NCBI RefSeq assembly: GCF_900103365.1
Contig: NZ_LT629703.1
Coordinates: 992,001 to 1,056,000 of the forward strand
Direction: 5' to 3'
From: Afipia sp. GAS231
Lineage (GTDB): Bacteria > Pseudomonadota > Alphaproteobacteria > Rhizobiales > Xanthobacteraceae
Length of the DNA: 64,000 nucleotides
Shown: positions 1-64,000 of the stretch, one piece after another
Numbering within the stretch: position 1 is the first letter of the stretch
How the letters are laid out: each line of letters starts with the position of its first letter
Position numbers and translations under genes: made by a program
The notes under the pieces: generated by a model
What the model saw: the letters and a program-made list of their open reading frames with translations, nothing else
What the model was told of the DNA's origin: nothing
The model's database searches: none

Positions 1-1
1 G

Positions 2-88
2 CGGCTGCGTCCGGGCATTCGCGTCAAGCCGAACGGCAAACCGTTTACGCCGCCGGCCAAAGCACCTTCAACTTCCATCACGGGATAA
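2..88 (+). CDS. C-terminal end of an unidentified protein (partial)
   Basis: An open frame runs in from the left edge and stops with TAA, giving 28 residues that begin RLRPGIRVKPNGKP and end in a Pro/Ala/Thr/Ser-rich tail. It stops five bases before the next start codon, so it is probably the gene upstream in the same transcription unit. The RPGIRVK stretch recalls the end of a membrane-fusion (HlyD/RND adaptor) protein, but 28 residues do not settle the family. Confidence 0.4.
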   Translation, partial: RLRPGIRVKPNGKPFTPPAKAPSTSITG

Positions 89-93
89 CAGAT

Positions 94-1266
94 ATGCCCA
101 CCATCGAACGCATCGACGGCTATGCCGAGGAACTCACCGCGATCCGCCGCGACCTGCATGCCCATCCCGAGATCGGCTTTGAGGAAGTGCGCACTTCCGG
201 CATCGTTGCCGACAAGCTGACGCAGTGGGGCATCGAGGTGCATCGCGGGCTCGGCGGCACCGGCGTGATCGGCGTGCTGAAGGGCAAGGGATCCGGCACC
301 AAGCGGATCGGGCTGCGTGCCGACATGGACGCGCTGCCGATGGAAGAAAACACCAACCTGAAATGGCGCTCGACCATTCCCGGCCGCTTCCACGGCTGCG
401 GCCATGACGGCCACACCACCATGCTGCTCGGCACCGCACGCTATCTGGCCGAGACCAAGAATTTCGACGGCACCGTGCACTTCATCTTCCAGCCCGCCGA
501 AGAAGGCCTCGGCGGCGCCCGGGCGATGATCAAGGACGGCCTGTTCCAGAAGTTTCCCTGCGACGAGGTCTACGGCCTGCACAATGCGCCGGACCTCAAC
601 CATGGCGAGATCGCGATCCTGCCGGGACCGGCGATGGCGGGCGCCGACTTCTTCGACATCGTGATCCAGGGCTATGGCGCGCATGGCGCGATGCCGGAGC
701 GCTCCAAGGACGCGGTGGTGATCGCGACCACGCTGGCACAGGCGCTGCAGACCATCGTCAGCCGCAACGTCGATCCGTTGCACGCCGCCGTGCTCTCGAT
801 CACCCAGATCCATGCCGGCTCGGCCTATAACGTCATTCCCGGCGACGCCAGGCTGTGCGGCACGGTGCGCGCGTTCGACGACGGCACCCGCGCGCTGATC
901 CGCGAGCGCATGCGCGCGATTTGCGCCGGCATCGCCGCAACCTTCCAGTGCGAAATCACGGCCGACATCCGCGACACTTTTAGCGTGCTGGTCAACGAGG
1001 AAGAACAGTCGCGCGTGGTAGAGGCGGTTGCGCGAACCATCGTCGATCCCGCCAACGTCATCACCCGCTCGCAGCCGAAGATGGGCAGCGAGGATTTCGC
1101 CGACATGATGCAAGCGGTGCCCGGCGCCTATTTCTGGGTCGGCCATGAAGGTTCGGTGCCCGTGCACAATCCCGGTTATGTGCTCGATGACAAAATCCTG
1201 CCGATCGGCGCCAGCATGTTTGCGCGCATCATCGAAACCCGCCTGCCGGTAGGGTCCCATGCATAA
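94..1266 (+). CDS. M20 family amidohydrolase (hippurate hydrolase-like)
   Basis: This 390-residue protein has the full length of M20D peptidases/amidohydrolases that cleave N-acyl amino acids with two metal ions in the cytoplasm. Visible motifs in order are LHAHPEIGFEE near residue 25, RADMDALPM near 75, CGHDGHT near 105 (metal-binding Cys and His), QPAEEGLGGA near 138 (catalytic and metal Glu), LHNAP near 165, and MGSEDF plus a late VHNPG near the end. The dimerisation insert lies in the middle third. Its last codons overlap the start of the amidase gene by 8 bases, which suggests translational coupling. The natural substrate cannot be read from the sequence. Confidence 0.9.
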   Translation: MPTIERIDGYAEELTAIRRDLHAHPEIGFEEVRTSGIVADKLTQWGIEVHRGLGGTGVIGVLKGKGSGTKRIGLRADMDALPMEENTNLKWRSTIPGRFHGCGHDGHTTMLLGTARYLAETKNFDGTVHFIFQPAEEGLGGARAMIKDGLFQKFPCDEVYGLHNAPDLNHGEIAILPGPAMAGADFFDIVIQGYGAHGAMPERSKDAVVIATTLAQALQTIVSRNVDPLHAAVLSITQIHAGSAYNVIPGDARLCGTVRAFDDGTRALIRERMRAICAGIAATFQCEITADIRDTFSVLVNEEEQSRVVEAVARTIVDPANVITRSQPKMGSEDFADMMQAVPGAYFWVGHEGSVPVHNPGYVLDDKILPIGASMFARIIETRLPVGSHA

Positions 1267-2680
1267 ACCGGCGCCTGAGGAAGCGGTTACGTCGCTGCAT
1301 GACCTCAGCGCCGTCGACCTGATTGCCGGTTATCGCGCCAAGCAGTTCTCGCCCTCCGAAGTGCTGGAAGAAGTCCTGGCGCATGTCGCGGCGTGGGAGC
1401 CGCACATCCATGCGCTCTATCTGTTCGATCCCGAAGGTGCCCGCGCCGTCGCCACGGCGTCGACCGAACGCTGGAACAAGGGCGAGCCGGTGGGCACGCT
1501 CGACGGCGTACCGGTCACGATCAAGGACAATATCGCCACCAAAGGCCAGCCGGTGCCGCTCGGCGCCGCCAGCATGCCGCTGACGCCTGCGCCGAAGGAC
1601 GCGCCGCCCGCCGCGCGGCTGCGCGAGGCCGGCGCCATCATCTTCTCCAAGACCACGATGCCGGATTACGGCATGCTGTCGTCGGGACTTTCCAGTTTCC
1701 ATCCCCTCACCCGCAACCCCTGGGACGTCAGCAAGAATCCCGGCGGGTCTTCTGCCGGCGCGGGCGCCGCGGCTGCTGCCGGTTACGGTCCGCTGCATCT
1801 CGGCACCGACATCGGCGGCTCGGTACGGCTGCCGGCATGCTGGAACGGTCTGTTCGCGCTAAAGCCAAGCCTCGGGCGCGTGCCCGTCGATCCGCCCTAT
1901 GTCGGCCGCGTCGCCGGGCCGATGACCCGTACCGTCGACGATGCCGCGCTGATGATGAGCGTGCTGTCGCGGCCGGACCGGCGCGACGGCATGAGCCTGC
2001 CCGCGCACGAGATCAACTGGAAGGCGCTGGATAAATCGCCGCGCAAGCTGCGCATCGGCCTGATGCTCGATGCCGGTACCGGCCAGGCGCTGGAGAAGGA
2101 CGTCCGCGACGTCGCCATCAAGGCCGCGAAGGCGTTTGAATCCACCGGCGCCGTCCTCACCGAAGTCGATGGCATCCTGACCCGCGAGATGCTCGACGGG
2201 CTCGACCATTTCTGGCGCGCGCGGATGTGGTCGGATCTCTCGCTGCTGCCATCCGAACAGCGCAGCAAGGCGCTGCCCTATATCTACCAATGGGCCGAGT
2301 CCGGCGCAAAACTCAGTGGCGTCGACGTTGTCAGGGGCTTTAATGCCACCATGGCGATCAGGGCTGCTGCGGCCAAACTGTTCTGCGAGGTCGACTACGT
2401 GATCTCGCCGGTATCGCCGGTGGTGAACTTTCCGGCCGAATTCGCCGCCCCGCTCAACGATCCCCTCAAACCGTTCGAGCACATCGCCTACACAGTGCCG
2501 TGGAACATGTCGGAGAACCCGGCCGCCTCGATCAATGGCGGTTACGACAAAAAGGGTTTTCCGATCGGCGTGCAGATCGTCGGAAAACGCTTTGACGATC
2601 TCGGCGTGCTCGGCCTGGCCAAGACGTTCGAAGGCCTGCGCGGCCCGCAAAAGCCGTGGCCGAACCCGCCGAAGAAATAA
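1259..2680 (+). CDS. Amidase signature family amidase
   Basis: The 473-residue protein belongs to the amidase-signature enzymes, which hydrolyse amides with a Ser-cisSer-Lys triad. The triad is visible: Lys89 in TIKDN, Ser164 in GGSSAGA, and nucleophile Ser188 in GTDIGGSVRLP. Length is normal for the family. The start ATG lies inside the end of the preceding amidohydrolase gene (8-base overlap), so both enzymes are probably made together and may act in sequence on an N-acylated or amide substrate. GatA is unlikely, because gatC and gatB partners are absent and the context is catabolic. Specificity is unknown. Confidence 0.9.
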   Translation: MHKPAPEEAVTSLHDLSAVDLIAGYRAKQFSPSEVLEEVLAHVAAWEPHIHALYLFDPEGARAVATASTERWNKGEPVGTLDGVPVTIKDNIATKGQPVPLGAASMPLTPAPKDAPPAARLREAGAIIFSKTTMPDYGMLSSGLSSFHPLTRNPWDVSKNPGGSSAGAGAAAAAGYGPLHLGTDIGGSVRLPACWNGLFALKPSLGRVPVDPPYVGRVAGPMTRTVDDAALMMSVLSRPDRRDGMSLPAHEINWKALDKSPRKLRIGLMLDAGTGQALEKDVRDVAIKAAKAFESTGAVLTEVDGILTREMLDGLDHFWRARMWSDLSLLPSEQRSKALPYIYQWAESGAKLSGVDVVRGFNATMAIRAAAAKLFCEVDYVISPVSPVVNFPAEFAAPLNDPLKPFEHIAYTVPWNMSENPAASINGGYDKKGFPIGVQIVGKRFDDLGVLGLAKTFEGLRGPQKPWPNPPKK

Positions 2681-2689
2681 TTCTCTTTC

Positions 2690-2851
2690 GTCATTCCGGG
2701 GCGACGCGAAGCGCCGAACCCGGAATCTCCTTGCGACAATTCGATCGAGATTCCGGGTTCGCGCCGTCCAAGTCGGCTATAGCCGACTTGGACTCTGATA
2801 TTTGCCGAACTCGGGTATACCCGAGTTCGGGTGGCGCGCCCCGGAATGACG
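2690..2851. repeat. Intergenic palindromic repeat, family B, with two long perfect palindromes
   Basis: The outer arms read GTCATTCCGGGGCG and CGCCCCGGAATGAC, the family B signature that recurs at 47102, 55468 and 61845. Inside the element are two extra perfect palindromes. One of 28 bases at 2766-2793 is centred on GGCTATAGCC, and one of 26 bases at 2805-2830 is centred on GGGTATACCC. No protein is encoded here. Confidence 0.85.
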
Positions 2852-2887
2852 CGCTAAACAAATCAAAACAAAAGGATGGAACACCCC

Positions 2888-3778
<891 letters not shown>

Positions 3779-3812
3779 CCGCGAAGCGGTCATCCCGGGG
3801 CGCCCGTTAAAC

Positions 3813-3895
3813 GTCATTGCGAGGAGCGAAGCGACGAAGCAATCCATTCTTTCTTTGTGGCGCGATGGATTGCTTCGCTTCGCTCGCAATAACGG
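3813..3895. repeat. Intergenic palindromic repeat, family A
   Basis: The arms GTCATTGCGAGGAGCGAAGC and GCTTCGCTCGCAATAACGG enclose AAGCAATCCAT and ATGGATTGCTT, which are inverse copies. This is the family A signature, also found at 5633, 18432, 21170, 44646 and (degenerate) 50858. Confidence 0.85.
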
Positions 3896-3905
3896 ATAGC
3901 GAACC

Positions 3906-3993
3906 GTAGGTGGGCAAAGGCGCCCTTGCGCCGTGCCCACCACGTTCGCGCGACGATGGTGATGGTGGGCACGCTTCGCTTTGCCCACCCTAC
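3906..3993. repeat. Intergenic palindromic repeat, family D
   Basis: The arms GTAGGTGGGCAAAGGCGC and GCTTTGCCCACCCTAC flank GTGCCCACCA and TGGTGGGCAC. It directly follows a family A copy, so the convergent gene ends at 3778 and 4001 are separated almost entirely by two repeats. Other family D copies lie at 14128, 21896 and 57143. Confidence 0.85.
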
Positions 3994-4000
3994 GCTCCCC

Positions 4001-4975
4001 TCACCCCATCGTCAGCGCCACCCGCCCGATCGCCTTGCGGTCGGTCAATAGCCGCATCGCGCGGGCGTAGTCTTCCAGCGGCAAACGATGCGAGATGTTG
4101 GGACGGATCTTTCCGGCCTCCGCCCATTCTGTCAGCGCCTTGATCCTGACTTCGCCGAGCGTGGGATTTTTCCGCACGGCTTCGCCGGCGCGGACGCCGA
4201 GCACGCTGGCACCCTTGATCATCAACAGATTGGTCTTCGCAAGACCGATGCCGCCGGTGAAGCCGATGATCAACAGCCGCGCGCCCCAGTTGATACAGCG
4301 CATGCTGTTCTCGAACACCTCGCCGCCGACGGGATCGAACACCACGTCCGCCCCTCGCCCGTCGGTGATGCGCTTGACGGCGTCGCGAAACGGTTCGCGG
4401 TCGTAGCGGATGAGATGATCGGCGCCCTTCGCCTTGGCCACCGCAAGCTTGTCGTCACCGGACGCGGTCGCGATCACGGTGGCGCCGAGCATCTTGCCAA
4501 TCTCGACCGCCGCAAGACCGACGCCGCCGGCGGCGCCATGCACCAGCAGCACCTCGCCTGGCCGAAGCTGGCCACGGTCGATCAGCGCGTGATAGGCCGT
4601 ACCATGGCCGGCGAGAAACGTCGCGCCTTCGGCGTAGTCAAAGGTAGAAGGCAGCGGCACCAGTTGCGACGGCGTGGCGACGGCCTCGTCGCAATAGGCG
4701 CCGTGGCGCATCTTGACGATGACCTTGTCGCCGACAGCTATGCCATCGGCCGCGTTGACCTCGACGACGTCGCCAGCGGCTTCCACGCCCGGCGTAAACG
4801 GCAGCGGCGGCTTGAGCTGGTATTCGCCCGCCGCCATCAGCACGTCAGGAAAATTGATCCCGGCGGCGCGAACGGCAACGAGCACCTGCCCCGGCGACAA
4901 AGGCACGGAGGCAAAGGTTTCCAGGCGCAGGCTCTCGGGCGGGCCGAGCTCGCGGCATACGACGGCTTTCGGCAT
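4001..4975 (-). CDS. NADPH:quinone oxidoreductase family protein (zinc-free MDR)
   Basis: This 324-residue medium-chain dehydrogenase/reductase has the GroES-like N-terminal half (AAGINFPDVLMAAGEY near 40, PGVEAAGDV near 64) and a Rossmann half with VHGAAGGVGLAAVEIG near residue 145. The catalytic-zinc and structural-zinc cysteine sets of alcohol dehydrogenases are missing, as in quinone oxidoreductases, so NADPH-dependent reduction of quinones or enones is the likely activity. Its ATG overlaps the stop of the upstream DsbA-like gene by one base (TGATG), which points to a two-gene operon. The physiological acceptor is not known. Confidence 0.85.
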   Translation of the reverse strand: MPKAVVCRELGPPESLRLETFASVPLSPGQVLVAVRAAGINFPDVLMAAGEYQLKPPLPFTPGVEAAGDVVEVNAADGIAVGDKVIVKMRHGAYCDEAVATPSQLVPLPSTFDYAEGATFLAGHGTAYHALIDRGQLRPGEVLLVHGAAGGVGLAAVEIGKMLGATVIATASGDDKLAVAKAKGADHLIRYDREPFRDAVKRITDGRGADVVFDPVGGEVFENSMRCINWGARLLIIGFTGGIGLAKTNLLMIKGASVLGVRAGEAVRKNPTLGEVRIKALTEWAEAGKIRPNISHRLPLEDYARAMRLLTDRKAIGRVALTMG

Positions 4976-5595
4976 CAGGCGGCTTTCTCTTGCACGCGCA
5001 ACACGGCTTCGCGGATCAGCGGCATCCGGTCGTTGCCGAAGTACATGTCGGTCTTTCCGACGAAAATCGTCGGCGAACCAAAACCGCCGCGTGCCATCAC
5101 CTCATCGGTATTGGTCTTGAGCTGGTCTTTGATGGCCTGCTGGCCGATGCCTTCGAAGAATTTGACGTGGTCGACGCCGGCCTTCTTGCAGACCTCCGTC
5201 AGCACCGAATCCTGCGAGATGTCCTTGTCGCCGCCCCAATAGGTCTCAAACACCGCGCGCGCGAACGGCACCATCTGCTCGCCCGATTCTTTGCCAAGCC
5301 AGATGCAGCCGCGCATCGCCTTGACGCTGTTCACCGGAAACACCGTCGGCGGCATCTTGATCGCAAGCCCGGCGGAGCGCGCCCAGTCGGCAAGGTCCTT
5401 CTTCATGTAGCGCGCCTTCAGCGGCACCGGCGTCTCGCGCTGCGCATAGACGCTGGGGTTGACGGTATTGAAGATGCCGCCGACCAGGATCGGCCGCCAG
5501 CTGATATCGACGCCGAGCTCTTTCGCCAGCGGCTGGATGTTGTGGAAGGCGAGATAGGTCCAGGGGCTGGAACAGTCGAAGAAGAATTCGATCAT
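4975..5595 (-). CDS. 2-hydroxychromene-2-carboxylate isomerase / DsbA-like thioredoxin-fold protein
   Basis: The 206-residue protein begins MIEFFFDCSSPWTYLAF, the start typical of the kappa-GST/HCCA isomerase branch of the DsbA family. Ser10 in the SSPW motif would hold the glutathione cofactor. FGSPTIFVG near residue 175 is the conserved cis-Pro loop. Enzymes of this group isomerise chromene carboxylates in aromatic degradation, or have unknown glutathione-dependent roles. It lies directly upstream of, and overlaps by one base, the quinone oxidoreductase gene, which fits a small detoxification or aromatic-catabolic unit. No signal peptide is visible, so it is cytoplasmic. Confidence 0.85.
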   Translation of the reverse strand: MIEFFFDCSSPWTYLAFHNIQPLAKELGVDISWRPILVGGIFNTVNPSVYAQRETPVPLKARYMKKDLADWARSAGLAIKMPPTVFPVNSVKAMRGCIWLGKESGEQMVPFARAVFETYWGGDKDISQDSVLTEVCKKAGVDHVKFFEGIGQQAIKDQLKTNTDEVMARGGFGSPTIFVGKTDMYFGNDRMPLIREAVLRVQEKAA

Positions 5596-5632
5596 GGCGT
5601 TTCCCTATTATTGTGACGTGCATTTCTCTGCC

Positions 5633-5715
5633 GTCATTGCGAGCGAAGCGAAGCAATCCATCTGCCGCGCAAAGAAAGACTGGATTGCTTCGTCGCTGCG
5701 CTCCTCGCAATGACG
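5633..5715. repeat. Intergenic palindromic repeat, family A
   Basis: It has arms GTCATTGCGAGCGAAGC and GCTCCTCGCAATGACGG with the AAGCAATCCAT / TGGATTGCTT core inverted between them. It occupies the gap between two minus-strand genes. Confidence 0.85.
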
Positions 5716-5726
5716 GGTGTGGCAAC

Positions 5727-6431
5727 CTATGATTTCCCCGCCATCTCCTTCGCGGCCTGGCCGAACATATTCTTCCGCGCCTCCTCGTCGAACGGCTCCT
5801 TCACGAACTTGCCGATCGCGAGCCCGGCCTGCACCTGCGGCCGGGCGCGCACCACGGCGTACCAGCGCTTGATGTTCGGGTAATCGTCGAGCGTAAAGCC
5901 TTGCGCCTTGTGGGTCATGGTCCAGGGAAAGCAGGCGATGTCGGCGATCGAATAATCCGGGCCCGCGACATAGGCCCCGGTCTTGCCCAATTGCGTGTCG
6001 AGCACGCGGTAGAGCCGGGCCGCTTCGTCGCGATAGCGCTCGATCGCGTAGGGAATTTTCTCAGCCGCATAGAGCGCGAAATGGCCGTGCTGGCCCAGCA
6101 TCGGCCCGAGCCCGCCCATCTGCCACATCACCCACTGCAAAGCCTGCGAGCGGCCGCGCAGGTCGGAAGGCAGAAAGCGGCCGCTCTTTTCGGCGAGGTA
6201 GATCAGGATCGCGCCGGTCTCGAACACCGAAAACGGTCCGCCGCCATCGGCCGGCGCATGATCGACAATTGCGGGAATCCGGTTGTTGGGGCTGATCGCC
6301 AGAAACTCGGGGCGAAACTGCTCGCCGGCGCGGATGTTGACGGGAATGACGGTGTAGGGAAGCCCGAGTTCCTCCAGCATGATCGAGATTTTCCAGCCGT
6401 TCGGCGTCGGCGCGTAGTGCAAGTCGATCAT
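5727..6431 (-). CDS. Glutathione S-transferase (nu/Ure2-like)
   Basis: The 234-residue protein has a GST thioredoxin-fold N-terminus (MIDLHYAPTPNGWKISIMLE) followed by the SPNNRIPAIVD cis-Pro motif near residue 50 and VFETGAILIYLAEK near 75, which binds the glutathione gamma-glutamyl group. The helical C-terminal domain includes YSIADIACFPW near 155. These features match the YfcG/Ure2p-like bacterial class, whose members act as disulfide-bond reductases or glutathione peroxidases. It sits downstream of no obvious partner; the MetE-like gene is divergent. Confidence 0.88.
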   Translation of the reverse strand: MIDLHYAPTPNGWKISIMLEELGLPYTVIPVNIRAGEQFRPEFLAISPNNRIPAIVDHAPADGGGPFSVFETGAILIYLAEKSGRFLPSDLRGRSQALQWVMWQMGGLGPMLGQHGHFALYAAEKIPYAIERYRDEAARLYRVLDTQLGKTGAYVAGPDYSIADIACFPWTMTHKAQGFTLDDYPNIKRWYAVVRARPQVQAGLAIGKFVKEPFDEEARKNMFGQAAKEMAGKS

Positions 6432-6559
6432 GGCTCCCTCAATGCCGGCACCTCGGATTTATTCCCGGGTGACGGCGACTTTTGTTGTTCTGTACGGCGA
6501 TCATAAGACATGGCAGACAGGCGCTCAATCAGACAATCAAAACCTGCCGGGAGGCCGTC

Positions 6560-7582
6560 ATGCTGTTTCCAACCACCATCGCCGGATCGCTGCCGAAGCC
6601 GGAATGGCTGGCCGAGCCCAATACGCTGTGGGCGCCCTGGAAGTCCAAAGGCGATGAGCTCGCCCGCGCCAAGCGCGACGCCACCATGCTGGCGGTGAAG
6701 CTCCAGGAGGATGCCGGCGTCGATATCGTCACCGAGGGCGAGCAGGCCCGCCAGCATTTCGTCCACGGCTTTCTGGAGAAGATCGAGGGCATCGATTTCG
6801 CCCACAAGGTCGAGATGGGAATCCGTAAAGACCGCTACAAGGCGATGGTGCCACAGGTGGTGGCGCCGCTGACCTTGAAGGGCCGCGTCCATGCCGACGA
6901 GGCCCGCGTCGCCCGCACCCACACCAAAAACAAACTGAAATTCACCCTGCCCGGCCCAATGACCATCATCGACACCATCGCCGACAAATATTACGGCGAC
7001 CGGGTCAAGATGGCGTTCGCCTTTGCCGAGCTGCTGAACCAGGAAGCCAAGGCGTTGCAGGCCGACGGCGTCGACGTGATCCAGTTCGACGAACCCGCCT
7101 TCAACGTCTACATGGACGAGGTCTCCGACTGGGGCATCAAGGCCCTGGAACGCGCCGCCGAGGGGCTGACCTGCGCCACCGCCGTGCACATCTGTTACGG
7201 CTATGGCATCAAGGCCAATACCGACTGGAAGCAAACGCTCGGCAAGGAGTGGCGGCAGTACGAGGATATTTTTCCGGCCATCGCCAAGAGCCCGATTCAG
7301 CAGGTCGCGATCGAATGCCGCAATTCGAAGGTGCCGCTGGATCTGCTCGGGCTCTTGACCGGCAAGATCGTCCAGGCCGGCGTCATCGACGTCGCCAGCG
7401 ACACGGTCGAGACCGCGGAGGATGTGGTTGCCGTGATCGACGCGGTGTCGAAATTCGTGCCGAAGAGCAATATCGTCGCGACGACGAACTGCGGTATGGC
7501 GCCGATGCGGCGGGATATCGCGGAGGCGAAACTGATGGCGCTGGGTGCGGGCGCGAAACTGGCACGGGAGAGGTTGGGGTAA
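6560..7582 (+). CDS. MetE-like methyltransferase lacking the N-terminal domain (core MetE)
   Basis: The 340-residue protein matches only the C-terminal catalytic barrel of cobalamin-independent methionine synthase; full MetE is more than twice as long. Zinc ligands align: His210 and Cys212 in HICYG, Glu252 in AIEC, and Cys311 in TNCGM. The substrate-site motif QFDEPAFN is near residue 175. It would transfer a methyl group to a thiol such as homocysteine. I use the ATG at 6560, preceded by GGGAGG at 6549-6554, rather than an in-frame ATG at 6482 that lacks support and gives a 26-residue non-conserved extension. The methyl donor is uncertain, since short MetE proteins lack the folate-binding N-terminal half. 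Confidence 0.85.
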   Translation: MLFPTTIAGSLPKPEWLAEPNTLWAPWKSKGDELARAKRDATMLAVKLQEDAGVDIVTEGEQARQHFVHGFLEKIEGIDFAHKVEMGIRKDRYKAMVPQVVAPLTLKGRVHADEARVARTHTKNKLKFTLPGPMTIIDTIADKYYGDRVKMAFAFAELLNQEAKALQADGVDVIQFDEPAFNVYMDEVSDWGIKALERAAEGLTCATAVHICYGYGIKANTDWKQTLGKEWRQYEDIFPAIAKSPIQQVAIECRNSKVPLDLLGLLTGKIVQAGVIDVASDTVETAEDVVAVIDAVSKFVPKSNIVATTNCGMAPMRRDIAEAKLMALGAGAKLARERLG

Positions 7583-7599
7583 AGGTCACCGATGTCGCC

Positions 7600-7687
7600 G
7601 TCATGGCCGGGCTTGTCCCGGCCATCCACGTCTTGGTCAGCCGCTTAAAGAAAGTCGTGGATGCCCGGGTCAAGCCCGGGCATGACG
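7600..7687. repeat. Intergenic palindromic repeat, family C
   Basis: The arms GTCATGGCCGGGCTTGTCCC and GGTCAAGCCCGGGCATGACG enclose CCATCCACG / CGTGGATG. A second copy lies at 13167. It sits between convergent genes and may serve as a bidirectional 3' stem-loop. Confidence 0.85.
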
Positions 7688-7707
7688 GATCATAGGGCCG
7701 TCGTACC

Positions 7708-8334
7708 TTACGCGATCGGCTCCGCCGCACTCGGATGCAGCACCGGCCGATAGCCCGCCGATATTGCCCGTAGCGTCGACGGCGGCGTCAACAACATCGC
7801 ATCCTTGATCGTGGTATCGGCCTCGCGATAGCCGGCCATCGACCACACCAGCGCCCTGCCCCGTAGAATGAGAAAACTCTCGGCTCCCACCTGCACCATC
7901 GCGCCGTCGGGCAATTCCGCAAGCGGTACCGGCAGTGGATGCAGCCGCTTCTTGGCCCTCGCCAGCCGCTCGCGATGCAGCACCGCATCCATCTCTTTCG
8001 CGCGTACATCCGTCACGCCGTTGCCCCGTTCCCACGCGGCGCGAAAGCGGTTGGCGTCGTCGCGGCGGCAGAAGAAACAGGGCCGATGGCCGGCCGCGAA
8101 CGCGGTCGCTTCGTCGAGGAAGAAAAGTTCGGTCCAGCTCCGGCCGCCCATCACCTTGCGCCGCCAGCCGCGGAATTCGCAGACGCAGGTGAGCCAGGCC
8201 GGACTCGACCAGCGCTTTTTCAGCAGCGTCTTGGTCGCGGGATCGTGGATGATGCCGCGATTGCCGGTGAAGATGCCGCGATTGGGATCGGCGACGATGT
8301 CGCCGGTGGGGGTGACGCGGTTTTGCAGCGGCAT
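7708..8334 (-). CDS. Conserved hypothetical protein with a CxxC motif
   Basis: I do not recognise this 208-residue protein as a named family. It has no signal peptide or membrane segment. The first third is basic and glycine-rich (GIFTGNRGIIHD). A cysteine cluster includes CVCEFRGW near residue 51 and HRPCFFCRRDDANRF near 84, which could bind a metal. The C-terminal part is Leu/Arg-rich and includes a LPDGAMVQVG strand-like stretch. It starts seven bases after the exported aldolase gene on the same strand and is likely cotranscribed with it. Confidence 0.7.
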   Translation of the reverse strand: MPLQNRVTPTGDIVADPNRGIFTGNRGIIHDPATKTLLKKRWSSPAWLTCVCEFRGWRRKVMGGRSWTELFFLDEATAFAAGHRPCFFCRRDDANRFRAAWERGNGVTDVRAKEMDAVLHRERLARAKKRLHPLPVPLAELPDGAMVQVGAESFLILRGRALVWSMAGYREADTTIKDAMLLTPPSTLRAISAGYRPVLHPSAAEPIA

Positions 8335-8341
8335 GGCTGAA

Positions 8342-9169
8342 CTATTTTGCCAGCGTCGTCGCGACGCGCATCTTCCACAGGTTCCAGATGCGGTCGATGA
8401 TGGCCAGATTGACCGTATCCGCCTTGGCGCCCTCGCCCGGCGTCAGGTAGTTCGGCTCGCCGCCAAGCGCGATCGCCTGCGACTGCAGCCGCGCATTGAC
8501 GTCGGTGTAATAGGCGCGGAACACCGCCAGCTTGACCGACGGTCCAACCGTCACGTCGCCATGGCCGCGCATCAACACCACAGGTTTGTCTGCGAGCGTC
8601 AACGCCAGATCCTTGCCGATCGCCGCATTGCGGACCAGCATGTCGGTCTCGCCGAAATCCTTGCGGATGTCCCATAGCGGAGCGCTGGCCGCCAGGAACG
8701 CCGCGTTGTGGAACACCGCCCGCAACGGGACCTGGCTGATCGTGTAGGGAATGACGCCCGGTGAATGGGTATGGACGACGGACATGACATCAGGCCGCGC
8801 CCGGTAGATCTCGCTGTGGATGAAGCGCTCGAGAAACAGGGTGCGTCCGCGCGCGTCCACGGCATTGCCGTCGAGGTCGAATTCCATGATGTCGTCGGCG
8901 GTGACGAGCGCCGGCGAGAGCGATCGCGACATCAGGAAGTGATTGGTTTTCGTTGGATGGCGCGCACTGACATGGCCAAAACCGTCGAGCACGCCGAAGT
9001 CGGCGAGGACACGGCTGCCGGTCACGATGTCGTCGAGCAAGGCTGCATCGGCGCCTGGAATCGAATTGGTCTGGGCCTGGGCAGAGGTCCCGGCCAACGC
9101 AACGACGAGAACACAAAGGCCAAGTCCGGCGTGAAGGAAGGCTGACCACCCTGTTCGCGCGCAAGCCAT
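8342..9169 (-). CDS. Exported class II aldolase/adducin family protein
   Basis: The 275-residue product starts with a basic stretch, a hydrophobic core GLGLCVLVVALAG and an AQAQ cleavage-like site, so it should be exported. The mature part is a class II aldolase/adducin domain with metal-binding histidines in GFGHVSARHP, VVHTHSPG and RGHGDV. Family members cleave or epimerise small sugar phosphates with a zinc ion, normally in the cytoplasm, so an exported one is unusual. The open frame extends upstream to 9655, but that part overlaps the xanthine phosphoribosyltransferase gene in another frame; the ATG at 9169 gives the signal peptide and is chosen here. Confidence 0.82.
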   Translation of the reverse strand: MACARTGWSAFLHAGLGLCVLVVALAGTSAQAQTNSIPGADAALLDDIVTGSRVLADFGVLDGFGHVSARHPTKTNHFLMSRSLSPALVTADDIMEFDLDGNAVDARGRTLFLERFIHSEIYRARPDVMSVVHTHSPGVIPYTISQVPLRAVFHNAAFLAASAPLWDIRKDFGETDMLVRNAAIGKDLALTLADKPVVLMRGHGDVTVGPSVKLAVFRAYYTDVNARLQSQAIALGGEPNYLTPGEGAKADTVNLAIIDRIWNLWKMRVATTLAK

Positions 9170-9189
9170 CGCCGTCACTCCATCCAGGG

Positions 9190-9717
9190 TTATGCCGCCC
9201 CGTCGCGGATCGGCGGCTGGAACGACAGCGCGGTATCCCAGGGAAAGAAGATCCAGGTGTCCTGCGACACTTCGGTGATGTAGGTATCGACCAGCGGACG
9301 GCCTTTCGGCTTGGCGTAGACGGTGGCGAAGTGCGCGTCCGGCATCATGTCGCGGACCAGCCGGCCGGTCTTGCCGGTATCGACGAGGTCGTCGACAATC
9401 AAGAGCCCCTTGCCGGTGCCACCGCCGAGCTTGGCGGTGTCGGCGGAAACACCCTTCAGCACCTGAAGCTCGCCCTGCTTGTCGTGATCGTAGCTCGCGA
9501 TGCAGACGGTATCGATCACGCGGACGCCGAGTTCGCGCGCCACGATCGCGGCCGGCACCAGGCCACCGCGGGTGATGGCAATGACCGCGTGAAACGGCCC
9601 GACCTCGTTGAGCCGCCAGGTCAGCGCCCGGCAATCCCGGTGGAACTGGTCCCACGACACCGGAAAGGCCTTGCCGGCGCGCTCCTGCGAGCTGAGTGTT
9701 GGTGCATCCGGCGCCAT
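9190..9717 (-). CDS. gpt: Xanthine(-guanine) phosphoribosyltransferase
   Basis: This 175-residue type I phosphoribosyltransferase should convert xanthine, guanine or hypoxanthine and PRPP into nucleotides for purine salvage. The PRPP-binding motif [13 protein letters not shown] lies near residue 100, [10 protein letters not shown] near 45, and the C-terminal DTWIFFPWD near 160 fits the Gpt family hood. An in-frame ATG exists five codons upstream (9732), but AGGAG lies within those codons, correctly spaced six bases before the ATG at 9717, so I take the shorter start. It is the first gene of a likely operon with the aldolase. Confidence 0.88.
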
Positions 9718-9752
9718 CGTCTTCTCCTGCATATCGAACTCTTAGCTTTTAT

Positions 9753-9802
9753 TTGACGCGTTTTCTTGACGCGAAGCGGTACCCACTTCGCTCGAAAACG
9801 CT
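9753..9802. repeat. Intergenic repeat, family E
   Basis: It reads TTGACGCGTTTTCTTGACGC, then a variable centre, then CACTTCGCTCGAAAACGCT. The inverted arms are GCGTTTTC and GAAAACGC with an inner GCGAA/TTCGC pair. Near-identical copies lie at 32455 and 53284. Confidence 0.85.
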
Positions 9803-9807
9803 ATGGC

Positions 9808-10548
9808 CTAGCGGGCGGCCGCGTGGATCGCCGCCAGCATTTCCTTCACCGCGGCCATCGCAGCCGCCAGCTTTTCCGGATCACGCGAACGGACGACCAA
9901 ATTGGTGTTCGGCTTCTTGTCCTCGTCCTGGAACGGATAGCTGCCGATGATGGTGTCGGGATGGGCGTTGGCGATGTCCCGCAGCGGGCCGCCGATGTCG
10001 CCTTCCCGCGCGTCGGCGCGAACCGTGTCCGACAGCATCCGCACGCCCGACTTCAGCTTCGGCGCCACGATGTCCATCATCGCCTGCATGATGGTGGGGA
10101 TGCCGGCCATCACGATGACATTGCCGAGCTTGAAGCCCGGCGCCAAAATGGTCGCGCTCTGGATCAGCTCGGCGCCATCGGGAACGCGGGCCATGCGCAG
10201 CCGCGCCTCGTTGAGGTCCTGCTCGGTCCAGCGCTCCCGAAACCGCGCCACCACCTCGGGATGATGATCGATGCCGACTCCGAACGCCTTGGCGACGCTG
10301 TCGGCGGTGATGTCGTCATGGGTCGGGCCGATGCCGCCGGTGGTAAAGACGTAATTGTAGCGATGCCGCAGTGCATCAAGGGCGGCGATGATGTCGGCCT
10401 CCTCATCGGCGACGACGCGGACTTCCTTGAGGTCGATGCCGATATTGGTCAGGTATTCGGCGATAAAGCCGATGTTCTTGTCCTTGGTCCGGCCGGACAG
10501 GATCTCGTCACCAATGACCAGAATTCCCGCCGTGACGATCTCACTCAT
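9808..10548 (-). CDS. CinA-like molybdopterin-binding (MoCF) domain protein
   Basis: The 246-residue protein corresponds to the N-terminal domain of CinA, the COG1058 group: AGILVIGDEILSGRT at residue 7, FTTGGIGPTHDDIT near 68, and a conserved MAGIP near 150. It lacks the C-terminal nicotinamide-nucleotide amidase domain of full CinA. Proteins with this domain can have ADP-ribose pyrophosphatase activity, but the role of the single-domain form is not settled. I begin it at 10548, just after GGGGAAGAG; the frame is open for 42 more codons upstream without a plausible start. Confidence 0.85.
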   Translation of the reverse strand: MSEIVTAGILVIGDEILSGRTKDKNIGFIAEYLTNIGIDLKEVRVVADEEADIIAALDALRHRYNYVFTTGGIGPTHDDITADSVAKAFGVGIDHHPEVVARFRERWTEQDLNEARLRMARVPDGAELIQSATILAPGFKLGNVIVMAGIPTIMQAMMDIVAPKLKSGVRMLSDTVRADAREGDIGGPLRDIANAHPDTIIGSYPFQDEDKKPNTNLVVRSRDPEKLAAAMAAVKEMLAAIHAAAR

Positions 10549-10772
10549 GTTTCTCTTCCCCACCTGTCCCCGTCGACATTGCGCAAGCAACGCATTGAAG
10601 TCACGGGGGTTTGCTGCCGAAATAAGCACCCGGCAGCCTGATTTTAGGGCAGCACGGCGAACTACCCATACCAAATGCCGCCAGCCAATGCATATCGCGC
10701 TGGCCCGGCCCTTGCTACCATCCCGTCAAGTCATGCACTGTGTCGTATGGCTTCCAGAGATAGTCAGGATTT

Positions 10773-12191
10773 ATGGCAGTCGCGTTTGATGAAATGAACC
10801 TGCCGGGCGGCGACCTCCGCTCGGCCTACCACGAACTCTCCCGCTGGCTGAAGGAGACGCCCCCCGACGCCCTGGAGTATCGCCGCCAGGAAGCGGAACT
10901 GCTGTTCCGCCGGATCGGGATCACCTTTGCGGTCTACGGCGATGCCGAGGCCCAGGAGCGGCTGATCCCGTTCGACGTGATCCCGCGGATCTTTTCGGCC
11001 AAGGAATGGACCTTGCTGGAAAAGGGCCTGAAGCAGCGGGTCCGCGCGCTCAACATGTTCCTGCGCGACATTTATCACGGCCGCGACATCCTGCGCGCCA
11101 ACATCATTCCGGACGATCTGATCTTCCAGAACCCGGTGTTCCGGCCCGAGATGAACGGCCAGGCCGTCCCGCACGACGTCTATGTCCATATCGCCGGGAT
11201 CGACATCGTCAGAACCGACGCCAACGATTTCATCGTGCTGGAGGACAATGCGCGGACGCCTTCGGGTGTGTCGTACATGCTGGAAAACCGCGAAATCATG
11301 ATGCGGCTGTTCCCGGACCTGTTCGCCCGCCACCGCGTGGCGCCAGTGGAAAAATATCCCGACGAACTGCTGTCGGCGTTGCGCTCCGTGGCGCCGCTCT
11401 CGGCCTCGGCGGAACCGACGGTCGCGCTGATGACGCCCGGCGTCTACAACTCCGCCTATTACGAACACTCGTTTTTGGCCGACAAGCTCGGCATCGAACT
11501 GGTCGAGGGCCGCGACCTCATCGTCAAGAACGATGAGGTGTTCATGCGCACCACCGAAGGCCTCAAGCGCGTCGACGTGATCTATCGCCGCGTCGATGAC
11601 GACTTCCTCGACCCCTTAACCTTCCGTCCGGATTCGGCGCTCGGCGTCCCCGGCCTGATGTCGGCCTATGCGGCCGGCAACATCACGCTGGCGAACGCGG
11701 TCGGCACCGGCATCGCCGACGACAAGGCGATCTATTCCTACATGCCGGAGATCGTGAAATTCTATCTCGCCGAAGAGCCGATCCTGAAGAACGTGCAGAC
11801 CTGGCGTTGCCGCGAGCCGAAGGACCTGTCCTACGTGCTCGATAACCTCGGCGAACTCGTCGTCAAGGAAGTGCACGGCTCCGGCGGCTACGGCATGCTG
11901 ATCGGCCCCGCCGCGACCAAAGCCACGATCGAAGCGTTCCGCGACAAGCTCAAGCGCGAGCCCGAAGGTTTCATCGCCCAGCCGACGCTGGCGTTGTCGA
12001 CCTGCCCGACCTGCACGGCTTCCGGCCTTGCGCCGCGTCACGTCGATCTCAGGCCGTTCGTGCTGACCGGCCGCGATCACGTCACCATCGTGCCGGGCGG
12101 GCTGACACGCGTCGCGCTGAAGGAAGGCTCGCTGGTGGTCAATTCGAGCCAGGGCGGCGGCACCAAGGACACCTGGATACTGGACGAATAG
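10773..12191 (+). CDS. Circularly permuted ATP-grasp protein
   Basis: This 472-residue protein matches the type 2 circularly permuted ATP-grasp family (former DUF404/DUF407). Such enzymes are predicted to form amide bonds between amino acids or peptides using ATP. Visible conserved pieces are FRRIGITFAVYGD near 48, IPFDVIPRIFSAKEW near 70, DIYHGRDILRANIIPDDL near 100, VLEDNARTPSGVSYMLENR near 153, and KEVHGSGGYGMLIGP near 367. The alpha-E gene follows after two bases and a transglutaminase gene follows that, the standard neighbours of this family. AGGA precedes the start. The product and its peptide substrate are unknown. Confidence 0.9.
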   Translation: MAVAFDEMNLPGGDLRSAYHELSRWLKETPPDALEYRRQEAELLFRRIGITFAVYGDAEAQERLIPFDVIPRIFSAKEWTLLEKGLKQRVRALNMFLRDIYHGRDILRANIIPDDLIFQNPVFRPEMNGQAVPHDVYVHIAGIDIVRTDANDFIVLEDNARTPSGVSYMLENREIMMRLFPDLFARHRVAPVEKYPDELLSALRSVAPLSASAEPTVALMTPGVYNSAYYEHSFLADKLGIELVEGRDLIVKNDEVFMRTTEGLKRVDVIYRRVDDDFLDPLTFRPDSALGVPGLMSAYAAGNITLANAVGTGIADDKAIYSYMPEIVKFYLAEEPILKNVQTWRCREPKDLSYVLDNLGELVVKEVHGSGGYGMLIGPAATKATIEAFRDKLKREPEGFIAQPTLALSTCPTCTASGLAPRHVDLRPFVLTGRDHVTIVPGGLTRVALKEGSLVVNSSQGGGTKDTWILDE

Positions 12192-12193
12192 AG

Positions 12194-13138
12194 ATGCTGT
12201 CGCGCACCGCCGAAAACCTGTACTGGCTGGCCCGTTATGTCGAACGGGCGGAATATCTCGCGCGCACCATCGACGCGACGTTACGCGTTACTGCGCTGCC
12301 CGCCGCCTATATCGGCAAAACCAACGAGTGGGACTCCGCGCTTCTGACCGCCGGCGTCAGCGCCAGCTTCTATGAGGCCTATCAGGAAGCCAACGAGCAG
12401 AACGTCGTCGAGTATCTGGCGTTCTCGCCGTCGAATCCCTCCTCGATCAAAAACTGCATCGAGGCCGCCCGGCTCAATTCGCGCTCGGTCCGTACCGCGC
12501 TAACCAGCGAGATGTGGGACACCATCAACTCGGCCTGGATCGAACTGCAGGAAGTCTGGGGCAAGGGAACCTCGACCCGCGAGGAACTGGCAAAGTTCCT
12601 GCGCTTCGTGCAGGAAACCTCGCTGCGGTTCGACGGTTCGGCCTACCGGACCATGCTGCGCAACGACGCCTACTGGTTCTCGCGGCTCGGCCTGCACTTG
12701 GAGCGCGCCGACAACACCGCCCGCATTCTCGACGTCAAGTATCACGTGCTGTTGCCCGAGGAAGAACATGTCGGCGGCCCGCTGGATTACTACCAGTGGA
12801 CCTCGATCCTGCGCTCGGTGTCGGCGCTGACGGCCTATCACTGGGTCTACCGCGAGACGCTGAAACCCTGGCTGATCGCCGATTTGCTGATCCTGAACGA
12901 CACGCTGCCGCGGTCGCTGGCGAGCTGCTACAGCAACCTGGTGCGGAACCTGGACCAGATCGGCGTCGCCTATGGCCGCCAGGGCGCCTCCCAGCGCCAT
13001 GCCCGCGGCGTCCGCAACCGGCTCGAACACAGCCATATGGACGACATCTTCCAGCACGGCGTCCATGAATTCATCCAGGAATTCATTTCCGATAACGCCC
13101 GGCTCGGCGAAATCATCACCAAGCAATATCTGATCTGA
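12194..13138 (+). CDS. Alpha-E domain protein (DUF403)
   Basis: The 314-residue, mostly helical protein is a stand-alone alpha-E domain: MLSRTAENLYWLARYVERAE at the N-terminus, RFDGSAYRTMLRND near 150, and LGLHLERADNTARILD near 167, where Glu and Arg residues repeat in a helical pattern. Its biochemical function is not established. Comparative genomics always places it with circularly permuted ATP-grasp proteins and transglutaminases, and it has been proposed to act in the same peptide-modifying pathway. It starts two bases after the ATP-grasp stop codon, so the two are surely cotranscribed. Confidence 0.9.
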   Translation: MLSRTAENLYWLARYVERAEYLARTIDATLRVTALPAAYIGKTNEWDSALLTAGVSASFYEAYQEANEQNVVEYLAFSPSNPSSIKNCIEAARLNSRSVRTALTSEMWDTINSAWIELQEVWGKGTSTREELAKFLRFVQETSLRFDGSAYRTMLRNDAYWFSRLGLHLERADNTARILDVKYHVLLPEEEHVGGPLDYYQWTSILRSVSALTAYHWVYRETLKPWLIADLLILNDTLPRSLASCYSNLVRNLDQIGVAYGRQGASQRHARGVRNRLEHSHMDDIFQHGVHEFIQEFISDNARLGEIITKQYLI

Positions 13139-13166
13139 CGAGTTATAGTTACGGCTGCGAAATTCC

Positions 13167-13245
13167 GTCATGGCCGGGCTTGTCCCGGCCATCCACGTCT
13201 GCTTTGAGAAGGGCGTGGATGCCCGGCACAAGGCCGGGCATGACG
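13167..13245. repeat. Intergenic palindromic repeat, family C
   Basis: It shares the arms GTCATGGCCGGGCTTGTCCC and AAGGCCGGGCATGACG with the copy at 7600. It separates the alpha-E gene from the transglutaminase gene inside what is otherwise one operon, and it produces a false upstream extension of the transglutaminase reading frame. Confidence 0.85.
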
Positions 13246-13269
13246 ATCCCAACTAATCCTGGTCAAGCC

Positions 13270-14106
13270 ATGCGTCTGCGAATTGCCCATTCCACCAGCT
13301 ATCGCTACGAGCCGCCGGCCACCGGCGTGATCCAGATTCTGCGCATGACGCCGGGCAGTCATGACGGGCAGTACGTCGCCGAATGGCATGTCGACGTCTC
13401 GACCGATTCCCGGCTCGACACCCATGAGGACGCCTTCGGCAACGTCACCCATGTGCTGACGCACGGGCCGATCGCCGACCTCACCATCCGCGTCGAGGGC
13501 CTGATCGAAACCCACGATACCGGCGGCGTGCTGCGCGGCACCGACGAACGGTTTCCGCCGAGCTTCTTCCTGCGCTCGACCGGACTGACGGAAGTCAATC
13601 CGGCGATGGCGACGTTTGCCCGCGAGCTGCGTTCGGAATCCGACGGCGATATCCTCGGCTTCCTGCATGCGCTGATGGTGCAGATCAACGAGCACATGAC
13701 GTTCGACGAGGATCCGACCAACAGTGGAACCTCGGCGGCGGAAGCCTTCACGCTCAAGCGCGGCGTCTGCCAGGACTATGCGCATATCTTCATCGCCTGC
13801 GCCCGCTCCGGCGGCGTGCCGGCGCGGTTCGTGTCCGGGCATTTCCTGCGCTCCGACGGCACCGTGAACCAGCAGGCCGGGCACGCCTGGGCGGAAGCCT
13901 TCGTGCCCAATCTCGGCTGGGTCGGGTTCGATCCCGCCAACGCCATCTGCACCACCGACGCCCATGCCCGCGTCGCGATCGGGCTGGATTACCTCGGCGC
14001 AGCCCCGGTGCGCGGCACCCGCTATGGCGGCGGCGCGGAAACGTTGACGGTGGCGGTCAAGGTCGACCAGGCCGGACGCTCCGGCCAGTGGCAGAGCCAG
14101 TCGTAG
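13270..14106 (+). CDS. Transglutaminase family protein with bacterial N-terminal domain
   Basis: The 278-residue protein has the bacterial transglutaminase-like N-terminal beta domain (MRLRIAHSTSYRYEPPATG) and a papain-like core with Cys167 in GVCQDYAH, His205 in GHAWAEAF and Asp221 in GFDPAN forming the catalytic triad. It probably acts as a peptidase or transamidase in the cytoplasm, since no signal peptide is visible. It completes the ATP-grasp/alpha-E/transglutaminase set. The reading frame is open back to 13180 through the repeat element, but similarity starts at MRLRI, so 13270 is used. Confidence 0.9.
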   Translation: MRLRIAHSTSYRYEPPATGVIQILRMTPGSHDGQYVAEWHVDVSTDSRLDTHEDAFGNVTHVLTHGPIADLTIRVEGLIETHDTGGVLRGTDERFPPSFFLRSTGLTEVNPAMATFARELRSESDGDILGFLHALMVQINEHMTFDEDPTNSGTSAAEAFTLKRGVCQDYAHIFIACARSGGVPARFVSGHFLRSDGTVNQQAGHAWAEAFVPNLGWVGFDPANAICTTDAHARVAIGLDYLGAAPVRGTRYGGGAETLTVAVKVDQAGRSGQWQSQS

Positions 14107-14127
14107 GTCTCACCTCGTGATTGCGCC

Positions 14128-14220
14128 GTAGGGTGGGCAAAGGCGCTCTTCGCGCCGTGCCCACCATCTATCGATAATCACGCTTGGATGGTGGGCACGC
14201 TTCGCTTTGCCCACCCTACG
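14128..14220. repeat. Intergenic palindromic repeat, family D
   Basis: The arms GTAGGGTGGGCAAAGGCGC and GCTTCGCTTTGCCCACCCTAC enclose GTGCCCACCATC / GATGGTGGGCAC. It lies between convergent genes. Confidence 0.88.
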
Positions 14221-14226
14221 AATCCG

Positions 14227-15840
14227 TCACTTATCCAGCCACACGTCCTCGTACCGCACGTAATTGTACTGGCTGTTGTCGTGCGGCGTGTAACCCCTAA
14301 CGTAGGGCTGCCAGCAATTGCCGGCGGCGCTGTGCAGGATGATCGGGCGCGCCGCGTCGTCGACCAGGATGCGCTCGATGTCCCAGACCAGCTTCTTGCG
14401 CTTTTCACGGTCCAGTTCACGCGATTGCGCCGCCAACAGCTTGTCCACGTCGGCGTTGCAATACTGGGTGTAATTGCGCTCCGACTGGCACGAATAGTTC
14501 TCGACGATATTGCCGTCGGGATCGTCGACGCTGACGCCGGTGACGTTGAGGCCGATGGTGTAGTCCTTCTTCGCCAGCCGGGCGTACCAGCGCGGCGTAT
14601 CGAGAATATCGAGTTCACCCGAGATGTAGATCTTCTTGAGCTGATCGGCGACGATGACGGCGGCATCGCGATAGCTCGGCAGGTTGCGGGTCTGGATCTT
14701 GATCGGCAGCGGCTTGGCGTCGCTGTAGCCGAGCTTCTGCATGATCGCCTGCGCCTCGGCGACATTCTTCGCGGTGTCAGGGCCATAGCCCGTGAGCTGT
14801 GCCACCATGTCCGGCGGCATGCCCCATTCGCCCTCGGGCTTCGCCAGCATCGCGCCGCCCAGCGTGCCGGTCCCTTCCATCAGGATGGTGTTGAACGCCT
14901 TGCGATCCAGCGACAGCGACATCGCCTTGCGAATGTCGGCATTGTCGAACGGCGGGTTGACGCGGTTGACCATCAGGTTGATCTGGGTCCCGGTCTGGAT
15001 CGTCTGGCAGATTGCCTTCGGCGCCCGCGCCTTCATGTCGTTCATCAGGGGCACGCTGACATCTGAGGGAAAGGTGATGTCATAGTCGCCGGTCGAAAAC
15101 GCCAGCATCCGCGTCGCGCGATTGTCGATCATCCGGAACGTGATTTCGTCCAGATACGGCCTGTCCTTCTTGAAGTAATCGGGATTGCGCACCAGACGGA
15201 TCGAATCGCCGCGCTTGAACTCGACGAACTTGAACGGCCCGGTTCCGATCGGCTTGGTGCGCATCACCTGCTGCGGAACATGACAGGGATAGACGGCCGA
15301 GAATGCACTGGCGAGCAGCACCGGCAGGCTCGGCTGCGGCTCGCTCAATTCGAAGGTCGCCTCGTAATCGCCGTTGACGCTGACGTCTTGAAGTTTCGTG
15401 TACCAGATCTTGCGCGGGTTGCGGTGAAAGTCCTTGGCGTCGCCCTTGCCGATCAGCATCCGCCACGTGCACTGCACGTCCTTGGCGGTGAACGGCTGGC
15501 CGTCATGCCACTTCACGCCTTGCCTGAGTTTGAAGGTGAGTTTGGTGTTGGTCTGGTCCCACGACCAGCTTTCCGCCAGATCCGGGATGATGGTGTCGAT
15601 GCTTTCGTGAACCTTGGTGGAGTCGAAGATGACGAGGTTGTTGAAGACCGCGGAAAACGGCGTCACCGAAGCGATGGTCGATTCCTCGAGCAGCGAGGCC
15701 GACGGCGGATTGTCGTTGTGATAGAGCCGCAGCGTGCCGCCCTTCTTCTGGGCGGCGGCGGGGGTTGTGGCGGTCAGCGCGATGCACAATAGCGCAATCG
15801 GCGCGACAACGAATAGGCCCCGCAACTTCCTGGCGCGCAC
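14227..15840 (-). CDS. ABC transporter substrate-binding protein, family 5 (peptide/opine type)
   Basis: The 537-residue protein opens with a signal peptide (MRARKLRGLFVVAPIALLC, cleavage near ATTPAAAQ) and has the family 5 extracellular solute-binding fold: ESWSWDQTNTKLTFKLRQGV near 90, GTGPFKFVEF near 200, and RKAMSLSLDRKAF near 303. Such proteins deliver peptides, opines or similar large solutes to an ABC importer. No permease or ATPase gene is adjacent, so it is an orphan here. It lies inside the ATP-grasp/Anbu gene neighbourhood but on the opposite strand; a link with imported peptides is only a guess. Confidence 0.88.
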   Translation of the reverse strand: MRARKLRGLFVVAPIALLCIALTATTPAAAQKKGGTLRLYHNDNPPSASLLEESTIASVTPFSAVFNNLVIFDSTKVHESIDTIIPDLAESWSWDQTNTKLTFKLRQGVKWHDGQPFTAKDVQCTWRMLIGKGDAKDFHRNPRKIWYTKLQDVSVNGDYEATFELSEPQPSLPVLLASAFSAVYPCHVPQQVMRTKPIGTGPFKFVEFKRGDSIRLVRNPDYFKKDRPYLDEITFRMIDNRATRMLAFSTGDYDITFPSDVSVPLMNDMKARAPKAICQTIQTGTQINLMVNRVNPPFDNADIRKAMSLSLDRKAFNTILMEGTGTLGGAMLAKPEGEWGMPPDMVAQLTGYGPDTAKNVAEAQAIMQKLGYSDAKPLPIKIQTRNLPSYRDAAVIVADQLKKIYISGELDILDTPRWYARLAKKDYTIGLNVTGVSVDDPDGNIVENYSCQSERNYTQYCNADVDKLLAAQSRELDREKRKKLVWDIERILVDDAARPIILHSAAGNCWQPYVRGYTPHDNSQYNYVRYEDVWLDK

Positions 15841-15862
15841 GATAACCTCCCCACTAGTTTTC

Positions 15863-15889
15863 TTTTTCTATAGCTGCTTTTTTCTATAG
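15863..15889. promoter_or_regulatory. Direct repeat in the divergent promoter region of the binding protein and methyltransferase genes
   Basis: TTTTTCTATAG occurs twice, at 15863-15873 and 15879-15889, 16 bases apart, in the 86-base gap between two divergent starts. It may be a tandem operator or overlapping -10 regions; no factor can be named. Confidence 0.35.
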
Positions 15890-15926
15890 AACTGCTGTCT
15901 ATCGAAGGCAATTCGGGAGCGCGCAG

Positions 15927-16739
15927 ATGTCGGCAGGCGACAAGGCATTCACCGGTTCGATCCCCGAAAACTACGATCGCAACATGGTTCCGCTGATCTT
16001 TGAGAGCTATGCGCAGGATTTGGCGCAAAGGGCCGTCGCGCTATCGCCCAAGGCTGTGCTGGAAACCGCCGCCGGCAGCGGCGTTGTGACGCGCGCGCTG
16101 GCAGCCGTGCTCTCAGCCGACGTCCGCTATGTCGCGACCGACCTCAACCAGCCGATGCTCGATTATGCCGCCACACGGCAAAACGCCGACAGCCGGATCA
16201 GTTGGCGCCAGGCGGATGCACAGGCGCTGCCGTTCGAGGATGCAACTTTCGATCTCGTCTGTTGCCAGTTCGGCGTCATGTTCTTCCCGGATCGGCCCTC
16301 CGGTTATCGTGAGGCACGGCGGGTACTGAAGCCAGGCGGAAGTTTTCTCTTCAATGTCTGGGATCGCATCGAGGAAAACGTATTCGCCAACGACGTCACC
16401 CATGCGCTGGCGACGTTTTTTCCCGACGACCCGCCCCGCTTCATGGCCCGGACGCCGCACGGTTACCACGACATCACATTGATCCGCAGCGACCTCGCAA
16501 AGGCCGGCTTTTCGGACGTCACGATCGAGACACGGGAGGCCGTGAGCCGCGCCGCATCGCCGCTTCATGCCGCGACGGCCTATTGCCAGGGAACGCCGTT
16601 GCGCAACGAGATCGAGGCCAGAGGTCCCGACCGGCTGCAGGCTGCCACGGAGCATGCAGCAGCCGCGATCGCACAACGACATGGTTCAGGCGAAGTCGCC
16701 GCCAAGATCCAGGCCCACGTCATTCTGGCCAAAGCCTGA
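15927..16739 (+). CDS. Class I SAM-dependent methyltransferase
   Basis: The 270-residue protein has the UbiE/methyltransferase-11 Rossmann fold: motif I VLETAAGSGVVTRAL near 47, an acidic residue ending beta 2 in ATDLNQPML near 73, DAQALPFEDATFDLV near 95 (motif II), and EARRVLKPGGSFLFNVWD near 129. The target is not evident. The gene is transcribed away from the substrate-binding protein and towards anbu, with 142 bases before the anbu start. GGGAG in the leader lies a few bases before its ATG. Confidence 0.85.
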   Translation: MSAGDKAFTGSIPENYDRNMVPLIFESYAQDLAQRAVALSPKAVLETAAGSGVVTRALAAVLSADVRYVATDLNQPMLDYAATRQNADSRISWRQADAQALPFEDATFDLVCCQFGVMFFPDRPSGYREARRVLKPGGSFLFNVWDRIEENVFANDVTHALATFFPDDPPRFMARTPHGYHDITLIRSDLAKAGFSDVTIETREAVSRAASPLHAATAYCQGTPLRNEIEARGPDRLQAATEHAAAAIAQRHGSGEVAAKIQAHVILAKA

Positions 16740-16814
16740 GCACCAGCGATCGGGTGGACCGACCTTTCTGGCTTTTTACCCGCCGGAAGCCTGCCTTGCG
16801 GCCGGGAATTGGGG

Positions 16815-16843
16815 TTGGACGGTGGGTCGAAATTGGCTACTAG
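16815..16843 (+). promoter_or_regulatory. Candidate promoter of anbu
   Basis: TTGGAC at 16815-16820 and TACTAG at 16838-16843 are separated by exactly 17 bases and lie about 40 bases before the anbu ATG. The -10 match is weak, so this is only a candidate. Confidence 0.3.
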
Positions 16844-16881
16844 TTGCCCGCCGGCAATTCGGACGGTTTCGGGGACGTGGA

Positions 16882-17640
16882 ATGACCTATTGCTGCGGGG
16901 TGCTGGTACGGGACGGTCTGGTGATGATCGCGGATACCCGCACCAATGCCGGTCTCGACAACGTCTCGACCTTTCGCAAGCTGCATATCTTCTCCAAGCC
17001 CGGCGAGCGCATCATGGCGATCGCCAGCGCCGGCAATCTGGCGATCAGCCAGTCGGTGCTCTCGACCCTGACCGAAGGGCTGGAAGACCCGCACACCGGC
17101 GAGGTCGAGACCCTGATGAACGCGCCGACCATGTTCCAGGCGGCGCAGCGCATCGGCCGCGCCATCCGCAACGTGCACGCGACCGAAGGCGAGGCATTGA
17201 AGTCGGAAGACGTCTCCTTTGACGTGTCGTTTCTGTTCGGCGGCCAGATCAAGGGCTCCAAGATGCGGCTGTTCATGGTCTACACCGCCGGCAATTTCAT
17301 CGAATGCACCACCGACACGCCCTACTTGCAGATCGGCGAGCACAAATACGGCAAGCCGGTGCTCGACCGCGCCATGCACTATGACGTCGAACTGTATGAG
17401 GCGTTGAAGACCAGCCTGATCTCGATGGATTCGACGATGCGCTCCAACCTCGGCGTCGGCCTTCCGATCGACGTGCTGGTGGTGCGCACCGATGCCTGCG
17501 AGGCCGATCTCAACCACCGTATCGAAGCCGGCGAGCCCTATTTCCACGACCTGCGCTCGCGCTGGTCGGCGGCGCTGCGCGCGGCGCACCAGAACATTCC
17601 AAGACCACCCTACAAGACCGAAACAGAAGCAAAAAACTGA
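16882..17640 (+). CDS. anbu: Anbu: proteasome-type peptidase
   Basis: The 252-residue protein is an Anbu-type (ancestral beta-subunit) Ntn hydrolase. It begins [20 protein letters not shown], so removal of Met exposes Thr as the N-terminal nucleophile, and continues with [17 protein letters not shown] and an [12 protein letters not shown] strand-turn, as in other Anbu proteins. Anbu forms open, lock-washer-like rings; its substrate is unresolved. Genomically it belongs with ATP-grasp, alpha-E and transglutaminase genes, which here lie 2.8 kb upstream. The frame is open to 16567, but the conserved start is 16882. Confidence 0.9.
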
Positions 17641-17653
17641 AGGCGAGGAAACA

Positions 17654-18418
17654 ATGTCCGAGGCAGCAAACAAGATCGCAGTCGTCACCGGTGCGGGCAC
17701 CGGGGTCGGACGCGCGGCATCGCTGGCGCTGATGAATGCCGGCTTCACCGTGGTGCTCGCCGGGCGCCGCCTGGAGATGCTGGAAGAAACCAAGAAGCTC
17801 GGCGACAACGTCGGCAAGAGCATGAGCGTATCCGCCGACATGACCAGCCCGGCTTCGATCGCGGCGCTGTTCGCCAAGGTGATGGAGACCTACGGCCGGC
17901 TCGACGTGCTCTTCAACAATGCCGGCATGGGCGCGCCGCCGGTCAATTTCGAGGATCTCACCCTCGAACAGTGGCAGGCGGTGGTGAACACCAACCTCAC
18001 CGGGCCGTTTTTGTGCACCCAGCACGCCTTCCGCATCATGAAGGACCAGACCCCGCGCGGCGGCCGCATCATCAACAACGGCTCGATCTCGGCGCATGCG
18101 CCGCGGCCCTACTCCGCGGCCTATACCTCGACCAAGCACGCCATCACCGGCCTGACCAAGGCTTCCAACCTCGACGGCCGCAAGTACGACATCGCGGTCG
18201 GCCAGGTCGACATCGGCAATGCCGCAACGCCGATGACCGATCGCATGGTCGCCGGCCCCGGCGTGATGCAGCCCGACGGCACCATGAAACAGGAACCGCG
18301 GATGGACGCGAAAGCGGTCGGCGATGCCGTCGCCTACATGGCCGGCCTGCCACTCGACGCCAACGTGCTGTTCATGACTGTCATGGCCAGCAAGATGCCG
18401 TTTGTGGGACGGGGCTGA
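17654..18418 (+). CDS. Short-chain dehydrogenase/reductase (SDR)
   Basis: The 254-residue classical SDR has the nucleotide-binding [10 protein letters not shown] near residue 15, NNAGMGAP near 91, an NGSIS strand near 143 and the catalytic YTSTK near 160. It oxidises or reduces a hydroxyl/carbonyl with NAD(P). An Arg pair in AGRRLEM after beta 2 suggests NADPH. It begins 13 bases after anbu, with GAGGAA at 17645-17650 as ribosome-binding site, so the two are likely cotranscribed. A longer frame upstream overlaps anbu and is not used. Confidence 0.88.
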
Positions 18419-18431
18419 TCCGCTCCTCGCC

Positions 18432-18513
18432 GTCATTGCGAGCGAAGCGAAGCAATCCATAGCGCAACAAAGCAAGTTTGGATTGCTTCGTCGCTTCGCT
18501 CCTCGCAATGACG
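18432..18513. repeat. Intergenic palindromic repeat, family A
   Basis: The arms GTCATTGCGAGCGAAGCG and CGCTCCTCGCAATGACGG enclose AAGCAATCCAT / GGATTGCTT. It lies between convergent genes. Confidence 0.87.
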
Positions 18514-18520
18514 GCTTGAG

Positions 18521-19744
18521 CTACTCCAACCTCTCCACATTCCGCAGCGTCGGAAACAGCTTCATCCACAACAGCGCAATGGCAATGGTGCCGACGCCGC
18601 CGAGCACGGCGGCCGGCACCGCGCCGAACAACGCGGCGGTGATGCCGCTCTCGAACTGGCCGAGCTGGTTGGAGGCGTTGATGAACAGGAAATTGACCGC
18701 GCCGACCCGGCCACGCATTTCGTCCGGCGTCGCGAGCTGCACCAGCGAAAAGCGAATGACCACGCTGATGGTGTCGGCCGCGCCGAGTATCGCCAGCGCC
18801 AGCACCGACAACCACATCCACTGCGACAGTGCGAACACCACGGTGGCTGCGCCGAACACGATCACGGCCTGGAACATCCGCATGCCGACGCGATGGTTGA
18901 TGGTGTGGTGCGCCAGGAAAGCCGTCATCAGCAATGCACCGACCGCAGGCGCGGCGCGCAAAATGCCGAGACCAAGCGGGCCGGTCTGCAGGATGTCGCG
19001 CGCATAGATCGGCAACAGCGCCGTAGCACCTCCGAGCAGCACGGCGAACAGATCGAGCGAGATCGTTCCCAGGATCGACGGATTGTTGCGGACGAAACGC
19101 ACCCCGGCAAACAGATCGTCCGGCGTCGCCGGGTCCCTGACAGCGGCCGCTTGCGACATCCGGACCATGCCGATGCAGGCCGCCGCAAAAAAGGCGAACG
19201 CGCCCATGAGCCCGTAGGCCGCACTGGGCGCGAAAGCATAGGCGAGCCCGCCAAGCGCCGGACCGGTGATGGTGGCAATCTGTGCCGCGCCGCTTGAGAT
19301 CGCAGTCGCCCGCTGCAGCGAGCCCTGCGGCGCGATCAGCGGCAGCAACGCCGCCAGCGCCGGGCTCTCAAAGGCGCCGACGATTCCGAGCACGAACGTC
19401 GCGATGAAAATCTGCGTCACCGTGAGCCAGCCGCCAAAGGCGCCAAAGGCGAGAAACAGCGCCGTCAATCCTTCGACGATCTCGCAGATCTGCACGACGC
19501 GTTTGCGTTCGTAGCGGTCCGCGGCGTGGCCGGCCACAAACAGCAGCAGCGCCGTCGGCAGAAACTGAACCAGCCCGATCATGCCGAGCTGCAGGGCGCT
19601 GCCGGTCAGGTCGTAGACCTGCCAGCCGATCGCGACCGCGCCGATCTGGGTGGCAAAGCGCGAAAAGCTGCGCGACAGCAGGAACAGCAGAAACGGCCTG
19701 TATTTCAGCAGGGCACCGGCGCCGACAGGTATAATGACAGACAT
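18521..19744 (-). CDS. MFS transporter (enterobactin-exporter-like group)
   Basis: The 407-residue inner-membrane protein shows about 12 hydrophobic segments, with the MFS motif A-like loop GHAADRYERKRVV near residue 65 and YDLTGSALQLGMIGLVQFLP preceding it. It resembles the EntS/DHA3 group of drug or siderophore exporters. Substrate is unknown. The frame continues upstream to 20107 but overlaps the divergent nucleoside transporter and encodes nothing membrane-like; MSVIIPVGAG at 19744 is the natural start. Confidence 0.85.
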   Translation of the reverse strand: MSVIIPVGAGALLKYRPFLLFLLSRSFSRFATQIGAVAIGWQVYDLTGSALQLGMIGLVQFLPTALLLFVAGHAADRYERKRVVQICEIVEGLTALFLAFGAFGGWLTVTQIFIATFVLGIVGAFESPALAALLPLIAPQGSLQRATAISSGAAQIATITGPALGGLAYAFAPSAAYGLMGAFAFFAAACIGMVRMSQAAAVRDPATPDDLFAGVRFVRNNPSILGTISLDLFAVLLGGATALLPIYARDILQTGPLGLGILRAAPAVGALLMTAFLAHHTINHRVGMRMFQAVIVFGAATVVFALSQWMWLSVLALAILGAADTISVVIRFSLVQLATPDEMRGRVGAVNFLFINASNQLGQFESGITAALFGAVPAAVLGGVGTIAIALLWMKLFPTLRNVERLE

Positions 19745-19910
19745 GGTGGGACGGGCTTCCTGCTCTTCCAATGTGAGCGCCGTTGCGGCTCTGCTTTCTG
19801 TTACGCCGTGGCCGACCCCTCCTCCCTTGTCAATGGCCGGCGCTGAATGGCTGCCCGGCATTGCACTTGCAAGCCCCACTGCCATAATCGCGCGAGGGGG
19901 TTTTCGGATC

Positions 19911-21164
19911 ATGCTGCAAGTGCAATCCGCGTTCGGCGTTCTGGCGTTGCTGGCGATCGCCTGGGTGCTCGGCGAAAACCGCCGCGCGGTCTCGTTGCGG
20001 CAGATGGCGATAGGTCTTGCCGTCACGGTCGCGACTGCGCTGGTGCTGATCAAGCTGCCCCCCGTGGCCAAAGCGTTCGGCGCCATCAACGATGCCGTCG
20101 GCACCATCGCGGCCGCATCCCGCGCGGGGACTTCTTTTGTATTCGGCTATCTCGGCGGCGGCGCGCTGCCGTTCGATCTCAAGGCGCCGGGCGCGGATTT
20201 TATCCTGGCGTTCCAGGCGCTGCCGATCATTCTGGTGATGAGCGTGCTGACGACGTTGCTGTTCTACTGGCGCGTGCTGCCGCCGGTCGTGCGCGGCATG
20301 GCCTGGCTGCTCGAACGTACGCTCGGCGTCGGTGGCGCGGTGGGGCTCTCCACCGCTGCCAACATTTTTCTCGGCATGGTCGAAGCGCCGCTGTTCATTC
20401 GCCCCTATCTCGCGAGCCTCACTCGCAGCGAATTGTTTCTGGTGATGACCGGCGGCATGGCCGGCATCGCCGGCACCGTGCTGGTGCTCTACGCCACCTT
20501 GCTGGCGCCTTTGATCCCGGATGCGGCGGCGCATTTCGTGATCGCGTCCGTGCTAGGCGCGCCGGCCGCGATCCTGATCAGCCTGATCATGGTGCCGGAG
20601 ACGTCCAACCAGCGCACCGGCGGCGCGATGGCGGATCCCGACCTGCACGCGTCGAGTACGATGGACGCGATCGTCAAGGGCACCACGAGCGGGCTCGAAC
20701 TGCTGCTCAACATCATCGCGATGCTGCTGGTGCTGGTGGCGCTGGTCTATCTCGCCAACGCTTTTCTTGGGCTGCTGCCCGAGATCGGCGGCGCCAAAAT
20801 CTCGCTGCAGCGGCTGCTCGGCTATCTGATGGCGCCGGTGTGCTGGCTGATGGGCCTGCCCTGGCCGCAGGCGATCACCGCGGGAAGCCTGATGGGCACC
20901 AAGACCGTGCTCAACGAATTGATCGCCTATGTCGATCTGTCGAAACTCGGGACCGACGCGCTCGATCCACGCTCGCGGCTGATCATGCTGTATGCGATGT
21001 GCGGCTTTGCCAATTTTGCCAGCCTCGGCATCATGATCGGCGGCCTCGGCACCATGGCGCCGGAGCGGCGCGAGGAAATCAACGCGCTCGGGTTGAAGTC
21101 GATCGTGTCGGGCACGCTGACGACGTGTTTGATGGGGGCGATCGTGGGGGTGATGACGCCCTAG
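19911..21164 (+). CDS. nupC: NupC-type concentrative nucleoside transporter
   Basis: The 417-residue membrane protein carries the CNT family layout: GenRRAVSLRQ after the first helix, a gate-loop region FVFGYLGGG near 85, FQALPIILVMSVLTTLLFY near 110, NIFLGMVEAPLFIRPYL near 160, and MGTKTVLNELIAY near 330. CNT proteins import nucleosides with a proton or sodium ion. The ATG at 19911 follows GAGGGGG by about ten bases. In-frame codons further upstream overlap the divergent MFS gene leader and are rejected. The MFS gene starts on the other strand 166 bases away, so they share a divergent promoter region. Confidence 0.88.
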   Translation: MLQVQSAFGVLALLAIAWVLGENRRAVSLRQMAIGLAVTVATALVLIKLPPVAKAFGAINDAVGTIAAASRAGTSFVFGYLGGGALPFDLKAPGADFILAFQALPIILVMSVLTTLLFYWRVLPPVVRGMAWLLERTLGVGGAVGLSTAANIFLGMVEAPLFIRPYLASLTRSELFLVMTGGMAGIAGTVLVLYATLLAPLIPDAAAHFVIASVLGAPAAILISLIMVPETSNQRTGGAMADPDLHASSTMDAIVKGTTSGLELLLNIIAMLLVLVALVYLANAFLGLLPEIGGAKISLQRLLGYLMAPVCWLMGLPWPQAITAGSLMGTKTVLNELIAYVDLSKLGTDALDPRSRLIMLYAMCGFANFASLGIMIGGLGTMAPERREEINALGLKSIVSGTLTTCLMGAIVGVMTP

Positions 21165-21169
21165 CCGCC

Positions 21170-21252
21170 GTCATTGCGAGGAGCGCAGCGACGAAGCAAT
21201 CCATAGCGCTGCAAGTGGAGGAATGGATTGCTTCGCTGCGCTCGCAATGACG
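21170..21252. repeat. Intergenic palindromic repeat, family A
   Basis: It has arms GTCATTGCGAGGAGCGCAGC and CTGCGCTCGCAATGACGG around AAGCAATCCAT / ATGGATTGCTT. It lies between convergent genes. Confidence 0.87.
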
Positions 21253-21270
21253 GCGAAGGACGCGCGCCAA

Positions 21271-21843
21271 TCAGCTCGACAACTCCACCGTCTTGAACTC
21301 CGCCGGCAAGATCACTTCCAAGAGTTCGACGTCGTCGGAATAATCCATGATCAGGTGCTTGATCCGCGGCGGCTGGGTCCAGGCGCTGCCTTGTTTCATC
21401 AGCGTCTCGCCCTGGCCTTCCATGTAGGTTTTCACCCAGCCCTTGAGCACGTAGACCATCTGGAATTCGACGTCGTGATAATGCAGTTTTGAAACTTCTG
21501 CCGGATTGCACGGGCCGATCAGCCGGATCACATGCGCCTGCGCCAGGCCGTGGCTCGCCTGGGATATGCCGAGGTCGCGGTACTGCGCGTAGGTGCGCAG
21601 GCCGTCGGCCTTGAAGTCTTCTTCGCGGTGATGGCTGATGGCGATGCGCTGCTTCGGCCGCGCTTTCGACTTGACCGCCTTGTTGGCCTCCTTGGCCGCT
21701 TTGGCTTTGACGGCCGATAGCCCCCTCGCCTTCGACTTCACGGTCTTGCGGGCCGAGGATTTGGCGGACGCCTTGTGGCCCGCCCATTTCTTTTTCACCG
21801 CAGTCTTTGCCGCGGCTCTGGATGCCGTCTTTTGCTTGGCCAT
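21271..21843 (-). CDS. Cupin-domain protein with a histone-H1-like Lys/Ala-rich N-terminal tail
   Basis: The 190-residue protein has two distinct parts. Roughly residues 1-65 are almost only Lys, Ala, Ser and Arg with repeated AVKSKA/AKAAK-type units, like bacterial histone H1-like tails. Residues 70-190 form a single cupin: LHYHDVEFQMVYVLKGWVK gives the first His-rich motif, EGQGETLMKQGSAW the turn, and IKHLIMDYSDDVELLEVILP the second. Cupins of this size bind metal or small ligands. The basic tail may bind nucleic acid or polyphosphate. The ATG at 21843 follows GGGGAGG; the open frame upstream is only translation of a repeat element. Confidence 0.8.
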   Translation of the reverse strand: MAKQKTASRAAAKTAVKKKWAGHKASAKSSARKTVKSKARGLSAVKAKAAKEANKAVKSKARPKQRIAISHHREEDFKADGLRTYAQYRDLGISQASHGLAQAHVIRLIGPCNPAEVSKLHYHDVEFQMVYVLKGWVKTYMEGQGETLMKQGSAWTQPPRIKHLIMDYSDDVELLEVILPAEFKTVELSS

Positions 21844-21895
21844 TGGTAGCCTCCCCGTTTGTTGGTCCGGAAAGGCTAGCACAAAAAATGGATTT

Positions 21896-21990
21896 CGTAG
21901 GGTGGCGAAGGTGCGCTTCGCACCGTGCCCACCATCTCTCATTCCTGTTGCTCTGCAGCGGTGGGCACGCTTCGCTTTGCCCACCCTACG
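21896..21990. repeat. Intergenic palindromic repeat, family D
   Basis: The arms CGTAGGGTGGCGAAGGTGCG and GCTTTGCCCACCCTACG flank GTGCCCACCATC / GGTGGGCACGC. It lies between two minus-strand genes. Confidence 0.87.
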
Positions 21991-22009
21991 AAGCTTCGGT
22001 CCAGCTAAT

Positions 22010-22297
22010 TCAATGCAGCCTGAACACGCCGTCGACGGCGCGAAGCTCGGCCGGCTTGATCAGCTTGGAATGCGCCACCGTCACCGAGAACAGCGGGCCT
22101 TCGAGCTTTTCCTCCCAAAAGGCGAGGAAATCCTTCAGCGCCGGAAATTTCGGAAACAGATCGTAGTTCTGCCAGACATAGGTCTGCAGCAATGAGGGAT
22201 GATCCGGCATCCGATACAGGATTTGCGCCGTCGTCAGCCCATAACCGAGAACCTGCTTCCGGAAATCGTCGGAAACAACCCCAACCCGCGAGACCAT
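22010..22297 (-). CDS. usg: Usg family protein
   Basis: The 95-residue protein matches the alphaproteobacterial Usg family, first named for a gene next to trp genes in Caulobacter. Conserved pieces are DDFRKQVLGYGLTTAQILYR, MPDHPSLLQTYVWQNYDLFP, FLAFWEEKLEGPL and SVTVAHSKLIKPAELR. Its role is unknown; the tryptophan link has never been explained, and no trp gene is nearby here. I start at MVSRVG (22297) because GGAGG lies five bases before it, inside the four-codon extension that begins at 22309. Confidence 0.88.
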   Translation of the reverse strand: MVSRVGVVSDDFRKQVLGYGLTTAQILYRMPDHPSLLQTYVWQNYDLFPKFPALKDFLAFWEEKLEGPLFSVTVAHSKLIKPAELRAVDGVFRLH

Positions 22298-22517
22298 GCC
22301 AACCTCCATTGTAGGAAGCGCATTTCACGTGGTGGCCGCACCGAGCCACCCCGGCGGAGATGCGCTCACATGAGAGAAATGTGACGCACGATACCCACCC
22401 ATCACAAGCCTAAATGTTTAACGATCTGTTGAAAAAGTTCGCGTTAGCAGCAGCTTACCGCACGTGCTAATACGGGGTCGGCCGCTTATTTTTGGCCGTT
22501 AACTCTGCTTAACGAAA

Positions 22518-22544
22518 TTGGCAGGCGTCACATTTGAGTGCCAA
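22518..22544 (+). promoter_or_regulatory. Imperfect CIRCE-like element upstream of groES
   Basis: TTGGCAGGC at 22518-22526, a spacer of exactly 9 bases, and GAGTGCCAA at 22536-22544. The right arm matches the CIRCE consensus GAGTGCTAA at 8 of 9 positions, the left arm at 6 of 9, and the arms pair at 7 of 9. It lies upstream of the predicted promoter, so it may be a second, weaker HrcA site or a relic. Confidence 0.4.
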
Positions 22545-22561
22545 TTTTTCTGCTAGAAGCC

Positions 22562-22590
22562 CTTGTTCCCCGCCCCAGACTGGCTTATGT
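22562..22590 (+). promoter_or_regulatory. RpoH (sigma-32)-type promoter of groESL
   Basis: CTTG at 22562-22565 and CTTATGT at 22584-22590 with an 18-base spacer fit the alphaproteobacterial RpoH pattern CTTG-N17/18-CyTATnT. Transcription would begin near 22597, just before the CIRCE element. This suggests heat induction through both RpoH and HrcA. Confidence 0.5.
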
Positions 22591-22604
22591 CCAGCGCAGC
22601 CGAG

Positions 22605-22631
22605 CTAGCACTCGCTAGCGCGGACTGCCAA
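22605..22631 (+). promoter_or_regulatory. CIRCE operator (HrcA binding site) of groESL
   Basis: CTAGCACTC at 22605-22613, a spacer of exactly 9 bases, and GACTGCCAA at 22623-22631. Against TTAGCACTC-N9-GAGTGCTAA the left arm matches 8 of 9 and the right arm 7 of 9. It lies 44 bases before groES, at the expected start of the transcript, where the HrcA repressor binds. Confidence 0.8.
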
Positions 22632-22675
22632 ATTTTAAAAATCTGACAACATCTTCAGAAACTTAGGAGGACTGC

Positions 22676-22993
22676 ATGAAATTCCGTCCGCTTCACGACC
22701 GCGTCGTGGTCAAGCGCATCGACGCCGAAGAGAAGACCGCTGGCGGCATCATCATTCCGGACAGTGCCAAGGAAAAGCCGTCGCAGGGCGAAATCACCGC
22801 CGTGGGCCCAGGTGGCCGTGACGAAGCTGGCAAGCTGATCCCGATCGACCTCAAGGTCGGCGACCGCGTCCTGTTCGGCAAGTGGTCGGGCACCGAGGTC
22901 AAGCTCGACGGCCAGGAGCTGCTGATCATGAAGGAAAGCGACATCATGGGCGTCCTCACCGACGTTCCCGCGACCAAGAAGAAGGCCGCCTAA
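22676..22993 (+). CDS. groS: Co-chaperonin GroES
   Basis: The 105-residue protein is a full-length Gro[22 protein letters not shown], then the mobile loop [18 protein letters not shown], then [15 protein letters not shown], and YGK-equivalent [19 protein letters not shown], ending [15 protein letters not shown]. It caps the GroEL ring during ATP-driven folding in the cytoplasm. AGGAGG at 22665-22670 gives strong initiation five bases before the ATG. It heads the groES-groEL operon under RpoH-type and CIRCE control. Bradyrhizobia carry several groESL copies; which paralogue this is cannot be decided from the window. Confidence 0.98.
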
Positions 22994-23010
22994 GCTTTAC
23001 GCCGCACACG

Positions 23011-24728
<1,718 letters not shown>

Positions 24729-24759
24729 GTCCAGCCACTCAGGCGATACCGAAAATGCG

Positions 24760-24789
24760 AAAACCCCGGCAGCGATGCCGGGGTTTTTG
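24760..24789 (+). terminator. Rho-independent terminator of groESL
   Basis: AAAACCCCGGC at 24760-24770 and GCCGGGGTTTTT at 24777-24788 form an 11-base stem around AGCGAT followed by T residues. Confidence 0.92.
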
Positions 24790-25125
24790 TTTGGGGAAGA
24801 CGACGACGGGGAATGGCCGCCATAACGCAGTGAACGCCGAAGTTTCATTTGCAACGCTACGCTGACGAAGAAGCTTGGTGCTCCTCGGGATATTCACTGT
24901 TATGCACAGGATCACCCCGTAAACATACGCAGGTTTGTATTGACAATCTCAAAAAAGATTGACGCGAGAGTCGCAAACCGAACCGACAGTCCCGTTTCCC
25001 TCGGCGCAAACTAGCGTCGGGGCTGATCAAAGCTCATCCAAAGCCGATCGAACACGGAGCGTGAGCTCTCGTGACGCCAGCGAGCGTTGCGGGGAATGCT
25101 TTCGCTTGAGAAAGGTAATGCGCCT
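24790..25125. other. Intergenic region between groEL and phasin gene
   Basis: About 330 bases without a convincing coding frame. It is less G+C-rich than its surroundings. TTGACA at 24940-24945 overlaps a small inverted repeat, CAATCT-CAAAAA-AGATTG at 24944-24961, a plausible promoter/operator pair for the downstream phasin gene. No clear -10 element stands out. Confidence 0.4.
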
Positions 25126-25605
25126 GTGAGTGAAAACGAAATGAAAGTCACGCCAAGCGGAACGAATGTTTTCGGGATGCCGCTGTTGGACCTCTCGAAG
25201 CTCGCCTCGTCCCTCGCCTTGACCCGGGTGATCGGCGAGCTCGCCGAGCAGGGCCACGCCCGCGCGCGGGAAGGCTGCGAGAAGATCAAGGCCGGGTCGC
25301 AGGAGATGGCGGAAGCGCTGCGCGAGACCTATTCGAGCAATGCCAGAAGCGCGACCGACTACGGGCTCAAGATGTTCGAAATCTCAAACGCCAATGCCGT
25401 ATCCGCGCTCGATTTCTGGGTCCACCTTTTCGGCAGCAAGTCAGCTACCGACGCCCTTGCCTTGTCGGCGGCGCAAGCGCGCAAGGCGTTCGAAACCGCA
25501 TCCAGCCAGAACAAGGAATTGTGGGCGCTTGCCCAGACGCTTGCGACGGAAACGGGTGAGCCGATCAGGAAGCATCTTACGAAGGTTCTCCACCAGGCCG
25601 GCTAA
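25126..25605 (+). CDS. Phasin family protein
   Basis: The 159-residue protein is almost all helix with a phasin-type pattern: LARTRVIGELAEQ-like start, KIKAGSQEMAEALRETYSS, GLKMFEISNANAVSALDFWV near 90, and AARKAFETASSQNKELWALA near 120. Phasins coat polyhydroxyalkanoate granules. The start is uncertain. TTG 25087, ATG 25096, GTG 25126 and ATG 25141 are all in frame. I choose GTG 25126, ten bases after AAAGG at 25111, because the residues before it look non-conserved. It is first of a run of small genes ending at the Crp/Fnr gene. Confidence 0.82.
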   Translation: MSENEMKVTPSGTNVFGMPLLDLSKLASSLALTRVIGELAEQGHARAREGCEKIKAGSQEMAEALRETYSSNARSATDYGLKMFEISNANAVSALDFWVHLFGSKSATDALALSAAQARKAFETASSQNKELWALAQTLATETGEPIRKHLTKVLHQAG

Positions 25606-25808
25606 AAGCGTGCTGTATTCATGTCCAGGACTGGTTTGAGGAGGGACCCGGCCGGTTGGAACAAGCCCAGGCGAGCATGCAGCCGCTACCGGCCAATGCT
25701 CGATCAAACAAGGTGCGCGATGCCCCCCAAGTGACCGCACCGACAAGAGGCGCACTCCAACCGGCCGGTGCTTTTCTGCGAGAGATACCAAACGCAATGG
25801 AGGGCGAA

Positions 25809-26021
25809 ATGGGTATGGTCATGGTCAAGTGTCCGCAAACCGGACACGCGATTCCCACCGGAATCAAGACTGATCGCGAGAGCTTTGGGCGCCGCGCGGT
25901 GTTTTTCTCGCGCACCCATTGCCCGATCTGTCGCACCGATCACGCGTGGTTTGCGCGGGAAGCCTGGGTCGACGAGCCGAGCATGCGGGTGCGGCGCCGC
26001 AGCGCGGGCTCCCCGGCGTAA
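25809..26021 (+). CDS. Small zinc-finger-like protein
   Basis: The 70-residue protein has two knuckle-like cysteine sites, VKCPQTGHAIPTG near residue 7 and THCPICRTDHAWF near 38, spaced as in small zinc-ribbon proteins that are frequent in Bradyrhizobium. The function is unknown; similar short proteins occur as many paralogues. The frame is open from 25656, but GGAGGG at 25799-25804 precedes the ATG at 25809 (and one at 25815), and similarity begins there. It lies between the phasin and another small gene. Confidence 0.7.
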   Translation: MGMVMVKCPQTGHAIPTGIKTDRESFGRRAVFFSRTHCPICRTDHAWFAREAWVDEPSMRVRRRSAGSPA

Positions 26022-26024
26022 TCG

Positions 26025-26038
26025 TCGACACAGATCAA
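26025..26038. promoter_or_regulatory. FixK/FNR-like box
   Basis: Read on the minus strand this is TTGATCTGTGTCGA, matching the bradyrhizobial FixK2 pattern TTGATCTGGGTCAA at 12 of 14 positions. It lies 26 bases before the 73-residue gene. The second half-site is imperfect (TCGA for TCAA). Confidence 0.3.
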
Positions 26039-26063
26039 GTGATCATCGCGATGGAGGGACACC

Positions 26064-26285
26064 ATGACGCGCATGCAAATCTCAGATGAAACGTCCACTT
26101 GGCTGCTGCAGGCCAAGGAATTTCTGGACGAAGCACGGCGGCTGAAGCCGGGCCCTGAGCGCAACGAGCTGCGCCAGACGGCGAAGGTGCTGCGCGAGAT
26201 TGCCAAACACGAGGGGGCATCCAGGCCAGCACTCGAACGTGATTGGCGGCAGAGAGCCCGATCGAGCGGCGGACCCGCTCTTTGA
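26064..26285 (+). CDS. Small helical protein of unknown function
   Basis: This 73-residue protein is not recognised. It starts MTRMQISDETSTWLLQAKEF, is rich in Glu, Arg and Ala, and should form two helices (LQAKEFLDEARRLK and RNELRQTAKVLREIAKHEG). The tail is basic. GGAGGG lies seven bases before the ATG, which supports real translation. It is preceded by a FixK-like box and followed by the convergent Crp/Fnr gene. Confidence 0.65.
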   Translation: MTRMQISDETSTWLLQAKEFLDEARRLKPGPERNELRQTAKVLREIAKHEGASRPALERDWRQRARSSGGPAL

Positions 26286-26369
26286 TGGGCTTTCCCGGAA
26301 CGCCGCAGCGGCAAGTCGCGACGTGGGAGCTTGAGACGTGGAAGGTCAAGCGGTCGCGCGGAAACGCGC

Positions 26370-27149
26370 TCACATTGCATCGCCCGGTTCAACTTCAGGG
26401 ATGCGCCCGTCTTCGCGCAGAACCGCCGCGCGAGATTGCACCGAAGTCGTCGAGAAAATCTCCTCGACTTCGAGACGCATGACGCTGTGGCATTCGCACG
26501 CTGCCGCCGCGAGCCGCGCTCGGTCGATCTCGATCAGGCCTCGTCGATCGGACCTGATCGCTCCGCGCGCGCGCAGATTGCGCATCAGGAGCGTTACCGT
26601 CGTGCGTCGCACACCGAGTATTTGCGACAGCGCCTGCTGGGTGAGCGGGAGCACATCATGGTCGACGCGGTCGCTAAGCTGGAGCAGCCAGCGAGCCATG
26701 CGAGCTTCGACCGGGTGCAGCGCATTACAGGCCGAACCGAGTTGGAACTGTATCAACATCGCCCTGATGTGGGTTTGGACCGCACTCCGGATCGCGGGAC
26801 TGCGGCTGAAGGCGGCGTGAAATCGCGATGCAGGAATCCGGACAGCTGTGCCCGCCGCACGAACGACCGCGGTAATGGCCGAAGGTGACGACCCGAGCAC
26901 CGAAAGCGTGCCAACTGCCCCCTCACGTCCAATTACGGCGGTGGCGACCGTGCGTCCGTCCGCCATGTCGATCATCAGCGAGATGGCGCCGCTGTGAGGG
27001 AAGAAGACGTACTCGATATCGTCACCCGCCCGCGAAAGGACCGCATCCTGATCGAGCGCGATCACCTCAAGCTCGGATCCCAGCAGATCGAGGTCCGATG
27101 CCGGCAATGCTGCAAGAAGGCGATTACCCGTTCCGCCGCGAGGTGTCAC
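26370..27149 (-). CDS. Crp/Fnr family transcriptional regulator
   Basis: The 259-residue protein has an N-terminal cyclic-nucleotide-binding-type beta barrel (LAALPASDLDLLGSELEVI, then YVFFPHSGAISLMIDMADG near 48) and a C-terminal winged helix with LTQQALSQILGVRRTTVTLL near 170. FNR-type N-terminal iron-sulfur cysteines are absent, and the residues that hold cAMP in Crp are not obvious, so the effector is unknown. Late cysteines occur in AAACECHSV. It converges on the phasin/small-protein genes and may regulate them. Confidence 0.87.
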   Translation of the reverse strand: MTPRGGTGNRLLAALPASDLDLLGSELEVIALDQDAVLSRAGDDIEYVFFPHSGAISLMIDMADGRTVATAVIGREGAVGTLSVLGSSPSAITAVVRAAGTAVRIPASRFHAAFSRSPAIRSAVQTHIRAMLIQFQLGSACNALHPVEARMARWLLQLSDRVDHDVLPLTQQALSQILGVRRTTVTLLMRNLRARGAIRSDRRGLIEIDRARLAAAACECHSVMRLEVEEIFSTTSVQSRAAVLREDGRIPEVEPGDAM

Positions 27150-27457
27150 TGCGGAGAACCCGCGGTGACGCGTCCACAGCGTTCTCCATTTGGAGTGTCG
27201 CGGAACAACCGCATTAACATAAATTTCAATCTACTTTCTCTACGCGCACTCACACAAATACGCTCTCGCTCTATCAACAAACAACAAACTCCCGGCAGCG
27301 AGGTAGATTCTCTGCTCGCACTCTCTGCCCGCAGAGTCATGAGAAATTAGATGCAAATGGGCCGCCAGACGCAACCGTAAAATACGCATGGGTAACACCG
27401 TAAGACTGCGGAAGATGCGGTTCCAATTCCGGCGCACGGCAAAGCTGCACTCGGCGT
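27150..27457. other. Intergenic region upstream of the Crp/Fnr gene
   Basis: About 300 bases with no credible gene. The part nearest the Crp/Fnr start is relatively A+T-rich (CATTAACATAAATTTC) and presumably holds that gene's promoter. The remainder looks like decayed sequence leading into the groEL-tail remnant. Confidence 0.4.
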
Positions 27458-27502
27458 GCAGGCGCCGGCGGCATGCCCCCCGGCGGCGGCATGGACTTCT
27501 AA
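27458..27502 (+). pseudogene. Remnant of a second groEL 3' end
   Basis: The sequence encodes [14 protein letters not shown] followed by the stop codon TAA. It then continues AAGTCCAGCCACCCAGGCGA, as at the end of the intact groEL (24675-24728 and beyond). One nine-base GGCATG-type unit is missing, in frame. Upstream of 27458 the similarity ends abruptly. The downstream terminator is copied as well, so this is a truncated duplicate, not chance. Confidence 0.85.
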
Positions 27503-27533
27503 GTCCAGCCACCCAGGCGATTGCAAGAATGCG

Positions 27534-27561
27534 AAACCCCGGCGGCGATGCCGGGGTTTTT
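27534..27561 (+). terminator. Duplicated groEL terminator
   Basis: AAACCCCGGC at 27534-27543 pairs with GCCGGGGTTT at 27550-27559, loop GGCGAT, followed by T residues. It is a near-copy of the terminator at 24760 and lies 15 bases from the end of the convergent acetyltransferase gene. Confidence 0.88.
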
Positions 27562-27575
27562 GTTTGGGAGAAGAA

Positions 27576-28127
27576 CTACGCCACCAGTGCGCGCCCGCCC
27601 TGCTGATACCGCTCCTTCGTGATCTCGAAAATGAAATACGGCCGCTCGCCCGACAACTCACGTGTGAACAGGCCGTCGCGCTTGATGCCGCCGATCTTGG
27701 TCATCGCGCCCTGCGAGCGCCAGTTTTGGTCGCCGACCCAGAACACGACGGTGTCGACGAACGTAAAGGCGTGGTCGAGCATCAGGCGTTTGACTTCGCG
27801 GTTGGCGCGGCCGCCCCAGTGGCTGCGGGCGAGAAAAGTCCAGCCGATCTCGATCTCACCCAACTCCGGCTCATAACCATAGTAGCGGCTCGAGCCGATC
27901 AGGCTGTCAGTCGCGCGGTCGACGAACACGAAACCCATTTTTGAGGTGACCGCGCCGTCGAAGAATTTTCGGAACCCCGCCTCGGTATGGCGATCGGGCA
28001 CCGGATGCACTTTCCAGATTTCCGGATCGGAGCCGGCTGCGAACAACTCGCTCCAGTCGTCCGCTCTGACGGGTCTGATGGTAATGGTGGGGCCGACCAG
28101 GGTCGGCTGAAAATCGGGCTGGGTCAT
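27576..28127 (-). CDS. GNAT family N-acetyltransferase (RimJ/RimL-like)
   Basis: The 183-residue protein follows the acetyltransferase pattern: TITIRPVRADDWSELFAAG near 14, FVFVDRATDSLIGSSRYYGY near 67, LGEIEIGWTFLARSHWGG near 88 (beta 4 and the acetyl-CoA pyrophosphate loop region) and NREVKRLMLDHAF near 108. RimJ/RimL-like enzymes acetylate protein N-termini, small molecules or antibiotics. The substrate is not known. It is monocistronic as far as can be seen. Confidence 0.86.
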   Translation of the reverse strand: MTQPDFQPTLVGPTITIRPVRADDWSELFAAGSDPEIWKVHPVPDRHTEAGFRKFFDGAVTSKMGFVFVDRATDSLIGSSRYYGYEPELGEIEIGWTFLARSHWGGRANREVKRLMLDHAFTFVDTVVFWVGDQNWRSQGAMTKIGGIKRDGLFTRELSGERPYFIFEITKERYQQGGRALVA

Positions 28128-28247
28128 GCACGAAACCTAGCGCGCGGGCTCGTCGCCGCCTAGTCTCGCGGCGTCTCCGGAAGCCAGGTGATTGCGCGGG
28201 ACGGTGAACGATGCAGGCTTCGGGTGAGCCGGGTCGACCTTGCCCGC

Positions 28248-29429
28248 TCACTCCACCTTCGCCAGCACCGCGAGGCGCTTGATGCCCTGCTCGCGATAGG
28301 CGCGCAGGAAGGCGTAGTAATCCTTGAACGATACGCAGCCGTTGGAGTCGCCGTTCGGACCCAGCATGTAGGTGTGCGCCAGCAATCCGGAGCGACCGAA
28401 GATCTTGTCTTCGCCGCCGATCGGGTTGAGCCGCAGCGCCGGTACGCCGTGGAACAGCGCCTCGCGCGGCGTCAGTTCGTAGATGTGCGGCGGCGTCACG
28501 CCCTGCATGCGGACGTTCGAATACCTGACATCGTCGAGCTTGGAGCCAAGGCCGGAATGCGCTTCCAGCCTGGTGCCGTCGGGCAGATAGACCATGCGCG
28601 CCGAGATGTCGTAGACCGCCGTCTGCTTGTCATAGGGCGGCGATCCGCCGAGCATCGGGTTTTGCGCCCTGGTATCCGGCAGGCTGCCGGTGACGCTGGC
28701 GTCGGCGGACGCGTAGGACAATAGCGACCCGTGCGAAGGCTGCTTGCCCCACAGCTTTTCGACCATGGTCGGCTTGTCGTTGGAAGCAATCGACATCACC
28801 GCGGCCTTGGCGCGTTGCGCCATGTCGCGCACCGACGCTCCGGCCGATTTCGCGGCGGGTTTGGCTTCCGCCTCCTTCGCCGGAACGTTGAGCGCGACCT
28901 GGGCGGAGGCTGCTTCCTTCGACTTCGGCGCTTCCGCGAGTTTCGGCGCTTCGATTTTCTTCGGCGCCTCGGCGAGCTTCGGTGCTTCGACCGGCTTCGC
29001 AACCGGCACCGCCGTCGCGTTCGGCGGCGTTGCTTCGGCAATCTTCACCGTTTCGACCGGCGCCGGTGCGACGCCCTGCGCCTCTGCGGCTGCAAACCTT
29101 TCGTTAAACATAATCGAAGGTGCCATCGTCTCGGCGCGCGAACTTTGCGCCGCCGGATCGGATAGGGCAGCGATTGCACTATTGGCGGGAGATCGTGCGG
29201 GTCGCGCGGACGCTGCGACCGATCGCTTGATCACATGCGCATCGACCGCCGCCGTGTTCATGGACGGGTAGATGCCGCCGCTCAGGACGTTGCTGTAAAT
29301 TGTCCACGCGCAGCCCAGCACGAGGCCTGCGACCGCGACGCTGCCGAGAAGATGCTGAGGAATAACTTTACGGGAGGATTTCCTGCGGCTGGGAGCCGCA
29401 CGGCGATACGCACCGGTACTCATACTCAT
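28248..29429 (-). CDS. Exported DUF2778 (Tlde1-like) L,D-transpeptidase-like protein
   Basis: The 393-residue protein has a basic N-terminus, a signal anchor (HLLGSVAVAGLVLGCAW, residues 25-41), a low-complexity linker with repeats of APKLAEAPK type (about 150-185), and a C-terminal DUF2778 domain with HSGLGSKLDD near 290 and GLLAHTYMLGPNGDSNGCVS near 353. The His and Cys of the last motif match the L,D-transpeptidase-like active site, so it should cut or rearrange peptidoglycan cross-links in the periplasm. The linker would span the envelope. No effector or immunity neighbour indicates a toxin role. Confidence 0.85.
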   Translation of the reverse strand: MSMSTGAYRRAAPSRRKSSRKVIPQHLLGSVAVAGLVLGCAWTIYSNVLSGGIYPSMNTAAVDAHVIKRSVAASARPARSPANSAIAALSDPAAQSSRAETMAPSIMFNERFAAAEAQGVAPAPVETVKIAEATPPNATAVPVAKPVEAPKLAEAPKKIEAPKLAEAPKSKEAASAQVALNVPAKEAEAKPAAKSAGASVRDMAQRAKAAVMSIASNDKPTMVEKLWGKQPSHGSLLSYASADASVTGSLPDTRAQNPMLGGSPPYDKQTAVYDISARMVYLPDGTRLEAHSGLGSKLDDVRYSNVRMQGVTPPHIYELTPREALFHGVPALRLNPIGGEDKIFGRSGLLAHTYMLGPNGDSNGCVSFKDYYAFLRAYREQGIKRLAVLAKVE

Positions 29430-29560
29430 TTACACGCCGCCCAGAACAATTCCACCAAGCCCCTCTTTGATGTTGCGCCCGGAAATCCCGGGCAGCGTTT
29501 CGCAGAGGTGCGGAGCGTCATTAAGGCGAGTTTTAGTTAAATGCGGATTAAACGCGGGCG

Positions 29561-29589
29561 GTTCCATGGCAAGGTTAACTGCATGGAAC
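29561..29589. promoter_or_regulatory. Perfect inverted repeat upstream of the L,D-transpeptidase-like gene
   Basis: GTTCCATG at 29561-29568 and CATGGAAC at 29582-29589 are separated by 13 bases. It lies 132 bases before the minus-strand start in a 274-base gap that holds no other recognisable feature. It could be an operator; no regulator can be named. Confidence 0.3.
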
Positions 29590-29703
29590 TGTTGCGGAAA
29601 TTACCCGTATCAATGCGGGACAGATCACGATGTGGCCACATTCGACAACCGCGCCGCAGGCCGTCGCAAATGTCGCACGGCTTCGTCGCGCCCAGCCCCG
29701 CCC

Positions 29704-31197
29704 CTACTTCAATTCCGGCGGCGGCGAGCGATCGAACACCTCATCCGTCGGCCGCTCCATTACATCGAGTGCGTAGGTCTCGATCAGCAGCGGGCCACGT
29801 TTGCGCTGGACGTCCGCTACTTTATCAACGCGGGCGAAAGCCTCTTTCAACGAGGCCTGATCGATATCGCGCACATAGAGCAGTTTGCCGGCGAGCTGCG
29901 CCGCCGAAGGCTCGGGCATGTTGACCCAGCGGATGCGCTGGTTCTGCTGCGCCACGCAGGTGCCCTTCGGCAGATAGAAGGCGAGCCAGCCGGTGGTGCC
30001 GTAATCCGGCGCCAGAACGCAAGTCGCGCCAACGCGCGCCCGCACCGCCTCGATCTCGGCGGCGGTTTCGCGCCAGCCGACACCGACGCTGCGCACGGTG
30101 GCATCGCGGCGATAACCCGACAGCACGCCGGTATTGGCCTGCAGCACCAGCAGCGCGAACATCACGATACCGCCTGGCGCGGCCCAGCGCCGGCAGAAGT
30201 CGGCCACGCGCTGTTCGCGCGGCGCCCACTCGACGAGATGGGCGGCGACCGCAGCTGCGATCGCAAACGCCGGATAGACCGGCGCAAACCAGTTGGCCTC
30301 GACGCGGGCATGCAGCGAATGCCAGACGAAATAGGCCACGATGGTCCAGAACATGGTGTTGACGAGCACGCGCACCGCCAGCGCGCCGGCGCGGCGTTGA
30401 TACAGCGCATAGAGTCCCATCGTGCCGAGCAGCCACACCGCAGGGGTCGCGAACACGACCTGCGTCGGGATCAGCTCGGCGATGAAGGCGGGGCGAAAAT
30501 CCTCGATTCTCGCGCGGCCGATCTGCTTGATGAAGGAAACCCAGTGATGATCGGCATTCCACAGAATGACCGGCGCAAACATCAGCACCGCCACGAGGCC
30601 GCCGAGATAGAGCCATGGCGAGATCAGCCAGTGCCGCAGCTTCGGCACGACGATGAGCCAGATCAGGATCGCCGGCCCGAAGAACAGCGCGGTATATTTC
30701 GAGAGCAGCGCGCAGCCCGCGGCGACGCCGACCGCCAGCCACCAGGCGCCGCGCCCGGTCTGCAGCACCTTGGCGAGCGTCAGCAGCACGAAACTCGACG
30801 CCACCAACAGCGGCGCGTCCGGCGTGACGATCATGGTGCCGACCGCCGCCATCAGCGTAACGTTGAGAAGGATCGCCGCGGTCGCGGCCACCCGCCTGCC
30901 GCCGAACAGGACCCACGTCGTCTCGTAGATCGCCCAGCTCATCGGCAGCGCCAGCAGGATCGAGACCAGCCGCACGCCGAGTTCGGTATCGCCCGCGATC
31001 AGCGTGCCGAGCCGGATCACCAGGGCGACCATCGGCGGATGATCGTAATAGCCGCCGGCGAGAGCCTTCGACCACATCCAGTAATAGGCTTCGTCGAATG
31101 TGATCGGCGTGAACGCTGCGGCGACCACGCGCAGCGCCACCAGCGCCAGAACAATCAGAACCGTGTTGAGGACGAGCCGCGCCTCGTTCGGATTCAT
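29704..31197 (-). CDS. GT39-type membrane glycosyltransferase
   Basis: The 497-residue protein has an N-terminal helix, the luminal motif TPITFDEAYYWMWSKAL near residue 30 followed by GGYYDHPPMVALVIRLGT, and about ten more membrane segments. The FDEAYYW Asp and the DHPP motif are typical of GT-C enzymes of the ArnT/protein mannosyltransferase superfamily, which transfer a sugar from a polyprenyl phosphate to lipid or protein in the periplasm. A GT2-GtrA gene that would make and flip such a donor lies directly upstream on the same strand (23-base gap), supporting a two-gene glycan-modification unit. Confidence 0.87.
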   Translation of the reverse strand: MNPNEARLVLNTVLIVLALVALRVVAAAFTPITFDEAYYWMWSKALAGGYYDHPPMVALVIRLGTLIAGDTELGVRLVSILLALPMSWAIYETTWVLFGGRRVAATAAILLNVTLMAAVGTMIVTPDAPLLVASSFVLLTLAKVLQTGRGAWWLAVGVAAGCALLSKYTALFFGPAILIWLIVVPKLRHWLISPWLYLGGLVAVLMFAPVILWNADHHWVSFIKQIGRARIEDFRPAFIAELIPTQVVFATPAVWLLGTMGLYALYQRRAGALAVRVLVNTMFWTIVAYFVWHSLHARVEANWFAPVYPAFAIAAAVAAHLVEWAPREQRVADFCRRWAAPGGIVMFALLVLQANTGVLSGYRRDATVRSVGVGWRETAAEIEAVRARVGATCVLAPDYGTTGWLAFYLPKGTCVAQQNQRIRWVNMPEPSAAQLAGKLLYVRDIDQASLKEAFARVDKVADVQRKRGPLLIETYALDVMERPTDEVFDRSPPPELK

Positions 31198-31220
31198 AGT
31201 TGGATTATCTCTTGTTTAAA

Positions 31221-32354
31221 TTATCTCTTGCGCCAGACGAACAGTCCCGACATGGCATAATTCCAGACCACGCCCATCAGCGCGCCGGCCGCACCGGCAA
31301 GCCACCAGATCGGCTCCTGGTCGTAGACCGAGAACGCGACGCCGACATTGGCGAACAGCCCGACGCTGCAGACCAGATAGAACAGCAACAGGCCGCGCAG
31401 GATGGCAAAACCCTTCAAGCGCTGGTCGCGATAGGTGAGGAAATTGTTGAGGATGAAATTGCTGGTCATGGCGACCAGCGCGCCGGCGGCCTGCGCCTCC
31501 GGAAACGGCACGTTGAAAATCTCGAGCGCGATGAACAGCGTGGTCAGGTGCACGACAAGGCCGATCGAGCCGACCATCGCGAACAACAGGAACCGCAGCG
31601 ACACCACGTCGTGGGTCAGCTTCGCCAGCACCAGGCCGAGGAAATCCAGCGCCACCATGGAATCGAGCTTGCTCTCGCCATGCTGGCGCGAGCCGAACGT
31701 AAAGGGTACCTCGACGGTGCGCAGCTTGCCTTCCGCGGTCGCCACGATGTCGAGCAGGATTTTGAAGCCTTGCGTCGAAAGCTGCGGGGCCAGTTGCTCG
31801 AACTTGTCGCGGCGGATCATGAAGAAGCCGCTCATGGGATCGGCGATCTCGACCTTCAGCACGCGCTTGGCGACTTCGGTCGCCAGTTGGCTGGCGCCGG
31901 CCCGGCTCTTGTTGAAACTGTCGGCGCTGCCGCCCTCGATATAACGGCTGCCGACCACGAGCTCAGCCTCGCCGCTCTGCAGCAGCCCCACCATCTTCGG
32001 CAGTCGGGTTTCGTCGTGCTGCAGATCGGCGTCGATCACGGCCGCATAGGGCGCGCTCGATGCCAGAATGCCTTCGATGCAGGCGCCGGACAGCCCGCGG
32101 CGCCCGACCCGGCGGATGCAGCGAACGCGGGGATCCTGCCGCGCCAGCGCGCGGACCACTTCCCAGGTGCCGTCGGGCGAATTGTCGTCGACGAACACGA
32201 CTTCCCAGGGGATGCCGGCCAGCGTGGCTTCCAGCCGCCGGTACAGCACCGTGACGTTGTCGCGCTCGTTGAAGGTGGGGACGACGACCGAAAGCTGCGG
32301 CAAACCGGTGGCCTGCGACGGGGTTTCGGGGCCCGGTTTGATGGCGTCATTCAT
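31221..32354 (-). CDS. GT2 glycosyltransferase fused to a GtrA-like membrane domain
   Basis: The 377-residue protein joins a dolichyl-phosphate-sugar synthase-like GT2 domain (LSVVVPTFNERDNV near 21, FVDDNSPDGTWE near 55, VIDADLQHDE near 105, GSRYIEGGS near 135) to a GtrA-like domain with four membrane segments (RFLLFAMVGSIGLVVHLTT near 250, NFILNNFLTYRDQRLKGF near 295). GT2 would load a sugar onto undecaprenyl phosphate, and GtrA-type domains are thought to help flip it. The GT39 gene downstream is the probable user of this donor. Confidence 0.9.
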   Translation of the reverse strand: MNDAIKPGPETPSQATGLPQLSVVVPTFNERDNVTVLYRRLEATLAGIPWEVVFVDDNSPDGTWEVVRALARQDPRVRCIRRVGRRGLSGACIEGILASSAPYAAVIDADLQHDETRLPKMVGLLQSGEAELVVGSRYIEGGSADSFNKSRAGASQLATEVAKRVLKVEIADPMSGFFMIRRDKFEQLAPQLSTQGFKILLDIVATAEGKLRTVEVPFTFGSRQHGESKLDSMVALDFLGLVLAKLTHDVVSLRFLLFAMVGSIGLVVHLTTLFIALEIFNVPFPEAQAAGALVAMTSNFILNNFLTYRDQRLKGFAILRGLLLFYLVCSVGLFANVGVAFSVYDQEPIWWLAGAAGALMGVVWNYAMSGLFVWRKR

Positions 32355-32454
32355 GGGGCCAGCGTATATCCGCAGCCGTCATTGATGCCAAGCGGAGGCT
32401 ATGCGACCAGCATTTATCGGGGGAAAACGGACTAAAACAGGCCGGTCTTTTTGG

Positions 32455-32506
32455 TTTGACGCGTTTTCTTGACGCGAACCGGCCGCCACTTCGCTTGAAA
32501 ACGCTC
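32455..32506. repeat. Intergenic repeat, family E
   Basis: TTTGACGCGTTTTCTTGACG ... CACTTCGCTTGAAAACGCTC, with arms GCGTTTTC and GAAAACGC, as at 9753 and 53284. It is the only structure I see in the 318 bases between the GT2 gene start and the small gene at 32673. Confidence 0.85.
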
Positions 32507-32672
32507 TGAAAATGCCAACGACCACGAACAGAGGGCGCGCGTACATCCGGCGCTGCCAGCCTATTCATGGTCGTCCCAGCGCCGGAGCTATGAAGCGTCA
32601 ACGTCGCCGTTAGAAACTAGATAGGGACGCCTGGGGCGTTCCGCAAGGGGTCTGCAAAGGGTCAGACGGTAT

Positions 32673-32876
32673 CTATTGATTGGGCACTTCCCGGATCACC
32701 GGCCCGCGGGGAACTGGCGCTGCGGGGACCGCCGGTGCGGCCGCCTGCCCCGGCTGAACGGCAGCCGGTTTGGCGGGCTTGCCGAACTGCCCGATCGGCC
32801 CATACGCGATTGCGACCACCAGCACGATCGACGCGATGATGGCGCCCAGAATACCCGCTACCGACTGAGAGTTCAT
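32673..32876 (-). CDS. Small single-span membrane protein of unknown function
   Basis: The 67-residue protein has one membrane helix (SVAGILGAIIASIVLVVAIA, residues 4-23) followed by a Pro/Ala-rich tail with PAKPAAVQPGQAAAPAVPAA. It is not a recognised family. A TTG three codons upstream would extend it, but the ATG at 32876 has GAGG ten bases before it. It should sit in the inner membrane with the Pro-rich part outside or inside; no partner is evident. Confidence 0.6.
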   Translation of the reverse strand: MNSQSVAGILGAIIASIVLVVAIAYGPIGQFGKPAKPAAVQPGQAAAPAVPAAPVPRGPVIREVPNQ

Positions 32877-32957
32877 ACCCGACAATCCTCAACGCTCTAC
32901 CCAGGGATTGATATCACGGAAAACCGGCGCGGAGGAATAGGCCCCGCCTTGCGATGG

Positions 32958-33317
32958 TTATTTCGCCGCGGCCCTGCGCCGCGCAAACGCCGTCACGATG
33001 TCCTTTTGCGCCAGCGCAATGGCATTGTTGGCGGTGGTCATGTTGGCGCCCGCCTCATTGTTCGGGAACTGCAGCCCGAGAAAATCCACCAGCGCGACCC
33101 GGAAATTCTGCCGCTCGGACGGACAGGCACCGGCGATCAGCGCGCCAAAATCCCGCTCCGACAGGCCCTTGTTGCTCTCGCGCGGGAATTCCCGGGCGAG
33201 GCAGTTCCAGTAATCGTCACGCCCCGACACCGCCAGGCGATGCGAGTCATCGGTCTCATCGGCCATCGCTGACGATGTCGTCATCGCCATCGTCAGGGCC
33301 AGAATGATCGCACGCAT
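32958..33317 (-). CDS. Small exported protein of unknown function
   Basis: The 119-residue product starts with a signal peptide (MRAIILALTMAMTTSSAMA), leaving a mature part of about 100 residues containing two cysteines (YWNCLAREFPRES and IAGACPSER), possibly a disulfide, and a helical C-terminus ending FARRRAAAK. The family is not recognised. GGGAG lies a few bases before the ATG at 33317. Three tandem 17-base repeats lie immediately upstream and may regulate it. Confidence 0.7.
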   Translation of the reverse strand: MRAIILALTMAMTTSSAMADETDDSHRLAVSGRDDYWNCLAREFPRESNKGLSERDFGALIAGACPSERQNFRVALVDFLGLQFPNNEAGANMTTANNAIALAQKDIVTAFARRRAAAK

Positions 33318-33336
33318 AGCGGACTCCCTTCGCAAC

Positions 33337-33387
33337 AATCTTATGACTGCCAAAATCTTATGACTGCCAAAATCTTATAACTGCAAA
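33337..33387. repeat. Three tandem 17-base repeats upstream of the small exported protein
   Basis: AATCTTATGACTGCCAA is present at 33337-33353 and 33354-33370, then AATCTTATAACTGCAAA at 33371-33387 with two changes. The array ends 20 bases before the minus-strand start at 33317, so it may hold a regulator array or be a replication-slippage product. Confidence 0.8.
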
Positions 33388-33566
33388 GCCCCTTCTGAAC
33401 GTTTCCGGTGCAATCTACCAATATTTTTGTGCAATCCTGTCCGGCGGATGCCGCTCTCCCAAATGTCATCACGCGAGTGCCCTGCAAGTGACAAGCAAGA
33501 ACCGCGATTCCAGCGCAAACGTGGCGGAGCTTCAACCTTTGGTTTGACATTGAATAGGGGAACAAA

Positions 33567-34211
33567 ATGTCGAGTACAGACGAGAACAAGCCGGCGACAA
33601 AGTCCGGACGACGCAATCGCAAGGGGGAGGCGCGGCGTCAGAAATCGAATTCAACCGAGAGCCCGGCACCGGTTCAAGCGCAAACCCCGGAACAAGAGCA
33701 GGTTCCTCAAGCGGATCCGGAGCCGGTCGTCAGCGAACCGCTTGAGGCCGTCGTTGCTGAAGCCATGGTCGCCGAGGAAACGGTCGCTGAGGCTGACGCC
33801 GTTCCGGCCGACGCCCCTTTGCCGGCCGACGCCCCCTTGCCGGCCGATGCCCCCTTGCCGGCCGATGCCCCCTTGCAGGCCGATGCACCCCTGCAGGCCG
33901 ATGCCCCCTCACCGGCCGAAGCTGCCGCGGCCGAATCCTCGCCTGTCAGCCTGCAGACGATCGCGAATGCCTATCGCGACTACACGCGGAAGTCGTTCGA
34001 GGAGTTCGGGTCGTTTTTCGAGCAACTCAGCGGCGTGCGCTCGCTCGACAAGGCGATGGAAGTGCAAACCGAATTCGTGAAGCGGGCCTACGAGAATTCG
34101 GTGGCCGAGTCGCAGAAAATCCGCGAACTTCACCGCAAGCTTGCCAGGCAAACCCTCGAACCGTTCGGGGGCTTCGTCGGCAAGCCGCCGGAGACGCACG
34201 GCAAATCCTGA
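33567..34211 (+). CDS. Phasin family protein with a repetitive acidic/Pro-Ala linker
   Basis: The 214-residue protein has a basic N-terminus (residues 1-30, KSGRRNRKGEARRQK), an acidic Pro/Ala/Glu linker that includes six tandem ADAPLP-type hexapeptides (about 80-116), and a C-terminal phasin domain: SLQTIANAYRDYTRKSFEEF near 130, FFEQLSGVRSLDKAMEVQTE, then FVKRAYENSVAESQKIRELH. Phasins cover polyhydroxybutyrate granules; the basic end could bind nucleic acid, as in other granule-associated proteins. GGGGAA precedes the ATG. A strong terminator lies just downstream. Confidence 0.85.
   Translation: MSSTDENKPATKSGRRNRKGEARRQKSNSTESPAPVQAQTPEQEQVPQADPEPVVSEPLEAVVAEAMVAEETVAEADAVPADAPLPADAPLPADAPLPADAPLQADAPLQADAPSPAEAAAAESSPVSLQTIANAYRDYTRKSFEEFGSFFEQLSGVRSLDKAMEVQTEFVKRAYENSVAESQKIRELHRKLARQTLEPFGGFVGKPPETHGKS
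33807..33914. repeat. Six tandem 18-base coding repeats
   Basis: Units of GCCGAYGCCCCCTTGCCG type follow each other at 33807, 33825, 33843, 33861, 33879 and 33897. Each encodes ADAPLP or ADAPLQ inside the phasin linker. The length is a multiple of three, so unit gain or loss keeps the frame. Confidence 0.9.
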
Positions 34212-34251
34212 ACACCCGAGGCGGAATGGCCTGCGACGGCTCGAAGCAACA

Positions 34252-34277
34252 GGCTCCGGTTTTCCGGAGCCTTTTTT
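34252..34277 (+). terminator. Rho-independent terminator after the phasin gene
   Basis: GGCTCCGG at 34252-34259 and CCGGAGCC at 34264-34271 pair perfectly around TTTT and are followed by six T residues. Confidence 0.93.
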
Positions 34278-34283
34278 ATGGCG

Positions 34284-34421
34284 TCAACCGGCGCTCTGGC
34301 CCTGGCTTCGTTTGGTCGCCGGCCCCGCCCCGCGCATATAGTGCCGCTCCGGCCGATAGCGGCCGGCGAAGCGTCGCATGATCCCTTGGGTCATGGTCGA
34401 TATCCAATGCAGAATGGCCAT
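34284..34421 (-). CDS. Possible 45-residue basic small protein downstream of the SulP gene
   Basis: A short frame starts at ATG 34421, reads MAILHWISTMTQGIMRRFAG, continues RYRPERHYMRGAGPATKR and ends with TGA at 34284. It is rich in Arg with an amphipathic start. AAAGGA lies seven bases before the ATG, and the frame begins 27 bases after the SulP stop on the same strand, so it could be the last gene of that operon. No family is recognised and conservation is untested. Confidence 0.45.
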   Translation of the reverse strand: MAILHWISTMTQGIMRRFAGRYRPERHYMRGAGPATKRSQGQSAG

Positions 34422-34448
34422 CGAACGGTCCTTTCGTCCTGCGGTTCG

Positions 34449-35957
34449 TCAGGCGCCGAGCTGACCCGTCAGCCGCTCGTGGAACGAGGAGCTGCGCGGG
34501 TCGAGTCCGGTGAAGGTGACGGTGGCGCCGTGTTCGCGGTATTTGGTCTCGATGGCATCGAGTGCTGCGACGCTCGAAGCGTCCCAGATCTGCGAATGGG
34601 TGAGATCGATCGCGATGCGCTTGGGATCCTCGCCATAGGAAAAGCGCTCGACCAGATCGTTGCTGCTGCCGAAGAACAGCGGTCCGTGAACGCTATAGCG
34701 AACCGACAGGCCGTCCGGGCTCGGCGTGCGCTCGGCACGAATGACATGTGCGACCCGGCGCGCGAACAGCACCATCGCCAGCAACACGCCGACGGCAATG
34801 CCGAAGGCGAGATTGCTGGTGGCAACCGTGACCACGACCGTCAAGGCCATGACCAGCGTTTCCGGGATCGGCATTCGCTTCAGCGTCGCCGGCTGCACGC
34901 TGTGCCAGTTGATGGTCTTGAGCGCCGCGATCATCATCACGGCGGCCAGCGCCACCATCGGGATCTGCGCCATCAGGTCGCTCAGCCCTGTCACCAGCAC
35001 CAGCAGCACGATCGCCGCGACCGCCGTCGAGATGCGGGTGCGGCCGTTGCCGATTTTGACGTTGACCACGGTCTGGGCAATCATCGCGCAGCCGCCGATG
35101 CCGCCGTAGAAGCCGGCGGCGATGTTGGCGATGCCGAGCGCCCAGGACTCCCTGCCCTTGTGCGAGCGCGTATCGGTGAGGTCGTCGACCAGCTTGGCCG
35201 TCAGCAGCGTCTCGAGCAGGCCGACAAAGGCGACACTGAGCGCGGTCGGCCAGATGATGCGAAACGTATCGAGGTCAAGGGCAACGGTGAACGCGGTGAT
35301 GCCAGGCAATCCCGGCGCCATCGCGCCCTTGCCGCCGACATTGGGAACAGTGAGATGCCAGAGAATCACGATCGCAGTCACCACGATGATGGCGATCAAC
35401 GGCGCCGGCACGGCGTTGGTCAAGCGCGGCATCACCAGGACGATGGCGATCGTCAATGCAAACAGGGGATAAACGATCCAGGCAACGTTGAGGATATGGG
35501 GAACCTGGGCCGCAAAAATAAGAATCCCGAGCGCATTGACGAATCCGATCATCACCGACCGCGGCACGAAGCGCATCAGCCGCGCCAGGCCGGCCAGACC
35601 GAAGACGATCTGGATGATACCGGCGAGAATGATGGTCGGCAGGATGTAGCCTGTGCCATGCAGCTTCACCATCGGCCCGATCACCAGCGCGATCGAGCCT
35701 GCAGCCGCGGTGACCATCGCCGGCCGTCCGCCGAGCACCGACATCACGAGACACAACACGATGGAGGCGACCAGTGCCACCTTGGGATCGACACCCGACA
35801 CGAATGAAAACGAGATCACCTCCGGAATCAGCGCCAGCGCGGTTACCATTCCGGCCAGCGACTCCCGCACGAACAGGTGAGGTGCCCGAAGCACTTCCGA
35901 TATCGACGGCTGGTCCTCGAACTGATTTTGAGTGGTGGCGGGGTTGGCGACGTGCAT
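34449..35957 (-). CDS. SulP family anion transporter with STAS domain
   Basis: The 502-residue protein has about ten to twelve membrane segments and a C-terminal STAS domain. Visible SulP features are LAGMVTALALIPEVISFSFV near residue 35, VTAAAGSIALVIGPM near 85, SVAFVGLLETLLTAKLVDD near 235, and the STAS core IDLTHSQIWDASSVAALDAI near 447. SulP proteins exchange or symport sulfate, bicarbonate or dicarboxylates. Here it lies 36 bases downstream of FGE and sulfatase genes, so sulfate or sulfate-ester related transport is plausible, though some family members carry bicarbonate or carboxylates. Confidence 0.87.
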   Translation of the reverse strand: MHVANPATTQNQFEDQPSISEVLRAPHLFVRESLAGMVTALALIPEVISFSFVSGVDPKVALVASIVLCLVMSVLGGRPAMVTAAAGSIALVIGPMVKLHGTGYILPTIILAGIIQIVFGLAGLARLMRFVPRSVMIGFVNALGILIFAAQVPHILNVAWIVYPLFALTIAIVLVMPRLTNAVPAPLIAIIVVTAIVILWHLTVPNVGGKGAMAPGLPGITAFTVALDLDTFRIIWPTALSVAFVGLLETLLTAKLVDDLTDTRSHKGRESWALGIANIAAGFYGGIGGCAMIAQTVVNVKIGNGRTRISTAVAAIVLLVLVTGLSDLMAQIPMVALAAVMMIAALKTINWHSVQPATLKRMPIPETLVMALTVVVTVATSNLAFGIAVGVLLAMVLFARRVAHVIRAERTPSPDGLSVRYSVHGPLFFGSSNDLVERFSYGEDPKRIAIDLTHSQIWDASSVAALDAIETKYREHGATVTFTGLDPRSSSFHERLTGQLGA

Positions 35958-35993
35958 GAGATGGTTCCGAAAAATCGTTGCCGGCTGCTGTGA

Positions 35994-37007
35994 TCACGCG
36001 CCCGGCGGTTGGCGCACGACGCAGCGGAAGCCGATGTGGCAGGCGGAGGAGTCGACGGTTTCGCCCTGACGGGCCGAGGGCCGGTAACGCAGGCAGTAGT
36101 TCGGAGCGCAGAGATGCGAGCCGCCCTTCACCACGCGACGCGTGGAACGGTCGCCGCCGGAATCCGGATGACAGCAGGATTGCTGCGGTTGATCCGGCGC
36201 CGCGTCATAGAGGCTCGCGGTCCACTCCCAGACATTGCCGACCATGTCGAACAGGCCGTAACCATTGGGAGGAAACGCGTCGACCGGCGAGGTGCCGTCG
36301 TAGCCGTCTTCGGCGAGATTTTCGTAGGGAAAGCGGCCCTGCCAGGTGTTGGCGAGAAACCGGCCTTCGGGATTGGCGGCATCGCCCCAGGGATAGGCCT
36401 TGCCTTCCAGCCCGCCGCGGGCGGCGAATTCCCATTCGGCCTCGGACGGCAATTCCTTGCCGCACCATGCCGCATAGGCCAACGCATCCTCATAGGCGAT
36501 GTGCACGACGGGATGATCGTCGCGGCCGGCGAGCGAACTCTGCGGCCCCTGGGGATGTCGCCAGTCGGCGCCTACCCTGTATTCCCACCAGGCGAGGTTA
36601 TCGCGGAGGCTGACGGGGCGATCGGGCTTTTTGAACACCAACGAGCCCGGCACCAGCAGCGCCGGGTCGGCGTCGGGATACATCGCCGGATTCGGCGGGC
36701 GTTCGGAGTAAGTGACGTAACCGGTCGCGTCGACGAATTTGCGGAACTCGGCGTTGGTAACGGGATAGATGTCGATCCAGAAGCTGTCGACGTGGGCCGG
36801 TCTAACCGGGCGTTCTTCCCGATAGAAACTGTTGGAGCCCATCAGGAAATTGCCGCCCGCGAGGAACACCATGTCCTCGCGGTCGGCCGGGGCGAGCTTG
36901 GCGCCCGCGTTTGACTGACCGGAGAGCGAGCAGCAGCCCGCTCCCCGGCGAAAGCCGGCTGCACCCTTCGCGATCGTTTCCGCTCTCGTCGGTGCAGTCA
37001 TGGTCAT
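35994..37007 (-). CDS. Formylglycine-generating enzyme (sulfatase-activating)
   Basis: The 337-residue protein is a true FGE, not just a general SUMF1-fold protein. The two active-site cysteines are at 300 and 305 in GGSHLCAPNYCLRYRPSAR, five apart as in characterised FGEs. Other conserved parts are FLMGSNSFYREERPVRPAHV near 72, PVTNAEFRKF, ELPSEAEWEFAARGG near 205 and MVGNVWEWT near 270. FGE uses oxygen and Cu(I) to turn the sulfatase Cys into formylglycine. Its ATG overlaps the stop of the adjacent sulfatase by one base (TGATG), so enzyme and target are translated together. Confidence 0.93.
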   Translation of the reverse strand: MTMTAPTRAETIAKGAAGFRRGAGCCSLSGQSNAGAKLAPADREDMVFLAGGNFLMGSNSFYREERPVRPAHVDSFWIDIYPVTNAEFRKFVDATGYVTYSERPPNPAMYPDADPALLVPGSLVFKKPDRPVSLRDNLAWWEYRVGADWRHPQGPQSSLAGRDDHPVVHIAYEDALAYAAWCGKELPSEAEWEFAARGGLEGKAYPWGDAANPEGRFLANTWQGRFPYENLAEDGYDGTSPVDAFPPNGYGLFDMVGNVWEWTASLYDAAPDQPQQSCCHPDSGGDRSTRRVVKGGSHLCAPNYCLRYRPSARQGETVDSSACHIGFRCVVRQPPGA

Positions 37008-38374
37008 CACGCCTTGGCGTATTGCTTGGGCACGAAATCGAGCGCGGCGCCGGGCGGAATCAACTCCTCCTTCTTCGCACTGTCCTCGAACTCCCTGATG
37101 ATGCGCTGGGCATGCTGCATCACCCACCAGCGCACGTAGCGCTGGTTGACGGCCTCACGCTCCTTCGGGTCTTCCTGCAGATGGGTGATGCGGGCAAAGC
37201 CGAGCGGCAGTTCCGGGTCGTGGAAATGCTGCTGCCGCTTGAAGTTGATCTTGAAGTCCTTCCACTTCACCGCGTGCAGTTCGTCCTTCAGCCAGACGAT
37301 GCACGACTCCCGGTTCGAGGTCGGCTGCTTGCCGAGGAAGAACGGGCTCTGGTCGACGCCGTCGATCAGGCGGTCGGCCGGCGCCTTGCAGCCGGTCATC
37401 GACAGCAGCGTCGTGAACATGTCGGTGACATGAACCATTTCGTTGCTTTCGATGCCTGCCGGAATGTGCTCCGGCCAGCGGATCAGCAACGGCGTGCGGA
37501 TGCCGCCTTCCGCCGACGAGAAGTAGGAGCCGTCGAAGAAGCCGCCGGTGCCGCGGCCGGCGAGATGGTCCTCGGCGCCATTGTCGCCGCACATCACGAC
37601 GATGGTGTTGTCGGCGACGCCGAGCTCATCGAGTTTGTCGAGCAGCACGCCGAAATCGTGATCCAGCATCAACAGGCAGTCGCCCCACTCGCCATTGGTG
37701 CTCTTGCCGACGAATTCGTCGCGCGGCGACATCGGGAAGTGCATCAGCGAGTGGTTGAAGTAGCAGTAGAACGGCTTGTCGTCCTTGGCCGACTTTTCCA
37801 TGAACTTGAGCGCGCGCTTCTGGTACTCCAGATCGCAGGTCTTCTTGGTCTCCATGGTGAGCTGTTCTTCCATGATCGGCCAGGCACCCTTGCCCTTGAC
37901 GCCTTCATGCATGTGCGAGAAGCCGTCACGCTCCGGCACGTAATGCGGATCGGTCAGCCACATGCACTCGTCATAGGTACGCAGCGGTCCGTACCATTCG
38001 TCGAAACCGTGATCGGTCGGGAAGCGGCCGTCCTCGGCGCCGATGTGCCATTTGCCGTAGATCGAGGTGGCGTAGCCGGCTTCCGACAGGATCGCGCCGA
38101 TGGTGCGCTCCCAGGTGACGAGGCCGCCGCCATTGCCGCCGAGCGCGATGGTGTGGTTGCCCGAGCGGATCGGAAAACGTCCGGTCATCAGCGCCGAGCG
38201 GGTCGGCGTGCACTGCGGCTCGACGACATAATGCGTCAGCTTGACGCCCTGCTTGGCAAAGGTATCCATGCGCTTGGTGTCGGCACCGCGCAGGATGCCG
38301 CCGCCGTAGCAGCCGAGTTCGCCCATGCCGAGATTGTCGACGTGGAAAAATAGAATATTGGGTTTCTTAGCCAT
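37007..38374 (-). CDS. Type I sulfatase (arylsulfatase family)
   Basis: The 455-residue protein is a type I sulfatase: PNILFFHVDNLGMGELGCYG with the metal-binding Asp13, and the formylglycine site CTPTRSALMTGR with Cys55 and Arg59. GKWHIGAEDGRFPTDHGFDE near 128 and MCGDNGAEDHLAG near 260 supply further active-site Lys, His, Asp and Asn. The second metal ligand is Asn14 in place of the usual Asp. No signal peptide is present, so it works in the cytoplasm on imported sulfate esters. It lies between an ABC importer and its own FGE. The substrate is unknown. Confidence 0.93.
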   Translation of the reverse strand: MAKKPNILFFHVDNLGMGELGCYGGGILRGADTKRMDTFAKQGVKLTHYVVEPQCTPTRSALMTGRFPIRSGNHTIALGGNGGGLVTWERTIGAILSEAGYATSIYGKWHIGAEDGRFPTDHGFDEWYGPLRTYDECMWLTDPHYVPERDGFSHMHEGVKGKGAWPIMEEQLTMETKKTCDLEYQKRALKFMEKSAKDDKPFYCYFNHSLMHFPMSPRDEFVGKSTNGEWGDCLLMLDHDFGVLLDKLDELGVADNTIVVMCGDNGAEDHLAGRGTGGFFDGSYFSSAEGGIRTPLLIRWPEHIPAGIESNEMVHVTDMFTTLLSMTGCKAPADRLIDGVDQSPFFLGKQPTSNRESCIVWLKDELHAVKWKDFKINFKRQQHFHDPELPLGFARITHLQEDPKEREAVNQRYVRWWVMQHAQRIIREFEDSAKKEELIPPGAALDFVPKQYAKA

Positions 38375-38499
38375 TGAATTCTCCGATCTATGGCGCGGGC
38401 GCGCGGCATCGTTGGCGCGCTTGCCCTTTTGCGCCTTCCTTTGGTTGCAGTCGTTGATTGCTGGTTCGCGCCTGTCAGGCCGCGACGTCTAGAATTGTG

Positions 38500-39378
38500 T
38501 CAGAAGATTTCGCCCACTCCTTTCGGTCCCACTTTCATTCCAAAGCCTGAAAGGCCTCGATCCTTGATCTCTGGTCCCATCGCAGCGAGTGACTCCTCGC
38601 GGATCAGCCCCTTGAGTTCTTGCACCAGGCTCATGAATTCAGGTGTGTCAGTCATCTCCGCCCGCCGCGGACGCGGCAGCGGCACCTTGATTTCCGCCTT
38701 GATGCGGCCAGGCCGCGCGGTCATGACGTAAATGCGGTCGGAGAGGAAAATCGATTCCTCGATGTCATGCGTAATGAACAGCACCGAAATCTTGAACTGC
38801 TGCCAGATGTTGGTCAGGATTTCCTGCATCACGACCCGCGTCTGCGTGTCGAGCGCGCCGAACGGCTCATCCATCAGGAGCACCTGCGGACTGGTCGCCA
38901 GCGCACGGACGATGCCGATGCGCTGCTTCATGCCGCCGGAGAGCTGGTCCGGATAGTGATTTTCGAATGAGAGCAGGCCTGCGAGATCGAGCAATGACCG
39001 CGCCGTAACGTTTCGCTTACTCTGCTCGACGCCGGCCATCTTCAGGCCGAACTCGACGTTCTTGCGAACCGACAGCCACGGGAACAGTGAATACTGCTGG
39101 AACACGACGCCGCGATCCGAGCCCGGCTTGGTGATCGCCTTGCCGTCGAGTGTCGCTTCGCCGCGCGTCGGCTTGACGAAGCCGGCGACGATCGAGAGCA
39201 GGGTCGACTTGCCGCAGCCGGAGGGCCCGATCAGCGACACGAACTCGCCGGGCTGGACGTTGAGCGAGACGTTGTCGACGGCAACCACCTTGTTGTCGTT
39301 GGCGCCGAACGTCACGCCCATGTCGCGAACGTCGATGAAGCCTTTTTGAACTTCGGTATTGGACATTGCCATTGTCAT
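38500..39378 (-). CDS. ABC transporter ATP-binding protein (nitrate/sulfonate/taurine type)
   Basis: The 292-residue ATPase has Walker A GPSGCGKSTL near 50, Q-loop FQQYSLFPW, signature LSGGMKQR near 150, Walker B VLLMDEPFGALD near 172 and the H-loop ITHDIEES. It belongs to the SsuB/TauB/NrtD group. Its ATG overlaps the stop of the permease gene in ATGA form. Three Met codons (39378, 39372, 39366) open the frame; I take the first because of the overlap. About 40 extra residues follow the usual end. The frame upstream of 39378 is a shadow of the permease gene. Confidence 0.92.
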   Translation of the reverse strand: MTMAMSNTEVQKGFIDVRDMGVTFGANDNKVVAVDNVSLNVQPGEFVSLIGPSGCGKSTLLSIVAGFVKPTRGEATLDGKAITKPGSDRGVVFQQYSLFPWLSVRKNVEFGLKMAGVEQSKRNVTARSLLDLAGLLSFENHYPDQLSGGMKQRIGIVRALATSPQVLLMDEPFGALDTQTRVVMQEILTNIWQQFKISVLFITHDIEESIFLSDRIYVMTARPGRIKAEIKVPLPRPRRAEMTDTPEFMSLVQELKGLIREESLAAMGPEIKDRGLSGFGMKVGPKGVGEIF

Positions 39379-40364
39379 TGCTTGCTCCCAGGCGCAAATG
39401 CCAACCAGGGCATCATGAGAACGCCGACCAGGCGGATGATGCCGCTGCAGGCCAATCCAAGGACGCCGATCGTGATCATGCCGAGCACGATCGCCGGATA
39501 GTTCACCAGCGAATAGGCTTCCCAGGTGAAGTAGCCGACACCGAACTGACCCGAGATCATCTCGGCTGCGATCAGCGACACCCAGGCCACGCCCATGCCG
39601 ACCGCAAGACCGGTGAAGATATGCGGCAACGAGCCCGGCAAAATCACGTTCAGGAGCAGACGGCCTTCGCTGGCGCCGAGGCAACGCCCTGCCCGGATCA
39701 ACACGCCATCCAGCGAATGAACGCCATGGATGGTGTTGAGCAGGATCGGGAAGAAGGCGCCGATGAAGGTGATGAAGACGATCGCGGCCTCGTTGTTCGG
39801 CCACAGCATGATCGACATCGGAACCCAGGCGATCGCCGGGATCGGCCGCAGGATTTCAATCACCGGCATGAACAGGTCGCGCACGCGCTCGTATTTTCCG
39901 ATCGCCAGTCCCAGCGGAACACCGATCACGATCGCGATCACGAAGCCGAGCAGAATGCGCCGCAGGCTGATGGCAATATTGAACAGGTACTTGTTCGACA
40001 GCCCGACCTGCGTCAGTTGCTGATACACTTCGTAAGGCGTCGGAACGTTCTTGAAGCGGATGTAGAATTCGAGCCGGTATTTGGTTCCGAAATACCAGAA
40101 CAGGAACAGCGCCGCGATCGAGATACCGCCGAGTAGCGCGGTGATGAAGCGCTCGCGGGTGAATTTCGCCGACAGGCTTTTAAGGACCTTGCGCAGCGAC
40201 ACCGTCGGGATCGGCTCCGGGGCCGGTACCGGCAAATCCGGGGTGGCCGGCGAAGCATTTGCGGTTACTTTTGCCGTTGCTTCCGCGGCGACCGGGGTCG
40301 GCGGCTCGGGGGGCTTTTCCATGATCGGGATCGCTATGATTTTGGCGCTTGCTGTGGTGCCCAC
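39375..40364 (-). CDS. ABC transporter permease (nitrate/sulfonate/taurine type)
   Basis: The 329-residue protein has a long Pro/Ala-rich cytoplasmic N-terminus (about residues 15-55), then six membrane helices with the conserved cytoplasmic loop EILRPIPAIAWVPMSIML near 180 and LGASEGRLLLNVILPGSLPH near 243 (EAA-type loop). This is the SsuC/TauC/NrtB pattern. It sits ten bases after the binding-protein gene and overlaps the ATPase gene, so the three make one importer. The N-terminal extension is longer than usual. Confidence 0.9.
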   Translation of the reverse strand: MGTTASAKIIAIPIMEKPPEPPTPVAAEATAKVTANASPATPDLPVPAPEPIPTVSLRKVLKSLSAKFTRERFITALLGGISIAALFLFWYFGTKYRLEFYIRFKNVPTPYEVYQQLTQVGLSNKYLFNIAISLRRILLGFVIAIVIGVPLGLAIGKYERVRDLFMPVIEILRPIPAIAWVPMSIMLWPNNEAAIVFITFIGAFFPILLNTIHGVHSLDGVLIRAGRCLGASEGRLLLNVILPGSLPHIFTGLAVGMGVAWVSLIAAEMISGQFGVGYFTWEAYSLVNYPAIVLGMITIGVLGLACSGIIRLVGVLMMPWLAFAPGSKQ

Positions 40365-40373
40365 GGTCCGCCC

Positions 40374-41810
40374 CTATTGTCCGACATTGATCGCGCTGAG
40401 CACTTCGGCATAGGTCGCAAGCTTGCCGCCGTTCTTGGCTGCAAAGGCTTCCGCATCCTTCTTGAGCAGGAACGGCACGACATCCGGCTTCTTCGGATCC
40501 TGTCCGCCGATCGAATAGAAGGCGGCGTCGGCAAACACCTTGATGCCGAGCTCGTGGTCGACCAGATAGACCGCGTTGAATTTCTTGCCGTCGGAGGTGT
40601 ACTTCTTGACGCCCAGCAGCGTGCAGACCGGGGAGCTGAACGGCACGATGTCGCCGCCCTGGATCCAGATCTCACCGGTTTGCGCGGGATTGTCGATCGG
40701 CGCATTGCAGACCGGATCGGTGCCCGTCACATTGTAGGTATCGAACGAGGCGAGCTGCTTGTCGTAGTCGAGCCCGAGCTCCTTGTAGGCCTGCCGGACA
40801 TAGCTGTCATTGACCCAGGCGCCGATGTTGAGTTCCTTGATCATGTTCAGCTTCTGCAGGATCGCGTAGTTCGCGCCGACAGCCTCAACCCACTTTGGTT
40901 TGATGGTCGCATCGAGCGTGTGCACGCCGCCGGGGCCCAAGAAGATGTAGACCACTTCCTTGTTGATCTTGGTCCACTCCTCGATCTTCTCGGCCGCGAG
41001 CTTTGGATTCTTGCGCATCCAGTCGTTGGCCTCCATCAGAGCTTCGATGTAGGCGACCACGATCTCCGGATACTTTTCGCCAAAGTCCTTGCGCACGACC
41101 ACGCCGTGGAAGGTCGGCGTCTTGGTCTCGGCGCCGTCATAGATCTTGCGGGCGAAACCGCGGAACGGCAGCAGTTCGGCGAACGGCACGAAGTCGCCAT
41201 GAGCGTCGATGCGCTTTTCCTGCAGATTGGTGCTGCCGACTTCCGGCGATTGCGACACCAGGTTCCAGTAATCCGGCGGCAGTCCGCGCTTCTCCAGCGC
41301 CCGAACCATCATGCCATGCGCAGCCGAGCCGAATGGTACCGAGACGTTCTTGCCCTTGAGATCGCCGAGCTCGTAGTAAGGCGAATCCTTGTGAACGACG
41401 ATGCCATTGCCACCGCCGACGGCGTTGTAGGCGATGATCGCGACCAGCTGGGTTTCGTTCTTGGTGGCCTGCCCGGTGGCGCCATTCACCATCAGCGGAT
41501 AGTCGCCCATCATGCCGATCTGGATATTGTTGGCCATCATGCCGTTGGTGATCGGCGGGCCGGACGTGGCGTTCTGCCAGCTCAGTCTGTATTCGAAGTC
41601 CTTGTACTTGCCGGTCTTCGGCAAATGCTTCTCCAGCAAGCCAAGCTCCTTGAGAACGACGCCCCCGGTGACGGTGTTGGTCGTCGTATTCTGCGTGCCG
41701 ATGCCGATTTCGAGCGTCTCCGCGCTTACCTGTCCGGGTACGAAGGCGATCGCCGTTGCGACCAGCAAGGGAAACAAGCCGGAGAGTTTGGACGCTGGAC
41801 CGACGCTCAT
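40374..41810 (-). CDS. ABC substrate-binding protein fused to a C-terminal NosL-like domain
   Basis: The 478-residue protein has a signal peptide (MSVGPASKLSGLFPLLVATA, cleavage near VSA) and an NMT1/TauA-type binding domain: TQNTTTNTVTGGVVLKELGL near 35, GMMGDYPLMVN near 95, NGIVVHKDSPYYELGDLKGK near 125. Residues 365-478 (40374-40718) look like NosL, the copper-binding lipoprotein of nitrous oxide reductase maturation: DPVCNAPIDNP (in place of CxMxI), a second Cys at 396 in SSPVCTLLG, AVYLVDHELG, ADAAFYSIGG, and KDAEAFAAKNGGKLATYAEV. This domain is extra to the family's usual length. AAAGGA precedes ATG 41810; the frame upstream is not used. Confidence 0.88.
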   Translation of the reverse strand: MSVGPASKLSGLFPLLVATAIAFVPGQVSAETLEIGIGTQNTTTNTVTGGVVLKELGLLEKHLPKTGKYKDFEYRLSWQNATSGPPITNGMMANNIQIGMMGDYPLMVNGATGQATKNETQLVAIIAYNAVGGGNGIVVHKDSPYYELGDLKGKNVSVPFGSAAHGMMVRALEKRGLPPDYWNLVSQSPEVGSTNLQEKRIDAHGDFVPFAELLPFRGFARKIYDGAETKTPTFHGVVVRKDFGEKYPEIVVAYIEALMEANDWMRKNPKLAAEKIEEWTKINKEVVYIFLGPGGVHTLDATIKPKWVEAVGANYAILQKLNMIKELNIGAWVNDSYVRQAYKELGLDYDKQLASFDTYNVTGTDPVCNAPIDNPAQTGEIWIQGGDIVPFSSPVCTLLGVKKYTSDGKKFNAVYLVDHELGIKVFADAAFYSIGGQDPKKPDVVPFLLKKDAEAFAAKNGGKLATYAEVLSAINVGQ

Positions 41811-42037
41811 GAGACAAATCCTTTCGAACCGAACTCTGCTGTGTGCCGTACGATGCGCATGCCAAGGCCCCCGGCCACGGTGAACGGCGGCGGTGTTACT
41901 CGGCGATGAGCGGACTGACTGTGATGTTCCTGATGTTGCAAGCGACATGCCACCGGGGCCTTGACGGCATGCCCATGACCCGGCTCGTGGTGGCCCGGCT
42001 TGCTGAGGGCTGAATCAATGAAAGGAGTAGACGTCAT
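41807..42037 (-). CDS. Possible His-rich small protein overlapping the binding-protein gene
   Basis: A frame of 76 codons starts at ATG 42037 (MTSTPFIDSALSKPGHHEPG) and ends with TGA at 41807, overlapping the binding-protein ATG as ATGA. The middle part is rich in His with one Cys (HGHAVKAPVACRLQHQEHHS), which could bind metal or act as a leader peptide. It continues RRVTPPPFTVAGGLGMRIVR. No clear ribosome-binding site precedes ATG 42037. An in-frame TTG at 42061 gives eight more residues. The gene is a candidate only; the overlap and composition argue for it. Confidence 0.42.
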   Translation of the reverse strand: MTSTPFIDSALSKPGHHEPGHGHAVKAPVACRLQHQEHHSQSAHRRVTPPPFTVAGGLGMRIVRHTAEFGSKGFVS

Positions 42038-42330
42038 TGCCGTGAACTCGCTTGCTTCCAACCCGGACGATGACGTCCGTTAAGCAAACTCTGAACGGCC
42101 CACCTTGAATCCGAAACGACGAACGCTTCGAACCGGCAACGCATTGCGAAGAAAGATCGGGATGCTCAATTAATGGACAATAAAATCGCCGATCCTGATC
42201 GACAGATGGGCGGCGTGGCTAGAAATTAGCCAACTCAACCATACGCGGCGCGGGAATCACTATCAGCGGCGGTGGTACCGGCAATTGGGCTGACATCGTG
42301 ACGTCGATCGAGGCGATGCACCCACCGGTG
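42038..42330. other. Upstream region of the sulfate-ester importer operon
   Basis: About 290 bases with no gene, presumably holding the promoter of the minus-strand importer operon. TGGCTA-GAAAT-TAGCCA at 42216-42232 is a perfect inverted repeat and a possible operator. No FNR-type TTGAT-N4-ATCAA site is present. Confidence 0.4.
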
Positions 42331-43131
42331 TTAGTGCTCTTCCGATGCCGCAACCTTGGCGAGCTTGCCGTCGCGAATCCCGCTCAGCAGGTCCGCGTTC
42401 TGAATAACGAGATTGGCGCCGTGCGCGCGCAGGATTCCGAGTTCGGTAAATCGTTTCAGGCTGACGGTGACGGATTGCCGGGTCACGCCCGTCATATGCG
42501 CCAGATCGGCATGCGTGAACGAGGCGGCGATCAAGCTGCCATCTTTTTCCTCGACCCCGTACAGGTTCATCAGGTGCAGCAGCAGCTGCGCCAGCCGTTC
42601 GGTCGGCGACCGGGTGCCGAGCATTTGCGCGAGCGCTGAATAGCACTGCCCCTTGAAACTCAGGCCCTCGATGATGCCGATCGCCAGCGCAGGAATCGTC
42701 ATCACCATCCGGCGCAGAATGTCACCCGGCAAATGCAGCACCGAGCTGTTGACGGCGGCCTCCCCCGACCAGACGTGCAGTCCCTGCTTGAACACTTCGG
42801 GACCGCCGACGAAATTGCCGGAGTGCCAATACGCGAGCGTGATCTCGCGGCCCGACGGCGCCGTGTAGAAGACTTTTATCCGCCCGGTCTCGATCAGATA
42901 GATGCCGTCCTGTGGACTGCCCTGGCTGAACAGCCGGGCACCGCGATACAGCACCTTGCGCTTCCCCGAACCCACCACCTGCGCGATTTCGGCCTCGGTC
43001 AATCCCTGGAACAGATAAGGCGGCCCGCTCCGCTGCGTCCCGCCCTCGGCCATCAGCAGCGCGCCGAACTGGATCGGTGCCTCGCTTTTGTCGCTCGGAC
43101 TTGCTTGAGATGAGTGATGTTTACCGATCAT
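42331..43131 (-). CDS. Crp/Fnr family transcriptional regulator
   Basis: The 266-residue protein has a cNMP-binding-type barrel (LFSQGSPQDGIYLIETGRIK near 85, FYTAPSGREITLAYWHSGNF near 107), a long dimer helix and a winged-helix domain with FTHADLAHMTGVTRQSVTVS near 210. FNR-type iron-sulfur cysteines are absent. It is encoded just upstream of, and in the same direction as, the ABC importer/sulfatase operon, so it is a candidate regulator of that operon, possibly binding the inverted repeat at 42216. The effector is unknown. Start ATG 43131 lacks a clear ribosome-binding site. Confidence 0.86.
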   Translation of the reverse strand: MIGKHHSSQASPSDKSEAPIQFGALLMAEGGTQRSGPPYLFQGLTEAEIAQVVGSGKRKVLYRGARLFSQGSPQDGIYLIETGRIKVFYTAPSGREITLAYWHSGNFVGGPEVFKQGLHVWSGEAAVNSSVLHLPGDILRRMVMTIPALAIGIIEGLSFKGQCYSALAQMLGTRSPTERLAQLLLHLMNLYGVEEKDGSLIAASFTHADLAHMTGVTRQSVTVSLKRFTELGILRAHGANLVIQNADLLSGIRDGKLAKVAASEEH

Positions 43132-43341
43132 AGAACCGCTCTAAGCCAATTCCAGCCCTGTTCTTGATCCGCTTTGCAATCCGCGCGCCAAGTAACGGTT
43201 TCATTGTCGGCTGAAGCGGCGTCAGTGTCCACATATCGCACGGAGATCACACGGCATTTCCATCGGTTTCGCTGCCTGCGGCAAACTGGCCAATCACGGC
43301 CGATGTGGTTAAGATCGTCCGCTGTTCCCCTCTCGATCGCA

Positions 43342-44169
43342 ATGAGCCCCTCCGTGAGCAAGCCCCCGAAATCAAGCAGCGGCAACATCTATATCGGCAT
43401 CGGCGGCTGGACTTTCGAGCCGTGGCGCGGAGTGTTTTATCCGGAGAAGCTGACGCAGGCGAAGGAATTGTCCTACGCCGCGTCGAAGCTGACCTCGATC
43501 GAGATCAACGGCACCTACTACGGGTCGCAGAAGCCGGAGAGCTTTCGCAAATGGGCGCGCGAAGTGCCCGACGGTTTCGTGTTTTCGTTAAAGGGGCCGC
43601 GCTTCGCCACCAATCGTCGCGTGCTGGCGGAGGCCGGTGATTCCGTGAAGCGCTTTTATGATTCCGGCGTGCTCGAACTCGGCGACCGGCTCGGTCCGGT
43701 GCTGTGGCAATTCGCGCCGACCAAGAAATTCGACGGGGCCGATTTCGGCAAGTTTCTCGAACTGCTGCCGCGCAAACTCGACGGCCGCGCGCTGCGTCAT
43801 GTGGTGGAAGTCCGGCACGACAGTTTTTGCGTACCTGAATTCATCGCGCTGATCCGGCAATTCGAGACGCCGGTGGTGTTCGCCGAACACGGCAAGTATC
43901 CGGCCATCGCCGACGTCGCCAGCGATTTCGTCTATGCGCGGCTGCAGAAGGGCAATGACGAACTCAAGACCTGCTATCCGCCGAAGCAACTCGACGCCTG
44001 GGCCAAGCGGTTTCAGGCCTGGGCCTCAGGCAGCGAGCCCGACGATCTGCCGCGGGTCGACGCCACCAAGCCGAAGAAGGCGCCGCGCGACGTGTTCGCC
44101 TACGTCATCCACGAAGGCAAGATCCGCGCGCCGGCGGGCGCGATGGAATTGATCGAGCGGGTGAAATGA
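43342..44169 (+). CDS. DUF72 domain protein (YecE-like)
   Basis: The 275-residue protein is a DUF72/YecE TIM-barrel-like protein: IYIGIGGWTFEPWRGVFYPE near 16, SKLTSIEINGTYYGSQKPES near 45, VFSLKGPRFATNRR near 78, and VVEVRHDSFCVPEF near 155. The function is unknown. It is followed 12 bases later by a DUF488 gene, a pairing often seen. ATG 43342 is used; the frame is open further upstream to 43174, but that part is not conserved-looking. No strong ribosome-binding site is visible for either. Confidence 0.85.
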   Translation: MSPSVSKPPKSSSGNIYIGIGGWTFEPWRGVFYPEKLTQAKELSYAASKLTSIEINGTYYGSQKPESFRKWAREVPDGFVFSLKGPRFATNRRVLAEAGDSVKRFYDSGVLELGDRLGPVLWQFAPTKKFDGADFGKFLELLPRKLDGRALRHVVEVRHDSFCVPEFIALIRQFETPVVFAEHGKYPAIADVASDFVYARLQKGNDELKTCYPPKQLDAWAKRFQAWASGSEPDDLPRVDATKPKKAPRDVFAYVIHEGKIRAPAGAMELIERVK

Positions 44170-44181
44170 ACGGAGCGCCGC

Positions 44182-44643
44182 ATGGCTAGAGCGAAGAAGC
44201 TTTTCACCATCGGCTATGAGCAGACGCCGGCAAAGGCCGTGCTCGACGAACTCGAAGGCGCCGGCGTGAAACTGCTGGTCGACGTGCGCGCGGTGGCGTC
44301 GTCGCGCCGGCCGGGCTTTTCCAAGACTCAACTCGCGGCCGGTCTCGACGAGCGCGGCATATCGTATCTGCATCTGCGCGGGCTCGGCACTCCCAAGGAC
44401 GGCCGCATCGCCGCCCGCGGTGGCCAGTTCGATGTCTTGCACAAGATCTACGCCAAGCATCTAAAGACGCCGCAAGCGCGAGAAGAACTCGACGAACTCT
44501 CCGCGCTGGTGAAGCGGTCAGGTCCGGTCTGCATTCTCTGCTACGAGCGCGATCACGCACATTGTCACCGGCGATGGATCGCCGAGATCATGGAGGATCG
44601 CGACGGCGTGAAGATCGAGAATCTGGTGGCGCCGCAGGTGTAA
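44182..44643 (+). CDS. DUF488 domain protein
   Basis: The 153-residue protein matches DUF488: KLFTIGYEQTPAKAVLDELE, LLVDVRAVASSRRPGFSK near 30, LHLRGLGTPK near 63, and the C-terminal cysteine/histidine motif VCILCYERDHAHCHRRWIAE near 115, which resembles a catalytic or metal site. The function is not established. GGAGC lies six bases before the ATG, and the DUF72 gene ends 12 bases upstream, so the two are cotranscribed. Confidence 0.87.
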   Translation: MARAKKLFTIGYEQTPAKAVLDELEGAGVKLLVDVRAVASSRRPGFSKTQLAAGLDERGISYLHLRGLGTPKDGRIAARGGQFDVLHKIYAKHLKTPQAREELDELSALVKRSGPVCILCYERDHAHCHRRWIAEIMEDRDGVKIENLVAPQV

Positions 44644-44645
44644 CC

Positions 44646-44727
44646 GTCATTGCGAGGAGCGGAGCGACGAAGCAATCCATTCTTCCTTTACGGCCAGATG
44701 GATTGCTTCGCTTCGCTCGCAATGACG
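44646..44727. repeat. Intergenic palindromic repeat, family A
   Basis: The arms GTCATTGCGAGGAGCGGAGC and TTCGCTCGCAATGACGG enclose AAGCAATCCAT / ATGGATTGCTT. It lies between convergent genes. Confidence 0.87.
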
Positions 44728-44736
44728 GCGGGAACA

Positions 44737-45651
44737 TCACCCGTCGCCGTGCAACCGGAACGTCCCCTCCATCATCTGCACACAGGCGCCGCCGACATGG
44801 ATCGAGGCGACCGCACCGTTCTGCTTACGAACGCGCGTCTTCAGCAGGCTTGGCCGGCCCATGTCGACGCCCTGCCCGATCGTCAGTTTCAGCTCGCCAT
44901 CCCGCATGGAATCGAGATCGGCGAGCAGCGCCGCGGCGGCCGCCGTCGCGCTTCCGGTGGCGGGGTCTTCCGACAATCCGCTGGCGCCGGGATGAAACAT
45001 CCGTGCTTGCAGATCGCAGGACTTTTCGCTGGCCGGCACATCGCGCGTATAGAGATAGATCGCGTCGCTGCCGTCGCACGGAAAGGTCTTTGCGAACGCC
45101 GCGGCATCGGGCTTCGACCGCCGCAGCGCCTCGCGCGAGGCGAGTTCGACCGCCAGGAACGACAGCCCGACCGAGATGATCTGCGGCACATGCCGGTCCG
45201 TCTTCACATCGCCTGCCGACAGCGATAGACAGCTGGCCGCCTGCTCGGCGCTGAGCTGCGACAGCCGTTTCAGCGGCTGCGGCGCGGTCAGCTCGGTGCT
45301 CACAACCCTGCCCTGCTCGGTCAATATCTCGACCGGCACCAGGCCGGCCTTTTCCTCGAACAGCAGCCGCGCCGGCGGCTTTTCGGCCAAGGTCGCCAGC
45401 ACGAAGGCGGTGCCGACATTGGGATGGCCGGCGAACGGAATTTCCGAACGCACCGTGAAGATGCGCACCTGCGCGTCATGCGCGGGATCGGCCGGCGGCA
45501 GCACGAAGGTCGTCTCCGAATAGTTGAACTCGCGCGCAATCGCCTGCATCTGCGCGGTCGACAGCCCGCCGGCGTCGAGCACTACCGCGAGCGGATTGCC
45601 GCCAAAGGCGCTGATGGTGAAGACGTCGCAGGTGATATAGCGGCGCTGCAT
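44737..45651 (-). CDS. PhzF family isomerase-like protein
   Basis: The 304-residue protein has the diaminopimelate-epimerase fold of PhzF proteins: DVFTISAFGGNPLAVVLDAG near 8, EFNYSETTFVLPP near 42 with the catalytic-position Glu, FTVRSEIPFAGHPNVGTAF near 67, and GLSEDPATGSATAAAA near 220. PhzF itself isomerises dihydrohydroxyanthranilate in phenazine synthesis, but no phenazine genes are nearby, so the substrate is unknown. A GTG seven codons upstream is also possible; I use ATG 45651, which has TGGAG seven bases before it. Confidence 0.88.
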   Translation of the reverse strand: MQRRYITCDVFTISAFGGNPLAVVLDAGGLSTAQMQAIAREFNYSETTFVLPPADPAHDAQVRIFTVRSEIPFAGHPNVGTAFVLATLAEKPPARLLFEEKAGLVPVEILTEQGRVVSTELTAPQPLKRLSQLSAEQAASCLSLSAGDVKTDRHVPQIISVGLSFLAVELASREALRRSKPDAAAFAKTFPCDGSDAIYLYTRDVPASEKSCDLQARMFHPGASGLSEDPATGSATAAAAALLADLDSMRDGELKLTIGQGVDMGRPSLLKTRVRKQNGAVASIHVGGACVQMMEGTFRLHGDG

Positions 45652-45781
45652 GTCGAAGCTCCAGTTCGGCACCGAAGAGACATGCCTCGCGCCGCTCCGT
45701 CAACGAAAGTATTGCGCCGATTGCTCTGAGCGAACCGGCATCGCACGGCGAGGATATTTTCGTTGCCGCGAACAGGACGCG

Positions 45782-47089
45782 CTACCCCAATCGCCACACC
45801 GTCATCGGCTTGTCATAGCCTCGCACCGGAACGTCGCCGAGCGAAACCGCATCGCGGCATTCCTCTCCGAGCGCGTCATGAACCGCTTGCGAGATCAGGA
45901 ACTGCGAATTGAAATCCTTGTTGAGCGCTTCGAGCCGCGCGGCGAAGTTCACGGTGTCGCCGATCACGGTGTATTCCTTGCGCCGCGGCGAGCCGATATT
46001 GCCGGCGACCACTTCGCCAAAATGAACGCCGATGCCGATCCGCAGTGGCCAACTGGTCGCCTTGTTGACGCGGTCGTTGGCCTCGAGCATCTCGCGCGCC
46101 GCGGCAACCGCCTGATGCGCGGCGTCGTGCGCCTCCAACGGCGCGCCGAACAGCGCCAGGAATCCGTCGCCGAGAAACTTGTTCACGATGCCGCCGTGGC
46201 GATCGAGAATATCGACCAGCACCGCGAATGCGCCATCGAGCCGGTCCACCACCTCCTGCGGCGAACGTGAGCTCGCCCCGGCGGTAAAGCTGCGGAAATC
46301 GACGAACATGACAGCGACGCGGCGGATGTCGCTGCCGGTGCCGGCACCTTCCGCCATCAACCGCGCGACCACCTGCGGCGAGACGTGCTGGCCGAACAGG
46401 TTGGTGACACGGTCGCGCGCGGTCGAGGCCATGATGCTGGCGGCGAATTGCCGGCGCAACTGCACCGCCACGGCGCCAGCCAGCATGCCGCAGATCAACA
46501 CCATCACGCTGCGCACGGAGTGATAGTAGAGATCGGGCGCGGGATCGGCGCTGCCGGCACGATGATAGAACATCGCCATGTAGAACAGCTCGGCGGCCGC
46601 GACGAAGCCGGTAAAGGTCGAGAGCCAGAAATCCAGCCGCAACGTCGAGAGAATGATGAAGATGAAATAGGTCAGCGGCGCCACGAAGCCGAGCGCCTCG
46701 ACCGGTCCCATGCTGTCGATGTGCATCGCCAGCGCCAGTGTCGGCATCGAGGTTTCGATCAGTACGCCGAGATAGCGTCGATAGACCGGCAAATCGCGGT
46801 CCAGCCTCAGATACCGGCTGATGCTAGTGTGGACCCAGAGCTCGAACAGGATGAACGGGATCAGGATGCTGTAAAGGTCAGACGGCTTGAGCCGGCCATG
46901 CCAGAGATGTTCGACCGCATAGGGGTCGATGGTATGAAGGATCAGAATCGAGGCCACCAGAATCGCAGTCGTTCCGATCAGGGCCTTGACCCGGATCAGC
47001 TCGGTGCGCATCACCTGCTGCATCAAGGCATGCTGAAACTCGGCGGATACCGCCGAGTCCTGCGCCTTATTTCCCAACAACCCCAGCAT
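45782..47089 (-). CDS. Membrane-bound class III adenylate/guanylate cyclase
   Basis: The 435-residue protein has about six membrane segments in its first 210 residues (TAILVASILILH, LYSILIPFILFELWV, ALGFVAPLTYFIFIIL and others), then a short linker and a class III cyclase domain. That domain shows VMFVDFRSFTAG near 263 (metal Asp), FLGDGFLALFGAP near 307 and IGDTVNFAARLEALN near 384 with transition-state Asn and Arg. It should make cAMP or cGMP. The start is ATG 47089 with AGGGA six bases upstream; an ATG two codons earlier overlaps that site. Confidence 0.87.
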   Translation of the reverse strand: MLGLLGNKAQDSAVSAEFQHALMQQVMRTELIRVKALIGTTAILVASILILHTIDPYAVEHLWHGRLKPSDLYSILIPFILFELWVHTSISRYLRLDRDLPVYRRYLGVLIETSMPTLALAMHIDSMGPVEALGFVAPLTYFIFIILSTLRLDFWLSTFTGFVAAAELFYMAMFYHRAGSADPAPDLYYHSVRSVMVLICGMLAGAVAVQLRRQFAASIMASTARDRVTNLFGQHVSPQVVARLMAEGAGTGSDIRRVAVMFVDFRSFTAGASSRSPQEVVDRLDGAFAVLVDILDRHGGIVNKFLGDGFLALFGAPLEAHDAAHQAVAAAREMLEANDRVNKATSWPLRIGIGVHFGEVVAGNIGSPRRKEYTVIGDTVNFAARLEALNKDFNSQFLISQAVHDALGEECRDAVSLGDVPVRGYDKPMTVWRLG

Positions 47090-47101
47090 TTTCATTCCCT
47101 G

Positions 47102-47181
47102 GTCATTCCGGGGCGGCTCGAAGAGCCGAACCCGAAATCTCGAACTTCCGGGTTCGATGCTTTGCATCGCCCCGGAATGAC
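47102..47181. repeat. Intergenic palindromic repeat, family B
   Basis: The arms GTCATTCCGGGGCGGCTCG and GCATCGCCCCGGAATGAC lie around GAACCCGAAATCTC / CTTCCGGGTTCG. It lies between the cyclase gene start and the permease gene end. Confidence 0.86.
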
Positions 47182-47195
47182 TGACCGATATTGCA

Positions 47196-48362
47196 TCAAT
47201 CCAGCGTGCGACGGAAGCGCGTCACGGCGATCGTCATGGCCAGTAGCATCAATGCCATAAGTGCAATCGTGTCATACTGCAAATTCTGGATGGTGGCGCC
47301 CTTCAGCATGATGGCGCGGACGATGCGAACGTAATGTGTCAGCGGCAGGCCCTCGCCGATATATTGCGCCCAGACCGGCATGCCCGCGAACGGAAACATG
47401 AATCCGGACAACAAAATACTCGGCAAGAAGAACATCATCGACAACTGCATCGCCTGCAACTGGTTCTGCACGATGGTCGAGAAGGTGTAGCCGATCGCGA
47501 GATTCGTGGTGATGAACAGCGTCGACAGCAGCGCCAGCGTGAACAGGCTGCCGAGGATCGGCACCCCGAACAACAACACCCCGATCCCGACGATCAGCGT
47601 CGCCTGAACGAATCCGACGATCACATAGGGCACGATCTTGCCGAACATCACCTCGACCGGCTTGATCGGCATCGACAGCAGGCTTTCCATGGTGCCGCGC
47701 TCGATCTCGCGCGTCACCGACAGCGCGGTGAAGATCAGCATGGTCATGGTCAGGATGGTGCCGACCAGGCCCGGCACGATGTTGAGCCGCGACGAGCCCG
47801 CCGGGTTATAGCGGGCGTGGGCGCGGATCTCGAACGGCATCGACGGCGGATCACCGGCCTGGAGATCGTGCGCCAGCGCGGTCTGCACGACGCCGCCGAG
47901 CGTCCCGAGCGCCGAACCCGCCGCCACCGGATCGGTCGCATCGGCCGCGACCAATAGCGCCGGCTTGTCGCCGCGCCGCACCGAACGCTCGAAGCCGCGC
48001 GGGATTTCGACGCCGAACAGCACCTTGCCCGACTGCAGGAGATCGTCAAACTCGGCGACGCTGTGAACCTCGCGGGTGAAGCGGAAATAGGCAGTGTTTT
48101 CGATCGCCTTCAGCACAGAGCGCGCGAGATCGCTGTCCTCCTGCAGCAACACCGCCGTCGGCAGGTTGCGCGGCGTGGTGTTGATGGCAAAGCCGAACAG
48201 GACGAGCTGCATCACCGGCAGCATCACGATCATCGCGAACGAGACCCGGTCGCGGCGAAGCTGGATGAATTCCTTGACCAGCATCGCATAGCTGCGCCAC
48301 CAGAAGCCGAACGGCGGCTCCTTGATGTCGTGGCTCTGGCGATAGGCTTCGTTCGCACTCAT
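47196..48362 (-). CDS. ABC-2 type transporter permease (YbhS/YbhR-like)
   Basis: The 388-residue protein has an N-terminal membrane helix (FAMIVMLPVMQLVLFGFAIN near 45), a large periplasmic region of about 150 residues and five more helices near the C-terminus. It has the ABC-2 signature region REIERGTMESLLSMPIKPVE near 217. With the upstream ATPase and HlyD-like lipoprotein it matches the YbhGFSR type of drug/metabolite exporter, but only one permease gene is present, so it may homodimerise. Its ATG overlaps the ATPase stop in ATGA form; the longer frame to 48440 is a shadow. Confidence 0.9.
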   Translation of the reverse strand: MSANEAYRQSHDIKEPPFGFWWRSYAMLVKEFIQLRRDRVSFAMIVMLPVMQLVLFGFAINTTPRNLPTAVLLQEDSDLARSVLKAIENTAYFRFTREVHSVAEFDDLLQSGKVLFGVEIPRGFERSVRRGDKPALLVAADATDPVAAGSALGTLGGVVQTALAHDLQAGDPPSMPFEIRAHARYNPAGSSRLNIVPGLVGTILTMTMLIFTALSVTREIERGTMESLLSMPIKPVEVMFGKIVPYVIVGFVQATLIVGIGVLLFGVPILGSLFTLALLSTLFITTNLAIGYTFSTIVQNQLQAMQLSMMFFLPSILLSGFMFPFAGMPVWAQYIGEGLPLTHYVRIVRAIMLKGATIQNLQYDTIALMALMLLAMTIAVTRFRRTLD

Positions 48363-49309
48363 TGGAAATTGTCCTTTGAGCGGCTCATCAGGTCGATGAA
48401 CACGTCCTCCAGCGAGGGCTCGCTGGGCTGGAAGTGCCACCCCTTGCCGTCACGATAGCGCGCGACGGTCGCTTCGAGCGCGGATTTGTCGCGGCCGGAG
48501 ACATGCAGGCTGGTGCCGAACGGCGCCACCGTGTCGATGCCGGGCTTGCCGGTGAGTTCTGCGGAGAGCGCATTGAGATCGTCGCCGGTGACGGTGTAGG
48601 TCGACAGCGCCGATTTCGCGATCACCTCCTCCACGGTGCCGTGCGCCAGCAGGTGGCCATAGGCGATATAAGCGATCTCGTGACAGCGCTCGGCCTCGTC
48701 CATGTAATGGGTGGAGACCAGCACCGTCAGCCCTTCAGCGGCCAGCGCATGAATCTCGTTCCAGAAATCGCGCCGCGCCTTGGGATCGACGCCAGCGGTC
48801 GGCTCGTCCAGCAACAGCAGTTGCGGATTGGGCAAGGTGCAGGCGCCGAGCGCCAATCGCTGCTTCCAGCCGCCGGAGAGCTCGCCGGCGAGCTGCTCCT
48901 CGCGGCCGGTGAGACCAATGCGCTTGATCATCTCGCGCGCGGCGCTTTTCGCATTGCGCATGCCGTAGAGCCGCGCCACGAATTCCAGGTTCTCCCGCAC
49001 CGAGAGGTCCTGATACAGGCTAAAGCGCTGCGTCATGTAGCCGACCTGGCGCTTGATCTTGTCGGCGTCGCGGCGGATGTCGTAGCCGAGGCAGGTGCCA
49101 TCGCCGGCATCCGGCGTCAGCAGGCCGCACAGCATGCGGATCGTCGTGGTCTTGCCGGAGCCGTTCGGGCCGAGGAAGCCGTAGATGGTGCCGCGCTTCA
49201 CCTGCATCGACAGGTCATGCACGACCTCGCGACCGCTGAACGATTTCGAAAGACCCGCGACATCGATGGCGATGTCGATGTCGGGCGCTGATGCCGGCGC
49301 TGAGCTCAT
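48359..49309 (-). CDS. ABC transporter ATP-binding protein (drug-export type)
   Basis: The 316-residue ATPase has Walker A GPNGSGKTTT near 45, MTQRFSLYQDLSVRENLEF near 100, signature LSGGWKQR near 145, Walker B LLLLDEPTAGVD near 168 and STHYMDEAERC H-loop. The C-terminal 80 residues form the CcmA/YbhF-like extension. It energises the ABC-2 permease encoded downstream. Both ends overlap their neighbours by four bases (ATGA), so all four genes of this operon are translationally coupled. Confidence 0.92.
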   Translation of the reverse strand: MSSAPASAPDIDIAIDVAGLSKSFSGREVVHDLSMQVKRGTIYGFLGPNGSGKTTTIRMLCGLLTPDAGDGTCLGYDIRRDADKIKRQVGYMTQRFSLYQDLSVRENLEFVARLYGMRNAKSAAREMIKRIGLTGREEQLAGELSGGWKQRLALGACTLPNPQLLLLDEPTAGVDPKARRDFWNEIHALAAEGLTVLVSTHYMDEAERCHEIAYIAYGHLLAHGTVEEVIAKSALSTYTVTGDDLNALSAELTGKPGIDTVAPFGTSLHVSGRDKSALEATVARYRDGKGWHFQPSEPSLEDVFIDLMSRSKDNFQ

Positions 49310-50091
49310 CGCTTGTCCGCCACCGGTGTGCGGGCATTGAAGAATACGCTGATCGGCTGGCCGACGCGCAAACTGTCCGGCCGGCTCGGCCGCGCCTGGA
49401 TCAGATAGACCAGCTTGTTGCGCTCATCGAGGCTGTAGATGACAGGCGGGGTATATTCGGCCGTGGTCGCGATGAAGTAGATCTTTGCGGTGAGGTCGGC
49501 TGCGCAGTTGTCGCAGGTGACCTTCACCTCGTCGCCGATCGCAAGTTTCGGCAGCTCGGTCTCGGGCACGAAGAAGCGCAGCTTCATGTTGCCGGGCGGC
49601 ATGATCGACACCACCGGCCGTTGCGCCGCCACCATCTCGCCTTCGCGGAAATAGATCTGCTGGATGGTGCCGGCGATCGGTGCAAAGCCGCTGCGCCGCG
49701 CCAACCGGGTCTGCGAGGTATTGACGCGGGCTTCCGCCACGCGCAGCGCCGAGACCGCGGAGTCGAGGGTGGCCTGCGTGCCCGAGCCGGTCTTGCTCAG
49801 CGAGGCGGCGCGGTCATAGCTCTGCTGCGCATTGGCCAGCGTGGCGTTGTTCTGGTTGAGATCGGCCTGCTGCAGATCGTCGTCGACGGTGTAGAGCGGC
49901 GCGCCGGGCTTGACCTCGTCGCCCTCGCGGACGTTGAGTTTGGTCACGCGGCCGGATTCATCGGGGCTGACGAAGATCATATCGGCCTCGACCCAGCCCT
50001 GAAAGCCGGGATCCTTGCGCTCGTTGCAGCCCGCCAGCATGGCGGCCAGCCCCAGCGCGGTCGCGACTGCTCTTGCTTGCGACGAAGTCAT
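49306..50091 (-). CDS. HlyD family membrane-fusion lipoprotein
   Basis: The 261-residue protein has a lipoprotein signal (ALGLAAMLAGC, Cys22 as the lipid site), a lipoyl/barrel-type segment (GWVEADMIFVSPDESGRVTK near 32, GDEVKPGAPLYTVDDDLQQA near 58), a helical hairpin of coiled-coil nature (about 75-135), and a return barrel (SGFAPIAGTIQQIYFREGEM near 134). It would link the inner-membrane ABC transporter to an outer-membrane duct such as a TolC-like protein, which is not encoded here. Confidence 0.9.
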   Translation of the reverse strand: MTSSQARAVATALGLAAMLAGCNERKDPGFQGWVEADMIFVSPDESGRVTKLNVREGDEVKPGAPLYTVDDDLQQADLNQNNATLANAQQSYDRAASLSKTGSGTQATLDSAVSALRVAEARVNTSQTRLARRSGFAPIAGTIQQIYFREGEMVAAQRPVVSIMPPGNMKLRFFVPETELPKLAIGDEVKVTCDNCAADLTAKIYFIATTAEYTPPVIYSLDERNKLVYLIQARPSRPDSLRVGQPISVFFNARTPVADKR

Positions 50092-50750
50092 GCCGTCCTC
50101 CGTTCGCCAAAAATCAGGTCGAGATGCACGCGAAACATCTCGAGTGCATCCAGTGGCGCGTGTTTACTGAAGAGGCTTTGCCAGATTACGGCGATCATTG
50201 CCGGCGCCACCAGGATCTGCGGGAAGCGCGCGAGATTTTTGTTCGAGATTTCGCCACGCGCGATTCCGAGTTCGATCATGGCGCGCATGCCGGCAAGGCC
50301 GCGCGAGACCACCTCGCGGTAGTAGAAGTCGGCAACCGCAGGAAAGCGCGGCCCCTCCGCCATGATCAGCCGCACGATGTCGCCGCGCCGCGTCGTCACC
50401 ACCTGCTCGATGAAAGTCCTGACAAAGCCCTCCACCATGTCGCGCACCGTGGCGCCGGGCCGCGGCGGCGTGGCGCCAAGGCTCATGACCAGCGGCACGA
50501 TCGCGGTGCGGATCAATTCCTCGAACATCGATTCCTTGTCCTTGAAGTGCAGGTAGATCGTGCCCTTGGCTACGCCGGCGCGTTTGGCGACGTCGTCGAG
50601 CCGCGTCGCCGCAAAGCCGCGCGCGATGAATTCCTCCATCGCCGCCTCGACGATCGCCCCCCGCCGCTCCGCCGCGCGCTCGGCGCGGTTGGGAGCGGGC
50701 TGCGCGGCCGGGCGCTTTGGCGAGACCTTTTTGGGTGCTGTTTTTGTCAT
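50088..50750 (-). CDS. TetR/AcrR family repressor of the efflux operon
   Basis: The 220-residue protein has a basic Pro/Ala-rich lead (1-22), the TetR helix-turn-helix (RGAIVEAAMEEFIARGFAAT, then RLDDVAKRAGVAKGTIYLHF), and a ligand-binding helical domain. It is the first gene of the TetR-HlyD-ATPase-permease operon, whose stop overlaps the HlyD ATG. A perfect inverted repeat at 50760-50779, nine bases upstream of the start codon, lies inside the predicted promoter, so it should repress its own operon until a drug or metabolite binds. Confidence 0.92.
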   Translation of the reverse strand: MTKTAPKKVSPKRPAAQPAPNRAERAAERRGAIVEAAMEEFIARGFAATRLDDVAKRAGVAKGTIYLHFKDKESMFEELIRTAIVPLVMSLGATPPRPGATVRDMVEGFVRTFIEQVVTTRRGDIVRLIMAEGPRFPAVADFYYREVVSRGLAGMRAMIELGIARGEISNKNLARFPQILVAPAMIAVIWQSLFSKHAPLDALEMFRVHLDLIFGERRTA

Positions 50751-50759
50751 TGCTTAAAT

Positions 50760-50785
50760 ATGACTGACTGGTCAGTCATTGTCAA
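50760..50785 (-). promoter_or_regulatory. TetR operator embedded in the efflux-operon promoter
   Basis: ATGACTGAC at 50760-50768 and GTCAGTCAT at 50771-50779 are perfect inverse copies with a two-base centre. On the minus strand TTGACA (50785-50780) directly abuts the palindrome, and an A+T-rich segment (CATATTTAAG) follows it, so the palindrome fills the spacer between -35 and -10. Binding here would block RNA polymerase. Confidence 0.8.
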
Positions 50786-50857
50786 GAAGCTGGGTTTCAA
50801 TGCAATTTCACATCGGCGTCATTGGTGATCATTCACATCGTTCCAAAGACTTATCCC

Positions 50858-50972
50858 GTCATTTGCGAGCCAACGGGTCGGGCGAATGCCCGCCCGATGA
50901 CAGGCTCCGCGAAGCAATCCATTCTTTCTTCACGTGGAGAGATGGATTGCGTCACTCCGTTCGCAATGACGG
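50858..50972. repeat. Degenerate family A palindromic repeat
   Basis: GTCATTTGCGAG near the left and CGTTCGCAATGACGG at the right enclose AAGCAATCCATTC / GATGGATTGC. Extra sequence (GGGTCGGGCGAATGCCCGCCC, itself partly palindromic) is inserted in the left arm. Confidence 0.65.
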
Positions 50973-50976
50973 CGCC

Positions 50977-51057
50977 GTAGGATGGGTGGAGCGCAGCGAT
51001 ACCCATCGCTTCACCGGTAGTGTTGATGGGTATCGCTGTGCTCAACCCATCCTTGTA
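50977..51057. repeat. Intergenic palindromic repeat, family F
   Basis: GTAGGATGGGTGGAGCGCAG and CTGTGCTCAACCCATCCTTG face each other around GCGATACCCATC / GATGGGTATCGC. Only this copy is in the window. It joins the degenerate family A copy to the IS110 leader. Confidence 0.7.
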
Positions 51058-51059
51058 AT

Positions 51060-51261
51060 AGCAAAATCGATTATTGTCGGTGTGTTCCGAAAGGAATGGC
51101 CTGCCACGGACGGCAATCCGCGGCAGGCCGCTGGCGATCGGATCGTACCCATCCAGAGCCACTTTTGGCTGCTCCGTAGCGAGATCGTCGTCAGCACCTT
51201 CATCGGACCCGGATGGTTGCCGGAACAACTTGGTTCGCTTCACAAGGCAGGGTCGACGAAG
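51060..51261 (+). ncRNA. Candidate IS110 bridge RNA leader
   Basis: The non-coding stretch before the IS110 recombinase contains a strong stem-loop. GGCCTGCC at 51098-51105 pairs with GGCAGGCC at 51122-51129, and inside it CGGA pairs with TCCG around CGGCAA. In the IS110 group the left end is known to be transcribed into a bridge RNA that specifies target and donor DNA. The match is positional and structural only; the guide loops were not identified. Confidence 0.35.
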
Positions 51262-52209
51262 ATGACACAGATTATCATAACGACGGCTGGAATCGATACG
51301 TCCAAGTCCAAACTGGACATCGCAGTTCACGATCGTGCCGAGCGTTGGCAGGTCGCAAACGTCTTGCCTGGCTGGCGAGCCCTTGCCGGTTACCTAGCCA
51401 AGGCCGGCGTGACGCGCGTCGGCATCGAGGCGACCGGCGGGTATGAACGTGGTGTGGTGGAGCATTTACGCGAGGCAGGCTTTACCGTGCTGGTGCTGCA
51501 GCCGATCCAGGTCAAGGCGTTTGGCCGGGTGCATCTGTGCCGCGCCAAGAACGATGCGCTCGACGCGGTCTTGATCGCGGCTTGCACAGCAACGCTCGAT
51601 CCGCCGAAGACTACGCCAGATTCACGTCTGGCTGAATTGGCTGAAAATCTGACTTTCCTCGATCAAATCGATGAGGATCTCAGGCGCTTCAAGACCCGGC
51701 TGGAACATATCCACGAGCCTCGGTTGCGGCGAATGGTTCTTGGCGAAATTGCTCGATGGAACGCGCGACGGCTCGCCCAGGTTCGTTACATTGCCAAGCA
51801 ATTACGCTCTCACCCCGATCTCGCCGCTCGCTTTGATCTGGTGCTCAGTATTCCTGGAATCGGTGAGCGGACTGCACTGGCAATCATTATCCGTATGCCC
51901 GAGCTTGGTCGCGTGAGCCGGGAGGAAGCCGCAGCCCTCGCCGGACTTGCTCCCTTCGACAACGACAGCGGGCAGCAAAAAGGGCAACGCCACATCGCCG
52001 GCGGCCGAGCTCGCTTGCGGCGCTCCCTGTTCGCGGCAGCCCTCCCAGCAGTGTTCCGGTGGAACAAGGCCCTCACCATGCTCTACGCACGCCTAATAGC
52101 ATCCGGAAAGCATCATAACGCCGCACTCATCGCCTGCGCCCGCAAGCTCCTGATCTACGCCAACACCGTCGTTCAACGCGGTACCCCGTGGATCGAAAAA
52201 GATGCTTAG
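51262..52209 (+). CDS. IS110 family transposase (bridge recombinase type)
   Basis: The 315-residue protein has the N-terminal DEDD RuvC-like domain with Asp12 (GIDTSKSKLDIAV), Glu56 (GIEATGGYE), Asp98 and Asp101 (KNDALDAV). The C-terminal Tnp domain has VLSIPGIGERTALAI near 194, and Ser236 in NDSGQQKG corresponds to the catalytic serine. Length is normal and no frameshift is seen, so it may be active. ATG 51262 is used; the frame is open far upstream through the leader and repeats, which do not look coding. Confidence 0.92.
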   Translation: MTQIIITTAGIDTSKSKLDIAVHDRAERWQVANVLPGWRALAGYLAKAGVTRVGIEATGGYERGVVEHLREAGFTVLVLQPIQVKAFGRVHLCRAKNDALDAVLIAACTATLDPPKTTPDSRLAELAENLTFLDQIDEDLRRFKTRLEHIHEPRLRRMVLGEIARWNARRLAQVRYIAKQLRSHPDLAARFDLVLSIPGIGERTALAIIIRMPELGRVSREEAAALAGLAPFDNDSGQQKGQRHIAGGRARLRRSLFAAALPAVFRWNKALTMLYARLIASGKHHNAALIACARKLLIYANTVVQRGTPWIEKDA

Positions 52210-52381
52210 CTTTAATGGTTGCTACGAATCTCGAATACGTGTTCCGATCTCGCGGCGCGATGCCCCTACCCGCGATCCAGGCAGCAGCAATGCGCCGCGC
52301 GCGTTGCCCTCGGTGCGCGAACCTGCTGCAATGTCGGAAATCATCGGGCACAACAATCGCCCGGCACGGAGGAAAGCGCCG

Positions 52382-53221
52382 ATGGCCATTATCGATTCCC
52401 AGGTCCATGCCTATGAGGCGAATACGCCGAAGCGGCCCTGGCACACGGTGCCGAACTGGCCCGATCACGTCACCGGCGACGAGATGGTGGCGGCGATGGA
52501 CAAGGTCGGCGTCGACGGCGCGATCTTCATCTCCTCGTTTTCGATGTACCGCTACGACGCCAGCTATGCCGTGGACGTGCAACGCGCCCATCCCGGCCGG
52601 ATGGCGATCGTCAAGCCCGTCGACCCTGAGAACCCCGATGTGGCCGATGTCGTCGCCGAGTGGAAGAAGACGCCGGGCGCAGTCGGCATTCGCATCATGC
52701 TCACGAGAGAGAACCGCCGCACGCATGACCATCCCGGGCTCGACCGGATCGCGGCCGCGGCCGTCCGCTACGACTTTCCGGTCAACCTGCTGTGCTGGGA
52801 CAATGTGGACGAAGGCACGGCGCTGATCGATCGCCATCCCAACACCCGCTTCATCGTCGACCATCTCGGCATCCTGCAGCCACGCCAACCGCCGGCGCCG
52901 CTCGAACCCTGGGCCGATTTGCCAAAGGTGCTGGCACTCGCCAAGCGCCCGAACGCCGTGATCAAGGTCAGCGGCGCCTGCACGCTGTCGCGGCAGCCCT
53001 ACCCGTTCCCCGACATCTGGGATCCGCTGGCGCGCGTGTTCGACGCCTGGGGTTTCGATCGCTGCCTCTGGGGCACCGACTGGACCCGCGCGTTTGCCGT
53101 CGTCAACTACGAGCAGGCCGTGGTGCCGTTCCTCAAGACGGATCGGCTCAGCGCCACCGAGCGGGCAATGCTGATGGGCGGCGCCTGCGCCAAGGCCTAT
53201 GGCTGGTCACCGAAGAAGTAA
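52382..53221 (+). CDS. Amidohydrolase family 2 (metal-dependent hydrolase/decarboxylase)
   Basis: The 279-residue protein is an amidohydrolase_2 TIM barrel: MAIIDSQVHAYEANTPKRPW at the start (QVHAY in place of HxH), MDKVGVDGAIFISSFS near 40, TRFIVDHLGI near 155 with a metal His, and RCLWGTDWTR near 235 with the catalytic Asp. Relatives act as lactonases or ACMSD-like decarboxylases. The substrate is not known. The start at 52382 has GGAGGAA eight bases before it; an in-frame ATG at 52331 and the frame reaching back into the IS element are less likely. Confidence 0.87.
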   Translation: MAIIDSQVHAYEANTPKRPWHTVPNWPDHVTGDEMVAAMDKVGVDGAIFISSFSMYRYDASYAVDVQRAHPGRMAIVKPVDPENPDVADVVAEWKKTPGAVGIRIMLTRENRRTHDHPGLDRIAAAAVRYDFPVNLLCWDNVDEGTALIDRHPNTRFIVDHLGILQPRQPPAPLEPWADLPKVLALAKRPNAVIKVSGACTLSRQPYPFPDIWDPLARVFDAWGFDRCLWGTDWTRAFAVVNYEQAVVPFLKTDRLSATERAMLMGGACAKAYGWSPKK

Positions 53222-53283
53222 GGCGCAACGCCTGGAGCCTCTTCCGTTCCGATGGAATCGGAACGGGGCTCTAGGTTTTTGAT

Positions 53284-53334
53284 TTGACGCGTTTTCTTGA
53301 CGCGAACCGGTTTCCACTTCGCTGGAAAACGCTC
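53284..53334. repeat. Intergenic repeat, family E
   Basis: TTGACGCGTTTTCTTGACGC ... CACTTCGCTGGAAAACGCTC, with arms GCGTTTTC and GAAAACGC. Third copy in the window, between convergent genes. Confidence 0.86.
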
Positions 53335-53345
53335 CAGCTTCCTCG

Positions 53346-53597
53346 CTATACCGCGCGTCGCTCCGGCGAGATGTCGTGCGAATAGTGCGAACACTCGACC
53401 GCGACCGACAACGCAGCTTCTTTCAGTGCTGCCGGGTCACGCTCACCCTTGGCGGCGCGCGCAAGAATTTGCGAAGCCATGTCGGCCATCATTGTCGACG
53501 TACGCCTGGATTCCGGAAGCGCCGTGGCCGCATCGTCGAGGACTGCCTTCATCAATCCGATCAGCTCCGGCTGAAAAACCGCTCCAATGGTACCCAT
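53346..53597 (-). CDS. Small helical protein of unknown function
   Basis: This 83-residue protein is not a named family. It begins MGTIGAVFQPELIGLMKAVL and continues DDAATALPESRRTSTMMADM with ILARAAKGERDPAALKEAAL, so it is mostly helical, with a His/Cys-containing end (VECSHYSHD). Bradyrhizobial genomes carry similar short proteins. GAGGAG precedes ATG 53597. The ribosome-binding site is part of an inverted repeat in the leader (53601-53648) that would hide it in the RNA. Confidence 0.72.
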   Translation of the reverse strand: MGTIGAVFQPELIGLMKAVLDDAATALPESRRTSTMMADMASQILARAAKGERDPAALKEAALSVAVECSHYSHDISPERRAV

Positions 53598-53600
53598 CGC

Positions 53601-53648
53601 CGTCTCCTCACTCGCCCCCCCTCCTTTATTGTTGGGCAACAGGAGACG
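53601..53648 (-). promoter_or_regulatory. Leader hairpin that would mask the ribosome-binding site of the 83-residue gene
   Basis: In transcript direction the leader contains CGTCTCCT, a 32-base spacer with a small GTTG-CC-CAAC hairpin, and AGGAGACG, which includes the Shine-Dalgarno sequence three bases before the ATG. The 8-base match is perfect, so the RNA can fold to block translation. This could be a thermometer- or ligand-type switch. Confidence 0.45.
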
Positions 53649-53810
53649 TCTGTCTATCCAATACCGTACAAAGGTACGCGCAATTCGCCAGCGCGGACTC
53701 TTCGCTGCGATGCAGCGACCAGCGACGCCCTGCGCGCGCCAGCCGTGAAACTTCGACCCGTCGACGATCCCCTCAAGCGCCGCGCGCTCCACGAGCATCG
53801 CGGATCGGCG

Positions 53811-54284
53811 TCATTCACTCGCGCGAACGAGCTCGGCAATGCGACCGTCGGCGCGGCGGAGACGCCGGCAAAGCTCGCGGTTGATATTCTGCATCACCAT
53901 CACGTAGGCGTGAATGTCGGCCTTGTAGCAACTGTAGAGATTTTGCGCCGTGAGCTCGTACAGCACGGTCGGGCTCTCCGCGACGACGGTGGCCGACCGG
54001 TTCTGCATTTCGATCAAGGTCATTTCGCCGAAAAAATCACCCGGCGCGAGACCCGTCATACGAATGACGCGCCCCGAATACCCGAGCTGGCTCACCACGA
54101 GTTCGCCGGAGTGAACAATGAACATCGAGCGCCCCGGTTCGCCTTCCGCGACCACGGTGGCGCCGGCGTCGAAGCGGCGCTCGATCAGCATGGAGATCAG
54201 GAAATCGAGGCCTGCGACCGAGAGGGCACCGAAAAACGGTGTGGCGAGCAAGAACGCTTTCAAATCGGGCGAGCTGACAGCCAT
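53811..54284 (-). CDS. Cyclic-nucleotide-binding domain protein without a DNA-binding domain
   Basis: The 157-residue protein consists of a cNMP-binding barrel: FLLATPFFGALSVAGLDFLI near 10, IERRFDAGATVVAEGEPGRS near 35, GLAPGDFFGEMTLIEMQNRS near 78 (phosphate-binding cassette region, with Glu and an Arg-bearing NRSATVVAES) and a helical C-terminus. The helix-turn-helix of Crp is missing, so it may signal through protein contact. The frame extends 12 codons upstream, but MAVSSPDL at 54284 is the natural start. A membrane adenylate cyclase is encoded 7 kb away. Confidence 0.82.
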   Translation of the reverse strand: MAVSSPDLKAFLLATPFFGALSVAGLDFLISMLIERRFDAGATVVAEGEPGRSMFIVHSGELVVSQLGYSGRVIRMTGLAPGDFFGEMTLIEMQNRSATVVAESPTVLYELTAQNLYSCYKADIHAYVMVMQNINRELCRRLRRADGRIAELVRASE

Positions 54285-54340
54285 CCACCTAATATACTTC
54301 GGCCGTGGCAAGCGGGCCAAGCCCGACGGAACCCATCTAC

Positions 54341-54354
54341 CACGAATATTCGTG
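54341..54354. promoter_or_regulatory. 14-base perfect palindrome upstream of the cNMP-binding protein gene
   Basis: CACGAATATTCGTG, 57 bases before the minus-strand start at 54284, is the size and position of an operator. No regulator is assigned. Confidence 0.4.
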
Positions 54355-54405
54355 CGCGGGTGTCAACCTGCCAGGCCGCCCGGCGGCATCAGGACCACAA
54401 GCCAC

Positions 54406-54430
54406 AAAAAAAAGCCCGGACGCGCTGGGC
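54406..54430 (-). terminator. Terminator of the Gly-rich protein gene
   Basis: On the minus strand GCCC (54430-54427) and GGGC (54417-54414) form a short stem with partial inner pairing, followed by eight T residues. It lies 38 bases after the stop of the Gly-rich gene. Confidence 0.55.
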
Positions 54431-54467
54431 GGCCGGGGAGTTGCGGTATCAAGGCCGTTTTTGATCA

Positions 54468-54770
54468 TTAGCAGATGGTGACGATGCGGCCGCTGGGCGT
54501 GACGGCCGACCGGCATGCGCTGCTGTAGATCCCGGCAGAGATCAGGTCGAGACCGAGACCAAGGCCAAGGCCGCTGCCGAAGTGACGTCCGCCGAATCCA
54601 CCGCCGAAGTGACGTCCGCCAAATCCGCCACCGGCGAAGTGATGACCGCCAAATCCGCCTCCCCGGCCAAAGCCGCCGCCAAACGCTCTTGCGGAAGCCT
54701 CGGTCGGAACCAGCGCCATCGCACTCAGCGACGCCGCAGCGACAAGTCCAATGACAATTTTGCGCAACAT
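54468..54770 (-). CDS. Small exported Gly/Phe/His-rich protein
   Basis: The 100-residue product has a signal peptide (MLRKIVIGLVAAASLSAMAL, cleavage near EASA) and a Gly-rich region with repeats of GGxFGGRHF type (about residues 30-68), then a short end with two cysteines (YSSACRSAV and IVTIC). The family is not identified. Such proteins are often surface or stress proteins. GGAGGAG lies ten bases before the ATG. A likely terminator follows it. Confidence 0.7.
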   Translation of the reverse strand: MLRKIVIGLVAAASLSAMALVPTEASARAFGGGFGRGGGFGGHHFAGGGFGGRHFGGGFGGRHFGSGLGLGLGLDLISAGIYSSACRSAVTPSGRIVTIC

Positions 54771-55035
54771 TTGATTCTACTCCTCCGTTGATGCGCCGCC
54801 GCTTCCAGCATTGGCGCGGGTTCAGGTCTCCCGCTCCGCCGGGGTGTCCGTCGAAGCCGGTTTGGCCGATGTCGGCCATCTCCAGGGACGGACGCGCCAG
54901 GCTTTTTTCACCTGTCAGCTTTGGATTTTTGGTGGGGGTCTTGCCCGCCGCGGCCGAGCTAACGCGCTCGGCGCCGTGCCTGGCGCAAGATGGTCAAGAT
55001 CGTAGCCTCAACCAATACGGCATTCGATCCACCCG
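54771..55035. other. Intergenic region with no recognisable gene
   Basis: About 265 bases between two minus-strand genes. A 9-base inverted pair, GCGCCAGGC at 54894-54902 and GCCTGGCGC at 54978-54986, is the only structure seen. It must contain the promoter of the Gly-rich gene, but I cannot place it. Confidence 0.35.
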
Positions 55036-55446
55036 CTAGCTGTGAAACTTCAACCCGTCGATGATCTTGTCGATCACCTTGCGCTCGGCGCGCATCGCGA
55101 GCCCGACCAGGTTGAGTTCGGCGCGGATCACGGCCTTGACCACCTCGCGGTTGGCGGCGTCATGCGTGGTCTTGAACATGTCTTCGGTATAGACCGCCGG
55201 CGTGACATTGCGGGCCAGCGCGCGTTCCAGCGCGCGCGACAGCGCCGGACGATCGGCGCCGTAGATCAGGATCGGCTGGCCGATCAGCGGCAGGTATTTT
55301 GTGCCGGAGCCGTCGCCATAGGGTTCGCCGACGCATTCCGGAAACGCCGCGGCAATGCCGCCGGCCAGGAACGAAGCCACGTTGAGCTTCTGCCACGGTT
55401 CGAGATCGGTCCGGATCACGACCGCGATCTTGGTGTCGAATTGCAT
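55036..55446 (-). CDS. DUF2000 family protein
   Basis: The 136-residue protein matches DUF2000: FDTKIAVVIRTDLEPWQKLN at the start, VASFLAGGIAAAFPECVGEP near 24, YLPLIGQPILIYGADRPAL near 53, and RNVTPAVYTEDMFKTTHDAA near 87. The fold is that of peptidyl-tRNA hydrolase II-like proteins, but no function is known. GGGAG precedes ATG 55446. The frame upstream to 55569 is translation of a repeat. Confidence 0.85.
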   Translation of the reverse strand: MQFDTKIAVVIRTDLEPWQKLNVASFLAGGIAAAFPECVGEPYGDGSGTKYLPLIGQPILIYGADRPALSRALERALARNVTPAVYTEDMFKTTHDAANREVVKAVIRAELNLVGLAMRAERKVIDKIIDGLKFHS

Positions 55447-55467
55447 GATTTCTCCCGATGTACCGAC

Positions 55468-55562
55468 GTCATTCCGGGGCGATGCGAAGCATCGAACCCG
55501 GAATCTCGAGCTGACAATCTCGAACTTCCAGGTTCGCGTCTTCGACGCGCCCCGGAATGACG
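55468..55562. repeat. Intergenic palindromic repeat, family B
   Basis: The arms GTCATTCCGGGGCGATGCGA and TCGACGCGCCCCGGAATGAC enclose AACCCGGAATCTCGA / TCGAACTTCCAGGTT. It lies between divergent genes. Confidence 0.86.
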
Positions 55563-55686
55563 ATAGCAAAAATCATCCCGCGACACCGGCGATATCCGAT
55601 TGCCGACCAGAACGTCACTTCCCTCCGCTGTTGCGCGTCCGCTTACGATCGCGATACTCTGCCTTGGGCAGGCAGAGACTTCAAAG

Positions 55687-56655
55687 ATGTCAGGCAAGAA
55701 TTGGGACCGGGTGCCGATCGACGCCCAGAGCGTCGATGCGCCGCTGTCGACGGCGGCGGTTTTTCTGGTGGTCACGGTGGCAAGCGAACCGGCTGCGCTC
55801 GCGAAGGCCGCGTCTGTCCTCGGCGACCTCGATGATCTCGTCAAGACGGTCGGATTTCGCGATCTTAACGGCCGCCTGTCGTGCATCGCCGGAATCGGCC
55901 GCGATCTCTGGGATCGCCTCGATTCAAAAAGCCGGCCGAAGGAGCTGAAACCGTTTGCGCCGATCAAGGGACCGGTTCATGCGGCACCATCGACGCCGGG
56001 CGACCTGCTCTTCCATATCCGGTCCGAACGACCCGACATGTGTTTCGAGTTCGAACGGATCCTGCTCGACAACCTCGGCGCCGCGGTGACGGTGGTCGAC
56101 GAGGTTTCGGGCTTCCGGTATTTCGATGCCCGCGATCTCCTCGGCTTTGTCGACGGCACCGCCAATCCGACCGGCCTCGACCTGCCGGCCTCGTCGCTGG
56201 TCGGTGATGAAGACGCCGACTTCGCCGGCGGCAGCTATGTCGTCGTCCAGAAATATCTGCACGACCTCAACGCCTGGGGAAAAACCCCGACGCATCTGCA
56301 GGAGGAGATCATCGGCCGCACCAAGATTGATAATATCGAAATCGACGACGACGACGCGCCGCGCAAATCGCACAAGTCGCTGAACACCATCACCGACGCC
56401 GACGGTAACGAATACGACATCCTGCGCGACAACATGCCGTTCGGCCGGCCGGGACAGCAGGAATTCGGCACCTATTTTATCGGCTATACCCGCTATCTCT
56501 GGGTGATCGAAAAAATGCTGCAGCGGATGTATATCGGCGATCCGCCGGGCGCCTACGACCGCCTGCTCGATTTCTCGACGCCGCATACCGGCACGACGTT
56601 CTTTGCGCCGACCCGCCCGATGCTGCAGGTGATTATGGAAGCGGCGCAGAAGTAG
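55687..56655 (+). CDS. DyP-type heme peroxidase
   Basis: The 322-residue protein is a dye-decolourising peroxidase: LVVTVASEPAALAKAASVLG near 30, the GFVDGTANPTG motif (residues about 154-164) with the distal catalytic Asp, ADFAGGSYVVVQKYLHDL near 177, and DILRDNMPFGRPGQQEFGTY near 240 with the distal Arg region. A His in the C-terminal half should be the heme ligand. Shorter family members of this type (YfeX/P-class) act in the cytoplasm. No encapsulin gene is adjacent. ATG 55687 is used; the frame upstream is a shadow. Confidence 0.9.
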   Translation: MSGKNWDRVPIDAQSVDAPLSTAAVFLVVTVASEPAALAKAASVLGDLDDLVKTVGFRDLNGRLSCIAGIGRDLWDRLDSKSRPKELKPFAPIKGPVHAAPSTPGDLLFHIRSERPDMCFEFERILLDNLGAAVTVVDEVSGFRYFDARDLLGFVDGTANPTGLDLPASSLVGDEDADFAGGSYVVVQKYLHDLNAWGKTPTHLQEEIIGRTKIDNIEIDDDDAPRKSHKSLNTITDADGNEYDILRDNMPFGRPGQQEFGTYFIGYTRYLWVIEKMLQRMYIGDPPGAYDRLLDFSTPHTGTTFFAPTRPMLQVIMEAAQK

Positions 56656-56656
56656 T

Positions 56657-57049
56657 TCAGCCCTTGGCGTCGCAGGCCCAGGCGCGGATCACGCATTCCT
56701 TGCCGCCGAATTCGTAGCACTTCTTGGTGGCGGCGTTGAGCGAGCTCGAGATCTTCGGCTTCACGGCATAACCGTGGGGTCCGCAAGGGTTAGCCATGTC
56801 GACCGCCAATGCAGCGCAGGCGCGCTTCATGGTCACGGCCGTGCAGTCGCCCTTGCATTGTTTGAGCGCGGCGGCGCGCGCCGGCGCCTCGGCGGCATAG
56901 TCATAGGCCTGGCCATAGGCACCGCATTTGCCGACCGCCAACGCGCCCGCTGCCCAGGTTTCGGTGATGAAACGCGATGCACCCAGCAATACGGTCAGCG
57001 CCAGAATGAACAACGCACGGCGTTGCGCGGCGACAGTCGAAATAATCAA
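56657..57049 (-). CDS. Small exported Cys-rich protein (DUF4189-like)
   Basis: The 130-residue product begins with a signal peptide (RRALFILALTVLLGASRF) and has a Cys-rich mature region resembling DUF4189: ALAVGKCGAYGQAYDYAAEA, ALKQCKGDCTAV, KRACAALAVD, KKCYEFGGKECVIRAWACDA. The eight cysteines suggest disulfides. The function is unknown. It converges on the peroxidase gene with only one base between them. Confidence 0.78.
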   Translation of the reverse strand: MIISTVAAQRRALFILALTVLLGASRFITETWAAGALAVGKCGAYGQAYDYAAEAPARAAALKQCKGDCTAVTMKRACAALAVDMANPCGPHGYAVKPKISSSLNAATKKCYEFGGKECVIRAWACDAKG

Positions 57050-57142
57050 AATCCCCTCCCCCGAGGCGGCCCGGCCGGAATCTAGCCCGTGGGGAGTTTC
57101 AACTTGGTGAACGGAGGGTTGAAAAAGGGGCTGACGGAAGCT

Positions 57143-57233
57143 CGTAGAGTGGGCAGAGGCATCCTTGAGCCGTGCCCACCAACCCGGCCCGCGTGAGAAA
57201 TGGTGGGCACGCTTGCGCTTTGCCCACCCTACG
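57143..57233. repeat. Intergenic palindromic repeat, family D
   Basis: CGTAGAGTGGGCAGAGGCATC and GCGCTTTGCCCACCCTACG lie around CGTGCCCACCA / TGGTGGGCACGC. Fourth family D copy. Confidence 0.87.
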
Positions 57234-57252
57234 AACTGCGAGCTATTGTGCC

Positions 57253-57570
57253 CTACGCAGCAAGGGAATCGACTTGGCGCCGAAGCGCCGCGAAGGCGTC
57301 CCTGATGGCGACTTGAGCATGTTCATGCCGCGCGTCATTTGAGCCTGACTGGTTCACGACGATGTTTTCGTGCGGCGGAAGCGTCAACCAGATGTGGACC
57401 TCAAACCCGATACCGTGGCGATGCTTGTGGCTGGGTGCTATCACCTTGACGCGGCAACCGGTAATTCGCTGGTTATGGGTTTCCAGCCGCTCGATCTCGC
57501 TCAATATCTGGGATCGAGCAGCGTCCGATGATTCTGAACCTTCGAAGGTGATCTCTGGCGCGATTTGCAT
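57253..57570 (-). CDS. HPF/RaiA-type ribosome-associated protein
   Basis: The 105-residue protein has the short hibernation-factor fold: PEITFEGSESSDAARSQILS at the N-terminus, ERLETHNQRITGCRVKVIAP near 27, HGIGFEVHIWLTLPPHENIV near 52 and HEHAQVAIRDAFAALRRQVD near 83. Short HPF-like proteins bind the 30S decoding centre in stationary phase. It lacks the C-terminal domain of long HPF. Whether it dimerises ribosomes or works in another stress process cannot be told here. Confidence 0.82.
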   Translation of the reverse strand: MQIAPEITFEGSESSDAARSQILSEIERLETHNQRITGCRVKVIAPSHKHRHGIGFEVHIWLTLPPHENIVVNQSGSNDARHEHAQVAIRDAFAALRRQVDSLAA

Positions 57571-57656
57571 TTGGCCCTTTCCAGCGGTTGGGTCGGCGTC
57601 CTATGGCAATCCAGGCCACGCTGAATGGTTGCATCCCCAACGTCAGGAAGCCGGTT

Positions 57657-57869
57657 TCAGTGCGTCTGCGCCAGCTTTATCGTGGAGATCGGCCACTTGC
57701 CGTCGTGGCCCCTGATTGAAATTCGCAGGCCATGCAATTCATCAAGCCAAACCGTTTCGACCGTCCCTGCCTTCCCATCGGTAAGGATCACGGCCTTGCC
57801 GACAAGTTCGGCCTGGACCTGCTCGAACTCGCCGAGGATCGTGGTCGCGCGGACCATCACAGTTGGCAT
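57657..57869 (-). CDS. Small beta-rich hypothetical protein
   Basis: The 70-residue protein (MPTVMVRATTILGEFEQVQA, then ELVGKAVILTDGKAGTVETV and WLDELHGLRISIRGHDGKWP) has the pattern of a PRC-barrel-like fold, which would be a small ligand- or protein-binding module. It is not identified further. An ATG 27 codons upstream (57950) extends it without similarity. GGGG about ten bases upstream is the only ribosome-binding hint. Confidence 0.55.
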   Translation of the reverse strand: MPTVMVRATTILGEFEQVQAELVGKAVILTDGKAGTVETVWLDELHGLRISIRGHDGKWPISTIKLAQTH

Positions 57870-57975
57870 CTGACAACCCCGGATTGAGACGTTTAGCGAA
57901 AGCGCTGTCTGCATCTCAATGACGCGGAAGTCGTGGCCGCCGCGCGGCAAATAGGTGTTCCGGCGGAACCCCGCT

Positions 57976-59580
57976 TTACCCCCGCCGTGCTGCTTCCAGC
58001 GCCTGCGGGGTGTCGATGTCGAGAAACGCGCTGACGCCCTCGACCGCGACTTCAGCCACGGCTTCGGCGTGCTTGGCGATCAAATGACGGGCGCCGACGT
58101 CGCCGTCGAGCGTCATCAATTCGCGGAAGAAACGCCGCGACCACAGCACCGGATTACCACGACGGCCGTCGCTGACCGGCACCACGATCAACTGGCCGCG
58201 GTCGGGCGCAAAGCTCTCGATCAGGTGGTCGATCAGTTTGCTATCGATCAGCGGCATGTCGCCGAGGCACACGATGGCACCGTCGGCCTTGTCCGATACC
58301 GCCGCGATCCCTGCTTTCACGGAAGACGCAAGCCCGCCGGCGAAATCCGGGTTGCGGATGAATCTGACCTGGAGGCCGGCCAGGGCCTGCTCGACCAGGT
58401 CGGCCTGATGGCCGGTGACCACGATCACCTCCGATGCCTTCGAGGCCAGCGCCTGTTCGGCGACGGTCCGCACCAGTTTCTTGCCGTCGAGTTCGGCGAG
58501 CAGCTTGTTGGGTCCGCCCATCCGCGTCGAGCGGCCGGCGGCCAGCACGATCGCGGCGACGTTGCGGTTGGCCTCGATCTCGGCAACGGTGCGCGGCTGC
58601 GGCCGGGTGACGATTTCCATCAAGAGACCGCCGACGCCCATGCCGGTGAGTTCGGCGCGCGTGACCTTGAGGCCGGCGAGCAGGCGCATCAGCACCCAGT
58701 CAAAACCGTTTTCCACCGGAGAGCGCGCGCAGCCCGGGGCGCCCAGCACCGGCACGCCACCGGCGCTGCCGATCAGCAAGAGATTGCCGGGATCGACCGG
58801 CATACCAAAGTGCTCGATCGTGCCGCCGATTTCGGTGATTGCGGCAGGGATCACGTCGCGGCGGTCGGCAATCGCCGACGCACCGAAGACGATCACCAGT
58901 TCGGCGCCAAGGTCGAGCAGTTCCTTGATCGAAGCAGCCAGCACAGTCTCGTCATGCGGCACGCGGCGTTCGGCAATGATGGTGGCGCTGGCCGGCGCCA
59001 GCCGTTCCGCGGTGACGCGCAGCGTTTTTTCGATCACCTTCGGCGCCAGCCCCGGCAGCAAAGTCGAGACCACGCCGACACGCTTGATGGTGTAAGGCGC
59101 GATCCTCAGAGCGCCCTTGCCTGCCACCGCCACGGCCGCATCGCGCAAGGTGGCTTCGACGCCGAACGGAATCAGCTTCACGGTCGCGATCATCTCGCCT
59201 TCGACTACCGGCTTGTAGGCGGCAAGCGTCGCAAACGTGATGGCCTCGTCGACGCCGTTGATGCGGTCGACCGCAGCGCGGTCCACCACCAGCACGCCGG
59301 CTTTCGCCGCGAACAGATTGGCGCGGCCGGTAAAGGCGCGCTCGACATTGACGCCTTCGCCCGCCACCGCCTGCGCGATGCCGGCCGCGGCAACGTCTTC
59401 GGAGACGTCGCCCTCCTCCAGCCGCACCACGACGATTTCCGCAACACCGGCCTTGGTGAGCGCCTCGACTTCGGCGGGCCCGATCGTGGTGCCTTTTTTC
59501 AGCACCAGCGCACCCTGGCGCAGGGTGTGCACGGTGACGCCGCCAATCGCGTCGGCCGGACTGGCGGGACCGAATTTCAT
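57976..59580 (-). CDS. Molybdopterin-binding domain fused to a MobA-like nucleotidyltransferase
   Basis: The 534-residue protein has an N-terminal MoeA/MogA-like molybdopterin-binding half (VIVFGASAIADRRDVIPAAI near 235 and a GAPGCARSP loop near 282) and a C-terminal NTP-transferase half (AAIVLAAGRSTRMGGPNKLL near 343, VVTGHQADLVEQAL near 395, VCLGDMPLIDSKL near 437). MobA-like enzymes of this type (MocA/CoxI-like) add CMP or GMP to molybdopterin for hydroxylases. Its start overlaps the XdhC stop by ATGA, and it is last gene of the cox-type operon. Confidence 0.9.
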   Translation of the reverse strand: MKFGPASPADAIGGVTVHTLRQGALVLKKGTTIGPAEVEALTKAGVAEIVVVRLEEGDVSEDVAAAGIAQAVAGEGVNVERAFTGRANLFAAKAGVLVVDRAAVDRINGVDEAITFATLAAYKPVVEGEMIATVKLIPFGVEATLRDAAVAVAGKGALRIAPYTIKRVGVVSTLLPGLAPKVIEKTLRVTAERLAPASATIIAERRVPHDETVLAASIKELLDLGAELVIVFGASAIADRRDVIPAAITEIGGTIEHFGMPVDPGNLLLIGSAGGVPVLGAPGCARSPVENGFDWVLMRLLAGLKVTRAELTGMGVGGLLMEIVTRPQPRTVAEIEANRNVAAIVLAAGRSTRMGGPNKLLAELDGKKLVRTVAEQALASKASEVIVVTGHQADLVEQALAGLQVRFIRNPDFAGGLASSVKAGIAAVSDKADGAIVCLGDMPLIDSKLIDHLIESFAPDRGQLIVVPVSDGRRGNPVLWSRRFFRELMTLDGDVGARHLIAKHAEAVAEVAVEGVSAFLDIDTPQALEAARRG

Positions 59581-60281
59581 GCCGCTTGTTCTTTCACGTT
59601 TTCTTTTGGCATTCGCAGTTCGGCGGTGATCTCCGCCATGATCGAGACTGCGATCTCCGCCGGCGACACCGCACCGATGTTGAGCCCGATCGGGGCGCGG
59701 ATGCGCGCGATGTCGGCATCGGAGGCGCCTTGCGCCTTCAGCCGCTCGCCGCGCTTGGCATGGGTTTTTCGCGAACCGAGCGCGCCGATATAGAAACAGT
59801 CGCGCGCAAAGGCATGCAGCAGCGCCGGATCGTCGATCTTGGGATCATGCGTGACCGCGACGAAGGCCGTGTAGTGATCGATGTTGAGCGGCGGCAGCGC
59901 GACGTCGGGCCATTCGGCGACCAGCGGCACGTCGGGGAAACGCTCGGGGCTCGCGAACGCCGTGCGCGGATCCACCACCGTGACGTCGTAGTCGAGCGCC
60001 CGCGCCAGCGGCGCCAGCGCCTGACTGATATGGACGGCACCGACGATGACGAGACGCGCGGTCGGCGCGTAGACATTGAGAAACAGCTTTTTGCCGCCAA
60101 CCTCGACGTTGCCGCTCTTGCCCATGCGGAGCTGTTTCGACAATTCAGCGCGCAGCGGATCGGTGGCGATATCCTTGGCTTTCACCAGCCGCTGCTCGCC
60201 ATTGGCGGTATCGGTGACGACGATCACCGGCCGGCGCGCGGCGCGCTCGGCGTTTACTTCCGTGAGGGTCTGGAGTTTCAC
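59577..60281 (-). CDS. coxF: XdhC family protein, Rossmann C-terminal part
   Basis: The 234-residue protein matches the second part of XdhC/CoxF: MLVIVGAVHISQALAPLAR-type motif (YAPTARLVIVGAVHISQ near 70), VTVVDPRTAFASPERFPDVP near 100, AVTHDPKIDDPAL near 141, YIGALGSRKTHAKRGERL near 165, and the conserved PIGLNIGAVSPAEIAVSI near 195. XdhC inserts or protects sulfurated molybdenum cofactor of hydroxylases. It starts with GTG at 60281, overlapping the stop of the other XdhC piece (GTGA), with GGTGAG before it. Usual XdhC is one polypeptide; here it is split into two genes. Confidence 0.87.
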   Translation of the reverse strand: MKLQTLTEVNAERAARRPVIVVTDTANGEQRLVKAKDIATDPLRAELSKQLRMGKSGNVEVGGKKLFLNVYAPTARLVIVGAVHISQALAPLARALDYDVTVVDPRTAFASPERFPDVPLVAEWPDVALPPLNIDHYTAFVAVTHDPKIDDPALLHAFARDCFYIGALGSRKTHAKRGERLKAQGASDADIARIRAPIGLNIGAVSPAEIAVSIMAEITAELRMPKENVKEQAA

Positions 60282-60607
60282 GATTGACTCACCTTCTCGA
60301 CGAAGACGCGGATGGTGCCGCCGCAGGAGAGCCCGACATTCCACGCGGTCTCGTCGGCGACGCCGAATTCGAGCATTTTGGGTTTGCCGCTGGCGATCAC
60401 GTCCAGCGCCTCGGTGACGACGGCGCCTTCGACGCAGCCGCCGGAGACCGACCCCAAAAAGGTGCCGTCATCGTTGATGACGAGGCTGGAGCCGGCCGGA
60501 CGCGGCGCCGAGCCCCAGGTTTCGACCACGGTCGCCAGGGCGACCCCATGACCGGCCTTTTGCCAGGCCTCGGCCGCCTGCAGAATGTCTTCGTCGCGGT
60601 TGAGCAT
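60278..60607 (-). CDS. XdhC family protein, N-terminal XdhC_CoxI domain
   Basis: The 109-residue protein is the XdhC_CoxI domain alone: ILQAAEAWQKAGHGVALATV near 8, VETWGSAPRPAGSSLVIND near 28, GSVSGGCVEGAVVTEALDV near 51, and GLSCGGTIRVFVE near 92. The Cys of SGGCVEG and the Cys of SCGG are conserved positions in the family. It precedes and overlaps the Rossmann-containing partner, so the two presumably form one functional XdhC. Confidence 0.88.
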   Translation of the reverse strand: MLNRDEDILQAAEAWQKAGHGVALATVVETWGSAPRPAGSSLVINDDGTFLGSVSGGCVEGAVVTEALDVIASGKPKMLEFGVADETAWNVGLSCGGTIRVFVEKVSQS

Positions 60608-60619
60608 GGCGGACCTCTC

Positions 60620-61825
60620 TCAGGCTGCGGATCGGATCAGGCTGCGGTGGTGCGGCGGAGGCGGCGCCGACAGCGCCGTGATCAGCTCGCCCATCGAGCT
60701 CAAATTATGTACCGGGCGGAATTCGTCAACGTGCGGAAGCATCATTTTGATGCCCTGTGCCTTGGCCTCGAAGCCGCTGTACCGCAGCAAGGGGTTGAGC
60801 CAGATCAGCCGGCGGCAGGACCGGTGCAGCCGGTCCATCTCGAACGCCAGTTTGTCGTCGGCCTCGCGCTCCAGCCCGTCGGAGATCAAGAGCACGATGG
60901 CGCCCTGCCCGAGGACGCGGCGCCCCCACAGATTGTTGAACGAATGCAGCGAGGTCGCGATCCGGGTGCCCCCGGCCCAGTCCTCGACCGAGGACGAGCA
61001 GCTCGCCAGCGCTTCGTCCGGATCGCGCGCCCGCAACGCCCGCGTCACATTGGTCAGTCTTGTGCCGAACAAAAACACCGAGACCCGCTTGCGGGCATCG
61101 GTGATGGCATGGAGGAAATGCAGGAACAGGCGGGTATATTCGCTCATTGATCCCGAGATATCGAGCAGCGCCACGATCGGCGCCGGCTTGTCGATCCGGC
61201 CGAGTTTGCGGATATCGATGATCTCGCCGCCGGTGCGCAAGGAGCTGCGCAGCGTCCGGCGCATGTCGAGCCGCATCCCCCTGGCATCGGGCTGGTAACG
61301 GCGGGTGCGCAGCTCGGCCTGCGGCAGCCGCATATTGGCGATGGCGCGGGTGACGTCGGCGATCTCCGCCGCACTCATCTGCGCAAAGTCTTTCTTCTGC
61401 AGGATCTCCTTGTCGGAGACCGACAGCCGCAACTCCTGCTGCTGCTCCTGCGCTGTCTCCTCGCGCATCGACGGCTGCGCCAGCGCCTCCTGGACGCGGC
61501 GCGAGGCCGGCGGCGGCTTCTTTTTGGCGTGGTCCGGCAACGGCACCGAATCCAGCATGCTCTTCCACTCTTCGGCGGCGCGGAAGAACAGTGCAAAGGC
61601 TTGTTCGAAAATCAGTGCGTGTTCATGACGCTTGACGAAGATCGCTTCAAGCGTCGTGTAAACGTCGGAACGGTTGCCGATCTCGATCACCTGCAGCGCG
61701 TTCAAGGCATCGATGACAGCCCCAGGCCCGACCGGCAGCCCGGCCGCCCGCAACGCGCGGGCAAAGCCGACCACGTTGTCGGCCATTTGCCCTGTCGGGG
61801 GATTGAGGTGATCGATGGTGGTCAT
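60620..61825 (-). CDS. coxE: VWA domain protein of the CoxE type
   Basis: The 401-residue protein has an N-terminal helical domain (MADNVVGFARALRAAGLPVG near 15), an acidic/Gln-rich linker (near 125) and a C-terminal von Willebrand A domain with the MIDAS DISGSMSEYT near 222, then GGTRIATSL and VLLISDGLERE. CoxE works with the CoxD ATPase in maturing the Mo-Cu site of CO dehydrogenase and its relatives. ATG 61825 is used; the first eight codons of the longer frame come from a repeat. It follows the MoxR-type gene with a repeat in between. Confidence 0.87.
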   Translation of the reverse strand: MTTIDHLNPPTGQMADNVVGFARALRAAGLPVGPGAVIDALNALQVIEIGNRSDVYTTLEAIFVKRHEHALIFEQAFALFFRAAEEWKSMLDSVPLPDHAKKKPPPASRRVQEALAQPSMREETAQEQQQELRLSVSDKEILQKKDFAQMSAAEIADVTRAIANMRLPQAELRTRRYQPDARGMRLDMRRTLRSSLRTGGEIIDIRKLGRIDKPAPIVALLDISGSMSEYTRLFLHFLHAITDARKRVSVFLFGTRLTNVTRALRARDPDEALASCSSSVEDWAGGTRIATSLHSFNNLWGRRVLGQGAIVLLISDGLEREADDKLAFEMDRLHRSCRRLIWLNPLLRYSGFEAKAQGIKMMLPHVDEFRPVHNLSSMGELITALSAPPPPHHRSLIRSAA

Positions 61826-61844
61826 CGGTTCAGGTCTCACTGCC

Positions 61845-61926
61845 GTCATTCCGGGGCGATGCGAAGCATCGAACCCGGAATCTCGAGATTCCGGGTCTGG
61901 TCCCTTCGGACCATCCCGGAATGACG
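61845..61926. repeat. Intergenic palindromic repeat, family B
   Basis: The arms GTCATTCCGGGGCGATGCGA and GGACCATCCCGGAATGACG enclose AACCCGGAATCTCGA / GATTCCGGGTC. It interrupts the coxD-coxE gap inside the operon. Confidence 0.86.
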
Positions 61927-61948
61927 ACTACTTGTTACGACGCGAGAA

Positions 61949-62857
61949 CTAGCTCTCGCTCGTCGCTTCCTTCAAAACCTTCTGCAGCGTGTCGCCCTGC
62001 ATCCGCGCGATGTCGTCCTGGTATTTCAAGAGCGCGCCGAGCGTGTCGCCGACCACTTGCGGGGTCAGCGAACGGGCGTCGAGCTCCGTCAGCGCAGTGG
62101 CCCAGTCGATGGTCTCGGCAACGCCCGGCGACTTGTAGAAATCCTGGTCGCGCAGCATCTGCACGAAGCGGACAACCTGCTGCGAAAGTTTGGCGGAAAT
62201 GTTGGGAACCCGCGACTTGACGATCGCAAGCTCGCGCTCGGCCTCGGGATAATCGACCCAGTGATAGAGACAGCGCCGCTTCAGTGCGTCGTGAATTTCG
62301 CGGGTGCGGTTCGAGGTGATGATGACGATCGGCGGCTCCGGTGCCTTGATGGTGCCGAACTCGGGAATCGTGACCTGGAAGTCGCTGAGAATTTCCAGCA
62401 GATAAGCCTCGAACGCCTCGTCGGCGCGATCGAGTTCGTCGATCAATAGCACCGGCGCGCCGGCGACATCAGGCTCCAGCGCCTGCAGCAGCGGCCGCTT
62501 GATCAGGAATTTTTCGGCGAAGATGTCCGATGAAAGCTGATCGCGGTCGGTATCCCCCGCGGCTTCGGCCAGCCGGATAGCGATCATCTGCGACGCGCTG
62601 TTCCACTCGTAGACCGCGGAAGCGACGTCGAGCCCTTCATAGCATTGCAGCCGGATCAGCTTGCGCCCAAGTGCCGCCGACAAGACTTTTGCAATTTCGG
62701 TCTTGCCGACCCCGGCCTCGCCTTCGAGGAACAGCGGCCGGCCCATGCGCAGCGACAGAAAAGTTACCGTCGCCAGCGACCGCTCGGCCAGATAGCCGCG
62801 CGAGGTCAGGAGTTCGAGCATCGCATCGACGGATTTGGGTGACGCCGATGCACTCAT
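61949..62857 (-). CDS. coxD: MoxR-type AAA ATPase (CoxD-like)
   Basis: The 302-residue ATPase has Walker A LEGEAGVGKTEIAK near 40, Walker B VLLIDELDRADEAFEAYLLE near 137, sensor 1 IVIITSNRTREIHDALKRRC near 175 and YPEAERELAIVKSRV near 200. CoxD is a chaperone-like ATPase that inserts sulfur or copper into the molybdenum site, acting with the VWA protein CoxE downstream. The start lies 34 bases after the FAD-subunit gene. All features agree with the cox-type cluster. Confidence 0.9.
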   Translation of the reverse strand: MSASASPKSVDAMLELLTSRGYLAERSLATVTFLSLRMGRPLFLEGEAGVGKTEIAKVLSAALGRKLIRLQCYEGLDVASAVYEWNSASQMIAIRLAEAAGDTDRDQLSSDIFAEKFLIKRPLLQALEPDVAGAPVLLIDELDRADEAFEAYLLEILSDFQVTIPEFGTIKAPEPPIVIITSNRTREIHDALKRRCLYHWVDYPEAERELAIVKSRVPNISAKLSQQVVRFVQMLRDQDFYKSPGVAETIDWATALTELDARSLTPQVVGDTLGALLKYQDDIARMQGDTLQKVLKEATSES

Positions 62858-62891
62858 GAGCAGGCCAGTCTTGATACGATAGAACGCGGTT

Positions 62892-63695
62892 TCACTTCGC
62901 CGTCGCGGCTTCGACGGCGCGGCGCGTCAGCACGCCGATCAGATGCGCGCGATATTCGGCGCTGCCGTGCAGGTCGCTGTTCAAACCATCGGCGGAAACC
63001 GAAATGCCGTCGAGCACCTTGTGCGAGAAACGCTTCTTCAAGGCTTCCTCGAACGCCTCGGCGCGGAACACGCCGTCCGAGCCTGCGCCGGTGACGGCGA
63101 CGCGAACGTCCGACGGACGCTTGGCGACGAACACGCCGACCAGCGCGTAGCGCGAGGCCTGGTTGCGGAACTTGATATAGGCCGCCTTCTTCGGCAGCGG
63201 GAACATCACCTTGGTGATGATCTCGTCGCTCTCGAGCGCCGTGGTGAACAGGCCCTGGAAAAACTCTTCGGCCTTCAGCTTGCGCTTGTTGGTGACGATG
63301 GTGGCGCCGAGCGCCAGCACCGCGGCCGGATAATCCGCGGTCGGATCGTTGTTGGCGAGCGAGCCGCCGATGGTGCCTTTATGACGCACCGCGGGGTCGC
63401 CGATCTGGCCTGCGAGTTCGGCCAGCGCCGGAATGGCTTCGCCGACGATCGCCGACGTTGCGACAGTCGCGTGCTTGGCGGTGGCGCCGATCACCAGCGA
63501 ACGGCCCTTCATCTCGATGGTATCGAGACCTTCGATGTGGGAGAGGTCGACCAGATGCGGCGGGCTGGCGAGTCGCTGCTTCATGACCGGCACCAGCGTG
63601 TGGCCGCCTGCGATCACCTTGGCGTCTTCGTTCTTCAGCAACAGATTGGCGGCCTGCCGCACGGTCGCCGGGCGATGATATTTAAATTCGTACAT
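62892..63695 (-). CDS. coxM: FAD-binding medium subunit of a molybdenum hydroxylase (CoxM-like)
   Basis: The 267-residue protein has the PCMH-type FAD fold: AKVIAGGHTLVPVMKQRLAS near 26 with the pyrophosphate-binding AGGHT, TIGGSLANNDPTADYPAAVL near 107 with the second FAD motif, and the C-terminal CO-dehydrogenase flavoprotein domain. It passes electrons from the iron-sulfur subunit to an acceptor. It lies 35 bases after the 2Fe-2S subunit gene. Whether the enzyme oxidises CO or another substrate depends on the large subunit, which is outside the window. Confidence 0.9.
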   Translation of the reverse strand: MYEFKYHRPATVRQAANLLLKNEDAKVIAGGHTLVPVMKQRLASPPHLVDLSHIEGLDTIEMKGRSLVIGATAKHATVATSAIVGEAIPALAELAGQIGDPAVRHKGTIGGSLANNDPTADYPAAVLALGATIVTNKRKLKAEEFFQGLFTTALESDEIITKVMFPLPKKAAYIKFRNQASRYALVGVFVAKRPSDVRVAVTGAGSDGVFRAEAFEEALKKRFSHKVLDGISVSADGLNSDLHGSAEYRAHLIGVLTRRAVEAATAK

Positions 63696-63730
63696 GAGAA
63701 GTTCCTGATCGCGGGTCGCGATGAATTCGA

Positions 63731-64000
63731 TTATGCGAGATCGGATTTCGCCATCGCCTTGGCGCCGGCGGCGATCGATTCAACGATGTTCTGATAGCCG
63801 GTGCAGCGGCACAGATTGCCTTCGAGCTCCTCGCGAATGACGTGGTCCGAAAGGTCATGGCCCTTGCGGTGCACCATATCGACCGCGGTCATGATCATGC
63901 CGGGGGTGCAGAAGCCGCACTGCAGACCGTGATGCTCGCGGAAAGCTTCCTGCATCGGATGCAGCGGCGCGCCGTCGGCGGCCAGACCCTCGATGGTGCG
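63731..64000 (-). CDS. coxS: 2Fe-2S small subunit of a molybdenum hydroxylase (CoxS-like, partial)
   Basis: The C-terminal 89 residues of this subunit are present; the N-terminus lies beyond the right edge. The visible part contains the second 2Fe-2S cluster motifs [15 protein letters not shown] and [16 protein letters not shown], near the C-terminus as usual. The N-terminal ferredoxin-like cluster is off the window. It is followed by the FAD subunit gene. Gene order S-M-D-E is visible, with the large subunit gene presumably upstream of S, off the right edge. Confidence 0.9.

Follow-up and report, generated by a model that had tools for sequence, protein, structure and literature searches.

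What role does a NosL-like domain play at the end of an importer's binding protein? The question is raised by a gene cluster in the 64,000-nucleotide stretch of DNA analysed here (the window), in which a substrate-binding protein (SBP) with such a tail is encoded together with an ABC permease and ATPase, a sulfatase and an FGE. A preliminary description had assigned the 114 C-terminal residues (365-478) to the NosL family and had proposed that copper handling might be linked to sulfatase activation or to sulfate-ester uptake. The features on which the analysis rests are as follows.

40374..41810, minus strand: SBP gene, 478 amino acids, with a C-terminal NosL-fold domain
41721..41810, minus strand: likely Sec-type signal peptide, residues 1-30, ending between VSA and ET (hydropathy)
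40761..41720, minus strand: SsuA/TauA-type binding domain, residues 31-350
40377..40718, minus strand: NosL-fold tail, residues 365-478
40707..40709, minus strand: codon of Cys368, aligned with the Cys of the NosL CXM motif
40623..40625, minus strand: codon of Cys396
42331..43131, minus strand: Crp/Fnr-family regulator, upstream of the SBP gene (PF00027, PF13545)
39375..40364, minus strand: ABC permease, NtrB/SaoP/TauC-like (PF00528; NCBIfam matches below cut-offs)
38500..39435, minus strand: ABC ATPase, SaoA/TauB-like, start approximate (PF00005; best NCBIfam model SaoA)
37007..38374, minus strand: type I sulfatase, CTPTR at residues 55-59, Cys codon 38210-38212 (PF00884, E 7e-38)
35994..37010, minus strand: FGE, Cys pair CAPNYC, start approximate (PF03781, E 1e-83; PDB FGE, E 4.8e-77)
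34449..35957, minus strand: SulP-family transporter with STAS domain (PF00916, PF01740)

The main domain of the SBP is matched by the Pfam families NMT1_2 and NMT1 and has the periplasmic-binding fold of the SsuA group. Its NCBIfam scores are 119.7 bits for SsuA_fam (cut-off 163.5) and 72.1 bits for the taurine model (cut-off 304.25); the protein thus shares the fold of SsuA and TauA but lies below the cut-off of the former model and far below that of the latter, and has the tail in addition. The model of the full-length protein has a pLDDT of 88.0 and a pTM of 0.86, and matches in the fold search mostly span residues 30-356. Within the first 60 residues the hydropathy peak is 2.12 for the SBP, 0.85 for the sulfatase and 0.70 for the FGE. 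No lipobox Cys was found in the signal region of the SBP, and no signal peptide was seen by hydropathy in the sulfatase or the FGE. On these hydropathy values the SBP and its tail are predicted to be periplasmic. A direct hand-over from the tail to the FGE is unlikely, because the two enzymes carry no export signal and the tail is predicted to lie in the periplasm.

Both enzymes have the expected motifs. The sulfatase fits CXPXR and is homologous from residue 2 onwards to PDB entry 7aj0 (E 4.3e-60), and the CAPNYC motif of the FGE, which we take to be the copper-binding Cys pair, aligns to FGE structures. The order SBP-permease-ATPase-sulfatase-FGE is kept in 16 of the 18 near loci, the other two (L012 and L018) ending first at contig ends; the grouping of the tailed SBP with sulfatase and FGE genes noted earlier is thus conserved beyond the window. 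The near loci include Bradyrhizobium, Methylocystaceae, Rhodocyclales and Acidisphaera. A SulP gene is present in 16 of them, downstream in 15 (the L010 copy is cut by the contig end) and upstream in L017. A Crp/Fnr gene stands near the SBP gene in 16, on the opposite strand in L012; in L016 and L017 its place is taken by a GntR-type gene. An Rfam search of window positions 34000-44000 at gathering scores gave no match. Elsewhere in the window, positions 33567-34211 encode a phasin-family protein in which an 18-base tandem repeat (33804-33919, 6.4 copies) specifies PADAPL units, adjacent DUF72 and DUF488 genes occupy 43174-44643 and, being on the plus strand, run away from the Crp/Fnr gene, and an IS110-family transposase has an open frame at 50779-52209.

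The tail has the NosL fold, which consists of two beta-beta-alpha-beta domains in the available part of PMC6530538. The Pfam NosL match covers residues 379-471 and scores 23.3 bits in hmmscan and 25.4 bits in the whole-genome scan, with a curated cut-off of 24. A relative from a sister group, L047, scores 35.1 bits, and two other sequences score 23.5 and 19.9 bits. The fold confirms the family assignment made in the preliminary description. A separate, true NosL (160.9 bits) is encoded at a second locus in the window's genome. NosL and MerB are kin. The organomercurial lyase MerB shares the NosL-like fold, and the tail matches it lower than it matches NosL, the comparison with MerB being one of fold.

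Conservation was assessed over 361 sequences, composed of three lists of the best 120 (near, sister and distant groups) and the window; these lists are non-random, and gene contexts are available for a minority of the sequences. In the distant group the mean identity to the window is 30.8% for the tail versus 46.6% for the SBP domain, so the tail evolves faster than the domain to which it is joined, which could indicate a looser role. Across the 361 sequences, conservation of 99% or more is reached at 8 of 111 tail positions, compared with 71 of 320 for the SBP domain. These few conserved positions, together with the loss of the copper motif described below, speak for the view that an old fusion has decayed here to a function-poor remnant, retained only as a stabilizer of the SBP. 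We nevertheless regard that view as unlikely, since eight tail residues (D365, W382, Y415, D418, G422, K424, A430 and A453) are retained although overall identity is only about 30%, and none of 362 proteins has dropped the tail; the shortest has 453 residues, an outcome that the length window of the search and the best-120 lists favour. Most likely the tail is a periplasmic accessory domain that would contribute to stability, to docking on the permease or to a second ligand site.

NosL binds Cu(I) with attomolar affinity. Its copper motif is given in the available part of PMC6530538 as CXM, with a strictly conserved Met, to which a His (CXMX3H, clade I) or a Cys (CXXCXM, clade II) is added according to clade. 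The window tail carries DPVCNAPI (Cys368) and FSSPVCTL (Cys396), and so reads CNA where NosL has CXM; neither the clade I His nor the extra Cys of clade II was found in it, residue 374 being Asn and residue 365 Asp. Within the best-120 lists the Met of CXM occurs in 2 of 121 near, 0 of 120 sister and 0 of 120 distant sequences, whereas CXM is present in all of 30 stand-alone NosL sequences, these being the best-scoring 30 of 51 places, a selection that favours typical NosL.

The two Cys residues occur together or not at all. Both are present in 241 of the 361 sequences, one in none and neither in 120; by list (best 120 each, with the window counted as near) the pair is found in 121 of 121 near, 120 of 120 sister and 0 of 120 distant sequences. 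A further 19 sequences derived from the loci follow the same pattern, with both Cys in nine and neither in ten. Cys396 was considered as a known NosL feature and rejected, no Cys being seen by eye at this column in the 30 stand-alone NosL sequences; five of these have a Cys four columns before it. Because both Cys are missing from 120 of the 361 sequences, the tail family as a whole does not need Cys ligands. Such an all-or-none distribution fits either a disulfide or one site formed by both residues, and where the pair is present Cys368 and Cys396 most likely form a disulfide. Their invariance in the near and sister groups leaves room for a thiol or metal function there, and a soft-metal or thiol site may be imagined at which the NosL/MerB-fold tail handles a metal-bound or thiol-reactive organosulfur compound before import; we consider this improbable.

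More distant tails were sought with a profile of the tail. Matches were obtained in 6 of 385 genomes sampled from the class and in 23 of 398 sampled from the phylum, 26 distinct genomes in all. The window's genome and five weak matches in frames of 228-295 amino acids (G001, G184, G491, G508 and G662) were dropped, and the remaining 20 loci, six of them from genomes of the window's own genus, were examined over 10-20 kb each. The presence or absence of genes was counted by tblastn because the simple GC-position gene caller gives some wrong frames. The tailed SBP, permease and ATPase are present in all 20 loci. When the sulfatase of the window was searched by tblastn in these 10-20 kb loci, none gave a match with E<=1e-5, a search that other sulfatase families could escape. 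In 19 of the 20, the transporter genes have as neighbours a flavoprotein, an AprB-like ferredoxin, a HEAT-repeat protein and a DUF971 (GBBH-like_N) protein; in the twentieth genome (L057) these four genes lie at another place. The flavoprotein, which is fumarate-reductase/APS-reductase-like, scores 1140 bits against NCBIfam PRK08275 in L058 (cut-off 587). Regulators of the GntR or Crp/Fnr type are frequent at its loci, and a ferredoxin reductase or a YeiH-type exporter occurs at some. The nine loci of the sister group that were found through the tail gave no sulfatase or FGE match. In L055, whose tailed transporter has no sulfatase match nearby, a partial FGE-family match (13955-14212; 42% over 23% of the FGE) lies at a distance of a few genes.

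The combination of flavoprotein, ferredoxin (AprB/HgcB-like), HEAT and DUF971 genes with the tailed importer and GntR or Crp/Fnr regulators recurs at L058:5872-13201, L052:9829-16792 and L069:9521-18499, and at L068:9241-16197 the set accompanies the tailed transporter without DUF971. L068 and L069, both without a sulfatase match, came from the search with the flavoprotein and are therefore excluded from the 20-locus counts. The flavoprotein alone matches 51 plasmid records, of which three were examined. A Methylobacterium plasmid has the full set and the transporter, an Aquabacterium plasmid has the transporter and the set minus DUF971, and plasmid pTcM1 of Acidithiobacillus caldus (L067:6210-9948) has GntR, flavoprotein, ferredoxin and HEAT genes, with no ABC transporter annotated in that stretch.

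The preliminary description had held that its proposal would be refuted if relatives with the same tail were never near sulfatase or FGE genes and metal binding was absent; as to gene surroundings, this is what the distant loci show, and it is not the case in the near loci. Least probable of all the readings is that the tail binds Cu(I) as NosL does and either provides the copper with which the FGE is activated or ties the uptake of sulfate esters to copper status: it has on its side the true NosL fold, the location of Cys368 at the CXM Cys, the invariance of both Cys in the 121 near sequences (best-120 list and window) and the FGE being a Cu(I) enzyme, as the available part of PMC12123546 has it, and against it the near-complete absence of the CXM Met (2 of 121 near and 0 of 240 other sequences), a Cys pair just as conserved in the sister group with its nine loci lacking a sulfatase or FGE match, 120 of 120 distant tails that persist without either Cys, and a tail predicted to be periplasmic set against a cytoplasmic FGE. 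The link of copper to FGE was therefore set aside as the principal explanation: it is the transporter, rather than the FGE, that the tail accompanies, as in 20 of 20 distant loci without a sulfatase match, and the tail has lost CXM, in the distant group along with the two Cys.

The relationship between the two enzyme sets was examined in two quick trees, in both of which one branch separates the 17 SBPs of the sulfatase type from the rest (SH-aLRT 99 and 98); L012 and L018 are not included. The Cys pair needs one change on these trees. One root was placed with two very distant tail-less SBPs on very long branches and is unsure, and the root of the other tree is unusable; the direction in which modules were exchanged would depend on these quick trees. 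A Rhodocyclales MAG (L016:9139-21383, L111:3881-7536) has both sets side by side, in the order GntR-type gene, tailed SBP, permease, ATPase, sulfatase, FGE, SulP, gyrB-like gene, small gene, flavoprotein, ferredoxin, HEAT and DUF971, so the modules are not strictly exclusive in this near-type genome. The flavoprotein set begins 3.3 kb beyond the sulfatase cluster, the intervening gene being gyrB-like on a reading of its sequence alone. The GntR-type gene of L016 shares 55% identity with its counterpart in a flavoprotein cluster, and the genome has a single tail match. The tailed importer would thus be what stays the same, and the enzyme set what varies.

Three near-type genomes (those of the window, L016 and L017) were searched whole for the flavoprotein. 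No close copy was found in the window's genome (best E 1.1e-8, 27% identity) or in that of L017, from Acidisphaera (best E 1.4e-15). With the flavoprotein absent here and the sulfatase, FGE and SulP in place, a route of sulfate-ester import and hydrolysis is likely. We think it probable that the window encodes the SBP of an SsuA/TauA-type importer whose NosL-fold tail was fused early and then fixed, and whose task is not copper delivery to the FGE. The SBP would capture an anionic organosulfur compound in the periplasm and the ABC transporter would carry it into the cytoplasm, where the FGE-activated sulfatase would hydrolyse the sulfate ester (or sulfamate) and release sulfate; SulP would then move sulfate, in a direction that is presumed. 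The NosL-fold domain would have joined the C-terminus of the SBP before the sampled lineages split and stayed fixed since, as the putative accessory domain.

Several known systems bear comparison. The tail shares its fold with NosL (PF05573), the copper chaperone of nitrous oxide reductase, but has no conserved CXM Met and no CXMX3H His, carries the extra Cys396 and is fused to an SBP; NosL is believed to be lipid-anchored by a conserved N-terminal Cys, whereas the window SBP is without a lipid-anchor Cys. Unlike SsuA and TauA, the tailed SBP stands with a sulfatase or a flavoprotein set (elsewhere in the genome in L057, and cut off in L012 and L018). There is also a likeness to the SAO system (SaoAPX with the MerB-like SaoL), in that SaoA is the best NCBIfam model for the window ATPase and MerB has a NosL-like fold. 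Membership of that system was considered and rejected, all scores being below the NCBIfam cut-offs (SaoA 275.9 of 360 bits, SaoP 152.5 of 295 and SaoX 22.2 of 300). Among the openly licensed papers listed for these subjects, no description was seen of an SBP-NosL fusion, of NosL with a sulfatase or of the flavoprotein-HEAT set; PMC4505483 and PMC13188914 were also drawn on.

More broadly, and tentatively, since we put it at slightly under even, these loci may represent a widespread proteobacterial organosulfur system in which an SsuA-type importer with a NosL-fold tail is combined with either of two exchangeable desulfurising modules, the fold having been re-used in an accessory domain for docking or for a second ligand, the copper motif lost and a new Cys pair gained in some branches. 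The finding places a NosL-fold domain outside nitrous oxide reductase maturation, on the binding protein of an importer and with its copper motif gone. Annotating such tailed proteins as copper-binding would mislead, because that motif is missing. One kind of importer is linked to two different enzyme sets, and its sulfatase version points to sulfate esters as a concrete place to start looking for the substrate.
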